Positions 1-40,297 of a stretch of DNA of 40,297 bases are shown here, one piece after another (the stretch's first letter is position 1; each line of letters starts with the position of its first letter). The position numbers and the translations under genes were made by a program. The notes under the pieces are model-generated. The model was not told the origin of the DNA. It saw only the letters and a list, made by a program, of their open reading frames with translations, and did not search any database. The DNA comes from Candidatus Bathyarchaeota archaeon (GTDB taxonomy: Archaea; Thermoproteota; Bathyarchaeia; TCS64), in NCBI GenBank assembly GCA_018396865.1, contig JAGTRB010000005.1:64001-104297 (forward strand), read 5' to 3'.

Positions 1-2
1 TC

Positions 3-1145
3 GCCCGTGAACTCATGCGTCGTGGAGCCGAGGTCTACACGGTCATGACACCAATGGCCACTAAGATCCTGCACCCCTACATGATGGAGTGGGCCACGGG
101 CAACCCAGTGGTCACAGAGCTAACGGGCAAGATCGAGCATGTGACATATGCCGGGGAGCACCCCCATAGAGCCGACCTCATCCTCGTAGCTCCCTGCACT
201 GCCAACACAATTGGGAAGGCTGCTTCAGCGATAGATGACACGCCGGTGACCACGGTTCTGACCACGGCAATAGGATCGGGCATCCCGATAATAATGGCCC
301 CAGCGATGCATGGATCGATGTATAACCACCCAGTGGTCAGGGAAAACATTGAGAAGCTTAGGTCTATAGGGGTTGAGATCCTTATGCCCAGGGTGGAGGA
401 GGGTAAGGCGAAGATACCCGAGACGGATGAGATCGTTGAGGCTGTGGTGAGGAGGCTTAGGCTCGGGAAGGAGCTAGAGGGTAGGAGGATCCTAGTAACT
501 GCGGGCCCGACGAGGGAGTATATAGACGCCTTCAGGTTCATATCAAACCCAAGTTCTGGGAAGATGGGAGTGGCGATAGCCGAGGAGGCATTGCGTCGAG
601 GGGCGGAGGTCACCTTCATATACGGGCCCGGAACAGCTCAACCCCCCTTTGGGGTCCGGCTTATAAGGGTCGAGACCACCAATGAGATGTTAGAGGCCAC
701 CGTAAAGGCCCTTAAGGATTTTAAGCATGACGCAGCCATCCTGACGGCGGCTGTCTCCGACTTCGGCCCAAAGGCGAGGGAGATGATAAAAACACCCTCT
801 AACAGGGAAAGTTGGACTATCGAGCTGAAACCCCTTCCGAAGATAGTCGACCACGTTAGGAAGGCTGATCCTAAAATCTTCCTCGTGGGCTTCAAGGCGG
901 AGTTCAACGTGTCGGATGAGGTGCTCGTTGAAAGGGCTTACGAAAGGCTGAAGGCCGCGGGTATGGACCTCATAGTGGCGAACGACGTCTCAAGGGAAGG
1001 GGTGGGCTTCGGCAAAGAGACGAATGAGGTCTTCATAATAGACAGGGAGAAGAATGTTGTCCATATCCCCCTCACTGGGAAAGATGAGATTGCTAAAACC
1101 TTGGTATCAATGCTCGTCGAGAGGCTGGAGAAGAAAAGCTTCTAA
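3..1145 (+). CDS. coaBC: CoaBC bifunctional phosphopantothenoylcysteine decarboxylase / phosphopantothenate-cysteine ligase, 5' end outside window
   Basis: This enzyme ligates cysteine to 4'-phosphopantothenate and decarboxylates the product, two steps of coenzyme A synthesis in the cytoplasm. The frame is open from the window edge, so the N-terminus is missing and the first ATG at 15 is internal. The flavin decarboxylase half shows the PCTANTIGKAA segment and the APAMHGSMYNHP segment, which corresponds to the usual substrate-clamp Asn/Met motif. The ligase half begins near base 480 with GRRILVTAGPTREYID and the conserved NPSSGKMG. A CoA gene upstream of acetyl-CoA synthase genes fits the pathway, although CoaBC is a housekeeping enzyme. 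Family identity is firm; only the extreme N-terminus is unseen. Confidence 0.93.
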   Translation, partial: ARELMRRGAEVYTVMTPMATKILHPYMMEWATGNPVVTELTGKIEHVTYAGEHPHRADLILVAPCTANTIGKAASAIDDTPVTTVLTTAIGSGIPIIMAPAMHGSMYNHPVVRENIEKLRSIGVEILMPRVEEGKAKIPETDEIVEAVVRRLRLGKELEGRRILVTAGPTREYIDAFRFISNPSSGKMGVAIAEEALRRGAEVTFIYGPGTAQPPFGVRLIRVETTNEMLEATVKALKDFKHDAAILTAAVSDFGPKAREMIKTPSNRESWTIELKPLPKIVDHVRKADPKIFLVGFKAEFNVSDEVLVERAYERLKAAGMDLIVANDVSREGVGFGKETNEVFIIDREKNVVHIPLTGKDEIAKTLVSMLVERLEKKSF

Positions 1146-1176
1146 AGGAGAGAGAACCCATTCCCTGAGGAGGTAT

Positions 1177-1491
1177 ATGAGTTACAGGGAGATGGTGGGT
1201 AGGATTCCAAGTTCCATGTATAAGAGGCTCTCAGAGAGGCTTATTGACGCCTTACTTGAGAGCAGGGAAGGGGATAAGCTCCCAAGCTACTTAGCAAAGT
1301 CTATCCTTTTCCACTGGCAGAGGGATACACTTGAAAGCGAGGATGGGATATCAATTCTAATAGAAGCTTTAGCGAAGCTGGAACCCTCGAAGGCCCAATC
1401 AACACTGAAGGAATTTGGCCTGATGGAGAGAGCTGAGAGGACCAGCTCTATCAAGGAATCACCCTTCACCGAGAATGAGGTGTTCCAATGA
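1177..1491 (+). CDS. small hypothetical protein between coaBC and mer
   Basis: This is an unrecognised protein of 104 residues. I chose the ATG at 1177 because GAGGAGGT lies just before it at 1167-1174; an earlier in-frame ATG at 1054 would run through coaBC. The stop overlaps the mer start as ATGA (1488-1491), so the two genes are probably translationally coupled. The protein looks soluble and mainly helical, rich in Leu, Glu and Arg, with no transmembrane segment, signal peptide or cysteine motif. It begins MSYREMVGRIPSSMYKRL. Its place between a CoA gene and a C1 reductase suggests a role in C1 metabolism, but that is context only. Confidence 0.7.
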   Translation: MSYREMVGRIPSSMYKRLSERLIDALLESREGDKLPSYLAKSILFHWQRDTLESEDGISILIEALAKLEPSKAQSTLKEFGLMERAERTSSIKESPFTENEVFQ

Positions 1492-2483
1492 GGTTCGGAA
1501 TAGAGTTTGTCCCACTAGAACCTTACTGGAGGACCGTATACTACTCTATCCAAGCGGAAAGGCTAGGATACGATAATATCTGGATCACAGACCACTTCAA
1601 TAACAGGAATGTCTACGTGCTTTTGAGCACATTGGCCAACTACACTGAAAGAATAACGCTGGGCCCAGGGGTAACAAACCCATACCTCATACACCCCGTT
1701 ATAACAGCCCAGAGCATAGCATCCCTAAGCGAGATAGCCCCAGGAAGGATCGCCTTAGGAATAGGTGCGGGTGACAAGACGACATTGGAGATGGTGGGAG
1801 TGGAGCAGAAGTCGCCCCTAACCGCGGTTAGGGAGGCCGTTGAGCTCATCAGAAGGCAACTTGCAAGGGGGAAGGAAGGCTATAGCGGAAGCATCTTCAA
1901 AACCTCCCCTAGCGCCAGGTTTAACTTTAGGGTTCAAGGAGGCATACCTATCTACATAGGGGCCCAGGGGCCAAGGATGTTACAATTAGCGGGCTCAGTA
2001 GGAGACGGGGTCCTTATAAATGCATGCCACCCTGAGGACGTCGCCTCGGCCATCAAGAGCATAAGGGAGGGGGCTGAGATGTCCGGGAGGAAGCTTGAGG
2101 AGCTAGACATCGCCGCCTATACATCCTTCTCCATAGCTGATGACGAGGGAAAGGCATACAAAGCTGCAATACCAGTAGTAGCCTACATAGTTGCAGGGAG
2201 CCCCCCTCCAATTCTCTCAAGGCATGGCATAGCCCACGAGGCAGCTGAGAGAATAAGGTCAAAACTAGCAGAGAGGAAGTGGGAAGAAGCCTTCAGGGAG
2301 GTTACCCATGAGATGATAGAATCCTTCTCCATCGCGGGGACACCCGAAAGATGTATAGGGAAGATCCAAGAACTCTTGGAGAAAGGAATCACCCAGTTCG
2401 TTGTCGGGTCTCCACTCGGCCCCAACATGAAGGAGGCCATCAATCTCTTCGGAAGAAGGATAATCCCTCACTTTAGGGAATAA
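1488..2483 (+). CDS. mer: F420-dependent methylenetetrahydromethanopterin reductase (Mer)
   Basis: Mer reduces N5,N10-methylene-tetrahydromethanopterin to the methyl form with reduced F420. It is a TIM-barrel member of the bacterial-luciferase-like superfamily. The 331-residue length is normal for the family. Recognisable segments are the start MRFGIEFVPLEPYWRTVYYS, AERLGYDNIWITDHFNNRN, the GPGVTNPYLIHP strand and the conserved GIGAGDKTTLE. Its ATG overlaps the stop of the preceding gene by four bases. It supplies methyl groups to the corrinoid protein of the CODH/ACS complex encoded next, so the methyl and carbonyl branches are adjacent. The closest alternative would be another F420-dependent luciferase-like oxidoreductase, but the N-terminal motifs favour Mer. 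Confidence 0.92.
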   Translation: MRFGIEFVPLEPYWRTVYYSIQAERLGYDNIWITDHFNNRNVYVLLSTLANYTERITLGPGVTNPYLIHPVITAQSIASLSEIAPGRIALGIGAGDKTTLEMVGVEQKSPLTAVREAVELIRRQLARGKEGYSGSIFKTSPSARFNFRVQGGIPIYIGAQGPRMLQLAGSVGDGVLINACHPEDVASAIKSIREGAEMSGRKLEELDIAAYTSFSIADDEGKAYKAAIPVVAYIVAGSPPPILSRHGIAHEAAERIRSKLAERKWEEAFREVTHEMIESFSIAGTPERCIGKIQELLEKGITQFVVGSPLGPNMKEAINLFGRRIIPHFRE

Positions 2484-2651
2484 ACTGAAGACAACAAATC
2501 CCGGTGAGGCTCTCTTCATAAAGGTTCAACTAATTATGCTTATACACATTGGATTTTCATGATATGAATAAAGTTTTCGCAGTTGATCTTTTATTATATA
2601 TTCCGAAATGACAAAGATAATGATTGGGGCATATAATTATTTTAGAAAAGG

Positions 2652-2658
2652 TTTATAA
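2652..2658 (+). promoter_or_regulatory. probable TATA box of the cdh operon
   Basis: The heptamer TTTATAA lies in an AT-rich gap of about 200 bases after mer and is preceded by an A-rich stretch that could serve as the TFB element. Transcription would start near 2680, leaving a leader of about 20 bases before the favoured cdhA start at 2702. It is the best promoter candidate for the whole cdhABCDE run because the following gaps are very short. Confidence 0.5.
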
Positions 2659-2701
2659 TTCTAGAAGTTTCAGCTGATTGGAGTCCGAAGGGAGTGGAAA
2701 C

Positions 2702-5044
2702 TTGCCCAAGAAAGACCTAAGCCTTAGGATAGGGGAGTTCTCATCTTCTCTTGGAGTATTCAAGGATTTAGAGATACAGGTCGGCAGGATCCTCGAGGAG
2801 TGGGAAGAGGCAACCGGCCCCACACCATTCCCCGAGATAGCAACCCTCCGAGAATGGGACATGAAGCTCCTCAGCAGATACAAGCCTTTCTACATGCCTT
2901 TCTGCGACCTTTGCTGCCTCTGCACTTTCGGTAAATGCGACTTGACGGGGGACAAGAGGGGGGCATGCGGCATCACCATGGCGGGGCAACAGTCGAGGAT
3001 CGTTCTACTAGCCTGTTGCATAGGTGCAGCCGCTCATGCTCAGCACGCGAGGATGATGCTCAACCATCTTATTGAGGAGTATGGTAGGGATGCCCCCCTG
3101 AACGTCGCCCTAAACACGAATGTCGAGGCCCCCCATATACGACTGGTTTGCGGGATAAGGCCCAAGACCCTTCATGACTTGGATGATGCTCTTACATATG
3201 TGGAGGAACAGATAGTGCAATTGCTAGCTTCAACTCATACAGGCCAGGAGGGGAGCAACCTAGACTATGAGTCTAAGGTCTTCCATGCTGGGATGCTGGA
3301 CCACGTGGCCCTAGAGATAGCCGATATATCTCAGATCTCCGTCTTGGGCTTTCCTAAGGGGGATCCTGAGGCCCCATTAGCGGATCTCGGATTCGGCGTC
3401 GTGGACCCCTCAAAACCGATGATACTTGTGATAGGCCATAACGTGCTACCTAGTGTTGACATAGTGGACTATCTCATGGACCATGGCCTCTTCGGTGAGG
3501 TAGAGGTTGGAGGCCTCTGCTGCACAGCTCACGACCTCTCCAGATATGATAAGAGGGGAAAGATAATAGGCCCCATCTCATGGGAAATGCGGTTTATTCG
3601 CTCGGGCATCCCCGACGTCGTGGTGGTAGATAAGCAATGCATCAGAACGGATGTGCTTTTAGAAGCTCAGAAGATAGGGGCTCCATTGATAGCGACCAGC
3701 GAGATGAGCTGCCATGGTCTTCCAGACCGGACGCAGGATGACCCGGAGAGGATCGTGGAGGACCTGGTTAAGGCGAGGATACCCGGCGCACTTATCCTAG
3801 ATCCCAGAAAGGTGGGGGAGGTAGCCGTAAAGACGGCGATGAAGATGGCACCCAAGAGAGCTAATTTCAAAGCCTTAATGCCCGAGGAGTTGGGGGGTCT
3901 AGCTCAGAGGTGCAGGAGATGTGGAGAGTGTGTGCGAGCCTGTCCAAACAATCTTCCGATATTAGATGCGATGAACGCAGCTAGGATTGGAGATCCAACT
4001 TTCCTATCCAACCTTTACGACGCCTGCGTGGGCTGCGGGCGCTGCGAGAGCGCCTGCCCAGAGGATCTCCCCATAATGAGCATGATCAACGCCTCCTCCT
4101 CAAGGAGGATTGCTGAGGAGAGGTTCAAGATAAGGGTGGGGAGAGGTGCCATCCAAGATGTGGAGATCAGGGAGGTTGGCAGGGCGATCGTCTTTGGGGA
4201 GATCCCAGGCGTATTGGCCTTAGTGGGATGCGCCAACTATCCTGAGGGAGGGGCCGACGTCGCCAGGATTGCGGAGGAGTTCCTGAAAAGGCGCTTTATA
4301 GTCGTCGCCTCAGGTTGTGCAGCGATGGCGATCGCAATGACAAAGGATGAGGAAGGGTTGAGCCTCTACGAGAAGTATCCAGGGATCTTCGATGCAGGAG
4401 GTCTCGTCAATGTTGGTAGCTGTGTCTCGAACGCCCACATAACGGGGGCAGCCATTAAGATAGCCAACATCTTCGCAAAACGTCCATTAAGGGCCAACTA
4501 CGAGGAGATAGCCGACTATATCTACAACAGGGTTGGGGCTGTTGGGGTTGCCTGGGGAGCTATGTCCCAGAAGGCTGCTAGCATAGCCTCAGGCTGCTGG
4601 AGGCTCGGGATCCCTGTAATAGTTGGCCCCCATGGATCCAAGTATAGGAGGATGCTCCTGGGAAGGAAGGAGAGGATGGAGGACTGGATGGTCTACGACG
4701 CCAGGACCGGAGAAAGGGTTTACGTCGGCCCGGCGCCTGAGCACCTCTTCTACGCAGCCGAGACCGTTGAGGAGGCGATCGTGATGATAGCAAAGCTCAC
4801 CATGCGCCCAAACGATACAAGCAAGGGTAGAGCGGTTAAGCTAAGCCACTACATAGACCTCTACCAGCGATATTACGGCGAGCTGCCCCCAGATATACAT
4901 TTATTTGTCAGGACTAACGCCGACATACCCTTCACCATGAGGGATCAGGTAATGGCCAACTTGGAGAAAGCGGGATGGGTGGAGGGGAAGATAGCATCAC
5001 CAGATCCCACCCTACTGGAGAGGCTCGTCAGGAGGCGCCCTTGA
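2702..5044 (+). CDS. cdhA: CODH/ACS complex alpha subunit (Ni-Fe-S carbon monoxide dehydrogenase)
   Basis: CdhA interconverts CO2 and CO at a Ni-Fe-S C-cluster and passes CO to acetyl-CoA synthase. I prefer the TTG at 2702, preceded by an AGGGAG-like ribosome site (780 residues); a TTG at 2678 would add eight residues but has no such site. The N-terminal cysteine cluster (C68, C71, C72, C74, C79) matches the B/D-cluster region. Two ferredoxin-type 4Fe-4S motifs follow at C404-C414 and C442-C452, a feature of archaeal CdhA that bacterial CODH lacks. Further cysteine segments, GGLCCTAHD, VASGCAAMA and VGSCVSNAH, correspond to the C-cluster region. It overlaps cdhB by one base. Confidence 0.96.
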   Translation: MPKKDLSLRIGEFSSSLGVFKDLEIQVGRILEEWEEATGPTPFPEIATLREWDMKLLSRYKPFYMPFCDLCCLCTFGKCDLTGDKRGACGITMAGQQSRIVLLACCIGAAAHAQHARMMLNHLIEEYGRDAPLNVALNTNVEAPHIRLVCGIRPKTLHDLDDALTYVEEQIVQLLASTHTGQEGSNLDYESKVFHAGMLDHVALEIADISQISVLGFPKGDPEAPLADLGFGVVDPSKPMILVIGHNVLPSVDIVDYLMDHGLFGEVEVGGLCCTAHDLSRYDKRGKIIGPISWEMRFIRSGIPDVVVVDKQCIRTDVLLEAQKIGAPLIATSEMSCHGLPDRTQDDPERIVEDLVKARIPGALILDPRKVGEVAVKTAMKMAPKRANFKALMPEELGGLAQRCRRCGECVRACPNNLPILDAMNAARIGDPTFLSNLYDACVGCGRCESACPEDLPIMSMINASSSRRIAEERFKIRVGRGAIQDVEIREVGRAIVFGEIPGVLALVGCANYPEGGADVARIAEEFLKRRFIVVASGCAAMAIAMTKDEEGLSLYEKYPGIFDAGGLVNVGSCVSNAHITGAAIKIANIFAKRPLRANYEEIADYIYNRVGAVGVAWGAMSQKAASIASGCWRLGIPVIVGPHGSKYRRMLLGRKERMEDWMVYDARTGERVYVGPAPEHLFYAAETVEEAIVMIAKLTMRPNDTSKGRAVKLSHYIDLYQRYYGELPPDIHLFVRTNADIPFTMRDQVMANLEKAGWVEGKIASPDPTLLERLVRRRP

Positions 5045-5592
5045 TGTCGGCCAAACTAACCACAGGCCAGACGGCGGAGATCCCAGGCCCAAAGAAGGCC
5101 TTTCTCGTTCCTAAGCCAGAGGTCGCCGCCTCGATGATAAACAGGGCGAGAAGGCCTCTCCTCGTCGTGGGCTCAGATGCCACGAAGGTTAAAACAAAGG
5201 ATGGAGACCTAGTTGATACCGCCATTAGGATGTCTAGATCTAAGAATATAACCGTGGCTGCTACAGGACACCTAGCAGGTGAGTTCAGGAGGAGGGGAGC
5301 GGTGGGAGTTCACGGGATCTCCATAATGGAGCTCGGAGACCGGCTCAGAGATTCTGGCTGGAGCGGCCTGGATGTAGGAGGACCCTACGACCTTGTCGTT
5401 TTTGTAGGCCTACCCTACTACCTCGAGTGGCTCATCCTCTCTGGCTTGAAGAACTCCGCCCCATCTCTTAGAACCCTTTCACTTGACAACACCTACCACC
5501 CTAACGCCCATTGGTCCCTCGGATACTCACCACATGAGGAGTGGATAGAGATTTTAGATAGAATAGTAGCTAATCTCGAAGAGGTGGGCTAG
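5044..5592 (+). CDS. cdhB: CODH/ACS complex epsilon subunit
   Basis: CdhB is the small subunit that binds CdhA in the archaeal CODH component; a role in electron transfer has been proposed for it. The protein has 182 residues, close to the usual size of about 170. The ATG at 5044 shares its A with the cdhA stop (TGATG), which fixes the start and implies coupled translation. Recognisable parts are the RRPLLVVGSD strand-turn, a Rossmann-like layout and the GPYDLVVFVGLPYYLEW strand. Its stop codon is directly followed by the cdhC ATG. The assignment rests on these motifs and on the gene order cdhA-cdhB-cdhC. Confidence 0.93.
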   Translation: MSAKLTTGQTAEIPGPKKAFLVPKPEVAASMINRARRPLLVVGSDATKVKTKDGDLVDTAIRMSRSKNITVAATGHLAGEFRRRGAVGVHGISIMELGDRLRDSGWSGLDVGGPYDLVVFVGLPYYLEWLILSGLKNSAPSLRTLSLDNTYHPNAHWSLGYSPHEEWIEILDRIVANLEEVG

Positions 5593-6984
5593 ATGTCGAT
5601 GTTCGAGGACATCCCCGTGGGTGTGGGAATAATCTACGAGGGGGAGAGGATCAGGGGGAGGGATATGCAGGTTGAGCTTGGAGGGCCCAGAGAACCCTAC
5701 AAATTCGAGCTAGTCCAAGCTAGAACTCTAGATGAGGTCGAGGATGGGAAGATAACCATAATAGGTCCCGACATCCCAGGTCTGAAGCAGGGGACCAACA
5801 ACCCCTTCGGCCTCCTAGTGGAGGTGGCTGGGAAGGAGGTGGAGAAGGACCTCGAAGGGGTTATAGAGAGGAGGATCCATGAGTATCTAAACTTCATCGA
5901 GGGGTTCATGCACCTAAACCAGAGATATGACATCCAGCTTAGGTTGAGCAAGAAGTCCTATGAGAGGGGCCTCAACACCTTCAATCTAATCGGGAAGGTC
6001 CTTTACCGCCTATTCAAGAGCGAGATGCCCTTCATTGAGAAGATACAGTTCACCTTCATCACAGACCCATCAGCTGTTAAGGAGTGGTTTGAGAAGGCCA
6101 TGAGGGTTTACGAGGAGAGGGATGCAAGGGCGAGGGGTATGAGCGACGACGAGGTGGAGGTCTTCTACGGGTGCAGCCTGTGCCAGTCCTTCGCCCCGAC
6201 CCACCTCTGCGTCATCACACCCCAGAGGTACGCAAACTGCGGAGCTATAAGCTGGTTCGATGGGAGGGCCACTGCGAAGGTCGACCCTAAAGGACCTGTC
6301 TTCGAGATACCAAAGGGCAACCTGATAGACCCAGTAAAAGGTGAATATGAAGGGGTTAACAGGACTATCCAGGTCAAATCACTAGGGGAGATCCAGAGGG
6401 TCCAGCTCTACACGGCCTTTGGATATCCTCACACGAGCTGTGGGTGCTTTGAGGGGGTGGCCTTCTACATCCCTGAGGTAGACGGGTTCGGCCTGGTGCA
6501 TAGGGGCTTCAAGGGCCAGACGGTCAACGGCCTGGACTTCGTCACCCTCTCAGATCTCACAGCTGGTGGGAGGCAGGTCGACGGCTTCCACGGCGTCTCA
6601 ATAGAGTATATGAGAAGCAAGAAGTTCCTCCAGGCGGACGGAGGCTGGGGTAGGATCGTCTGGATGCCATCCGAGATTAAGGAGAGGATTAAGGACTTCA
6701 TCCCTCCAGATATGGTTGACAAGATAGCGACGGAGAAGGAGGTCACCAACCTAGAAGAGCTGAGAGGCTTCTTGAAGGAGAGAGGCCACCCCATAGTCGA
6801 AAGATGGATCGAGGCCAAGCCCGTGGAAGCTGAGGCGCCTAAGGAGGTGGCAGCCCCAACACTAGAGCTTCCACCAGGGATGGTGCCAATTCAGGGAATA
6901 CCCGCTGGGATGGGCCTCAAGATAATACTGAAGAACGCCAAGATCAGGGCGGAGAGGATGATCATAAGGGTGGAGAGGAAGTAA
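5593..6984 (+). CDS. cdhC: CODH/ACS complex beta subunit (acetyl-CoA synthase)
   Basis: CdhC joins CO, a corrinoid-bound methyl group and CoA at the nickel A-cluster to give acetyl-CoA. The 463-residue protein lacks the extra N-terminal domain of bacterial AcsB, as is normal for archaea. The cysteine cluster includes C194, C197, C206 and C216, followed by C283 and C285 in the Cys-Gly-Cys motif; together these contain the A-cluster ligands. The C-terminal region after about residue 405 is rich in Pro, Ala and Glu and is a flexible linker before a short basic tail. The gene starts immediately after the cdhB stop; a second ATG two codons later cannot be excluded as the start. Confidence 0.96.
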   Translation: MSMFEDIPVGVGIIYEGERIRGRDMQVELGGPREPYKFELVQARTLDEVEDGKITIIGPDIPGLKQGTNNPFGLLVEVAGKEVEKDLEGVIERRIHEYLNFIEGFMHLNQRYDIQLRLSKKSYERGLNTFNLIGKVLYRLFKSEMPFIEKIQFTFITDPSAVKEWFEKAMRVYEERDARARGMSDDEVEVFYGCSLCQSFAPTHLCVITPQRYANCGAISWFDGRATAKVDPKGPVFEIPKGNLIDPVKGEYEGVNRTIQVKSLGEIQRVQLYTAFGYPHTSCGCFEGVAFYIPEVDGFGLVHRGFKGQTVNGLDFVTLSDLTAGGRQVDGFHGVSIEYMRSKKFLQADGGWGRIVWMPSEIKERIKDFIPPDMVDKIATEKEVTNLEELRGFLKERGHPIVERWIEAKPVEAEAPKEVAAPTLELPPGMVPIQGIPAGMGLKIILKNAKIRAERMIIRVERK

Positions 6985-6988
6985 CCCC

Positions 6989-8200
6989 ATGTCTGGCGCT
7001 AAGAAGAAGGACCAGCCCCTCCCCCTAGGCTTGGATATACTGGAGGCTCTCGCCAAGCTACAGGAGGTTGAGCTGGAGGATGTTGAGATGGACTTCGAGG
7101 AGCTGGAGCTGAGCCTAAGCCCAGGCCCGTTTATGGTTCCAGCTCCTAGAGCACAGGTAGAGCTGCCTGGTGTAAAGGCCAAGCCCACATCCCTCCTCGA
7201 GGCCGAGTTCCAACTACCAGTTGAGGAGTATCCAGGCATGGTCGTGGAGGTGGAGCTCGGAGCAACAAGGGCTGAGGGGGGAAGCAGGGGCAGAACGTTG
7301 GTAATAGGGGGGGAGAGGGCTCCAGCCTACTACTCCTTCCTTCAGGAGACCCCCCACAGGCCAGTTATAGCCATAGACGTATTCGACTATCCAGAGGTTA
7401 GACTTCCAAGGGCTGTCAAGATGCATGTCGCCGAGGTCCTCCATGACCCCGCAGAGTGGGCTAGGCTCTCAGTCGAGAGGTTTGGAGCTGAGATGGTGAA
7501 TGTCCACCTCCTCAGCATAGACCCCCTGATAAAGAATACCCCTCCAAGAGAAGCCGTTAACACGGTTGAGGAGGTACTACAAGCTGTAGATGTTCCGATA
7601 GCCGTAGGAGGCTGCGGTGATCCGAAAAAGGACCTTGAGGTCTTCAGGGCAGTCGCCGAGGCCACTAAGGGGGAGCGAATCCTATTCGGCTCAGTAACCT
7701 TGGATATGGATATTGAGGCCACAGCTAAGGTCGTGGAGGAGCACGGACACAGAGTCATAGCCTTTACATCGATGGATGTGAACAAGGCCAGGGAGCTGAA
7801 CAGGAAGCTCTATGAGTATATGCCCAAGGAGCACATAGTCATGGACACGACGACGGCGGCGTTGGGCTACGGCCTCGACTACGCCTTCACAGTGATGGAG
7901 AGGGCCCGCCTCGCCGCCCTGAAGGGAGACCCAGAGCTCAACCACCCCATCTCCTCAGGGGCTACCAACGCCTGGGCTGCGAGGGAGGCATGGATGCAGC
8001 TCGGCCCTCAATGGGCTCCCAGGGAGCTGAGGGGACCCCTATGGGAGACGATAACCGCCGAGACCCTCCTCCTAGCAGGGGTAGACTACTTCATGATGAT
8101 GCACCCGGCCTCTGTGAAGGCGATAAAGATGATGATCGACAACCTGATGAAGAAGAGCACGCTCGAGAGGCCCATAGATTGGGTTGGACTTAGGATATAG
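6989..8200 (+). CDS. cdhD: CODH/ACS complex delta subunit (corrinoid Fe-S protein, small subunit)
   Basis: CdhD pairs with CdhE to form the corrinoid iron-sulfur protein that carries the methyl group from tetrahydromethanopterin to acetyl-CoA synthase. The 403 residues begin with an acidic, low-complexity stretch of about 80 residues, followed by a TIM barrel. Recognisable segments are RPVIAIDVFDYPE, VPIAVGGCGDPKKDLEV, HIVMDTTTAALGYGLDY and the Ser-Gly-Ala-Thr-Asn stretch near residue 320. It lies four bases after cdhC and 12 bases before cdhE. Length and motif order agree with archaeal CdhD. Confidence 0.95.
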   Translation: MSGAKKKDQPLPLGLDILEALAKLQEVELEDVEMDFEELELSLSPGPFMVPAPRAQVELPGVKAKPTSLLEAEFQLPVEEYPGMVVEVELGATRAEGGSRGRTLVIGGERAPAYYSFLQETPHRPVIAIDVFDYPEVRLPRAVKMHVAEVLHDPAEWARLSVERFGAEMVNVHLLSIDPLIKNTPPREAVNTVEEVLQAVDVPIAVGGCGDPKKDLEVFRAVAEATKGERILFGSVTLDMDIEATAKVVEEHGHRVIAFTSMDVNKARELNRKLYEYMPKEHIVMDTTTAALGYGLDYAFTVMERARLAALKGDPELNHPISSGATNAWAAREAWMQLGPQWAPRELRGPLWETITAETLLLAGVDYFMMMHPASVKAIKMMIDNLMKKSTLERPIDWVGLRI

Positions 8201-8212
8201 GGGCGATGAAGG

Positions 8213-9625
8213 ATGCCCGCCAAGGAGTTAAGCCCCATAGATGTATACAAGCTCCTCCCAGGTACAAACTGTAGAGAGTGTGGAGAGACCAACTGTATGG
8301 CCTTCGCTGCGAGGCTGGTGAACAGGGAGGTTCCCCTTGAGAAGTGTCCTCCCCTTATGGATCCTAGGAATAAGCCATTATATGACAAGTTGTGGGATCT
8401 CCTAAGACCACCGATAAGGGCTGTGGAGGTGGGGGTAGGGGAGGGGAAGGTGACCCTGGGAGGGGAATACGTCGTCTACCGCCACGAGCTCACCTACTTC
8501 CACCCAACCACCATAGCCATAGATCTGAACGACGAGATGACCGAGGAGGAGATGGAGGCCAGGATAAAGGCTGTGAAGGAGTTCGAGTACGAGTACATAG
8601 GTATGAAGCTGAAGCTGGACATGCTAGCCATAAGATCAACATCCAACGATCCAAGTAGATTCGAGGCGGCTGTAAGGAAGACCTGGGAGGCGTCCAAGAT
8701 GCCCCTGATCCTGTGCTCCCTAGACCCGACGGTTATGGAGCAGGGACTGGCAGCGGTCCCGGACAAGAGGCCCCTCATCTACGCGGCGACCAAGGACAAC
8801 TGGAGGGAGATGGCCGAATTGGCCATCATGTACGGCTGCCCCCTCGTGGCCTCGTCCCCATTCGACCTCAAGGGATTGAAATCCCTAACGAAGACCCTTC
8901 TAGAGTATGGGGTAAAGGATATAGTCCTAGACCCTGGAACCCTCGGATCCGAGGGTCTCGGAGAGACCCTGAACAACTTCACGGCTCTTAGGATTGCAGC
9001 GATCGACAGGGGTGACGACCTACTCGGCTTCCCCCTCCTGGGAACCCCGATAACGGTCTGGAGTGAGGAGGCTGAGGATCCCATCATAAACGAGTGGAAT
9101 GAGGCCATGCTCGCATCAGCCCTGATAGTCCGTTTCGCCGACGCCCTGATAATGCACAGCATCAGCGGTTGGGTTCTCCTCCCCTTGGTAATCCTAAGGC
9201 AGAACATTTACACAGACCCCAGGAAGCCTGTCTCGGTTGAGCCCGGGATCAGAAGTTTCGGCTCGCCCAATGAGCTATCACCCGTCCTCCTGACATCGAA
9301 CTTCGCCCTGACATATTACACGGTTGCCTCAGACATAGAGTCAGCTAAGGTAGACTGCCACTTGGTAGTGGTGGACACGGAGGGCCTATCCGTCGAGAGC
9401 GCTATCGCCGGAAGAAAAATGACGGCGGAGACAGTTGCAGAAGCACTGAAGAACTTCAGGGTGGGGGACCTAGTAAAGCATAGGAAGCTCATCCTTCCCG
9501 GAAGGGCGGCCAGGATAAGCGGGGAGGTGGAGGAACTCTCTGGATGGAGGGCGCTGGTTGGTCCCCTAGACTCCTCAGGTATCCCAAAGTTCCTTAGTGA
9601 GAACTGGAAGCCGGAGATGGATTAA
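8213..9625 (+). CDS. cdhE: CODH/ACS complex gamma subunit (corrinoid Fe-S protein, large subunit)
   Basis: CdhE binds the corrinoid and a low-potential 4Fe-4S cluster that reactivates Co(II). The cluster motif is at the N-terminus: C20, C23, C28 and C45, in the CxxCxxxxCx16C pattern typical of this family. A TIM-barrel domain follows, and the C-terminal part after about residue 330 is the B12-binding domain. The 470-residue length is normal. The ATG at 8213 is 12 bases after cdhD. No methyltransferase gene (mtr or acsE type) lies next to it, so transfer from methyl-tetrahydromethanopterin must depend on CdhDE or on genes elsewhere. Confidence 0.96.
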   Translation: MPAKELSPIDVYKLLPGTNCRECGETNCMAFAARLVNREVPLEKCPPLMDPRNKPLYDKLWDLLRPPIRAVEVGVGEGKVTLGGEYVVYRHELTYFHPTTIAIDLNDEMTEEEMEARIKAVKEFEYEYIGMKLKLDMLAIRSTSNDPSRFEAAVRKTWEASKMPLILCSLDPTVMEQGLAAVPDKRPLIYAATKDNWREMAELAIMYGCPLVASSPFDLKGLKSLTKTLLEYGVKDIVLDPGTLGSEGLGETLNNFTALRIAAIDRGDDLLGFPLLGTPITVWSEEAEDPIINEWNEAMLASALIVRFADALIMHSISGWVLLPLVILRQNIYTDPRKPVSVEPGIRSFGSPNELSPVLLTSNFALTYYTVASDIESAKVDCHLVVVDTEGLSVESAIAGRKMTAETVAEALKNFRVGDLVKHRKLILPGRAARISGEVEELSGWRALVGPLDSSGIPKFLSENWKPEMD

Positions 9626-9700
9626 AAAACATCCACCCACTTTCATCAAAAATTCGATTTAAGGAAGGTTAGATTTTCTACATCTAAGAGGCCAGCTGGA

Positions 9701-9707
9701 AAGGTGA
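9701..9707 (+). promoter_or_regulatory. ribosome binding site that decides the cooC start (CTG at 9714)
   Basis: AAGGTGA is a strong match to the archaeal Shine-Dalgarno consensus. It contains the in-frame TGA (9705-9707) that closes the cooC frame upstream. Six bases later comes CTG at 9714, the only plausible initiation codon before the P-loop. A TTTAA box near 9658 could give this gene its own promoter. Confidence 0.6.
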
Positions 9708-9713
9708 AAGCCT

Positions 9714-10511
9714 CTGAAGCTCTCAGTCGCCGGTAAGGGTGGAGTTGGGAAGACCTTCATAGCTGCAACTCTCTCGAGGCTCTTCGCCAGGGATGGGTAT
9801 AATGTCCTGGCTGTTGATGCAGACTCGAACATCAACCTCGCCTCAAGCCTAGGGATACCGCGGGAGGTGGCGGAGAGGATGGTGCCCCTATCTGAGAACT
9901 CCAGATTGATAGAGGAGAGGACAGGGATCTCACCAGGGTCTTCTTATGGGGCGATCTTCAGGATGACCCCGACGGTTAACGACATAGTCGACAAGTTCGG
10001 AGTTGCTGGCCCAGACGGGGTAAAACTTCTGGTCATGGGAACGGTGAAGGCCGCCGATAAGGGGTGCATGTGCCCAGCCCATGCCCTATTGAGGGTCCTG
10101 ATGCAGCACCTCCTAATCCAGAGGAGGGATATTGTTATAATGGATATGGAGGCTGGGCTCGAGCATCTGGGAAGGGGGACGGCTCGGAGGATGGACTCAA
10201 TGCTCGTCGTAGTCGAGCCGGGGATGAAGTCGATCGAGACTCTTCGAAGGATAAAGAGGCTTGCCTCCGAGTTGGAGATAAGGGAGGTTTTGGCAGTGGG
10301 GAACAAGATCGGGGGCGAAGATGAGAGGAGGTTTATCGAGGATAGGATGAGGGAGTTAAATATACCAGTAGCCGCCTACATCCCATACGACCAGAAGATA
10401 GTTGATGCAGATATTAAGGGCAAATCGCCGTTGGATATCGATGAAAGATCCCCAGCCATATTATCAATCCTAAAACTTAAGGAATTTCTAAAGGAGCGCT
10501 ACAAACTATGA
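9714..10511 (+). CDS. cooC: CooC-type nickel-insertion ATPase for CODH maturation, apparent CTG start
   Basis: CooC proteins are MinD-family P-loop ATPases that load nickel into CODH. With the CTG at 9714 as start, the protein has 265 residues and begins MKLSVAGKGGVGKT, with the deviant Walker A lysine at K8 and the P-loop at residues 7-14. The Cys-x-Cys pair C118 and C120 (GCMCPAH) matches the metal-binding pair of characterised CooC. The following block, DIVIMDMEAGLEHLGRGTAR, is also typical. The first ATG, at 9867, would delete the P-loop, and an in-frame stop at 9705 leaves no ATG, GTG or TTG. The gene follows cdhE at 88 bases, consistent with a CODH maturation role. Confidence 0.9.
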   Translation: MKLSVAGKGGVGKTFIAATLSRLFARDGYNVLAVDADSNINLASSLGIPREVAERMVPLSENSRLIEERTGISPGSSYGAIFRMTPTVNDIVDKFGVAGPDGVKLLVMGTVKAADKGCMCPAHALLRVLMQHLLIQRRDIVIMDMEAGLEHLGRGTARRMDSMLVVVEPGMKSIETLRRIKRLASELEIREVLAVGNKIGGEDERRFIEDRMRELNIPVAAYIPYDQKIVDADIKGKSPLDIDERSPAILSILKLKEFLKERYKL

Positions 10512-10635
10512 ATGTAAAGAGGTAGATGTTCAGGGAAATTATTTTAGATAAAAATTATAATAATGTATTTTCTACTTGCCTTGGGCTCATTAAATCTTAG
10601 CCTTTGATAGCCAATTCGATGAAAAGTTTTATTTA

Positions 10636-10645
10636 CTTATAAATA
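10636..10645 (+). promoter_or_regulatory. probable TATA box of the DUF6754 membrane operon
   Basis: CTTATAAATA stands in a 159-base AT-rich gap after cooC and 25-35 bases before the ATG at 10671. It is a good archaeal box A and suggests that the membrane genes are transcribed separately from the cdh genes. The resulting leader would be very short, about 5-10 bases. Confidence 0.5.
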
Positions 10646-10670
10646 TAAATTAGCTTGGGGTAAGGAAAAA

Positions 10671-11459
10671 ATGGCTGCCCTACAGTCTGGCAGGGTCTCT
10701 GGACTCCTAACCCTCATCTACCTGATAGGTATGGTGATATACTTCGCCCTTAGGTCTAGAAAGGGGAGGGTTCCCGGACTTAGGAGGATACCGGGACTTG
10801 ATGCTATCGACGAGGCTATAGGCAGGGCTGCCGAGATGGGGAGGCCCGTCTTCATCTCCCACGGAATTGGCAACATGACGGATGCCACCTATGGACCCCA
10901 GACGATAGCTGGCTTGGGGGTATTAAGCTATGTAGCTGAGAAGTGCGCAGAACTCGGAACAAGGCTCTATGTCCCAGTAAGACAGCTCACGATCTGGCCT
11001 ATCGCGGTGGAGTTGTGCGAGACTGGCTATAAGAAAGCTGGGCGACCAGAGGACTTCAATCCAACCGATCAGGTGAGGTTCCTCTCCTCAGACCAGTTCG
11101 GGTTCTCCTCCAACTATATGGGCTGGATGTGGAGGGAGAGGGCTGCTGCCAATATCATGATAGGGGCCTACTGGGCCGAGTCCCTTCAGCTCGCGGAGAC
11201 TGGTGCTAGGATAGGAACTGTGCAGGTCGGAGGGACCGCAAACACCCATCAGATCCCCTTCTTTGTCGCCGCCTGCGACTATGCCCTTATAGGGGAGGAG
11301 ATATTCTGCGCCGGTGCCTATCTATCCAAGGATGCAGAGATGATAGGTAGCCTCGCGGGTCAGGATATGGGGAAGCTTCTCAGCATTGTACTGATCGTTC
11401 TGGGGGTCCTACTAGTTACCGCCGGATCGGATATTCTAACCAAGATACTGAGCTGGTGA
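10671..11459 (+). CDS. DUF6754-like membrane protein with central alpha/beta domain
   Basis: This 262-residue protein has one hydrophobic helix at about 11-28 and another at about 237-257, with a soluble domain between them. The domain contains RPVFISHGIGNMTDATYGPQ, VRFLSSDQFGF, GGTANTHQIPFFVAACDYAL and GSLAGQDMGKLL, a pattern I recall from the uncharacterised DUF6754 family of prokaryotic membrane proteins. The basic stretch RSRKGRVPGLRR directly after the first helix suggests a cytoplasmic domain by the positive-inside rule. It is the first of four tightly spaced genes. Function is unknown; there is no catalytic signature I can name. Confidence 0.85.
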   Translation: MAALQSGRVSGLLTLIYLIGMVIYFALRSRKGRVPGLRRIPGLDAIDEAIGRAAEMGRPVFISHGIGNMTDATYGPQTIAGLGVLSYVAEKCAELGTRLYVPVRQLTIWPIAVELCETGYKKAGRPEDFNPTDQVRFLSSDQFGFSSNYMGWMWRERAAANIMIGAYWAESLQLAETGARIGTVQVGGTANTHQIPFFVAACDYALIGEEIFCAGAYLSKDAEMIGSLAGQDMGKLLSIVLIVLGVLLVTAGSDILTKILSW

Positions 11460-11464
11460 TCGTC

Positions 11465-12112
11465 ATGGCCTGGTACAGAAGGGTCGAGATCCCGATAATT
11501 TTAACGATCATCTTCTGCATCTTTCAGGTGGTTCCATACTTCTTCGTGGTCCCAGCTTGGGAGTCGGCCGCAAAGGACTTCGTCGACTGGGACGCGGTGA
11601 TGGAGACCTTCGCCCTATTCATAGGATTCACCACCCTCCTCATGCTCCATGGGCGGATAGTAGCCCAGAGGAGGAGGGGGTGGTACTGGAGCGCCTGGGT
11701 CCTCATAACAATGATAGGGTACACCATAGTGGGGATACCCATTCCATCAATCGGCCTAGGGAAGGGAACTCCCCTGTTCGAGGCGATCAGGCTCTATGTG
11801 CTTACACCCCTGAGCGGGGCGATGTATGCCTCCCTCGGATTCTGGATTGCCTCGGCCGCCTATAGGGCCTTCAGGGCTAGAACCATTGAGGCCGGGGTGC
11901 TCCTCCTATCAGGCACCCTAGTTATGCTGGCTAACGCGCCCATAGGCACTGCGATCTGGCCCACCTTCACACCCATCAGAAAATGGATATTCGACGTCCC
12001 AAACATGGCCACCATGAGGGCTATAACAATAGGAGCAGCCCTTGGAGCTATCGCTCTAGGGGCAAGAACCCTGATGGGGAGGGAGAGAGGGTACTTGAGA
12101 GGTGGTGAGTAG
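11465..12112 (+). CDS. six-TM integral membrane protein of the DUF6754 module
   Basis: This unrecognised protein of 215 residues has six predicted membrane helices, with loops such as HGRIVAQRRRGWYW and RAFRARTIE that suggest cytoplasmic basic turns. I prefer the ATG at 11465, five bases after the preceding stop, with GGTGAT just upstream; a GTG at 11456 overlapping that stop would add three residues. It has no cysteine or histidine pattern that would suggest haem or Fe-S binding. The TM core contains conserved-looking Pro/Gly kinks (IVGIPIPSIGLGKGTP). It ends immediately before the third gene, so co-translation and a complex with its neighbours are likely. Confidence 0.8.
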   Translation: MAWYRRVEIPIILTIIFCIFQVVPYFFVVPAWESAAKDFVDWDAVMETFALFIGFTTLLMLHGRIVAQRRRGWYWSAWVLITMIGYTIVGIPIPSIGLGKGTPLFEAIRLYVLTPLSGAMYASLGFWIASAAYRAFRARTIEAGVLLLSGTLVMLANAPIGTAIWPTFTPIRKWIFDVPNMATMRAITIGAALGAIALGARTLMGRERGYLRGGE

Positions 12113-12979
12113 ATGACCGAGATGGAAGAGAGGAGGGGGAAGGGCTTCTGGGAGAGGCTCCAAGAGGTAGACTCAAGGATAATCTATCTCCTCCTTTGGA
12201 TAGTCATCCTATGGCCCCTCATAACGCCCTTAGGCCTACCGATATCCATATCCACGGGAACAAGGGAATACTTCCAGGTAATAGAAGACCTCAAGCCTGG
12301 GAGTAGGGTGATCCTAAGCTATGATCTGAGCTTCGCAGGTCTTCCTGAGCTTGGGCCGATGACCATTGCAACGCTTCACCACCTCCTAAAGAAGGATATT
12401 AAAGTCTACATCTGCGCCTTCTGGGATTCGGGTGCAGACATAGCAGCAGACAACATCAGGGCCTTAGAACCTGAGAAGAATTATGGAAAGGTTTACGGCA
12501 AGGACTACATCCACATGGGTTATAACCCGATGAGGGAGGTGGGGATGGCCCAGTTCGCCTCAGATGTCTATAAGGCCTTCCCCGTAGACTACATCTACAA
12601 GAGGCCTCTAGAGACCTATGAGATGATGAAGGGGGTCCAATCGGCGAAGGACTTCGACCTACTCATAAGCGTTCAGAGCGGGACACCTGGAAACCCGGAG
12701 TGGGTGAGGCAGTGGATAACCCCATACGGCATAAAGTATATAATTGGAATCCTCGGCGTCTCGGTCCCAGAGGTGGCTCCATACTACAACGCTGGCCAGG
12801 TTAAGGCCTTCCTCGCTGGGCTTAGGAGCGCCGCGGAGTACGAACTGCTCGCTGGGAGGAGGGGCGCAGCCCTAGCCCAGCAGGACCCCCTCTCCACGAC
12901 GCACATACTGGTCATCCTCTTCGTCGTCATCGGGAATATAGGCTACTTCTTCACTAGGGCTAGGCCAAGGAGGAGTTAG
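12113..12979 (+). CDS. membrane-anchored protein with probable extracytoplasmic domain, DUF6754 module
   Basis: This 288-residue protein has a charged N-terminus, one helix near residues 26-44, a soluble domain of about 215 residues and a C-terminal helix near 265-282 followed by a basic tail (RARPRRS). Basic residues at both ends place the termini inside and the domain outside the membrane. The domain alternates strands and helices (GSRVILSYDLSFAGLPELGP, KKDIKVYICAFWDSGADIAA, DFDLLISVQSGTPGNPEW) and looks like a Rossmann-type fold. No enzymatic motif was recognised. It has the reverse topology of the first gene product, which suggests paired domains on opposite faces of the membrane. It starts right after the preceding stop. 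Confidence 0.8.
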   Translation: MTEMEERRGKGFWERLQEVDSRIIYLLLWIVILWPLITPLGLPISISTGTREYFQVIEDLKPGSRVILSYDLSFAGLPELGPMTIATLHHLLKKDIKVYICAFWDSGADIAADNIRALEPEKNYGKVYGKDYIHMGYNPMREVGMAQFASDVYKAFPVDYIYKRPLETYEMMKGVQSAKDFDLLISVQSGTPGNPEWVRQWITPYGIKYIIGILGVSVPEVAPYYNAGQVKAFLAGLRSAAEYELLAGRRGAALAQQDPLSTTHILVILFVVIGNIGYFFTRARPRRS

Positions 12980-12989
12980 GTGATAAGGG

Positions 12990-13712
12990 ATGTTGACCGA
13001 TTGGCTGGCTGGTGTGATCACGACATTAGGCCCCTGGTTCACCGCTTTCTTCCTCCTCTGCATATTCAGCTTCACATATAAGGAGAACCCTTGGTTCAGG
13101 TTCGCTGAGGCCACATACCTCGGTGTCGCAACCGCATACACGATAGGGTTCAACCTCGACTGGCTTCTCAGCCAGTGGAAAAGCGTCTGGTCTCTAACCT
13201 CAACCAAGATCATGCTTTTCTCATTAGCCCTACTTGTTGGAATGCTATGGTATTTTAGGTTCTCAAAGAAGTACTTCTGGCTTTACAGGATCCCGTTATC
13301 CATAGCTGTGGGCACATACATAGGGTTATCCTTGAGGACCATGGTCTTCGCCCAGTTCCTCCACCAGATTAGGGCCACGTTCATACCCCTCGTGGCGAAG
13401 ACCCCCATGGACACCCTCAATAACATCCTCATCGTGATAATGGTCTTAACAGTCCTCCTATACTTCTACTTTACCCTAGAGCATAGAGGACCATTAAGGT
13501 ACACTTCTAGAATAGCCCGCTACACCATGATGGCTGGATTCGGCGCTGCCTACGGCGACACCGTAATGACTAGGATGGCCCTCCTTATAGGACAAGCCCG
13601 CAACCTCCTCAGCCATCCCCCATCCTTCGCCTCTATAGCCATAGTCATCCTCGCAACCCTCCTAGTGAGTGACTATCTCAGGATGAGGAGAGAACCCAGA
13701 GGAGCTAAATAG
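12990..13712 (+). CDS. seven-TM integral membrane protein of the DUF6754 module
   Basis: This unrecognised 240-residue protein has about seven membrane helices. TM1 (WFTAFFLLCIFSF) and TM2 (YLGVATAYTIGFNLDWLL) are followed by helices near residues 73-92, 98-125, 143-164, 178-203 and 214-232. The FAEATYLGVATAY and RTMVFAQFLHQIRATF segments contain small and polar residues inside helices, as in channels or transporters, but no transporter signature is evident. The ATG is 10 bases after the preceding stop and an AGGTGAT site lies upstream. A T-rich run at 13728-13739 after the stop could terminate the operon. Confidence 0.78.
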   Translation: MLTDWLAGVITTLGPWFTAFFLLCIFSFTYKENPWFRFAEATYLGVATAYTIGFNLDWLLSQWKSVWSLTSTKIMLFSLALLVGMLWYFRFSKKYFWLYRIPLSIAVGTYIGLSLRTMVFAQFLHQIRATFIPLVAKTPMDTLNNILIVIMVLTVLLYFYFTLEHRGPLRYTSRIARYTMMAGFGAAYGDTVMTRMALLIGQARNLLSHPPSFASIAIVILATLLVSDYLRMRREPRGAK

Positions 13713-13727
13713 AGGATCCATTAATTC

Positions 13728-13739
13728 CTCCTTTTTATC
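13728..13739 (+). terminator. T-rich run, possible archaeal terminator
   Basis: The short pyrimidine run CCTCCTTTTTAT follows the seven-TM gene by about 15 bases. Archaeal transcription often stops at such T tracts. The next gene begins only a few bases later, so this could also be part of that gene's promoter. Confidence 0.3.
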
Positions 13740-13747
13740 CTCATTTT

Positions 13748-14137
13748 ATGAGGTATGATGATTTGGGTTCTAGAGAGATCGATTTCACCGATCTGGTCAT
13801 TGGCTCATTCATAGCAGCATTATTCGTCTGGGCTTGGTTGCAGTTATCTAATAATTTGAGGTTCTATGAGGTCCCTGATCATCTCCAGTTCATCTTATCC
13901 CTCATGCAGTACGGCTTCTTCTTTTTAGGAGGGGTCACCTCTTCTATAATCATCTCTTTTAAGACTGGATGTCGTGAGGTTAAAGAATTTTTGAAGATAG
14001 GCCTGGGGGGATGGATTATATCCACAACCCTCTTCATACCTTGGTCGGAAAATCCTACAATAGGAGCTGTTATAATGACTCTGATAATGTTTCTAACAGG
14101 AAGCTATCTAGGGGTTAAAACATTATCTAAAAACTGA
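13748..14137 (+). CDS. small four-TM membrane protein
   Basis: This is an unrecognised protein of 129 residues with four hydrophobic helices, at about 15-35, 46-68, 82-97 and 103-123. The only charged patches are the N-terminus and the FKTGCREVKEFLK loop, which is probably cytoplasmic. It starts 35 bases after the DUF6754-type module, but its codon use is more AT-rich and a T-rich run separates it, so it may not belong to that module. No ribosome site is obvious and the message could be nearly leaderless. It is probably real because of the coherent TM pattern. Confidence 0.6.
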   Translation: MRYDDLGSREIDFTDLVIGSFIAALFVWAWLQLSNNLRFYEVPDHLQFILSLMQYGFFFLGGVTSSIIISFKTGCREVKEFLKIGLGGWIISTTLFIPWSENPTIGAVIMTLIMFLTGSYLGVKTLSKN

Positions 14138-14265
14138 AACTCTTGATTAATAAAAAACTAACAGATTATTCAAGATCCATCCAAACATAACCATTTTCAT
14201 ATTTAGATCATTTAGGACTCATCAGTGCGCGTTAAATCCTAGAGGCTATCTTATAATTCATTGCC

Positions 14266-15108
14266 TTGAAATTTAAGGCTATAAAGGTGAGGACGGCTTA
14301 CTGGAGGCCTGGAACAGACTACATCATGGAGATTGTTAGGGTGGTTAGGGGCCTGGCTCAAGAGGGGGATATAGTCACGGTCTCTGAGAAGGCGATCTCA
14401 ACGGCCTCAGGCCTCCTCTTAGACGAGTCGAAGGTAAAACCAGGATGGCTCGCAAGGTTCCTATCTGTTTTCTGGATGAGGAGGATCTGGGGAGGACCCC
14501 TAGGAAGGCTCACGAAGCTCAGGGAGAAGACCATAACGAGGCTGAGAGGGTATCCAATCAGGGAGGGGGCGGCTCATAAGCACCTAGCGATTCGATACGT
14601 AGGCCTCTTACAGGCCCTCAGGCACTACTCCGAGGGGGGGATCGATGCTAGCAACCTCCCCTACAGCCTTGTGAGCCTCCCCCTCAAGAGGCCATCTAGA
14701 GAGGCCGAGAAGATAAGGAACGCTCTTGTTTCCTCAACGGGCTTGAGCCTCTCCGTGATGATAGTGGATGGAGATACGACCTACTCCTGGAGAAACCTCC
14801 ACCTAGCCCCGAGGAGAGTGGAGATACCAGGCCTCATCCATGTGGGAGGCTTCCTCACCTTCTTAATAGGGAGGACGCTAGGGTTCAAGGCCAGAGCCAC
14901 ACCCCTCGCCATCTCCGGTGAAGACCTGAACCCCGACCTAGCATTGGAACTAGCCGAGGCGGCTCACAGGATCAGAGGACATGGGGCTGGGAGAACCGTT
15001 TGGGATATGTCCAAGAGGTTCGGCGTCGGCCCATCCCAAGTGACATGGGAGATGATGGATAGGGCCAACCATTCACCAATAGTCATCCTAAGAAAAACTT
15101 GTAAATAA
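14266..15108 (+). CDS. CofE-like coenzyme F420-0:L-glutamate ligase family protein
   Basis: The family adds glutamate to F420-0 with GTP. This 280-residue protein starts with TTG (MKFKAIKVRTAYWRPGTDY) and shares the family's early GDIVTVSEKAIST segment. It also has SEGGIDASNLPYSLVSLPLK, matching the Gly-Ile-Asp-x-Ser-Asn core of CofE, and SVMIVDGDTTYSW in place of the usual Asp-Thr-(F/W)-Gly-Arg stretch. The C-terminal AHRIRGHGAGRTVWDM is also family-like. It differs from canonical CofE by a basic insertion near residues 60-100, so it may be a paralogue with another amide-forming role. The F420-using mer upstream is consistent with F420 metabolism in the host. Confidence 0.75.
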   Translation: MKFKAIKVRTAYWRPGTDYIMEIVRVVRGLAQEGDIVTVSEKAISTASGLLLDESKVKPGWLARFLSVFWMRRIWGGPLGRLTKLREKTITRLRGYPIREGAAHKHLAIRYVGLLQALRHYSEGGIDASNLPYSLVSLPLKRPSREAEKIRNALVSSTGLSLSVMIVDGDTTYSWRNLHLAPRRVEIPGLIHVGGFLTFLIGRTLGFKARATPLAISGEDLNPDLALELAEAAHRIRGHGAGRTVWDMSKRFGVGPSQVTWEMMDRANHSPIVILRKTCK

Positions 15109-15521
15109 AGAAATTAAAACATCCAATTTCGAACATGAATATTTTCTTATTAGTAATAACTTTTAAGCATATATAAAGAAAACTAACTGATGTTGTAAAA
15201 AATAAAGAATGTAAGCGTGAGAATTAAAAAGTTAAGGGATTTAAATAATGATGGTTTTATTCGTTGTCATCGGGTTTATTCTCTTTCTTCACTCTGGTGC
15301 GAACCCACTGGAACCTGGAGATATCTCCCACAAAATACCCTTTTTTTCTGTTTTAATTTATTTTTATGATTAAATAAAAACATACCTATGAGAACTTTAT
15401 GTGTAAAATGTAGATTCGATGAAATTTGCCCAAAATTTTATTCCATTTGGATTCGTTATCAATCTAATCTCCCATAATTTAAATGGGACGACGAATTCAA
15501 ATTGAATAAAAATGTGGATGC
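15109..15521 (+). other. AT-rich intergenic stretch, no convincing gene
   Basis: About 410 bases of low GC follow the CofE-like gene. They hold a perfect 12-base palindrome GGAGATATCTCC (15317-15328), an inverted repeat TTTATTT / AAATAAA (15357-15363 and 15372-15378), and on the minus strand a possible 24-residue ORF (15257-15331, GTG start with a weak GGG ribosome site). None of these can be called a gene. The stretch marks the left side of the decayed accessory region. Confidence 0.6.
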
Positions 15522-15938
15522 TTAGGATTTATTGTGTTTATGAAATTTTGTTATGAGATGTTTTTTGATGGCGATTATTGTTGTGAATGTGGCTTGCAGC
15601 AGCAGGATCAGGGGGACGAGTAGCTGGGCTTCATCTGTGTTCAGGATGATGCAACCTACAGGTGGAGGTGGGAAGAACAAGTCTGCCAATTTGGTAGGGT
15701 CATTCCCACTCGCACCTGCAGGCCAGATATATTCACAAACATAGGTATCCTGTATCTGGCTGGCGAAGCCGAGGGTTCTCCCTGGGGTTGTCCCTAAGCC
15801 GCTCCACGGATTGAAGGCGAGGGGGAATCTTATTCGGTGGGGTGTCGGGCTGTTTGGGCTTGAAGAGAAGCCTCTGGCGCAACTTAATCTTGTGCCTTTC
15901 TGATAGTGGAAATTAGGATCATCCCACTTGAGGCGCAA
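15522..15938 (-). CDS. hypothetical protein with C-terminal hydrophobic helix
   Basis: This 138-codon frame is open from a TTG at 15938 and stands out as a GC-richer island in AT-rich DNA, with codons resembling those of the neighbours. The protein is Pro/Ser-rich in the first 60 residues, has a central part with CEYIWPAGASGND, and ends with a hydrophobic helix (LLVPLILLLQATFTTIIA) followed by a basic tail. That layout suggests a tail-anchored membrane protein. I recognise no family. The TATA-like TTTAAA lies only about ten bases before the TTG, which does not fit a normal start, so it could be a remnant. Confidence 0.4.
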   Translation of the reverse strand: MRLKWDDPNFHYQKGTRLSCARGFSSSPNSPTPHRIRFPLAFNPWSGLGTTPGRTLGFASQIQDTYVCEYIWPAGASGNDPTKLADLFFPPPPVGCIILNTDEAQLLVPLILLLQATFTTIIAIKKHLITKFHKHNKS

Positions 15939-15983
15939 TAAAGTTTAAATCCCACTAAAAAAGGAAAATAACCTGGGTGGGAA

Positions 15984-16244
15984 TTGAGCATTCTGGAGCT
16001 GGATAGCAAGGGAAGGCTGACACTTCCAAAGCAGATTCGGGAGTCCCTCCAAATCGGGAGAAAAATTCTGATCATAAACGCTGGGGATCACCTCAAAATA
16101 ATTCCGCTGCCATCAAATCCACTCCAAATCCTTCACGGCGCATTTAACGTCAAAAAACCATTCAAAGAGTTGAGAAAACAAGCAGAACAGACTGCTGAAA
16201 ATGAAGCAAGGAGAGAGGGGGCTGACACCGAATGCCCCTGTTAG
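15984..16244 (+). CDS. AbrB/MazE-type (SpoVT-AbrB fold) antitoxin, VapB-like
   Basis: This protein of 86 residues carries the SpoVT/AbrB DNA-binding fold in the first 45 residues: ILELDSKGRLTLPKQIRESL followed by a second strand pair. The rest is a charged tail (KELRKQAEQTAENEARREG) that would bind and block the toxin. The TTG at 15984 follows a GGGTGG sequence. The frame overlaps the downstream PIN toxin by 13 bases, the usual coupling of vapBC operons, and the antitoxin probably represses their common promoter. The C-terminal end is short and cysteine-containing (TECPC). Confidence 0.85.
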   Translation: MSILELDSKGRLTLPKQIRESLQIGRKILIINAGDHLKIIPLPSNPLQILHGAFNVKKPFKELRKQAEQTAENEARREGADTECPC

Positions 16245-16636
16245 AAAACGACGTCATCTTCGCATACCTAAACGAGTACGACCCCAACCACACCATCGCT
16301 GAAAGGATCTTCCAAAAACTCCAAAACGGAGAGATCAGCGTAGAAATTTCAAGCGTTAGCCTAATCGAGATGGAGCTGATCTACAGAAGCGAAAAAATGG
16401 AGGATAGGCTTCTTAAAGACTTGGCAGCAATAGCCGCACTACCTAATGTAAAATATATTGCATTAACACCAGATGTAGCTGTTGCAAGCGTATACTTGAG
16501 GCAAAACTTCAACCTAACCTTCTTCGACTCACACTACGCCGCAACCGCACTAAACCTGGACAGAGAAATAATTTCATTTGACCAAGCATACAACAGAGTA
16601 CCAGGACTAACACTTATAAAACCACAAACAATCTGA
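16232..16636 (+). CDS. vapC: PIN-domain ribonuclease toxin (VapC-like)
   Basis: PIN toxins cleave RNA, often tRNA, with Mg or Mn. The 134 residues contain the expected acidic set: D7 in the first strand, E46 and E48 in SLIEMELI, D99 in FFDSHYAATAL and D117 in IISFDQAY. Length and order match VapC. The start overlaps the antitoxin gene by 13 bases. Nothing is broken, so this pair may be functional, unlike the TA remnants just downstream. The target cannot be told from sequence. Confidence 0.9.
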   Translation: MPLLENDVIFAYLNEYDPNHTIAERIFQKLQNGEISVEISSVSLIEMELIYRSEKMEDRLLKDLAAIAALPNVKYIALTPDVAVASVYLRQNFNLTFFDSHYAATALNLDREIISFDQAYNRVPGLTLIKPQTI

Positions 16637-16775
16637 CCTCTCACAACAAAAACATCAAAGAACTAAAGAAAAACACCTTGAAGCTTAGCAACCTCAAAAC
16701 AGGCACATACATTAGTAAAGACCTCCATAAAATATAAGTAGATTCGTCAAAGAATCCTCAAGTAAACCCTACCTC

Positions 16776-16990
16776 GTGACGACAGGTGGGTATATAGAGC
16801 AGGCCAGGTGGCTTCTGGAGGGCTCATATCACGAGATGAAGGAGGCTGTTTTGAGGGCTGGGATTGCCAGGTTGAGGGAGGTTGAGATATCTGTTGGGAG
16901 GGTGGAGAGGAGCTTAAGGGGTTTAAGAAGAGATATGGGGCTGCGCATGCAAACATTAAGTCAATTAATCGGTTAGAGGAAGAAAGATGA
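16776..16990 (+). pseudogene. frameshifted small coiled-coil gene, antitoxin-like remnant
   Basis: From a GTG at 16776 the first frame reads a helical protein (YIEQARWLLEGSYHEMKEAV, then a leucine/arginine-rich helix) and continues to a stop near 16976. Around base 16920 another forward frame picks up a better continuation, LKGFKKRYGAAHANIKS, ending LEEER and a TGA at 16988-16990, directly before the next GTG. The tail resembles the xxKKYG-type end of small archaeal antitoxins. I infer a single-base frameshift. The alternative is a real 66-residue protein in the first frame. Confidence 0.4.
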
Positions 16991-17200
16991 GTGTATTGCT
17001 TGTCTGAATCGGTAGCCATACCGAAGAACCTGTTGAGAGACCTTTATGAGGGACTGGCTAAGATTGAAGAGGTTCTCGCGACGATCGAGGAGTTGATGGA
17101 TGAAGAAGGCCTGGAAAGGATAAGAAAGGCTGAAGAAGAATATCTAAAAGGAGAATATATAAAAAATAAAAAGTGGAAGCGAGATAGAGAAGCTCAATGA
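16991..17200 (+). CDS. RelB-type antitoxin partner of the broken RelE
   Basis: This 69-residue acidic helical protein (PKNLLRDLYEGLAKIEEVLA, then EELMDEEGLERIRKAEEEYL) belongs to the small archaeal antitoxin type found before RelE toxins. GTG at 16991 is the listed start; TTG at 17000 gives a start, MSESVAIPK, that is closer to the family. The stop overlaps the ATG of the toxin remnant by four bases (ATGA), as in an operon. With the toxin inactivated it would be an orphan antitoxin. Confidence 0.7.
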   Translation: MYCLSESVAIPKNLLRDLYEGLAKIEEVLATIEELMDEEGLERIRKAEEEYLKGEYIKNKKWKRDREAQ

Positions 17201-17451
17201 GGGAATATCAATTGAGCTATGAAGCAGCCTTAACGAGGAATTTCATTAGAGAGCTGAAGAAAATTCCAGAGGATGTAAGAAGCTGAGTTTTAAGGGCCAT
17301 CGATGAGATTATAGCAAACCCATTTCTGGACGTTAAACTGCGAGGCGAACTTGAAGAAAGATAGAGATGGAGAATAGGAAGATACAGAATCGTGTATATG
17401 ATCGACGAAAAACATAAACTCATCGTTTTCTTAGATGTAGGACATAGGTAG
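17197..17451 (+). pseudogene. RelE/ParE-type toxin gene with two in-frame stop codons
   Basis: In a single frame from ATG 17197 the sequence reads as a complete RelE-family toxin of about 84 codons: an N-terminal helix pair (FIRELKKIPEDVRS), ALL-alpha to beta transition VLRAIDEIIANPF, then RWRIGRYRIVYMIDEKHK and IVFLDVGHR. TGA at 17284-17286 and TAG at 17362-17364 interrupt it. The first stop stands where an Arg would be expected and the second near an aromatic position. All other signals, including the ATGA overlap with the antitoxin, are intact, so inactivation looks recent. Readthrough of both codons is unlikely. Confidence 0.8.
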
Positions 17452-17466
17452 TATATATATGAGTAA

Positions 17467-17928
17467 AAACGAAAAGAGAGGGCTAGGGAGAAGGGTGGAA
17501 ACCCGAGAACCTTAAAGCTGTCCGGCAAATTGATGGCCATGATAGGCAGGCTACGGAGGAATAGCAGCTTCGTCTTCAGGAGGGGGCTGCTAGACCCCTT
17601 CACCCACAGCTTCAGGCAGCAGAGAAAGGCCGTGGCCTGGAAGCTGAACAACCCCAGGATCAACCAGATAACATTCAAGACCCTGAGGCACTTCAAGGCG
17701 ACGATGGAGTACCGCAGGACAAGAGATATACTTCACGTCAAGCACATACTTGGACACAAGAGGATCGAGAACACCCTCATCTACACCCACCTAGTAGACA
17801 TGGGAAGCGACGAATACACCTCCAAGGTGGCGAGAAACGCGGAGGAGGCCTGCAAGCTCGTGGAGGCGGGGTTCGAGTTCGTCTGCAACACCCCAGAGAA
17901 CCTAATGGTATTCAGAAAAAGGAAATGA
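17467..17928 (+). pseudogene. C-terminal fragment of a tyrosine recombinase (integrase)
   Basis: The frame opens after a TAA at 17464 and reads integrase-like sequence (GGNPRTLKLSGKLMAMIG) before any good start; the first ATG is at 17530. It contains the second catalytic Arg with its His (KTLRHFKATMEYRRT), the LGHKR His motif and the nucleophile Tyr in NTLIYTH. The N-terminal core-binding domain and first catalytic Arg are missing. The fragment ends 17 bases from the 3' end of tRNA-Leu, a classic integration target, so it is the remnant of an integrated element. It abuts the broken relE. Confidence 0.8.
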
Positions 17929-17945
17929 GGGGGGTTCGCGGAAAG

Positions 17946-18049
17946 TGCGGGGGGTGGGACTCGAACCCACGAAGGCCTTAGCCACGAGATCTCTTCCCGA
18001 GCTTAGGATCTTAAGTCTCGCCCCTTTGGCCAGTCTCGGGAACCCCCGC
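17946..18049 (-). tRNA. tRNA-Leu (anticodon TAA) with a short intron
   Basis: On the minus strand the gene starts at 18049 with acceptor GCGGGGG, pairing with CCCCCGC at 17953-17947 and leaving discriminator A at 17946; CCA is not encoded. The T arm (GTGGG TTCGAGT CCCAC) is perfect, the D arm carries GG before CCAAA, and a long variable arm marks a class II tRNA. The anticodon stem CGAGA/TCTCG forms only if 19 bases are removed after position 37, giving loop CTTAAGA with anticodon TAA and a mature length of 85. The ambiguous intron ends differ by one base, and the bulge-helix-bulge was not resolved. Confidence 0.9.
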
Positions 18050-18127
18050 TTCTAGGAAGAGAGAATACATACCCTCCTCAAAAACATATCTCTAAACCCC
18101 TCCTATTGAATACGGGCTTCCGAATAG

Positions 18128-18139
18128 GTTAAAAATACG
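18128..18139 (+). promoter_or_regulatory. probable TATA box of tRNA-Arg
   Basis: GTTAAAAATACG is centred about 25 bases before the tRNA-Arg 5' end, the normal archaeal spacing for a start at or near the mature end. Confidence 0.45.
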
Positions 18140-18157
18140 TTAGATATACTTTTTCTG

Positions 18158-18232
18158 GGGCCCGTTGCCCAGCCAGGATAGGGCGCAGACCTCCTAAGTC
18201 TGAGGTCGTGGGTTCGAATCCCACCGGGCCCG
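18158..18232 (+). tRNA. tRNA-Arg (anticodon CCT)
   Basis: The 75-base gene folds fully: acceptor GGGCCCG / CGGGCCC, D stem GCCC/GGGC, anticodon stem CAGAC/GTCTG around loop CTCCTAA with anticodon CCT, and T stem GTGGG/CCCAC around TTCGAAT. The discriminator is G at 18232 and CCA is not encoded. No intron is present. It decodes AGG, a codon used heavily in this window. It diverges from tRNA-Leu, with about 108 bases between them. Confidence 0.95.
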
Positions 18233-18526
18233 CTCCTAAATAAAGATGCGATGGAAAAGGTGCCTTCCAGACTTTATCCCTATATCTACATGAAGCATAG
18301 CGTTCTTCTTGATTCTCGAACTTCCAATCACTCTAATCATTTTAAATTTAACACTTGGGTGGAAGGTGTCTTTGTTTTAGTCATAGAATCTTTAAAAATC
18401 CATTTCAAATTTACCATTATCTAATTAATAACTCGTTACTTCTATTTACCTTAGCTTCTTATCTAGATGGTAGCCGTAAACTCCTTAAACTAAGGGGGAA
18501 TATGGAGTCTCGCAGGTTGAAGTCTG
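18233..18526 (+). other. intergenic stretch between tRNA-Arg and hyuA
   Basis: About 294 AT-rich bases contain no supported gene. A short GGGGGAA sequence at 18494-18500 is too far from the hyuA ATG to be its ribosome site. The hyuA promoter is probably here, but I cannot choose among several AT-rich boxes. Confidence 0.5.
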
Positions 18527-20632
18527 ATGGCCAGATACAGCTTAGGAATAGATGTTGGGGGGACCTTCACCGATGTTGTCGCATTGAACGAGGAGAAAGG
18601 TGAAATTTTGAATATAAAATTATCTTCAACCCCTGAGGATCCGGCGAAAGCTGTGGTAAAGGCACTCAATGAGTTTCTAATAAAGGAAGGAGATGGGGAG
18701 ATCTCGAGGGTTATCCATGCCACAACAATAGCCACGAATGCCCTACTTGGACAGCTAGGCCTGGAGTTGCCTAGAGCGGCTCTTATAGCCACGAGGGGTT
18801 TCAGAGATGTTTTAGAGATAGGTAGGCAGCGCAGGCATAGACTTTATGATCTTTTCATCCGGAGGCCCCGCTGCCTCATACCTCGAAATCTACGCTTTGA
18901 AGTTGATGAGCGTATCGGGCCTAGAGGTGAGATCATCAAGCCCTTAAACGAGGATCAGGTGAAAGGATTGGCGGAACAGCTAAAAAAAGAAAACATCGAA
19001 TCTGTTGCTGTTGCTTTACTCTTTTCCTATATAAATCAGAAACATGAACGTAGAATAGAAAAAATTTTAAAGAAGTTATTACCTCGAATTTATATTTGCA
19101 TCTCTTCAGAGATAGCACCTGAATATAGAGAGTATGAAAGAACAAGTACTGCGGTTGTTAATGCCATTTTGATGCCCATAGTATCCAGCTATCTGAATAA
19201 GTTGCAGAGAAGGATGAGGAGTTTAGGGGTTGATGCACCATTATGTGTGATGCAGTCAGATGGGGGGATAGCATTGAAGGATGTTGTTTCGAAGAGGCCT
19301 ATAAGCATGGTCGAGTCTGGCCCGGCTGCTGGAGTTATAGCCTCCGCCTTCTATGGGAGGCTTCTCGGGCTTAAGAGGATACTGAGCTTCGATATGGGCG
19401 GAACGACGGCCAAAGCTGGAGCAGTAATGGATGCAACGCCCGAGATCGTGAGCGAGTACGAGGTCGCTGGAGAGGTTCACAGCGGAAGGATCGTGAAGGG
19501 CAGCGGTTACCCCGTGAGATACCCCTTCATCGACCTGGCTGAATGTAGCGCTGGTGGAGGGACAATAGCTTGGGTTGATGAGGGCGGAGCCTTAAAGGTT
19601 GGGCCAATTAGTGCAGGGGCGATCCCCGGACCAGCATGCTACGGCAAGGGAGGAGCGCACCCCACTGTGACGGATGCAAACGTTGTACTGGGAAGGCTAA
19701 ACCCTCATTATATATTGGGAGGGGAGATGAAAATATACCCAGAACTCTCTGAAAAAGCCATATTGAATGAGATATGTTCAAAAATTCAATTAGAATTAAC
19801 TGAAGCTGCGAGTGGAATCATAAAAATCACCAACTCAGCTATGTCGAAAATTTTAAGGATCGTCTCAGTTGAGCGAGGGCATGACCCAAGGGATTTCGTT
19901 CTAATGTGTTTCGGTGGAGCGGGACCCATGCACGGCTGTGCCCTGGCAGAGGAGCTAAACATCAAGAAGATAATTGTCCCACAAAATCCCGGTCTCTTCT
20001 CCGCTTATGGATTGTTGATGACTGATTTTAAGACCACCCTTATCAGGGCAGTAATGAAGCCAATGGATGAAATAAACGTATATAAAATTGAGGATGTTTT
20101 TCAAAAAATGGAGCTTAAATGTGCTAAATTATTGGAAAAACAGAATATATCTAAAGATGATATGCATTTTATACGTGAAATGGATTTGAGGTACCTTGGG
20201 CAAAGCTACGAATTAACGGTTCCAGCATCAAAACCATTAACAGAAGATAACGTTAACCAAACCATCGAAAAATTCCATGAAAAACACATGAAAATTTATG
20301 GATATGCGGTGAAGAAAGAGCCAGTAGAACTAGTGAATGTGAGGATCAATGCCATTGGATTCGTTGAGAAACCTAGGCTCATAGAAAAAAATAAAAAAGA
20401 AGAAAAACCATTGAGTGATGCTTTTATTGGAAAGAGGAAAGTGTTTTTTGAAAAAATAGATGATTATATCGAAACTCCGATATATAGGCGGGAAAAACTT
20501 GCAGGAAATATCATTGAAGGTCCTGCAGTTATAGAACAATATGATGCAACGACCGTTATCTATCCAGACTGGATGGCTACCGTCGACAAATTTGAGAACC
20601 TCATTATCTATACTAAAGGGGTGATTTGTTAA
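18527..20632 (+). CDS. hyuA: hydantoinase/oxoprolinase family subunit A (HyuA-like)
   Basis: HyuA-type proteins contribute the ATP-binding half of N-methylhydantoinase, 5-oxoprolinase and related ring-opening enzymes or carboxylases. The 701-residue protein starts with GIDVGGTFTDVV (residues 7-18), an actin-fold phosphate loop, and has a second ASKHA-type motif, SFDMGGTTAKAG, near residue 287, followed by SAGGGTIAWVDEGG. The length is standard. It lies one base before hyuB. Base composition is uneven: the central part (about 19260-19700) is GC-richer than both ends. The substrate cannot be told from sequence; acetone carboxylase-like roles are possible but less likely. Confidence 0.93.
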   Translation: MARYSLGIDVGGTFTDVVALNEEKGEILNIKLSSTPEDPAKAVVKALNEFLIKEGDGEISRVIHATTIATNALLGQLGLELPRAALIATRGFRDVLEIGRQRRHRLYDLFIRRPRCLIPRNLRFEVDERIGPRGEIIKPLNEDQVKGLAEQLKKENIESVAVALLFSYINQKHERRIEKILKKLLPRIYICISSEIAPEYREYERTSTAVVNAILMPIVSSYLNKLQRRMRSLGVDAPLCVMQSDGGIALKDVVSKRPISMVESGPAAGVIASAFYGRLLGLKRILSFDMGGTTAKAGAVMDATPEIVSEYEVAGEVHSGRIVKGSGYPVRYPFIDLAECSAGGGTIAWVDEGGALKVGPISAGAIPGPACYGKGGAHPTVTDANVVLGRLNPHYILGGEMKIYPELSEKAILNEICSKIQLELTEAASGIIKITNSAMSKILRIVSVERGHDPRDFVLMCFGGAGPMHGCALAEELNIKKIIVPQNPGLFSAYGLLMTDFKTTLIRAVMKPMDEINVYKIEDVFQKMELKCAKLLEKQNISKDDMHFIREMDLRYLGQSYELTVPASKPLTEDNVNQTIEKFHEKHMKIYGYAVKKEPVELVNVRINAIGFVEKPRLIEKNKKEEKPLSDAFIGKRKVFFEKIDDYIETPIYRREKLAGNIIEGPAVIEQYDATTVIYPDWMATVDKFENLIIYTKGVIC

Positions 20633-20633
20633 G

Positions 20634-22397
20634 TTGGAAATAGATCCTATAACCGTGGAGGTTATTAAAGGAGCTCTTATATATGCGGCAGAGGAGATGG
20701 GGATTGTTCTAAGAAACTCTTCGTACTCACCAAACATAAAGGAACGTATGGATTTCTCCTGTACAATTTTCGATGGGAAAAGGCGTTTGGCTGCGCAAGC
20801 CGAGCACATTCCTGTTCATTTGGGTTCAATGCAGTTAGCAGTTCAGAAGGGGCTTGAAAGATTCAGAGGCAATCTTGAAGATGGCGATATGATAATCCTC
20901 AATGATCCATATATAAGTGGAACCCATCTTCCCGACATAACCCTGATATGTCCAATATTCTATAAAGATGAGATCGTTGCATACTCGGCGAACAAAGCCC
21001 ATCATTCGGATGTGGGAGGGAAAGCTCCTGGAAGCATGGCTGGAGACTCTTCGGAGATATATCAAGAAGGAGTTATTATTCCACCGGTGAAGTTTATTAA
21101 AAAAAATGTTGTTGACGAGGAAATTTCCAGTATTATTCTAAGTAATATCAGGACTCCGGAAATTAGGATAGGAGATTTGAGGGCTCAGATGGCTGCTAAC
21201 ATCTTGGGAAAAAGAAGAGTTTTAGAAATCATAGAAAAATATGGAGTAGAAACATTTAGGGAGGTAGTGGAAGAAATTATGAATTATTCAGAAAGGAGAA
21301 TGAAGAGGGAGATTGGTAAAATGCCAAGGGGAAGTTGGGAAGCGGAGGATTATCTTGAAAATACTGGGGTAAGCAATGATAAGGTAAAGATAAGAGTCAA
21401 GTTAACTGTAAAGAAAAGTCAGCTAATTATCGATTACACGGGAACAGACAAGCAGGTAAACGGCCCAGTTAACGCCGTTTTAGGGGTCACCCTATCAGGA
21501 GTATACTATGTTTTGAGGTGCATGACAGACCCAGACATCCCGATGAATGACGGCTGCTACAGACCTGTGAAGGTGCTAGTCCCCGAGGGCACCCTAATGA
21601 ATCCGATTCCGCCAGCCCCTGTAGCCGGGGGGAATGTGGAGACCTCCCAGAGGAATGTAGATGTATTATTGAAGGCCTTTGCCCAAGCGCTACCTGAAAG
21701 GGTTTGTGCGGCATGCCAGGGTACGATGAATAACGTCGCCGTCGGGGGAATAAACCCTGAAAATGGTAAGCCCTGGACCTTCTATGAAACCATAGCAGGA
21801 GGGTATGGAGGTAGAAAGGGATTGGATGGAATCGATGCGATTCATTCCCACATGACAAACACCATGAACACGCCCATTGAGGCAATTGAGACAACCTACC
21901 CGATACGCTTCCTCAAATATGAGCTGAGGGAGGACAGCGGAGGACCCGGGAAGTGGAGGGGAGGGGTGGGCCTCGAGAGAAGCTGGATGCTTCTCGCCCC
22001 CTCAGCCACACTCTCCATTCTAGCTGAGAGAACAGAGATACCCCCCTGGGGATTATGCAATGGGAAACCCGGGGCTACAGGCGAATTTTATATAATAAAG
22101 CAAAATGATGAGAAAATAAAGTTAAGTTCAAAATGTACAGTAAAAATCGAGAAAGGAGATATGTTTGTTGTAAGGACTCCAGGAGGGGGAGGATACGGAG
22201 ATCCATTTGAAAGAAGCCCTGAACTTGTTCACCGCGACATCTTAAATGGCCTGGTTTCACTGGAAGCCGCAAGGAAACAATATGGCGTTGTGATAGACCA
22301 GGAGAAAATGGAAATCGATTGGAAGTCCACATCACAGCTTAGATTAACAAAGGGGAACATTAATACTCAACATTCAACGTCACAAGATAAAAATTAA
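20634..22397 (+). CDS. hyuB: hydantoinase/oxoprolinase family subunit B (HyuB-like)
   Basis: HyuB is the partner subunit of HyuA and probably carries the hydrolytic site. The TTG at 20634 (MEIDPITVEVIKGALIYAAE) comes one base after the hyuA stop, with AAAGGGGTGA upstream inside hyuA. The 587 residues show ILNDPYISGTHLPDI, the conserved HHSDVGGKAPGSMAG near residue 122, GPVNAVLGVTLSGVYY and the C-terminal VRTPGGGGYGDPFERSPE. All are hallmarks of the family. As in hyuA, a GC-richer block (about 21480-22080) is flanked by AT-rich codons. Confidence 0.93.
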   Translation: MEIDPITVEVIKGALIYAAEEMGIVLRNSSYSPNIKERMDFSCTIFDGKRRLAAQAEHIPVHLGSMQLAVQKGLERFRGNLEDGDMIILNDPYISGTHLPDITLICPIFYKDEIVAYSANKAHHSDVGGKAPGSMAGDSSEIYQEGVIIPPVKFIKKNVVDEEISSIILSNIRTPEIRIGDLRAQMAANILGKRRVLEIIEKYGVETFREVVEEIMNYSERRMKREIGKMPRGSWEAEDYLENTGVSNDKVKIRVKLTVKKSQLIIDYTGTDKQVNGPVNAVLGVTLSGVYYVLRCMTDPDIPMNDGCYRPVKVLVPEGTLMNPIPPAPVAGGNVETSQRNVDVLLKAFAQALPERVCAACQGTMNNVAVGGINPENGKPWTFYETIAGGYGGRKGLDGIDAIHSHMTNTMNTPIEAIETTYPIRFLKYELREDSGGPGKWRGGVGLERSWMLLAPSATLSILAERTEIPPWGLCNGKPGATGEFYIIKQNDEKIKLSSKCTVKIEKGDMFVVRTPGGGGYGDPFERSPELVHRDILNGLVSLEAARKQYGVVIDQEKMEIDWKSTSQLRLTKGNINTQHSTSQDKN

Positions 22398-22426
22398 AAA
22401 TAAAATTTTTCCAATACAGAACTGTT

Positions 22427-22439
22427 CGGATAGTATCCG
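22427..22439 (+). repeat. short perfect inverted repeat after hyuB
   Basis: CGGATA-G-TATCCG stands 30 bases after the hyuB stop, preceded by an A/T-rich run. It could be a terminator hairpin or an operator half-site pair. The rest of the 283-base gap to the next gene shows nothing I can support. Confidence 0.3.
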
Positions 22440-22680
22440 TTATCCTCCAGGCATCAGAGGTCCACCGATCCTCTCTCCCGAGGTTGGAAGCCATCCTGCG
22501 CCGTAATCCCAGTTTTAGACATTAGCTCGCCATCACTAAGTATTCAAAACATGGCCCAATCATATTCACAAGTGAGATCTCCAAAGGGTACGGGAAGGAT
22601 TCTATAGTTCATGGTTTTAATCATAGAAAATCTTAACTTTCTTATCGTCAACAGGGGTTAGAACTGCTAGGAGAGTCTTT

Positions 22681-24420
22681 ATGGGATTGAAGGAGGTGGA
22701 GGTGACAGACCTATTCATAGAGACCTTGAGAGGTCTAGGCGTTGATTACCTCTTCATCAACCCTGGGACTGATACTCTCCCAATTCAAGAGGCCCTCTCC
22801 AAGCTAAGGGCTATGGGCGTAGAAGAGCCGAGGGTGATCCTCTGCCCTCATGAGGGGATCGCCGTCGCAATGGCGGAGGGCTACGCCATGGTTAAGGGTA
22901 GACCCCAGCTCGTCCTCGTCCATGTGGACGTAGGCACCCTAAACGCTGGGAGCGCCCTCCATAATGTCCTAAGGGACAGGGTCCCCCTCGTACTATGCGC
23001 AGGGGTAACCCCCTCTATCCTAGAAGGAGGGGTCAGGGGCTCTAGGGAGATCCACGTCCACTGGATGCAGGATGTCCCTGATCAGAGCCTCATTCTCCGA
23101 GACTATGTAAAGTGGTTCTACCTGGTTAGGAATGCTGAGCATCTCCAATACGCCTTGGCGAGGGCCTTTCAGGTTGCGTGTTCTGTTCCTGAGGGGCCTT
23201 CCTATTTGATGTTGCCGAGAGAGGTTCTGATGGAGAGGAGGGAAAGGGTGGGGATACCCCCAATCTCCAGATATCCACCTCCATCTCCGCCCCAGGGAGA
23301 TCCCAAGGCCCTACATGAGGCTGCAAGCGCTATCCTGGAGGCGATGGAGCCGGTTATAATAACGAGCTATTTTGGGAGGAGGGGTTCTTCCATTTCCCCT
23401 CTCGTCGAGCTTTCTGAGCTTTTGTCAATACCAGTCCTTGAGCCTAAGAGGTGTAGGGCCAACTTCCCGACAACCCACCCAAACTATCAGGGTAGAAGGA
23501 TAGGGGAGTTTGTGGAGGGGGCGGATCTTATCCTCTTGGTTGATGTTGATGTGCCCTGGCTTCCTAAAAGAGGAGGGAACCCTCTAGGAGCTGAACCAGG
23601 GGAGGATGCCAGGATAATCCATATAGATATCGACCCCCTAAAGGAGCGCATTCCCCTCTGGGGATTCAGAGTTGATATGTCCATTATCGCGGATGCTGGC
23701 GTCGCCATATCTAAGCTAATAGCTCTCCTGAAGGAGAGCCCAAACCTAAACTCTATGAGGGAGATAATCAGCAATAGGGCAGCTAGGCTCAGAGAGAAGC
23801 ATGAGCTGTGGAGGGAGAGGCTGGCTGAGGAGGCCGAGATGAAAAGAAACATAAAACCAGTAGAGCCTCAGTGGCTCTTCCACGTCCTGAATAGAGTTAA
23901 GGAGGAGGATACAGTCATCATAGATGACTCGGTCACCAACTCGGGCATATTGCAGGATTACATTGATATCACGAGGCCAGAGACCTTCTACGGGCTTAAC
24001 GGAAGCAACATGGGCTGGGGGTTACCCGCAGCCCTAGGAGCCAGTCTAGCTCTCAAGGATAAGCCCCCGATAGCTATAACAGGAGATGGATCTTTCATAT
24101 TCTCGAATCCAGTCGCGGGGCTCTGGGTTGCGAGAAACTATGGGATACCTCTAACTCTAATAGTCTTGAATAACCGAGGCTATGCCGCGGTGAAGCAGGG
24201 CCTTCTCTCATCATACCCAGAAGGGTGGTCTAAGGCCACCGGGCGATTCATCGCAGTCGATTTTCAGACTCCACCGAGATATGAGGCCATAGCCGAAGCC
24301 TGTGGATGTAGAGGCTACTCGGTGGAGGAGCCCGAGGACCTAGAAGAAACACTAAACGAGGCCTATAACAGAGGTAAAGTTGAACCTGTACTGGTGGAAG
24401 TCGAACTAAAGTCGATATAA
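22681..24420 (+). CDS. thiamine diphosphate-dependent enzyme, acetolactate synthase / benzoylformate decarboxylase-like
   Basis: The protein has the three-domain layout of ThDP decarboxylases and synthases in 579 residues. The activating glutamate is E58 in CPHEGIAVAMAEGYA, and the ThDP/Mg motif runs from GDGSF at 468 to NN at 496-497. The PYR domain is N-terminal, a dehydrogenase-like middle domain carries few nucleotide residues, and the C-terminal domain contains GLNGSNMGWGLPAALGAS. It has the superfamily fold of IlvB but lacks an adjacent ilvN and several IlvB signatures, so the substrate is unknown. It follows hyuAB on the same strand, which suggests linked catabolism of a carboxylic or amide compound. 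Confidence 0.88.
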   Translation: MGLKEVEVTDLFIETLRGLGVDYLFINPGTDTLPIQEALSKLRAMGVEEPRVILCPHEGIAVAMAEGYAMVKGRPQLVLVHVDVGTLNAGSALHNVLRDRVPLVLCAGVTPSILEGGVRGSREIHVHWMQDVPDQSLILRDYVKWFYLVRNAEHLQYALARAFQVACSVPEGPSYLMLPREVLMERRERVGIPPISRYPPPSPPQGDPKALHEAASAILEAMEPVIITSYFGRRGSSISPLVELSELLSIPVLEPKRCRANFPTTHPNYQGRRIGEFVEGADLILLVDVDVPWLPKRGGNPLGAEPGEDARIIHIDIDPLKERIPLWGFRVDMSIIADAGVAISKLIALLKESPNLNSMREIISNRAARLREKHELWRERLAEEAEMKRNIKPVEPQWLFHVLNRVKEEDTVIIDDSVTNSGILQDYIDITRPETFYGLNGSNMGWGLPAALGASLALKDKPPIAITGDGSFIFSNPVAGLWVARNYGIPLTLIVLNNRGYAAVKQGLLSSYPEGWSKATGRFIAVDFQTPPRYEAIAEACGCRGYSVEEPEDLEETLNEAYNRGKVEPVLVEVELKSI

Positions 24421-24668
24421 GCCTTAACACCCTACCTTGCAAGTCCTATTGAATCAACAATTCTTTGTGTGTTTTATATGACTTTGTCCCTCCCTGTAAG
24501 CCTCCCTATATTAAAGGGTGTTATGGAATCAATGCTATCCTTGACGCTTTGATATAACTGTTTATGGGGGAGAGGTCGACTCGTGTTCCAATCAACACAC
24601 TTGGTGATCATGATTCCAGAAGTCTTATCTGAAAGATAGGAAAATATGGTAATCCTCTTTCTAGTCGC

Positions 24669-26156
24669 CTATTTCCTCCACTTTCTGCCAATCGGGTATA
24701 TTTCGTCGGGTATGTTCTTATATTCCAACTGGGTCAGGTCTGCGGGGCCTAGGCCCGGGGCATCCACTTCTATTATTGCCCCCGCTACATCCTTGAAGAA
24801 GGCTCTGAAATGCACCCTAGACTTTATTGCTATTATTTCTATATCTTTAAGGTTCAGGCCGAGTGCCGGGAAGATCGCGTCGTCAATAATCTGATGGAGG
24901 GTGGGAGTTATGATCACATGATTGTTTAAACCAAAACCTAGAACTGCCACCTTTCCAAGCCTTACCTTTGCCCCTCTAGCCATAGGTCCATTGTGTATAT
25001 ATTCACAGGGTCCAAGGTACTCGACGATTCCGGAGATCTTCACCGGCTCCCCTGATAATGGGTGGGCGTAGCCTCCCAACTTGACCTCTACCCTTTCACC
25101 GACCTTTGCCCTTCTAGATATCTCGTCGATTGCTCTCTCGTCGGCTATTGTTGCGACTACGAAGTTCTCTGCCCCTTGCGCCATTAGCTCCCTCAGGATG
25201 TGGGTGCTGTCTCCAGTCCTGTCGCTGTGATCTGCCACGATCACTGGCCTCTTCCCCTCCCTTGCGTTCCTTATTGCCTTTTCCACCCCCTCCCGCGTCT
25301 TCGGGATCCTCTTCCCGGCGAAGGGCTCCCTTAGGCTCCAGATGTAGTCCGATACGTCCTGAGCAGCCCTCTCAGCGAGTGCCCTATCCCCGTTTGTGAG
25401 GGCTATCACGGTGGCTCCTACATCCGGCACATCGGCGTATGCGAAGCCGAAGGCGACCGATAAGTAGTAGACCCCTCTCCCCTCCCACTCCCTTGCCCTA
25501 TCCATTATCTCCTTAGCCGGGTAGAAGTCGGTTCCTTGGAAGACGCTGGGGGTTATAACCCCCGGCTTCTTAATAGCCATAACGGGTTTGAACTCCCCTC
25601 TGGCTGTCGCTATGAGGCATCTTCCCGCCCTCAACCCGGTTTCTTCCGAGTCAATGTGGGGATATGTCTTTATAATGAAGACCCCATCAGCCACATCCGT
25701 TAGCTCATGATCCTCGTTCGCGTGGAGGTCGAGGGTGACCATTATAGGGATATCGCCCACAGCCCTCCTCGCCCGTCTGACGATCTCGGCCTCTGGCTTA
25801 AGACACCCCTCAACCGCCATGGCTCCATGTAGGGCTAGGAGAACTCCATCTATCTTCCCAGCCCTCCTCAACCCCTCCGCTATCTCATAGGTATATTTGT
25901 CGAAGCACTCCTTCGTCAGCCAGCTTCCTGATGAGCCCCCCCAGCTCCTCGAGGCGTCTAGGATCCCCACCAGTTCCACGTCCCCCGCCTCCTCTGCGGC
26001 CCTTATGAAGCCATTTATGTAGCTGGGTATACCCCGGTGGGCTCTGATGACCTCTTCTCCTCTTAACACACCTCCCCGCTCGAAATCCTCGATGGTTGTG
26101 AGCTTGGGGCAGAAGGTGCAAGTCTCATGGGAGAATGAAGCTACTGCTATCCTCAT
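24669..26156 (-). CDS. M81 family metallopeptidase-like protein (MlrC-like)
   Basis: This 495-residue protein matches the MlrC/M81 family, named for the enzyme that degrades linearised microcystin; most members have unknown substrates. The start MRIAVASFSHETCTFCP corresponds to the usual HETNTF motif. VTLDLHANEDHE, PHIDSEETG and the later IVADHSDRTGDSTHIL contain the probable zinc ligands and the family's Asp/Gly motif. The C-terminal domain is of normal length. The gene converges on the ThDP gene with about 250 bases between them. A role in degrading a peptide- or amide-like compound with the hyuAB products is possible but unproven. Confidence 0.9.
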   Translation of the reverse strand: MRIAVASFSHETCTFCPKLTTIEDFERGGVLRGEEVIRAHRGIPSYINGFIRAAEEAGDVELVGILDASRSWGGSSGSWLTKECFDKYTYEIAEGLRRAGKIDGVLLALHGAMAVEGCLKPEAEIVRRARRAVGDIPIMVTLDLHANEDHELTDVADGVFIIKTYPHIDSEETGLRAGRCLIATARGEFKPVMAIKKPGVITPSVFQGTDFYPAKEIMDRAREWEGRGVYYLSVAFGFAYADVPDVGATVIALTNGDRALAERAAQDVSDYIWSLREPFAGKRIPKTREGVEKAIRNAREGKRPVIVADHSDRTGDSTHILRELMAQGAENFVVATIADERAIDEISRRAKVGERVEVKLGGYAHPLSGEPVKISGIVEYLGPCEYIHNGPMARGAKVRLGKVAVLGFGLNNHVIITPTLHQIIDDAIFPALGLNLKDIEIIAIKSRVHFRAFFKDVAGAIIEVDAPGLGPADLTQLEYKNIPDEIYPIGRKWRK

Positions 26157-26258
26157 CGAGGATATTATTGAGCTTGGAGGTTAAAATTTTTATCGAATCA
26201 AGGGTGTGCAAATTCTGTTATGGATTTAAACTACTTTATAAGGCGAAGTTTTAGTTGA

Positions 26259-27536
26259 TTATCCTACAGCTTCGCCGATGAGGTAGCCTATCCTTGCATC
26301 CTTGACAGCGACCTCTATGAAGTCTCCGAGCTTCACATTCCCCTTTAAGGCTATGGGCCTATAGGCATAGTTTCTACCAATCATGGTCTCTCCCTTCCCA
26401 CGTTCATCTACTAGGACCTCTCCTTTCCACCCAACCCATTCTCGACTTCTCTCTTGGAATATCCTCTCCCAAACCCATCTCATGATGCTCGAGCGCCTCT
26501 TGGTCTCCCTGCCATGGATCTGCCCCGGCATCCTCTCCGCCTCTGTGCAGGGCCTCGGCCAGAACCTGGATATATTTAGAACGTCGGGCTTCACCTCCTC
26601 GATGAGCCTCAAAGACTCCCTGAACTGTTCCTCCGTCTCCCCTGGGAAGCCCACGATGATGTCCGTTGATAGGCTTAGGCTTGGGAAGGCCTCCCTGAAG
26701 CTCGATACTACCTCCCTGAAATCTTCAACCGAGTAGCCCCTCCTCATCTTCCTCAGGATCTCGTCATCCCCTGACTGGACTGGAAGGTGGAGGAACTTGA
26801 AGACCTTCTCCGACCTATAGGCCTCTATTAGGTCTTCTAGGATCTTCTTCGCCTGATTGGGGGTCATCATCCCAACCCTTATGTAGAATCTCCCCTCCAG
26901 CTCGCTTAGCCCGTCTATCAGCTGAGGCAGCTTGTAGCTCCTCCACCTGTAGGCTGCAGTATCCTCGGCGGTAACCCAGATCTCCCTGCAGCCCTCCTCA
27001 AGAGCCCTCCTCGCATCCTCTATCACCCCATCAGCTGGGTAGGAGTGTAGATGGCCTCTAGCCACCTTAACGATGCAGTAGCTGCAGCTCCCCAGGCACC
27101 CGGAGGCTATTGGGGCGATGTGGATGATGGGATTTCTTCTGAGCCTAGGGAGGAGAACCTTCTCAAACCCCTCTCCATCTATAAACTCTAGGCGCCTCCT
27201 CTCAAACGCTGCCTCTAAGGCCTCAACGGCGTGATGTATGTCACCAGGGCCTATCAGGCTTGCCTCTGGGGCTGCTTGATCCACCAGCCACCTCTCAGCC
27301 TTGGGCATGCACCCAGCAACGACCATGGGCACCCCCTTAGATGAGAGCTCCCTTAGGCGTTTGATCATCTTCCTCTCCGTGGGCGTCTTTACCACGCATG
27401 TGAGGATTATGAAGCCATCGGCATCCATGGGCGAGGCGATGGGGGTATGGCCCGACCTCACTAAGAGCCCTGATATAAACTCTGCATCCGCTAGATTGGC
27501 GCTGCATCCATAGACCTCGACATATACCCTGGCCAT
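26259..27536 (-). CDS. threonylcarbamoyladenosine tRNA methylthiotransferase (CDKAL1/MtaB-like)
   Basis: This radical-SAM enzyme adds a methylthio group to t6A at position 37 of tRNAs. The 425 residues hold the three N-terminal UPF0004 cysteines C11, C47 and C76, which bind the auxiliary 4Fe-4S cluster. The radical-SAM motif C147-x3-C151-x2-C154 (GCLGSCSYC) and a C-terminal TRAM-like domain (about 360-425) follow. Length and motif order match the archaeal/eukaryotic clade. It is transcribed away from the hairpin-containing spacer at 27537-27894. The alternative, a MiaB of another specificity, is less likely in archaea. Confidence 0.93.
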   Translation of the reverse strand: MARVYVEVYGCSANLADAEFISGLLVRSGHTPIASPMDADGFIILTCVVKTPTERKMIKRLRELSSKGVPMVVAGCMPKAERWLVDQAAPEASLIGPGDIHHAVEALEAAFERRRLEFIDGEGFEKVLLPRLRRNPIIHIAPIASGCLGSCSYCIVKVARGHLHSYPADGVIEDARRALEEGCREIWVTAEDTAAYRWRSYKLPQLIDGLSELEGRFYIRVGMMTPNQAKKILEDLIEAYRSEKVFKFLHLPVQSGDDEILRKMRRGYSVEDFREVVSSFREAFPSLSLSTDIIVGFPGETEEQFRESLRLIEEVKPDVLNISRFWPRPCTEAERMPGQIHGRETKRRSSIMRWVWERIFQERSREWVGWKGEVLVDERGKGETMIGRNYAYRPIALKGNVKLGDFIEVAVKDARIGYLIGEAVG

Positions 27537-27894
27537 TTCTCCAACTATTATCTTCCAGTTTAGCCGTCGAATAAAAAAGGCTCCTAAAATGTTTTCCCCT
27601 GACCTTATAGGACTTCAAGCCTCGAATAACGATATGGCCCTATTTTAAATGAATAGTTAAAACGCGGCCCAGTATTATAGGAAATATTTATTAAATTATA
27701 TGTTCGTGGAAGCGCCCCCTTGGGGAGGGCGACTAACGGTTTTAGGCTCTTCGAAGGAGTCAGTTCTCATTCATTTTAAAATGGAAGCGCCGCTAGGCGG
27801 AAAGTTAAGCTATATAGATACATAGTGCATGAATTCCCGTTTCCCAAATCTTATTAGACATTTGATTCAACTCCTCCATCGAGGTTATTGATCC
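27537..27894 (+). other. 358-base spacer with two related GC-rich hairpins
   Basis: This AT-rich spacer separates the methylthiotransferase start from the next forward gene. The 10-mer TGGAAGCGCC occurs twice (27707-27716 and 27782-27791) and each copy runs into a stem. The first is CGCCC (27713-27717) with GGGCG (27727-27731), an inner CC/GG pair and a bulged A. The second is CGCC with GGCG (27788-27799) around a GCTA loop. An AT box near 27683-27692 could start a transcript just before the first copy. This may be a small structured RNA or a leader. No known RNA family was recognised. Confidence 0.45.
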
Positions 27895-28158
27895 TTGATC
27901 ACCGCTAAGAAGATGATTAATCTTCATCTATCAGAAGATGGGGGTGAAGGTGTCCAGCCAGAAAATCCATGCACTGTAGCTATAATAAGGATTGGGGACC
28001 TGGCTGGCGCCTCAGCCCAGGATTTGAAATTTGACCATAGAGTTCGGGCCATCCCCCTTCCAGATCTATATGACCTGGAGCCCTTCTCCGGCCCTGAAGA
28101 ACCCATTCGCCTAGAGATAGAACTCTACCAGATGGAGGCCCCCATAGAGAATCAGTAG
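27895..28158 (+). CDS. small hypothetical protein
   Basis: This 87-residue acidic protein starts at TTG 27895 with GAGGT about ten bases upstream; ATG at 27913 is an alternative. It has no transmembrane segment or cysteine motif. Its central strand TVAIIRIGDLAG and the acidic tail (LEPFSGPEEPIRLEIELYQM) suggest a small folded domain. It may be controlled by the structured spacer before it. A stem-loop (TGACGAT / ATCGTCA at 28168-28186) follows its stop. I recognise no family. Confidence 0.5.
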   Translation: MITAKKMINLHLSEDGGEGVQPENPCTVAIIRIGDLAGASAQDLKFDHRVRAIPLPDLYDLEPFSGPEEPIRLEIELYQMEAPIENQ

Positions 28159-28167
28159 AGGAACTCC

Positions 28168-28186
28168 TGACGATATCGAATCGTCA
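28168..28186 (+). terminator. stem-loop between convergent genes
   Basis: TGACGAT (28168-28174) pairs with ATCGTCA (28180-28186) over a 5-base loop, and ACTCC / GGAGT outside could extend it. It lies just after the 87-residue gene and before a convergent gene, a position that suits a terminator or an RNA 3' end. There is no strong T run beside it. Confidence 0.35.
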
Positions 28187-28288
28187 ATCTATTGGAGTCC
28201 CTCCCTAAGAGATTAGAATAAAGATTCTCATAAGTAAGCGTTTTAGGGGCTTTTGGGCTTAATTTCTGTTATGTCGGGTCGGAGATAC

Positions 28289-28501
28289 TCACTTCGGGTG
28301 GCTTATTGTGGCCCAGATGGTCACTATGAGGAGGGTTCCCGCGGCACCCGCTAACCCTGAGAGGAACCACTCGGCGTTTATAAGCTCTGGAAATATCATC
28401 AGGATGACTGGTATTATACGATGGTATGTGAAGTAGGCTACTACTCCTGCTATGAAACCAAGGAGGGTGCATGCCCCCAATATTTTAATCCTCTCGTTCA
28501 T
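28289..28501 (-). CDS. small two-TM membrane protein
   Basis: This 70-residue protein has two hydrophobic helices (LLGFIAGVVAYFTYH and WFLSGLAGAAGTLLIVTIW) and short charged ends. The ATG at 28501 follows a GAGGGAT-like ribosome site. I recognise no named family. It is transcribed away from the cdv cluster, so any division role is unsupported. The clean hairpin TM layout and ribosome site make it likely to be real. Confidence 0.7.
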   Translation of the reverse strand: MNERIKILGACTLLGFIAGVVAYFTYHRIIPVILMIFPELINAEWFLSGLAGAAGTLLIVTIWATISHPK

Positions 28502-28753
28502 CTATCCCTCGCCTCAAGTCTCCTTGAGAGAGGGGGCTGTTTTTGGTTTGCTCATCGGATCTTTAATTATATTATACAAATTTTTGGCTTTATATGAAAA
28601 TTTTTTATTTGAACAGGTGAGCACCCATGCTCTAAGAGCCTTGCGAGTTACAAGAAGGTGAAAATGTCATATTCTCTTTGAGGCTTAAAGAACCTCGAAA
28701 GATCATGTGAGAAATGAAAGGGCTATTCCAAGAACCGCCCCCTCACTATCCAC

Positions 28754-28759
28754 AGGTGA
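28754..28759 (+). promoter_or_regulatory. ribosome binding site favouring the ATG at 28767 for cdvB
   Basis: AGGTGA ends seven bases before the in-frame ATG at 28767. The upstream GTG at 28707 lacks a comparable site, so the shorter protein is more likely. Confidence 0.5.
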
Positions 28760-28766
28760 AAAATGG

Positions 28767-29411
28767 ATGGATGCGTTCGCAAAGAGATGGGAAAGGCCAG
28801 ATGACAGACCCTTCTCTACGAAGGTGAAGGAGGCGGTTCGACCACCAGGCCCGCTTAAGCCTCGGCTGGATGAAGCCATTAAGCGCATAGAGCTCCAGAT
28901 TCAGAGGTTGGATCTTGCATCGAATAGGTTCCAGGAGAGGGATAAGACAATCTTCAACAGGATCGTGGACGCGTACACTAAGCATGACTCTGCAAGGGCG
29001 AATGTCTTCGCAAGTGAGCTGGTAGAGATAAGAAAGATGGAGAAGATGATCATACACGCCAGGCTCGCCTTAGAGCAGATAGCTCTCAGGCTCAAGACCG
29101 TCACCGAGCTGGGAGATGTGGCGGTCACTCTACTCCCAATAGTTGGCGTGATAAGGAACATCAAGACAGGGATGGCCTCCATATCCCCCCAAGCCGAGAA
29201 GGAGTTAGGTGAGATAAGCAACCTCCTGAGCGGAATAGTCCTAGACGCTGGCTCAGTCACTGGGATGACGATAAATTTCGAGACGGTGAACGAGGATGCC
29301 CAGAAGATACTGGAGGAGGCTGCGGCGATAGCGGAGCAGAAGATGAGGGAGACATTCCCAGAGCTTCCAGGGAAGGTTCCCACAACTGGCGGAGAACTAC
29401 CTCGAATCTAA
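28767..29411 (+). CDS. cdvB: ESCRT-III-like cell division protein (CdvB family, first paralogue)
   Basis: CdvB forms Snf7-like filaments that constrict the membrane in archaeal cell division. The favoured ATG at 28767 gives 214 residues; a GTG at 28707 would add 20. The core is a long basic-acidic helical region (DEAIKRIELQIQRLDLASNR, then VDAYTKHDSARANVFASELV) typical of the ESCRT-III helices 1-3. A Pro-rich end (FPELPGKVP) resembles an MIT-interacting motif that would recruit CdvC. No winged-helix tail is present, unlike the paralogue downstream. It is followed by a 172-base gap and then that paralogue. Confidence 0.9.
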   Translation: MDAFAKRWERPDDRPFSTKVKEAVRPPGPLKPRLDEAIKRIELQIQRLDLASNRFQERDKTIFNRIVDAYTKHDSARANVFASELVEIRKMEKMIIHARLALEQIALRLKTVTELGDVAVTLLPIVGVIRNIKTGMASISPQAEKELGEISNLLSGIVLDAGSVTGMTINFETVNEDAQKILEEAAAIAEQKMRETFPELPGKVPTTGGELPRI

Positions 29412-29583
29412 TAGGGGCTGGAGATATGATAAATCTCCGAGTAACCCCATTTTTTTTAGTCATCAAAAACTTTAGTATCCATAATGGTTCGAGGGGGTCA
29501 GCTAAGAAAGAGTCTCTAGACAGGTTGGTCATTGTAAATTCTATCGGCAGGGCCAATTAGGGGAAGGGCTGGAGGTCTCGGCC

Positions 29584-30354
29584 TTGGGGGTCTTGGACGG
29601 TTCTAAGCCGCCTACCACCCTTAGTGACCAGTCCATCTCCATCCTAAGGCTCCACTGTACTAAGCTGGACCAGATAATGGTCAGGCTGCGTAACCGGGAT
29701 AAGGCCCTATTCGAGATGTGTGCCTCCGCCCTCAAGAGGTTTGATATGTCAAGGGCTAAGATCTACGCCAACGAGATGGTGAGGATCAGGGCCCTCTCAA
29801 AGATAATCGGTCAAACACAGCTTGCGATAGAGTGCATTATAATAAGGCTGGAGAACTTCCTTGACCTTCAGGGCGTCATCTCAGAGCTTAAACCCCTATC
29901 AAAGATGATAAGCGAGGTCTCAAGGGAGGTTTCAAGGACGATGCCCGAGCTCTCCATGGAGATGGAGCAGCTCAGCAGGCTGGTGAGCGAGACCCTGACC
30001 CAGACGACAATCGACTTCAGCCAGCCAACCCTAGACCTCTCATCGGTAACCGCTGGAACGGCTGAGAGTGAGGAGATCTTGAAGGAGGTCTCAACGATCG
30101 TTGAGAGAACCCTGAGGGAGAATCTCCCAGAGCCCCCCTCATCGGCGATCGCGATCCCAGTCTCTATCACCCAGTCGAAAGTCGAGGTAGGGGAAACCCC
30201 CCTAAACATGAATAATGTGGTTAGGAGGGAAGGGCAGCCCATAAGGGTGGCGAGCTATGCGAGGGAGCTTAACCTCCTCCCGGAAGAGGTCTCTAGGATC
30301 CTGACGGATCTAGATGCCAAAGGCAAGGTCAGATTGGAGGAGTGCGTGAATTGA
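29584..30354 (+). CDS. ESCRT-III-like division protein with C-terminal winged helix (CdvB family, second paralogue)
   Basis: This second Snf7-like protein has 256 residues and starts at TTG 29584, seven bases after GGAGGT (29571-29576). The helical core (ILRLHCTKLDQIMVRLRNRD, ALKRFDMSRAKIYANEMVRI) resembles that of the first paralogue. After a Thr/Ser-rich linker comes a Pro-rich segment (NLPEPPSS), a possible MIT-interacting motif. From about 209 a winged-helix-like end follows (PIRVASYARELNLLPEEVSR). In Sulfolobus the CdvB C-terminal wing binds CdvA; here no cdvA is present. The stop overlaps the favoured cdvC TTG. Confidence 0.88.
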   Translation: MGVLDGSKPPTTLSDQSISILRLHCTKLDQIMVRLRNRDKALFEMCASALKRFDMSRAKIYANEMVRIRALSKIIGQTQLAIECIIIRLENFLDLQGVISELKPLSKMISEVSREVSRTMPELSMEMEQLSRLVSETLTQTTIDFSQPTLDLSSVTAGTAESEEILKEVSTIVERTLRENLPEPPSSAIAIPVSITQSKVEVGETPLNMNNVVRREGQPIRVASYARELNLLPEEVSRILTDLDAKGKVRLEECVN

Positions 30355-31508
30355 GCGCCTCCCAACAACTGGAGCAGGCAGCAATGCAATACGCGGCTGA
30401 GGCCGTCAGGCTCGACAGGCTGGGGGAGACCGAGAAGGCTGCCGAGTACTACAGGAGGGCTGTGGATGCCCTAACCCGCTTGATCAGGCTCTATCCAGAC
30501 TACATACTAAACAGGGTCTACATAGAGAGGGTTACGACATACAAGGAGAGGCTCAGGATCCTCCAGGAGGGGGGGCTTGAGGGTCAGAGGCTCAGCTTCG
30601 AGAAGTCTTCAACTTCTTCAACGAAGGAAACCATATTGGAGGTCGATGAGGCCGGGGTAAGGGAGAAGCCAAATGTGGGATGGGAGAATGTCGCGGGTCT
30701 CCAGCAGGCTAAAAAGGCGATCAAAGAGGCCATCGTGTATCCGGTACAGAGGCCAGACCTCTTCCCCCTTGGCTGGCCTAGGGGTATCCTCCTATTCGGC
30801 CCTCCTGGATGTGGGAAGACCCTCCTCGCGGCTGCGGTTGCGAATGAGATAGATGCCGAGTTCATAGTCGTGGACGCCGCCTCTGTGATGTCTAAATGGC
30901 TCGGGGAGGCGGAGAAGAATGTGGCGAAGCTCTTCGCCTCGGCGAGGAGCATCTCTGAGCAGGGGCGTCCAGCCATCATCTTCATTGATGAGGTTGACTC
31001 CCTTCTCGGGGTTCGCTCCCACGAGGTGGGTGGAGAGGTGAGGGTCAGAAACCAGTTCCTAAAGGAGATGGATGGGATAATGGACAAGGGGAAGAACTAC
31101 CACCTCTATGTGATAGCCGCAACCAACAAGCCCTGGGACCTAGATTGGGCGTTTATTAGGAGGTTTCAGAAGAGGATACTGGTACCAATACCCGACTTCG
31201 AGACCCGTGTCGAGCTCCTCACCATGTACACAGCCCAGCTAGACCTATCTCCGGAGGTAGACCTGAAGGAGCTGGCTAAAGCGACTGAGGGCTTCACGGG
31301 GAGCGATATAAGGGATATCTGCCAGTCGGTGAGGATGGAGGTGATAAGGGAGCTCTTCGAGTCCGGGAGAGCCGCTAATAAGGAGGCGAGGCCGAGGCCC
31401 GTCACCATGGAGGACTTCAAGAGGATCTTAAGGGTTAGGAAGCCGAGTGTCTCATCGGAGATGATCGCTTCATATGAACGCTGGTTCGAGTCCTTCAAGG
31501 CCCTCTAG
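30351..31508 (+). CDS. cdvC: Vps4-type AAA ATPase CdvC
   Basis: CdvC disassembles ESCRT-III filaments by ATP hydrolysis. I favour the TTG at 30351, which overlaps the upstream stop (TTGA) and follows GGAGGAG at 30336-30342; GTG at 30342 would add three residues. The N-terminal MIT-like three-helix domain (AAMQYAAEAVRLDRLGETEK) spans about 1-75. The AAA domain has Walker A GPPGCGKT (150-157), Walker B IIFIDEVDS (209-217), sensor AATNK and the arginine-finger-type RRF. A long helix with a basic patch ends the protein. The size of 385 residues is normal. Confidence 0.95.
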   Translation: MSASQQLEQAAMQYAAEAVRLDRLGETEKAAEYYRRAVDALTRLIRLYPDYILNRVYIERVTTYKERLRILQEGGLEGQRLSFEKSSTSSTKETILEVDEAGVREKPNVGWENVAGLQQAKKAIKEAIVYPVQRPDLFPLGWPRGILLFGPPGCGKTLLAAAVANEIDAEFIVVDAASVMSKWLGEAEKNVAKLFASARSISEQGRPAIIFIDEVDSLLGVRSHEVGGEVRVRNQFLKEMDGIMDKGKNYHLYVIAATNKPWDLDWAFIRRFQKRILVPIPDFETRVELLTMYTAQLDLSPEVDLKELAKATEGFTGSDIRDICQSVRMEVIRELFESGRAANKEARPRPVTMEDFKRILRVRKPSVSSEMIASYERWFESFKAL

Positions 31509-31538
31509 GATGTAAAGAAAAGGGGAGATTGAGGGAGT

Positions 31539-31904
31539 ATGAGGCGAGAGGACGTTCAGAGTCTGATACTGGCCGCTCGTGAGCTCGGGCTATCCTGGAG
31601 GGAGGCCGGCGCCCTCATGAGGGATGTGACTGTCGAGGCCCGGAAATTGAAAGGTCTGTGGAGGAGAGGTCCAACCAGATCCCCCCTGATAGCCCTCGGG
31701 GTTGCCCTCATAGCCTTCCCAGAGCCGATAATCTCCGATATAGTGGGATGGACCCTGATAGTCTCGGGGCTTATCGGCTCCAGGATAAGGCCGCCTCCCA
31801 TATACGTTGAGGATGTCATAGAGACGGCAAACGAAGCCCTCTTGGAGCTCAGGAAGGCCTCCTCTATAGGCCTCTTTAATGGATGGCTTCTCCAGCAGGA
31901 TTGA
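31539..31904 (+). CDS. small membrane protein downstream of cdvC
   Basis: This 121-residue protein has an N-terminal helical amphipathic part (MRREDVQSLILAARELGLSW), two close hydrophobic helices at about 47-63 and 67-83, and a helical C-terminal tail (VEDVIETANEALLELRKASS). It begins 30 bases after cdvC with GAGGGAG upstream, so it may be the last gene of the cdv operon and a membrane anchor or regulator. Its last 29 bases overlap the end of the convergent PHP gene. No family was recognised. Confidence 0.65.
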   Translation: MRREDVQSLILAARELGLSWREAGALMRDVTVEARKLKGLWRRGPTRSPLIALGVALIAFPEPIISDIVGWTLIVSGLIGSRIRPPPIYVEDVIETANEALLELRKASSIGLFNGWLLQQD

Positions 31905-32544
31905 AGATCCTCCTCGATAGCTGTTTGAATCTCTCCTTGAGGGTTACTCCCCCTCCTGAAGGCTCTGTATAACCCCTTCCGATAGCCCTTATCACATCCT
32001 CAGTATCCCGTGAATCGGCATCTATAATGGTGTAGGCTCTACCTATAACCTCAGGTATGTGAGCATCGCTCCCCCCCGTCTTGGGGAGGCTAAGCCTCTC
32101 AGCGATCTTTAGGTTCCTTCTAAAGGTCCAGTTATAGGGGAAGCTCATGGAGTTGGCCACCTCAATGGCGGTGAAGCCGGCCTCGGCTATCTCCCTCTCG
32201 CCTAGGAAGGTCTTTAGGGGGGAGCTTGGGTGGGCTAAGATGGAGATCCCACCCTGCTCCCTTATCCTTTCAACGGTCTCCGGCATAGAAAGTCTGGGTG
32301 GTATGGGTTCAGAGATGTTTAGGGCGAGGATGTGGCCTCCAGCGGCTGTGACCTCGAGCCCTGGGATTAAGAGGTGGTCGCCCTTAATCCCCTCAGCCAT
32401 CTTCACGCCTTCAATCGTGTCGTGGTCTGTCAAGGCGAAGCCGTCGAGCCCGACGGCCCTGCAGCGCCTGAAAGCCTCCTCAACGGATATATATCCATCT
32501 CTACTGTAAGCCGTGTGTAGGTGTAGGTCGATCCTAAGCTTCAA
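31876..32544 (-). CDS. PHP-domain metal-dependent phosphoesterase
   Basis: PHP proteins are trinuclear-metal phosphoesterases acting on DNA ends, nucleotides or 3'-phosphoadenosine. This 222-residue protein carries the four metal motifs: DLHLHTAYSRDG at the N-terminus, LTDHDT, ILAHPSSP and GGSDAH. The TTG at 32544 has GAAAGGT a few bases upstream. It follows metG by 18 bases on the same strand and probably shares its transcript. The 3' end overlaps the convergent small membrane gene. The exact substrate is not evident. Confidence 0.88.
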   Translation of the reverse strand: MKLRIDLHLHTAYSRDGYISVEEAFRRCRAVGLDGFALTDHDTIEGVKMAEGIKGDHLLIPGLEVTAAGGHILALNISEPIPPRLSMPETVERIREQGGISILAHPSSPLKTFLGEREIAEAGFTAIEVANSMSFPYNWTFRRNLKIAERLSLPKTGGSDAHIPEVIGRAYTIIDADSRDTEDVIRAIGRGYTEPSGGGVTLKERFKQLSRRIFNPAGEAIH

Positions 32545-32562
32545 GATACCTTTCTACTCTCC

Positions 32563-34203
32563 CTATCCCCTTGCGGATGCCACCCTCCTAGAGATGACTG
32601 CGGACAGCTCCTTCACAACCTCATCTTTCACCCTCATGAAGAGGGGCCAGGGCTCCGAGAGCCTGCCTCCAACCTCTAGGGGCTCTAGTGCCTCGTCCAG
32701 AGGCACGTTCCTCCTCCTCTCCCCCTTCAGCTGTTGCCAGAGCTCCTCAGCCTTGAATGGCATGATGGGCTCCATCAAGACCGCGAGGGCCTTCACGAGC
32801 CAGAGGCAGTTGTGAACCTTCATCCTCGCCGTGGATGGGTTCGTTCTAATGAGCCTCCAGGGCTCAGATGCCTGGAGGTATCTATTTCCGAAGGAGGCTA
32901 GGGAAAGGATCGCGTCGGAGATCTTCTTGAACTCGTAGGAGTCCAGGCCTTCTAGGATGGCCCTGAGGGCAGCCTCTACCTCACCTCTAACCTCGGGTTC
33001 AACCTCACCCTCCACAACATAACCGTAGTTTCTATGGGCTAGGAGTAGGGTCCTATAGATGAAGTTCCCGAGTGTGGCGACGAGTTCATTGTTCACCTTC
33101 TCTCCGTAGGTGCTCCAGCTGAAGTCCAGGTCCCTCGTGTGCCCAGTGTAAGAAGCGATGTAGTATCTCAAGGCATCTGGGTCGAGCCCCTTCTCTAGGT
33201 AGTCCTCCTCAACCCATACCACGTAGCCCCTGCTCTTAGAGAAGATCTTCCCCTCCACCCTGACCATACCAGAGGCCACAATGGCGTAGGGAAGGCTGTA
33301 TCCGGCGCCCTCCAGCATAGATGGCCAGAAGAGGCAGTGGTGGTAGATTATGTCCGCCCCGATGAAGTGGACGATCGGGCCTGGCCCCTTCCAGAAGTAT
33401 TCCCAGCTTCCTCCATGCTTTAAGGCCCACTCCTCCGTGGAGCTTATGTAACCTATGGGGGCGTCAAACCAAACGTAGAAGACTAACCCCTCTCCCCAAG
33501 GGAACTTGACCCCCCAGTCCAGGTTTCTGGTTATGTTCCAGTCTCTGAGCCCCTTCTCAATCCACTGGAGGGCGTAGTTTCTCGCATTATCTGTCCCATC
33601 CACCTTCTTGAGGAACTCTCTTAGGAAGTCCTCGAAGGCCGTTAGTTTGAAGAAGAAGTGGGAGGTCTCCCTCATCTCCGGCTTGGAGCCGCATATGGTG
33701 CACCTGGGGTCGATGAGTTCACCCGGCTCCAAGTAGCGTCCGCACCCCTGGTCGCACTCGTCCCCCCTAGCCTGTGCACCGCAGTAGGGGCAGGTGCCCC
33801 TCTGATACCTGTCTGGGAGAAACCTCTTGCAGCCCGGGCAGTAGGGGAGCTTGACCCTCTTCTCGTATATGTATCCCCTCTCTAGGAGGGCCCTCCCTAT
33901 CTCGACGGTCCTGTTATGGTTTAGAGGGTCATCCGTACTCCCATAGTTATCGAAATATACGCCTATCTTTGGAAATAGCTTCAGGAAGTGCTCGTGGTAC
34001 TTCTCCACGACCTCCCTCGGTGTTACGCCCTCCTCCTCCGCCTTCACGGTTATGGGGGTCCCATGGGTGTCGGATCCGCATACGAAGACCACCTCCTGTC
34101 CCATCTTCCTCAGGAGCCTCACGAATATATCCGCTGGGACATATGTTCTGAGGTGTGCTATATGGCAGGGGCCGTTGGCGTAGGGAAGGCCACAAGTGAC
34201 CAG
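32563..34203 (-). CDS. metG: methionyl-tRNA synthetase, probable CTG start
   Basis: MetG charges tRNA-Met. From the CTG at 34201-34203 the protein has 546 residues, beginning MVTCGLPYANGPCHIAHLRT, where the conserved first strand and HIGH-type HIAH motif lie. A KMSKS-type KSRG segment (IFSKSRGYV) and the zinc-binding cysteines (CPGCKRFLPDRYQRGTCPYCG, CxxxC of a second knuckle at CTICG) follow. No ATG, GTG or TTG lies between the upstream TAA (34264-34266) and the HIGH region; GAGGGG precedes the CTG by six bases. The first GTG, at 34122, would delete the catalytic motif. The C-terminal beta-subunit-like domain seen in some MetRS is absent. Confidence 0.9.
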   Translation of the reverse strand: MVTCGLPYANGPCHIAHLRTYVPADIFVRLLRKMGQEVVFVCGSDTHGTPITVKAEEEGVTPREVVEKYHEHFLKLFPKIGVYFDNYGSTDDPLNHNRTVEIGRALLERGYIYEKRVKLPYCPGCKRFLPDRYQRGTCPYCGAQARGDECDQGCGRYLEPGELIDPRCTICGSKPEMRETSHFFFKLTAFEDFLREFLKKVDGTDNARNYALQWIEKGLRDWNITRNLDWGVKFPWGEGLVFYVWFDAPIGYISSTEEWALKHGGSWEYFWKGPGPIVHFIGADIIYHHCLFWPSMLEGAGYSLPYAIVASGMVRVEGKIFSKSRGYVVWVEEDYLEKGLDPDALRYYIASYTGHTRDLDFSWSTYGEKVNNELVATLGNFIYRTLLLAHRNYGYVVEGEVEPEVRGEVEAALRAILEGLDSYEFKKISDAILSLASFGNRYLQASEPWRLIRTNPSTARMKVHNCLWLVKALAVLMEPIMPFKAEELWQQLKGERRRNVPLDEALEPLEVGGRLSEPWPLFMRVKDEVVKELSAVISRRVASARG

Positions 34204-34281
34204 GATCGGCCCCTCTACTGGAAACTTCCTAGACCTGGAGAGTTTTGAACACCCCTTGCTTAGTTAGGGTCTCGTTTGGTC

Positions 34282-34291
34282 TACTTAAACC
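34282..34291 (-). promoter_or_regulatory. probable TATA box of metG
   Basis: On the minus strand GGTTTAAGTA is a fair box A. It predicts transcription from about 34260, just past the in-frame TAA, so a message could carry only about 57 bases before the CTG at 34203. The spacing fits a start within the open region rather than a lost upstream ATG. Confidence 0.4.
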
Positions 34292-34293
34292 TT

Positions 34294-35340
34294 TCATGAT
34301 AAGCGTCTATACTCCTCCTCGAATAATTTCATCATTCTAATCTTTTCCTCTCTGGGGAGGAATGAGGTCTCGAGTGCATTCAGGCTTAGCCTATATAGTT
34401 CATCTACTGTGAAGCCCAGCTCCCTGTGAAGCTGGAGGTACTCTTTATTCATGTCGGTCCGGAACATGGAGGGGTCATCTGTGTTGACAGAGACCTTGAG
34501 GCCCGTCTCGAAGAACCTCCTTATAGGGTGTTCACTGAGCGAGGGGATGACCCCGGTCCTTATATTGCTTGTTGGACATGCCTCCACTCCTATTCCGCGT
34601 CTCATCAGGTAATCTATGAGGGATGAGTCATCCTTCGCCGCAACCCCGTGTCCTATACGCTCTACCTTTAAGAACCTCAAAGCCTCCCATATGCTATCAG
34701 GCCCTGCCGCTTCCCCTGCATGGGCGACCGTGTGCAGCCCCATCTCTCTAGCCCTCTTGAAGACCTTGGCATAGGGCTTGGGAGGGAAGCGCTCCTCGCT
34801 CCCTCCTATGTCCACGGAGATTATGTTCTCCCCCTTCTCCTCTACCCAGTTCAGGACCTCCATACCCTTCTCAGGCCCATAATTCCTTACAAGATCCACC
34901 CTAAGGTTGCAGATAACTCCGAATTCGGCTCTAGCACGGGCTACTCCCCTGTTGATGGAGTCAAGCATCTCCCCGTAATCCAGTCCTCTGAGGGCGTGAT
35001 CCATTGGAGAGAAGCTCGCCTCCACGTACTTTACGTTGCATCGAGCCTCCCCCTCTAGGAGTTGGTAGGTGATATGCTCGAATTGCTTCTCGTCGGTTAT
35101 GCAGTCCACCACCTTACTGTATACTGAGATGAAGTGGGGGAAGTCCCTAAACCTGTAAAGGCCCTCCACATCTTTTAGGCTCCTCAGATCAGAATCCAAG
35201 TGGCCCTCCTCGATTAGTCGGAGGAGGGTCTCGGCCCTCACAGAACCGACGATATGGACATGGAGCTCAACCTTTGGGATTTTCTTGATTAAACTCTCAC
35301 GAGCCCATCTAGGAGCACCCAAATTAAAACCGCTAACCAT
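34294..35340 (-). CDS. adenosine deaminase-like protein with altered 5'-pocket residue
   Basis: The family hydrolyses adenosine or related adenine nucleosides to the inosine form with one zinc ion. This 348-residue protein has the key motifs: HVHIVGS (H27, H29), VAHAGE, ERIGHG and SVNTDDPSMF. The usual HxHxDG motif is changed: V31 replaces the Asp that in characterised ADA contacts the ribose 5'-OH. Catalytic His, Glu and Asp residues are present, so a substrate without a free 5'-OH, such as 5'-deoxyadenosine, MTA or SAH, is suggested. It sits between metG and mtnP among adenosine salvage genes. Confidence 0.88.
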   Translation of the reverse strand: MVSGFNLGAPRWARESLIKKIPKVELHVHIVGSVRAETLLRLIEEGHLDSDLRSLKDVEGLYRFRDFPHFISVYSKVVDCITDEKQFEHITYQLLEGEARCNVKYVEASFSPMDHALRGLDYGEMLDSINRGVARARAEFGVICNLRVDLVRNYGPEKGMEVLNWVEEKGENIISVDIGGSEERFPPKPYAKVFKRAREMGLHTVAHAGEAAGPDSIWEALRFLKVERIGHGVAAKDDSSLIDYLMRRGIGVEACPTSNIRTGVIPSLSEHPIRRFFETGLKVSVNTDDPSMFRTDMNKEYLQLHRELGFTVDELYRLSLNALETSFLPREEKIRMMKLFEEEYRRLS

Positions 35341-35453
35341 ATCTTCATTTCACGATCTATGCCTTATTAGGCGTTGGGGTCCGAATGATTGATGGAGTTG
35401 TTCATTGATGACATCTCCGTTTTGGGCTGGCTTCCCTTAGATGACTGGAAAGA

Positions 35454-35459
35454 TTTATT
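35454..35459 (+). promoter_or_regulatory. probable TATA box of mtnP
   Basis: TTTATT lies 32-38 bases before the ATG at 35492 and inside the longer open frame that begins at 35441. Transcription from about 35482 would exclude the longer protein and supports the shorter start. Confidence 0.45.
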
Positions 35460-35491
35460 CCAGCTTCGGGAATTTATCTCCAGGTATCTTG

Positions 35492-36289
35492 ATGGCTGAG
35501 GGTCTATCTGCCGAGATAGCTGTCATAGGCGGGACAGGGGTCTATGACCCAGGGATGCTCGAGGAGAGGAGGGAGGTGAAGGTCTACACGCCATATGGGG
35601 CGCCATCCGACCTTATCATCCTGGGCAAATACGGAGGGAGGAGTGTCGCCTTCATCCCAAGGCATGGAAGGGGCCATCAGATCCCTCCAAGCAGGATAAA
35701 TAATAGGGCCAATGTATGGGCTCTCAAGGAGCTCGGGGTTCAGAGGATCATAGCATCCTCAGCTGTTGGGAGTCTTAGGGAGGACTATAGGCCGGGAGAA
35801 TTCGTCATCACGGATCAGTTTATTGACCGGACCAAGGGGAGGCCGGACACCTTCTACGAGGGGGGGAAGATCTGCCACATCTCCTCCGCAGACCCTGTAT
35901 GCCCTCAGCTCCATGAGTTCTTCGTCGGCTTCGCCAAGGGAATGGGCCTGAGGGTTCATCCGAGGGGGACATATGTCTGTATCGAGGGCCCAAGGTTCTC
36001 AACCCGGGCTGAGTCCAGGCTATTTAGGATGTGGGGGGCCGACATAATAGGGATGACCCTCTACCCGGAGATAGTCCTAGCCAGGGAGGCGGAGATCTGC
36101 TATGTCTCCGTCGCAATGATCACCGACTACGATGTATGGGCTGAGAAGCCCGTCTCAACCCAGGAGATATTGGAGACGATGAGGAGAAACTCGGAGAACT
36201 TCAAGAGGTTGATAATGGAGGCCATTCCAAGGATCCCTAGGGAGAGGACCTGTAGGTGCCATGAGGCCCTCAGGGAGGCCACCCTATAA
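35492..36289 (+). CDS. mtnP: S-methyl-5'-thioadenosine phosphorylase
   Basis: MtnP cleaves methylthioadenosine to adenine and methylthioribose-1-phosphate. I choose ATG 35492 (265 residues, MAEGLSAEIAVIGGTGVYDP) because a TATA box lies within the upstream extension. The family signatures are GGTGVYD, PRHGRGHQIPPSRINNRANV (phosphate and ribose region), ASSAVGSLRED and the GMTLYPEIVLAREAEICY block. The length is normal. The last six bases overlap the convergent phosphoribosyltransferase gene. Specificity could extend to adenosine, as in related PNPs. Confidence 0.93.
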   Translation: MAEGLSAEIAVIGGTGVYDPGMLEERREVKVYTPYGAPSDLIILGKYGGRSVAFIPRHGRGHQIPPSRINNRANVWALKELGVQRIIASSAVGSLREDYRPGEFVITDQFIDRTKGRPDTFYEGGKICHISSADPVCPQLHEFFVGFAKGMGLRVHPRGTYVCIEGPRFSTRAESRLFRMWGADIIGMTLYPEIVLAREAEICYVSVAMITDYDVWAEKPVSTQEILETMRRNSENFKRLIMEAIPRIPRERTCRCHEALREATL

Positions 36290-36898
36290 GTGCCTTTCAG
36301 GGAGGGCCATCTCCAGATCCCCCTCTGTGAAGCCCATCTCGAGGAGGTCGGCCCTCACCTTCTCCAACCCATATCTCTCCAGAAGCCTGTGCTTATCCAG
36401 AAGCCTCCTTATCGTTTCACACCTCTCCCAGTCGTAGACTATCCACGAGGATGTGCATCTGACATAGTAGTCGGGCTTGAGGCGAGCCCAGGGCTTATAG
36501 TGAAGAACCCCAATCCTCAGTTCCCTAGGCCTCCTCTCCCTCACTATCTTATCCTTCACGAATATCATCGTCTCACTGGTATCCAGTACGTCGTCCACCA
36601 GAAGGACATCCTCTCCATCAAGGCTTAGATCGGAGGGCAGATCCTGGTAGATCCTAGGGATAGGGCCTCTCACATCCACCCCCGCGTAGTATTCGACCCT
36701 GATGGTGTATACGTTGCTCACATCCAGGAAGTCGCTGCAATACCTTAGGACAGGCCAGCCACCCCTACCAAGCCCTATGATAACGGTCGGCTTGTACCCA
36801 TCTTGTACGATCTTCCTGCAGAGTTCCAGAGTCATCTCCTTGAGCTCCTCTATGGTATAGACCTCGAATCTAAGTCCGTACTTCTCCGAGACCTTCAC
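36284..36898 (-). CDS. type I phosphoribosyltransferase, purine-type
   Basis: The protein transfers a phosphoribosyl group from PRPP to a purine or related base. The PRPP-binding loop VLLVDDVLDTSETM is canonical and preceded by the GLGRGGWPVLRY flexible-loop start (residues about 41-52). The 204 residues include a C-terminal extension beyond about 160 (LDKHRLLERYGLEKVRADLL) not seen in minimal family members. A GTG at 36898 is the start. Convergence with mtnP (6-base overlap) and the neighbouring ade gene suggest hypoxanthine, guanine or xanthine as substrate, but this cannot be read off the sequence. Confidence 0.88.
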   Translation of the reverse strand: MKVSEKYGLRFEVYTIEELKEMTLELCRKIVQDGYKPTVIIGLGRGGWPVLRYCSDFLDVSNVYTIRVEYYAGVDVRGPIPRIYQDLPSDLSLDGEDVLLVDDVLDTSETMIFVKDKIVRERRPRELRIGVLHYKPWARLKPDYYVRCTSSWIVYDWERCETIRRLLDKHRLLERYGLEKVRADLLEMGFTEGDLEMALPERHL

Positions 36899-36977
36899 AG
36901 TCAGCCCTATAGGCGAATCCTTTTAAAACTTTAACACTAAAGCTCATCATAATTCATTAAGGAAGAGGGCTTTAGGG

Positions 36978-38684
36978 TTGAGGGCGAGCCTGGTTCTCAA
37001 AGACTGCAGCATCCTAAACGTCTTCACGGGTGAGGTGGTGAGGGGAGATATAGCCATAGAGGATGGGAAGATCACCGGGGTATGCGGAGAATACGCGGGT
37101 GAAAGGATCATTGATCTCGGTGGAAGATACGTATCTCCGGGGTTCATAGAGGGCCACATCCACATAGAGAGCAGCATGCTAACCCCCTCGAGGTTTGCGG
37201 AGATCGTGGTTCCGAGAGGGACCACCGGGGTCGTCGCAGACCCCCATGAGGTTGCTAATGTCCTCGGGGTTAAAGGCATATACATTTTCCTAGAGGAGTC
37301 CAGGGGTCTACCTATGGATCTCTACCTGACCATCCCATCATGCGTCCCAGCCACAAGGCTCGAGACCTCGGGCGCCGAGATCGGGGTTAGAGAGATTGAG
37401 GGGCTGGCCTCTGAGCCTGGGATCGTCGCCCTCGGAGAGGTGATGAACTATCCTGGGGTCATCCATGGCGAGGAGGAGGTCGTTGGGAAGTTAGAGGTAG
37501 CGAGGAGGATGGGCATTCCGATAGATGGGCACGCCCCAGGGTTGAAGGGACGGGAGCTCGACAGGTACATCGCAATGGGGGTAGACTCTGATCACGAGTC
37601 CACGGAAGGGGAGGAGGCCTTGGAGAAGCTGAGAAAGGGCATGTGGCTCATGATCAGGGAGGGATCAGCCGCGAGAAATATGGACGCTATAATCCCAATA
37701 CTTATCGAGAGGGGGGTTTCCCTTGAGAGGTGTCTCCTAGTCTCGGACGATAGGCATCCGAGGGACCTTTTAATGGAGGGCCACCTCGACCGCCTCGTGA
37801 GGAAGGCCGTGAGTATGGGAGTGGGCCTCGTGGATGCGGTTAGGATGGTCAGCTGGAATCCCGCCAGGAGGTTCAGGCTCAGGGATGTTGGAGCCATTGC
37901 TCCCGGATTCAAGGCCAACTTGGCCATCCTATCGGAGGATCTCACGGTGGAATCGGTCCTCTTCGATGGGGTTCCAGTTGCAGAGAGGGGTAGGCTGAGG
38001 ATTGAGATCCCTAACTACACCTACGACCCAGAGGTCTACAGAACCGTTAGGCTGGCTAGAGAGTTGAAGCCTGATTACTTCAGGATACCTGCCGGGATGA
38101 AGGAGGGCTCAGCCCTTGTCAGGGTTATGGGGGTTGAGGAGGGGAGCATATTGACGAAGAGGCTGGTCGAAAGGCTTGAAGTTAGAGACGGTGCGGTGGA
38201 GGCAGACCCAGACAGGGATATCCTAAAGGCTGCTGTTGTGGAGAGGCATAGAGGCTCGGGCAGGGTGGGCTTGGGCTTCGTGAAGGGGTTCGGCCTAAAG
38301 GATGGGGCATTGGCATCAACGGTTGCCCACGACAGCCACAACCTTATAGTCGTCGGAGTGGATGATGAGAGTATGGCAGCCGCCTGCAACCACTTAGCCA
38401 GTGTAGGGGGAGGCCTATCCATCGCACAACATGGGCGCATCATATCGACTTTGAGACTGGAGGTAGCAGGCCTGATGGCCTGTAGGGGCGCTGAGGTCGT
38501 AGCTGATGGCCTGGAGAGGCTTCATCAAGATTGTAGGAGACTCGGCTGCACTCTAAGCTCCCCCTTCATGGCTATGAGCTTCCTATCCTTGCCCGTGATA
38601 CCGGAGCTGAAGCTCACGGATATGGGCCTGGTGGAGGGCTTCAGGATTGTCAGCCTCTTCCTAGAGCATGATGAATCGAGATGA
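36978..38684 (+). CDS. ade: adenine deaminase
   Basis: Ade converts adenine to hypoxanthine with a binuclear metal centre. The 568-residue protein starts at TTG 36978 (MRASLVLKDCSILNVFTGEV) and follows the family pattern: GFIEGHIHIESSMLTP (metal His pair), PRGTTGVVADPHEVANV, IDGHAPGL and DSDHESTEGEEAL. The C-terminal domain has VAHDSHNLIVVG, also typical. Length matches adenine deaminase. A GGGCTTTAGGG stretch precedes the start. It can use adenine released by MtnP nearby. Confidence 0.93.
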   Translation: MRASLVLKDCSILNVFTGEVVRGDIAIEDGKITGVCGEYAGERIIDLGGRYVSPGFIEGHIHIESSMLTPSRFAEIVVPRGTTGVVADPHEVANVLGVKGIYIFLEESRGLPMDLYLTIPSCVPATRLETSGAEIGVREIEGLASEPGIVALGEVMNYPGVIHGEEEVVGKLEVARRMGIPIDGHAPGLKGRELDRYIAMGVDSDHESTEGEEALEKLRKGMWLMIREGSAARNMDAIIPILIERGVSLERCLLVSDDRHPRDLLMEGHLDRLVRKAVSMGVGLVDAVRMVSWNPARRFRLRDVGAIAPGFKANLAILSEDLTVESVLFDGVPVAERGRLRIEIPNYTYDPEVYRTVRLARELKPDYFRIPAGMKEGSALVRVMGVEEGSILTKRLVERLEVRDGAVEADPDRDILKAAVVERHRGSGRVGLGFVKGFGLKDGALASTVAHDSHNLIVVGVDDESMAAACNHLASVGGGLSIAQHGRIISTLRLEVAGLMACRGAEVVADGLERLHQDCRRLGCTLSSPFMAMSFLSLPVIPELKLTDMGLVEGFRIVSLFLEHDESR

Positions 38685-38735
38685 GAGGGCGCATAGGCTA
38701 TATTCAGGGAGGGAGATATACCATTATGAGGGGTC

Positions 38736-39146
38736 ATGGAACTCAGCTATAAGGAGATGCTGGAGAGGGCTTATCAGAGGCTTCCGAAGCAGGTTGAGGC
38801 CTATGAGAGGTTCACCCTCCCGAGGCCTGAGGTCGTATACGTGGGTAGAAGAACAATCATTCAGAACTTCAGCGAGATAGCTGAAAGCCTTAGGAGGGAG
38901 CCAGATCACATTTTAAAGTTTCTAACCGCCGAGATGGCCACCCTCGCAACCTTCGATGGGAGCAGGGCCATCTTCAAAGGTAAATTCAACATCGAGAGCA
39001 TCAGAAACCTCCTGGAGAGGTACACCGAGAAGTATGTCATCTGTCCTGTGTGTAGGAGGCCCGACACCAGGCTGGAGCGCCAGAAGAGGCTGTGGTTCCT
39101 CCAATGCGAGGCCTGCGGAGCCCGCTCCTCGGTGGGGACGAGTTGA
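38736..39146 (+). CDS. translation initiation factor aIF2 subunit beta
   Basis: aIF2-beta binds the gamma subunit of the factor that delivers initiator tRNA to the ribosome. The 136-residue protein has the N-terminal gamma-binding helix (SYKEMLERAYQRLPKQ), a central alpha/beta domain and a C-terminal zinc knuckle with C103, C106, C124 and C127. All elements are standard for archaeal aIF2-beta. The ATG at 38736 follows AGGGG a few bases before it. A short DUF424 gene follows, which is a common archaeal neighbour. Confidence 0.94.
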   Translation: MELSYKEMLERAYQRLPKQVEAYERFTLPRPEVVYVGRRTIIQNFSEIAESLRREPDHILKFLTAEMATLATFDGSRAIFKGKFNIESIRNLLERYTEKYVICPVCRRPDTRLERQKRLWFLQCEACGARSSVGTS

Positions 39147-39152
39147 GGGGGA

Positions 39153-39452
39153 TTGGCAGAGGTCTATGTGAAGACGGTGCGCCGTGGAAGGGATATCCTG
39201 GTAGCGGCCTGTGACGCCGAACTCCTAGGTAAGACTATAGAGGGGTGGAGGGTCCCCTTCGTGGTGAGCGAGGGCTTCTACAGGGGCGCCTTGGCCTCCG
39301 TCGAGGAGGCCCTCGAAGCCATGAAGAAAGCCACGATCTGCAACCTCGTGGGGAAGAGGATCGTAGAGGCCGCAATAAAACGGGGAATAATCCAGGAAGC
39401 GGCGGTTATATACCTAGGAGAGGTGCCACACGCCCAGAAGATTATAATATGA
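39153..39452 (+). CDS. DUF424 family protein
   Basis: This 99-residue protein belongs to the archaeal DUF424 family, often found beside aIF2-beta. It begins at TTG 39153 with GAGGGG upstream, six bases after the aIF2-beta stop. The sequence has DAELLGKTIEGWRVPFVVSE and later VGKRIVEAAIKRGIIQ, both family-like. A role in translation or ribosome function is inferred from the neighbourhood only. Confidence 0.88.
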   Translation: MAEVYVKTVRRGRDILVAACDAELLGKTIEGWRVPFVVSEGFYRGALASVEEALEAMKKATICNLVGKRIVEAAIKRGIIQEAAVIYLGEVPHAQKIII

Positions 39453-39476
39453 AGGAATACCCTTCCTTAAAGCCGT

Positions 39477-39481
39477 GGAGG
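39477..39481 (+). promoter_or_regulatory. ribosome binding site of ahcY
   Basis: GGAGG (part of GGAGGGTG) stands seven bases before the TTG at 39489. It picks this codon as start over later ATGs, the first of which would remove conserved N-terminal residues. Confidence 0.6.
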
Positions 39482-39488
39482 GTGCTAT

Positions 39489-40297
39489 TTGGGAGGCTTT
39501 AGGGTCAAGGATATAGGCTTAGCTGGTGAGGGGGAGCTACTAATAGAGTGGGCTCAGGCCCATATGCCCGTTCTCAGGATGATCAGGGAAAGGTTTGAGG
39601 GGGAGCGGCCCCTCGAGGGGGTTCGAATAGGGGCCTGCCTCCACGTCACGAAGGAGACCTCCGTCCTGGTTAGAACCCTTGAGGCTGGAGGCGCTGAGGT
39701 GGCCCTATGCGCATCCAACCCCCTATCGACCCAGGATGAGGTTGCGGCAGCCCTTGCCAGTGGGGGAACCCACGTCTACGCCTGGAGGGGTGAGACCGCG
39801 GAGGAGTATTACGAGTGCATAGAGAGGGTCATAGACCATGAGCCCATGATAACCATGGACGACGGGGCAGACCTGGTGAGCACCATCCACTCCAGGCGGG
39901 TTGAAGCCCTGAAGGGGGTTAAGGGTGGTACCGAGGAGACCACGACAGGGGTCATAAGGCTCAGGGCCATGGCCATGGAGGGGGAGCTCAAATACCCGAT
40001 AATAGCCGTGAACGACGCCTACACCAAATACCTCTTCGATAACCGGTATGGCACGGGGCAGAGCACCATAGACGGCATCCTTAGGGCGACCTCCCTCATG
40101 CTGGCTGGGAAGGTCTTCGTCGTCTGCGGGTATGGGTGGTGCGGGAGGGGTATCGCCCAGAGGGCTAGGGGGATGGGGGCGAGCGTCGTCGTGACTGAGG
40201 TGAACCCCCTCAGAGCCCTAGAGGCCGTTATGGACGGCTTCAGGGTCATGCCCCTGAGGGAGGCTTCCCCTATAGGGGACTTCTTCGTGACGGCCAC
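39489..40297 (+). CDS. ahcY: adenosylhomocysteinase, 3' end outside window
   Basis: The enzyme hydrolyses S-adenosylhomocysteine to adenosine and homocysteine, using bound NAD. The TTG at 39489 ([20 protein letters not shown]) follows a GGAGG site. The 269 residues present contain [59 protein letters not shown] (catalytic Glu/Thr region), [19 protein letters not shown] and the NAD-domain entry [13 protein letters not shown]. The frame stays open to the window end, so the C-terminal NAD and dimer domain is outside. Among the genes here it links SAM use to adenosine release. Confidence 0.95.

Follow-up and report, generated by a model that had tools for sequence, protein, structure and literature searches.

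In energy-coupling factor (ECF) transporters, one shared energising module serves several S-components (PMC7755397). The MutL/GlmL family (PF13941, NF040745), a group of ASKHA (actin/Hsp70-fold) ATPases, is named for glutamate mutase, and its member GlmL, the methylaspartate mutase accessory protein, is thought to be an activase or reactivase for a B12 mutase. DUF6754 (PF20539) had been given as uncharacterised in a preliminary description of the DNA analysed here, and this holds, in that a literature search on DUF6754 and PF20539 found no paper. As a last point of reference we take the oligopeptide ABC importers (Opp/Dpp).

We describe here a four-gene membrane module (A, B, C and D) in a 40,297-nucleotide stretch of a Bathyarchaeia genome (the window), together with its partner genes M, H and S. 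As with ECF transporters, several membrane modules seem to use one separately encoded energiser, as judged from the pattern of copy numbers; unlike ECF transporters, the proposed motor M is an ASKHA protein, and a module consists of four membrane proteins, whose soluble domains are predicted on both sides of the membrane. By sequence the module is not an ECF transporter, as Pfam and NCBIfam scans of A-D found no S-component, no EcfT/EcfA family and no ABC ATPase, and no ABC ATPase is present among the recurring partners, which together with the ASKHA nature of M also sets aside an ABC transporter. The role proposed below and the catabolic gene context are reminiscent of Opp/Dpp, although the sequences are unrelated and the recurring partners include neither a solute-binding protein nor a Walker ATPase. 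We propose that A-B-C-D constitutes the membrane part of a primary active transport system (ABCD plus M-H-S) for amide compounds, a reading to which we assign a probability of roughly 0.45. We put forward more tentatively that the system represents a new class of primary-active transporter, in which an ASKHA motor (M-H-S) is common to up to 15 four-subunit modules per genome; its power source would then be unlike those of ABC, P-type or rotary ATPases, and would constitute a new way of energising transport.

Organisation of the ABCD module

The preliminary description had noted four same-strand genes for membrane proteins, the first of them DUF6754-like, and genes of these kinds are present at 10671-13712 (Table 1). 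Gene A scores 285 bits against PF20539, for which the cut-off is 27, and is a full-length DUF6754 member; what can now be added to that entry is a description of its operon partners. No Pfam or NCBIfam family was found above cut-off for B, C or D, and no Pfam family for gene E. Genes were called with a simple script. The spacing of A and B depends on the start codon of B, the GTG at 11456 giving an overlap of 4 nt and the ATG at 11465 a gap of 5 nt; B and C are separated by 0 nt, and C and D by 10 nt. The TATA-like stretch ends about 20 nt before the start codon of A, as read from the sequence.

Table 1. Features of the module in the window, with positions counted from its first nucleotide.
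Feature	Coordinates	Strand	Description
TATA-like AT-rich stretch	about 10637..10650	+	putative promoter before the module; read from sequence
Gene A	10671..11459	+	262 aa; DUF6754, PF20539 (E 5.6e-85); AlphaFold (AF2) pLDDT 88
Gene B	11456..12112	+	218 aa; 6 TM, predicted N-in/C-in; coevolves with D
Gene C	12113..12979	+	288 aa; 2 TM, predicted N-in; AlphaFold (AF2) pLDDT 87
Gene D	12990..13712	+	240 aa; 7 TM; coevolves with B
Gene E	13748..14137	+	small TM protein, accessory; iterated profile search

The earlier inventory was correct for A-D, but it overlooked gene E, the partner genes, and the 14 other copies of the module that this genome carries. The four genes are also not the whole system, because the M-H pair, S and, in bacteria, P belong to it as well. 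It is a six- to eight-gene system that ranges from Archaea to many bacterial phyla, and only its first gene has a DUF name. The system is new, in that a description is absent from the literature and databases searched; a literature search for MutL/GlmL in connection with membranes or ASKHA proteins likewise found nothing relevant.

Conservation and copy number of the module

In 201 distinct complete modules, drawn from Archaea and from many phyla of bacteria, the order A-B-C-D is identical, and no module is permuted. Partial modules also occur and none of them is permuted; they could be put down to divergence, or to contig ends and cut regions. A broad scan yielded 80 loci, in Zixibacteria, Cloacimonadota, WOR-3/Stahlbacteria, Eisenbacteria, Planctomycetota, Poribacteria, Latescibacterota, Acidobacteria, Bacillota and archaea. 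The proposition that the four genes form one conserved system is therefore upheld by an order that is kept far beyond close relatives, and by coevolution between B and D (z 10-12, with shuffle maxima no higher than 8.6; see below).

In the host Bathyarchaeia genome (1.83 Mb) there are 15 copies of A, each followed by B, C and D. The window A is 31-47% identical to its paralogues in the same genome, and the distances among the 15 paralogues correlate among A-D (Mantel rho 0.35-0.65, p 0.0005-0.02). The module is expanded to 11-15 copies in genomes of 1.4-1.8 Mb, with catabolic neighbours that differ between copies, a pattern expected of substrate-specific carriers more than of a single enzyme or assembly factor.

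Predicted topology and contacts of the subunits

We predicted the topology of the four proteins from hydropathy and the positive-inside rule across the 15 paralogues. Gene A encodes two TM segments, and the first 15 residues after TM1 carry a net charge of +4.8, from which A is predicted to be N-out with its soluble domain inside. Bacterial A proteins have roughly 100-150 additional leader-like residues at the N terminus, ahead of TM1, which is consistent with this orientation. For C, the net charges of +0.9 before TM1 and +3.0 after TM2 predict an extracytoplasmic domain, and D is predicted to be N-out/C-in. The soluble domains of A and C were originally suggested to lie on opposing sides of the membrane, and the prediction across paralogues agrees. 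R38, E48, R52, E55, D203 and D232 are invariant in A, and D has a conserved ENPxFRxAE motif in its first cytoplasmic loop.

In the AlphaFold models, the cytoplasmic domain of A (alpha/beta) and the extracytoplasmic domain of C are both Rossmann-like, and the two models have a common order of elements, in which a TM segment is followed by alternating helices and six strands, and then by a long TM helix. A and C may represent one fold inserted in opposite orientations. However, profile comparison with hhalign gave no significant homology between them (P-value 0.004 with 15 sequences and 0.019 with the deep set), and the common secondary-structure order is thus a hint only. Foldseek searches with A and C against the PDB gave no solved structure with E <0.001 (TM-score <0.5), and sequence searches of the PDB with A, B, C, D and M gave no convincing match.

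To examine coupling between subunits, we applied mean-field direct coupling analysis to the paired sequences of 201 modules (Neff 143), with shuffled pairings as the control. Couplings between B and D reach z values of 12.2, 11.6, 11.1 and 10.0, compared with 6.6-8.6 for the best of any shuffle, and involve the pairs B W81-D T42, B W81-D F38, B W78-D P34 and B F108-D Y50 (window numbering). The top three pairs are in segments predicted to be on the cytoplasmic side of both proteins; B F108-D Y50 agrees less well with the simple predicted topology. This coevolution indicates that B and D are in direct contact. A further pair, B M49-C A227 (z 9.8, shuffles no higher than 8.0), joins outward-facing parts of both proteins. 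The A-B, A-C and C-D couplings are at the noise level relative to the shuffles, and A-D is borderline.

Partner genes of the module

M is a protein of about 610 aa, by family a MutL/GlmL-like ASKHA ATPase, which scores 398 bits against the MutL domain PF13941 (cut-off 27; E values down to about 1e-130). It resembles GlmL/MutL in that its MutL domain is complete and the ASKHA motifs (DxGSTTTK and GGATT) are present, but differs from GlmL in carrying about 150 extra C-terminal residues and in having H, rather than glutamate mutase, as its partner. Scores against the GlmL equivalog and family models are below their NCBIfam cut-offs (236.8 against 475 bits, and 186.5 against 204 bits), such that M is not GlmL proper, and glutamate mutase (PF06368) was found in 0 of 41 archaeal relatives, 28 of which have M. 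The family name thus presents an annotation hazard in these genomes, which lack the enzyme it refers to. The phosphate-2 motif reads DIGGATTD in bacterial M but GLGGATTN in the three host M proteins, with G and N in place of D and D, and ATP use in the host is therefore uncertain. M is at least 50% identical across phyla, and two partners are about 50% identical between Archaea and Bacteria.

H (about 375-450 aa) has barrel-sandwich and KOW-like parts, with weak Biotin_lipoyl and KOW-like signals, and searches against PDB sequences gave nothing beyond KOW-like and biotinyl-like stretches. It was rejected as a biotin or lipoyl carrier because its alignment has no invariant modifiable lysine. 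A match of H to RnfC_N is below cut-off (E 0.01), and scans of A-D found no Fe-S, flavin or other cofactor-binding family, arguing against an Rnf-type redox complex. S is a small helical protein of about 100-185 aa, and P is a PH-like TM protein of the bacterial operons. No PADLOC match was found for A-D, M or H, and anti-phage defence was set aside.

M and H are located in the A-D operon in many phyla. The order P-S-M-H-A-B-C-D is present at four loci (L071, L093, L098 and L121) and P-A-B-C-D-M-H-S-M-H at two (L088 and L058); S-M-H-A-B-C-D is found in G005, an archaeal genome in a single contig, and the A of that module is 57% identical to the window A. Each of the three M genes of the host is followed by H and lies no more than 4.5 kb from an A, and each of the five S genes has a module at a distance of about 1.3 kb or less. 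Because adjacency of M and H was counted on loci that were found via A, independent support comes from tests of co-occurrence. Among 200 genomes of one bacterial phylum, A and H are each present in 13 and both in 12 (Fisher 2.8e-17, with genomes that are not fully independent), and among 41 archaeal genomes A is present in 28, H in 29, and both in 26; a few genomes are exceptions, with A but no H or H but no A. Of the 58 M genes in the archaeal relatives, 25 have an A no more than 8 kb away, against an expectation of at most 2.1.

The ratio of motor to module varies with lineage. Exactly one M per 1-6 A is found in the 13 non-Bacillota bacterial genomes checked, with A:M ratios of 6:1 in two of them (G046 and G055) and 5:1 in four others (G041, G047, G050 and G054); in G055 and G053, M is distant from all modules. 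The host has 15 A to three M and three H. As seen from such gene counts, copy numbers in archaea and non-Bacillota bacteria fit one energiser for many modules. In each of the four Bacillota-type genomes there are 1-11 copies of A and 5-8 of M, and true GlmL proteins are among the latter; with several M per genome a relationship of one motor to many modules is not universal.

Genes neighbouring the modules

Within four genes of the host modules, M20 peptidases account for 7/92 and Amidohydro_3 proteins for 5/92, compared with no more than 1/92 each in controls. Genome-wide, 10 of 39 genes of the M20/Amidohydro_3 type have a module no more than 5 kb away, with 3.0 expected (p 0.0005). A second type of M-H pair (M2-H2) occurs apart from ABCD, and all six of its loci adjoin or are near such a hydrolase (an amidase, a gamma-glutamyltranspeptidase, two amidohydrolases and two M24 peptidases). 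Amide-bond hydrolases are thus enriched above chance, to a moderate degree, near modules and M-H pairs. Amidohydro families also head the tally of nearest bacterial neighbours (6/101), although in most non-Bacillota bacteria the nearest neighbours are housekeeping genes, and the hydrolase link is therefore limited to archaea and Bacillota.

Other neighbours of the host modules include M19, M42 and M81 peptidases, Asp/Glu racemases and MFS carriers, and farther downstream of the module in the window there are HyuA/HyuB, an M81 peptidase and two purine deaminases. The host is rich in such hydrolases irrespective of the modules.

Proposed function and alternatives

In the transport system that we propose, B and D would touch and make the membrane core, and the cytoplasmic domain of A and the extracytoplasmic domain of C would cap its two faces. 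M, H and S would together form a cytoplasmic motor that would dock at the inner face and use ATP to run the cycle, with one motor common to several ABCD modules of differing substrate. The hydrolases near modules and M2-H2 favour uptake of amide-linked amino-acid compounds, which in archaea and Bacillota would be hydrolysed by the neighbouring enzymes after import; candidate substrates are peptides, N-acyl or D-amino-acid derivatives, and gamma-glutamyl or cyclic amides. Such a transporter would help to explain the feeding of uncultured peptide- and amide-degrading Bathyarchaeia and their relatives. Where the preliminary description had offered a signalling, transport or assembly complex, transport is the best fit, while kinase, HAMP and receiver domains, as would mark signalling, were not found in A-D. 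No subunit shows homology to a known transporter.

The alternatives are taken here in order of decreasing likelihood. It is unlikely that A-D is a membrane enzyme or remodelling system acting on amides, with M-H as its ATP-dependent activase or reactivase. Placement of M in the same superfamily as GlmL and the hydrolase context are in keeping with such a role, and the Rossmann-like domain of A, with its invariant residues, could be catalytic. However, M occurs in archaea that lack glutamate mutase and scores below the GlmL cut-offs, two multi-TM subunits would be unusual for a hydrolase, and neither A nor C belongs to a recognised catalytic family.

A transmembrane sensing complex, in which C would bind an outer ligand, B-D would relay the signal, and A with an M-H switch would control the neighbouring catabolic enzymes, seems rather improbable. 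The small soluble domains on opposite sides of the membrane and the catabolic neighbours suit such an arrangement, an ASKHA protein could act as a nucleotide switch, and an ArsR-type regulator adjoins M2-H2. Yet regulators do not recur beside ABCD, HAMP, kinase, cyclase and receiver domains are absent from A-D and H, and the 13 TM helices of B and D together exceed the usual needs of a relay.

We consider it doubtful that A-D and M-H form an export or envelope machine that moves an envelope component outward, with the hydrolases serving turnover of envelope peptides. The extra extracytoplasmic N-terminal region predicted in bacterial A, the PH-like membrane protein P, and the position of the operon beside plsX and fab genes in Phycisphaerae would all be accommodated by such a machine. 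But the fab synteny is confined to that one lineage, the host, as an archaeon, is expected to lack peptidoglycan, and 15 diverged copies with varied catabolic neighbours are a misfit to a single envelope task.

A conserved membrane complex tied to CODH/ACS or to redox energy conservation, brought to mind by a CODH/ACS cluster in the window whose last gene is followed, after 160 bp, by the start of the module, is highly improbable and as a general function is refuted, because the adjacency is kept only within the genus and 14 other host copies are elsewhere in the genome, while A-D has no cofactor-binding family and A is found beside different genes in bacteria of many lineages; the proximity, noted in the preliminary description, thus carries no functional signal and is an accident of position at the level of the genus.

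Relatives of gene E form a small archaeal membrane protein family, and are also found beside other ABCD modules or S genes at five loci (L031, L048, L053, L054 and L183).

Phosphate-2 motif of M and the second M-H type

All three host copies of M, the MutL/GlmL-like ASKHA ATPase that partners the membrane module ABCD, carry GLGGATTN as phosphate-2 motif, and bacterial M proteins have DIGGATTD at this position. With these residues, host M may have a changed chemistry of ATP, or it may act in the manner of a switch.

In related archaea, a second type of M-H pair (H being the barrel-sandwich protein encoded with M) occurs without ABCD at six loci (L175, L176, L177, L178, L179 and L180), adjoining an ArsR-type regulator gene and close to an amide-bond hydrolase gene; its H is shorter and lacks the KOW-like end.

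Gene neighbourhoods

A biotin/lipoate ligase-family gene is the closest neighbour of three bacterial modules (e.g. L071:12981-13802), although no clear modifiable lysine was found in H. The system adjoins plsX and fatty-acid synthesis genes in Phycisphaerae-type genomes (L093, L099, L111, L121). In Bacillota, M-H genes adjoin putative tRNA modification genes (L184, L188, L190, L191, L192), labelled tsaD/rimI-like by reading the sequence.

Within the window, the CODH/ACS-containing cluster is by itself ordinary. Both downstream features, the F420-ligase-like gene and the HyuA/HyuB region, are conserved within the genus, the latter in gene order. The F420-ligase-like product matches PF01996, yet scores far under the CofE cut-off; a similar gene sits near another module (L031:7257-8099).

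Coordinates of host M genes and of neighbours of the module
Feature	Coordinates	Position	Detail
Host M gene	L029:13400-15256		phosphate-2 motif GLGGATTN
Host M gene	L030:16348-18174		phosphate-2 motif GLGGATTN
Host M gene	L033:7711-9519		phosphate-2 motif GLGGATTN
Cluster including CODH/ACS genes	window:15-9625	upstream of module	CdhC, CdhD families
F420-ligase-like protein gene	window:14266-15108	downstream of ABCD	PF01996, E 7e-14
HyuA/HyuB hydantoinase/oxoprolinase pair, TPP enzyme, MlrC-type M81 peptidase	window:18527-26156	downstream of module
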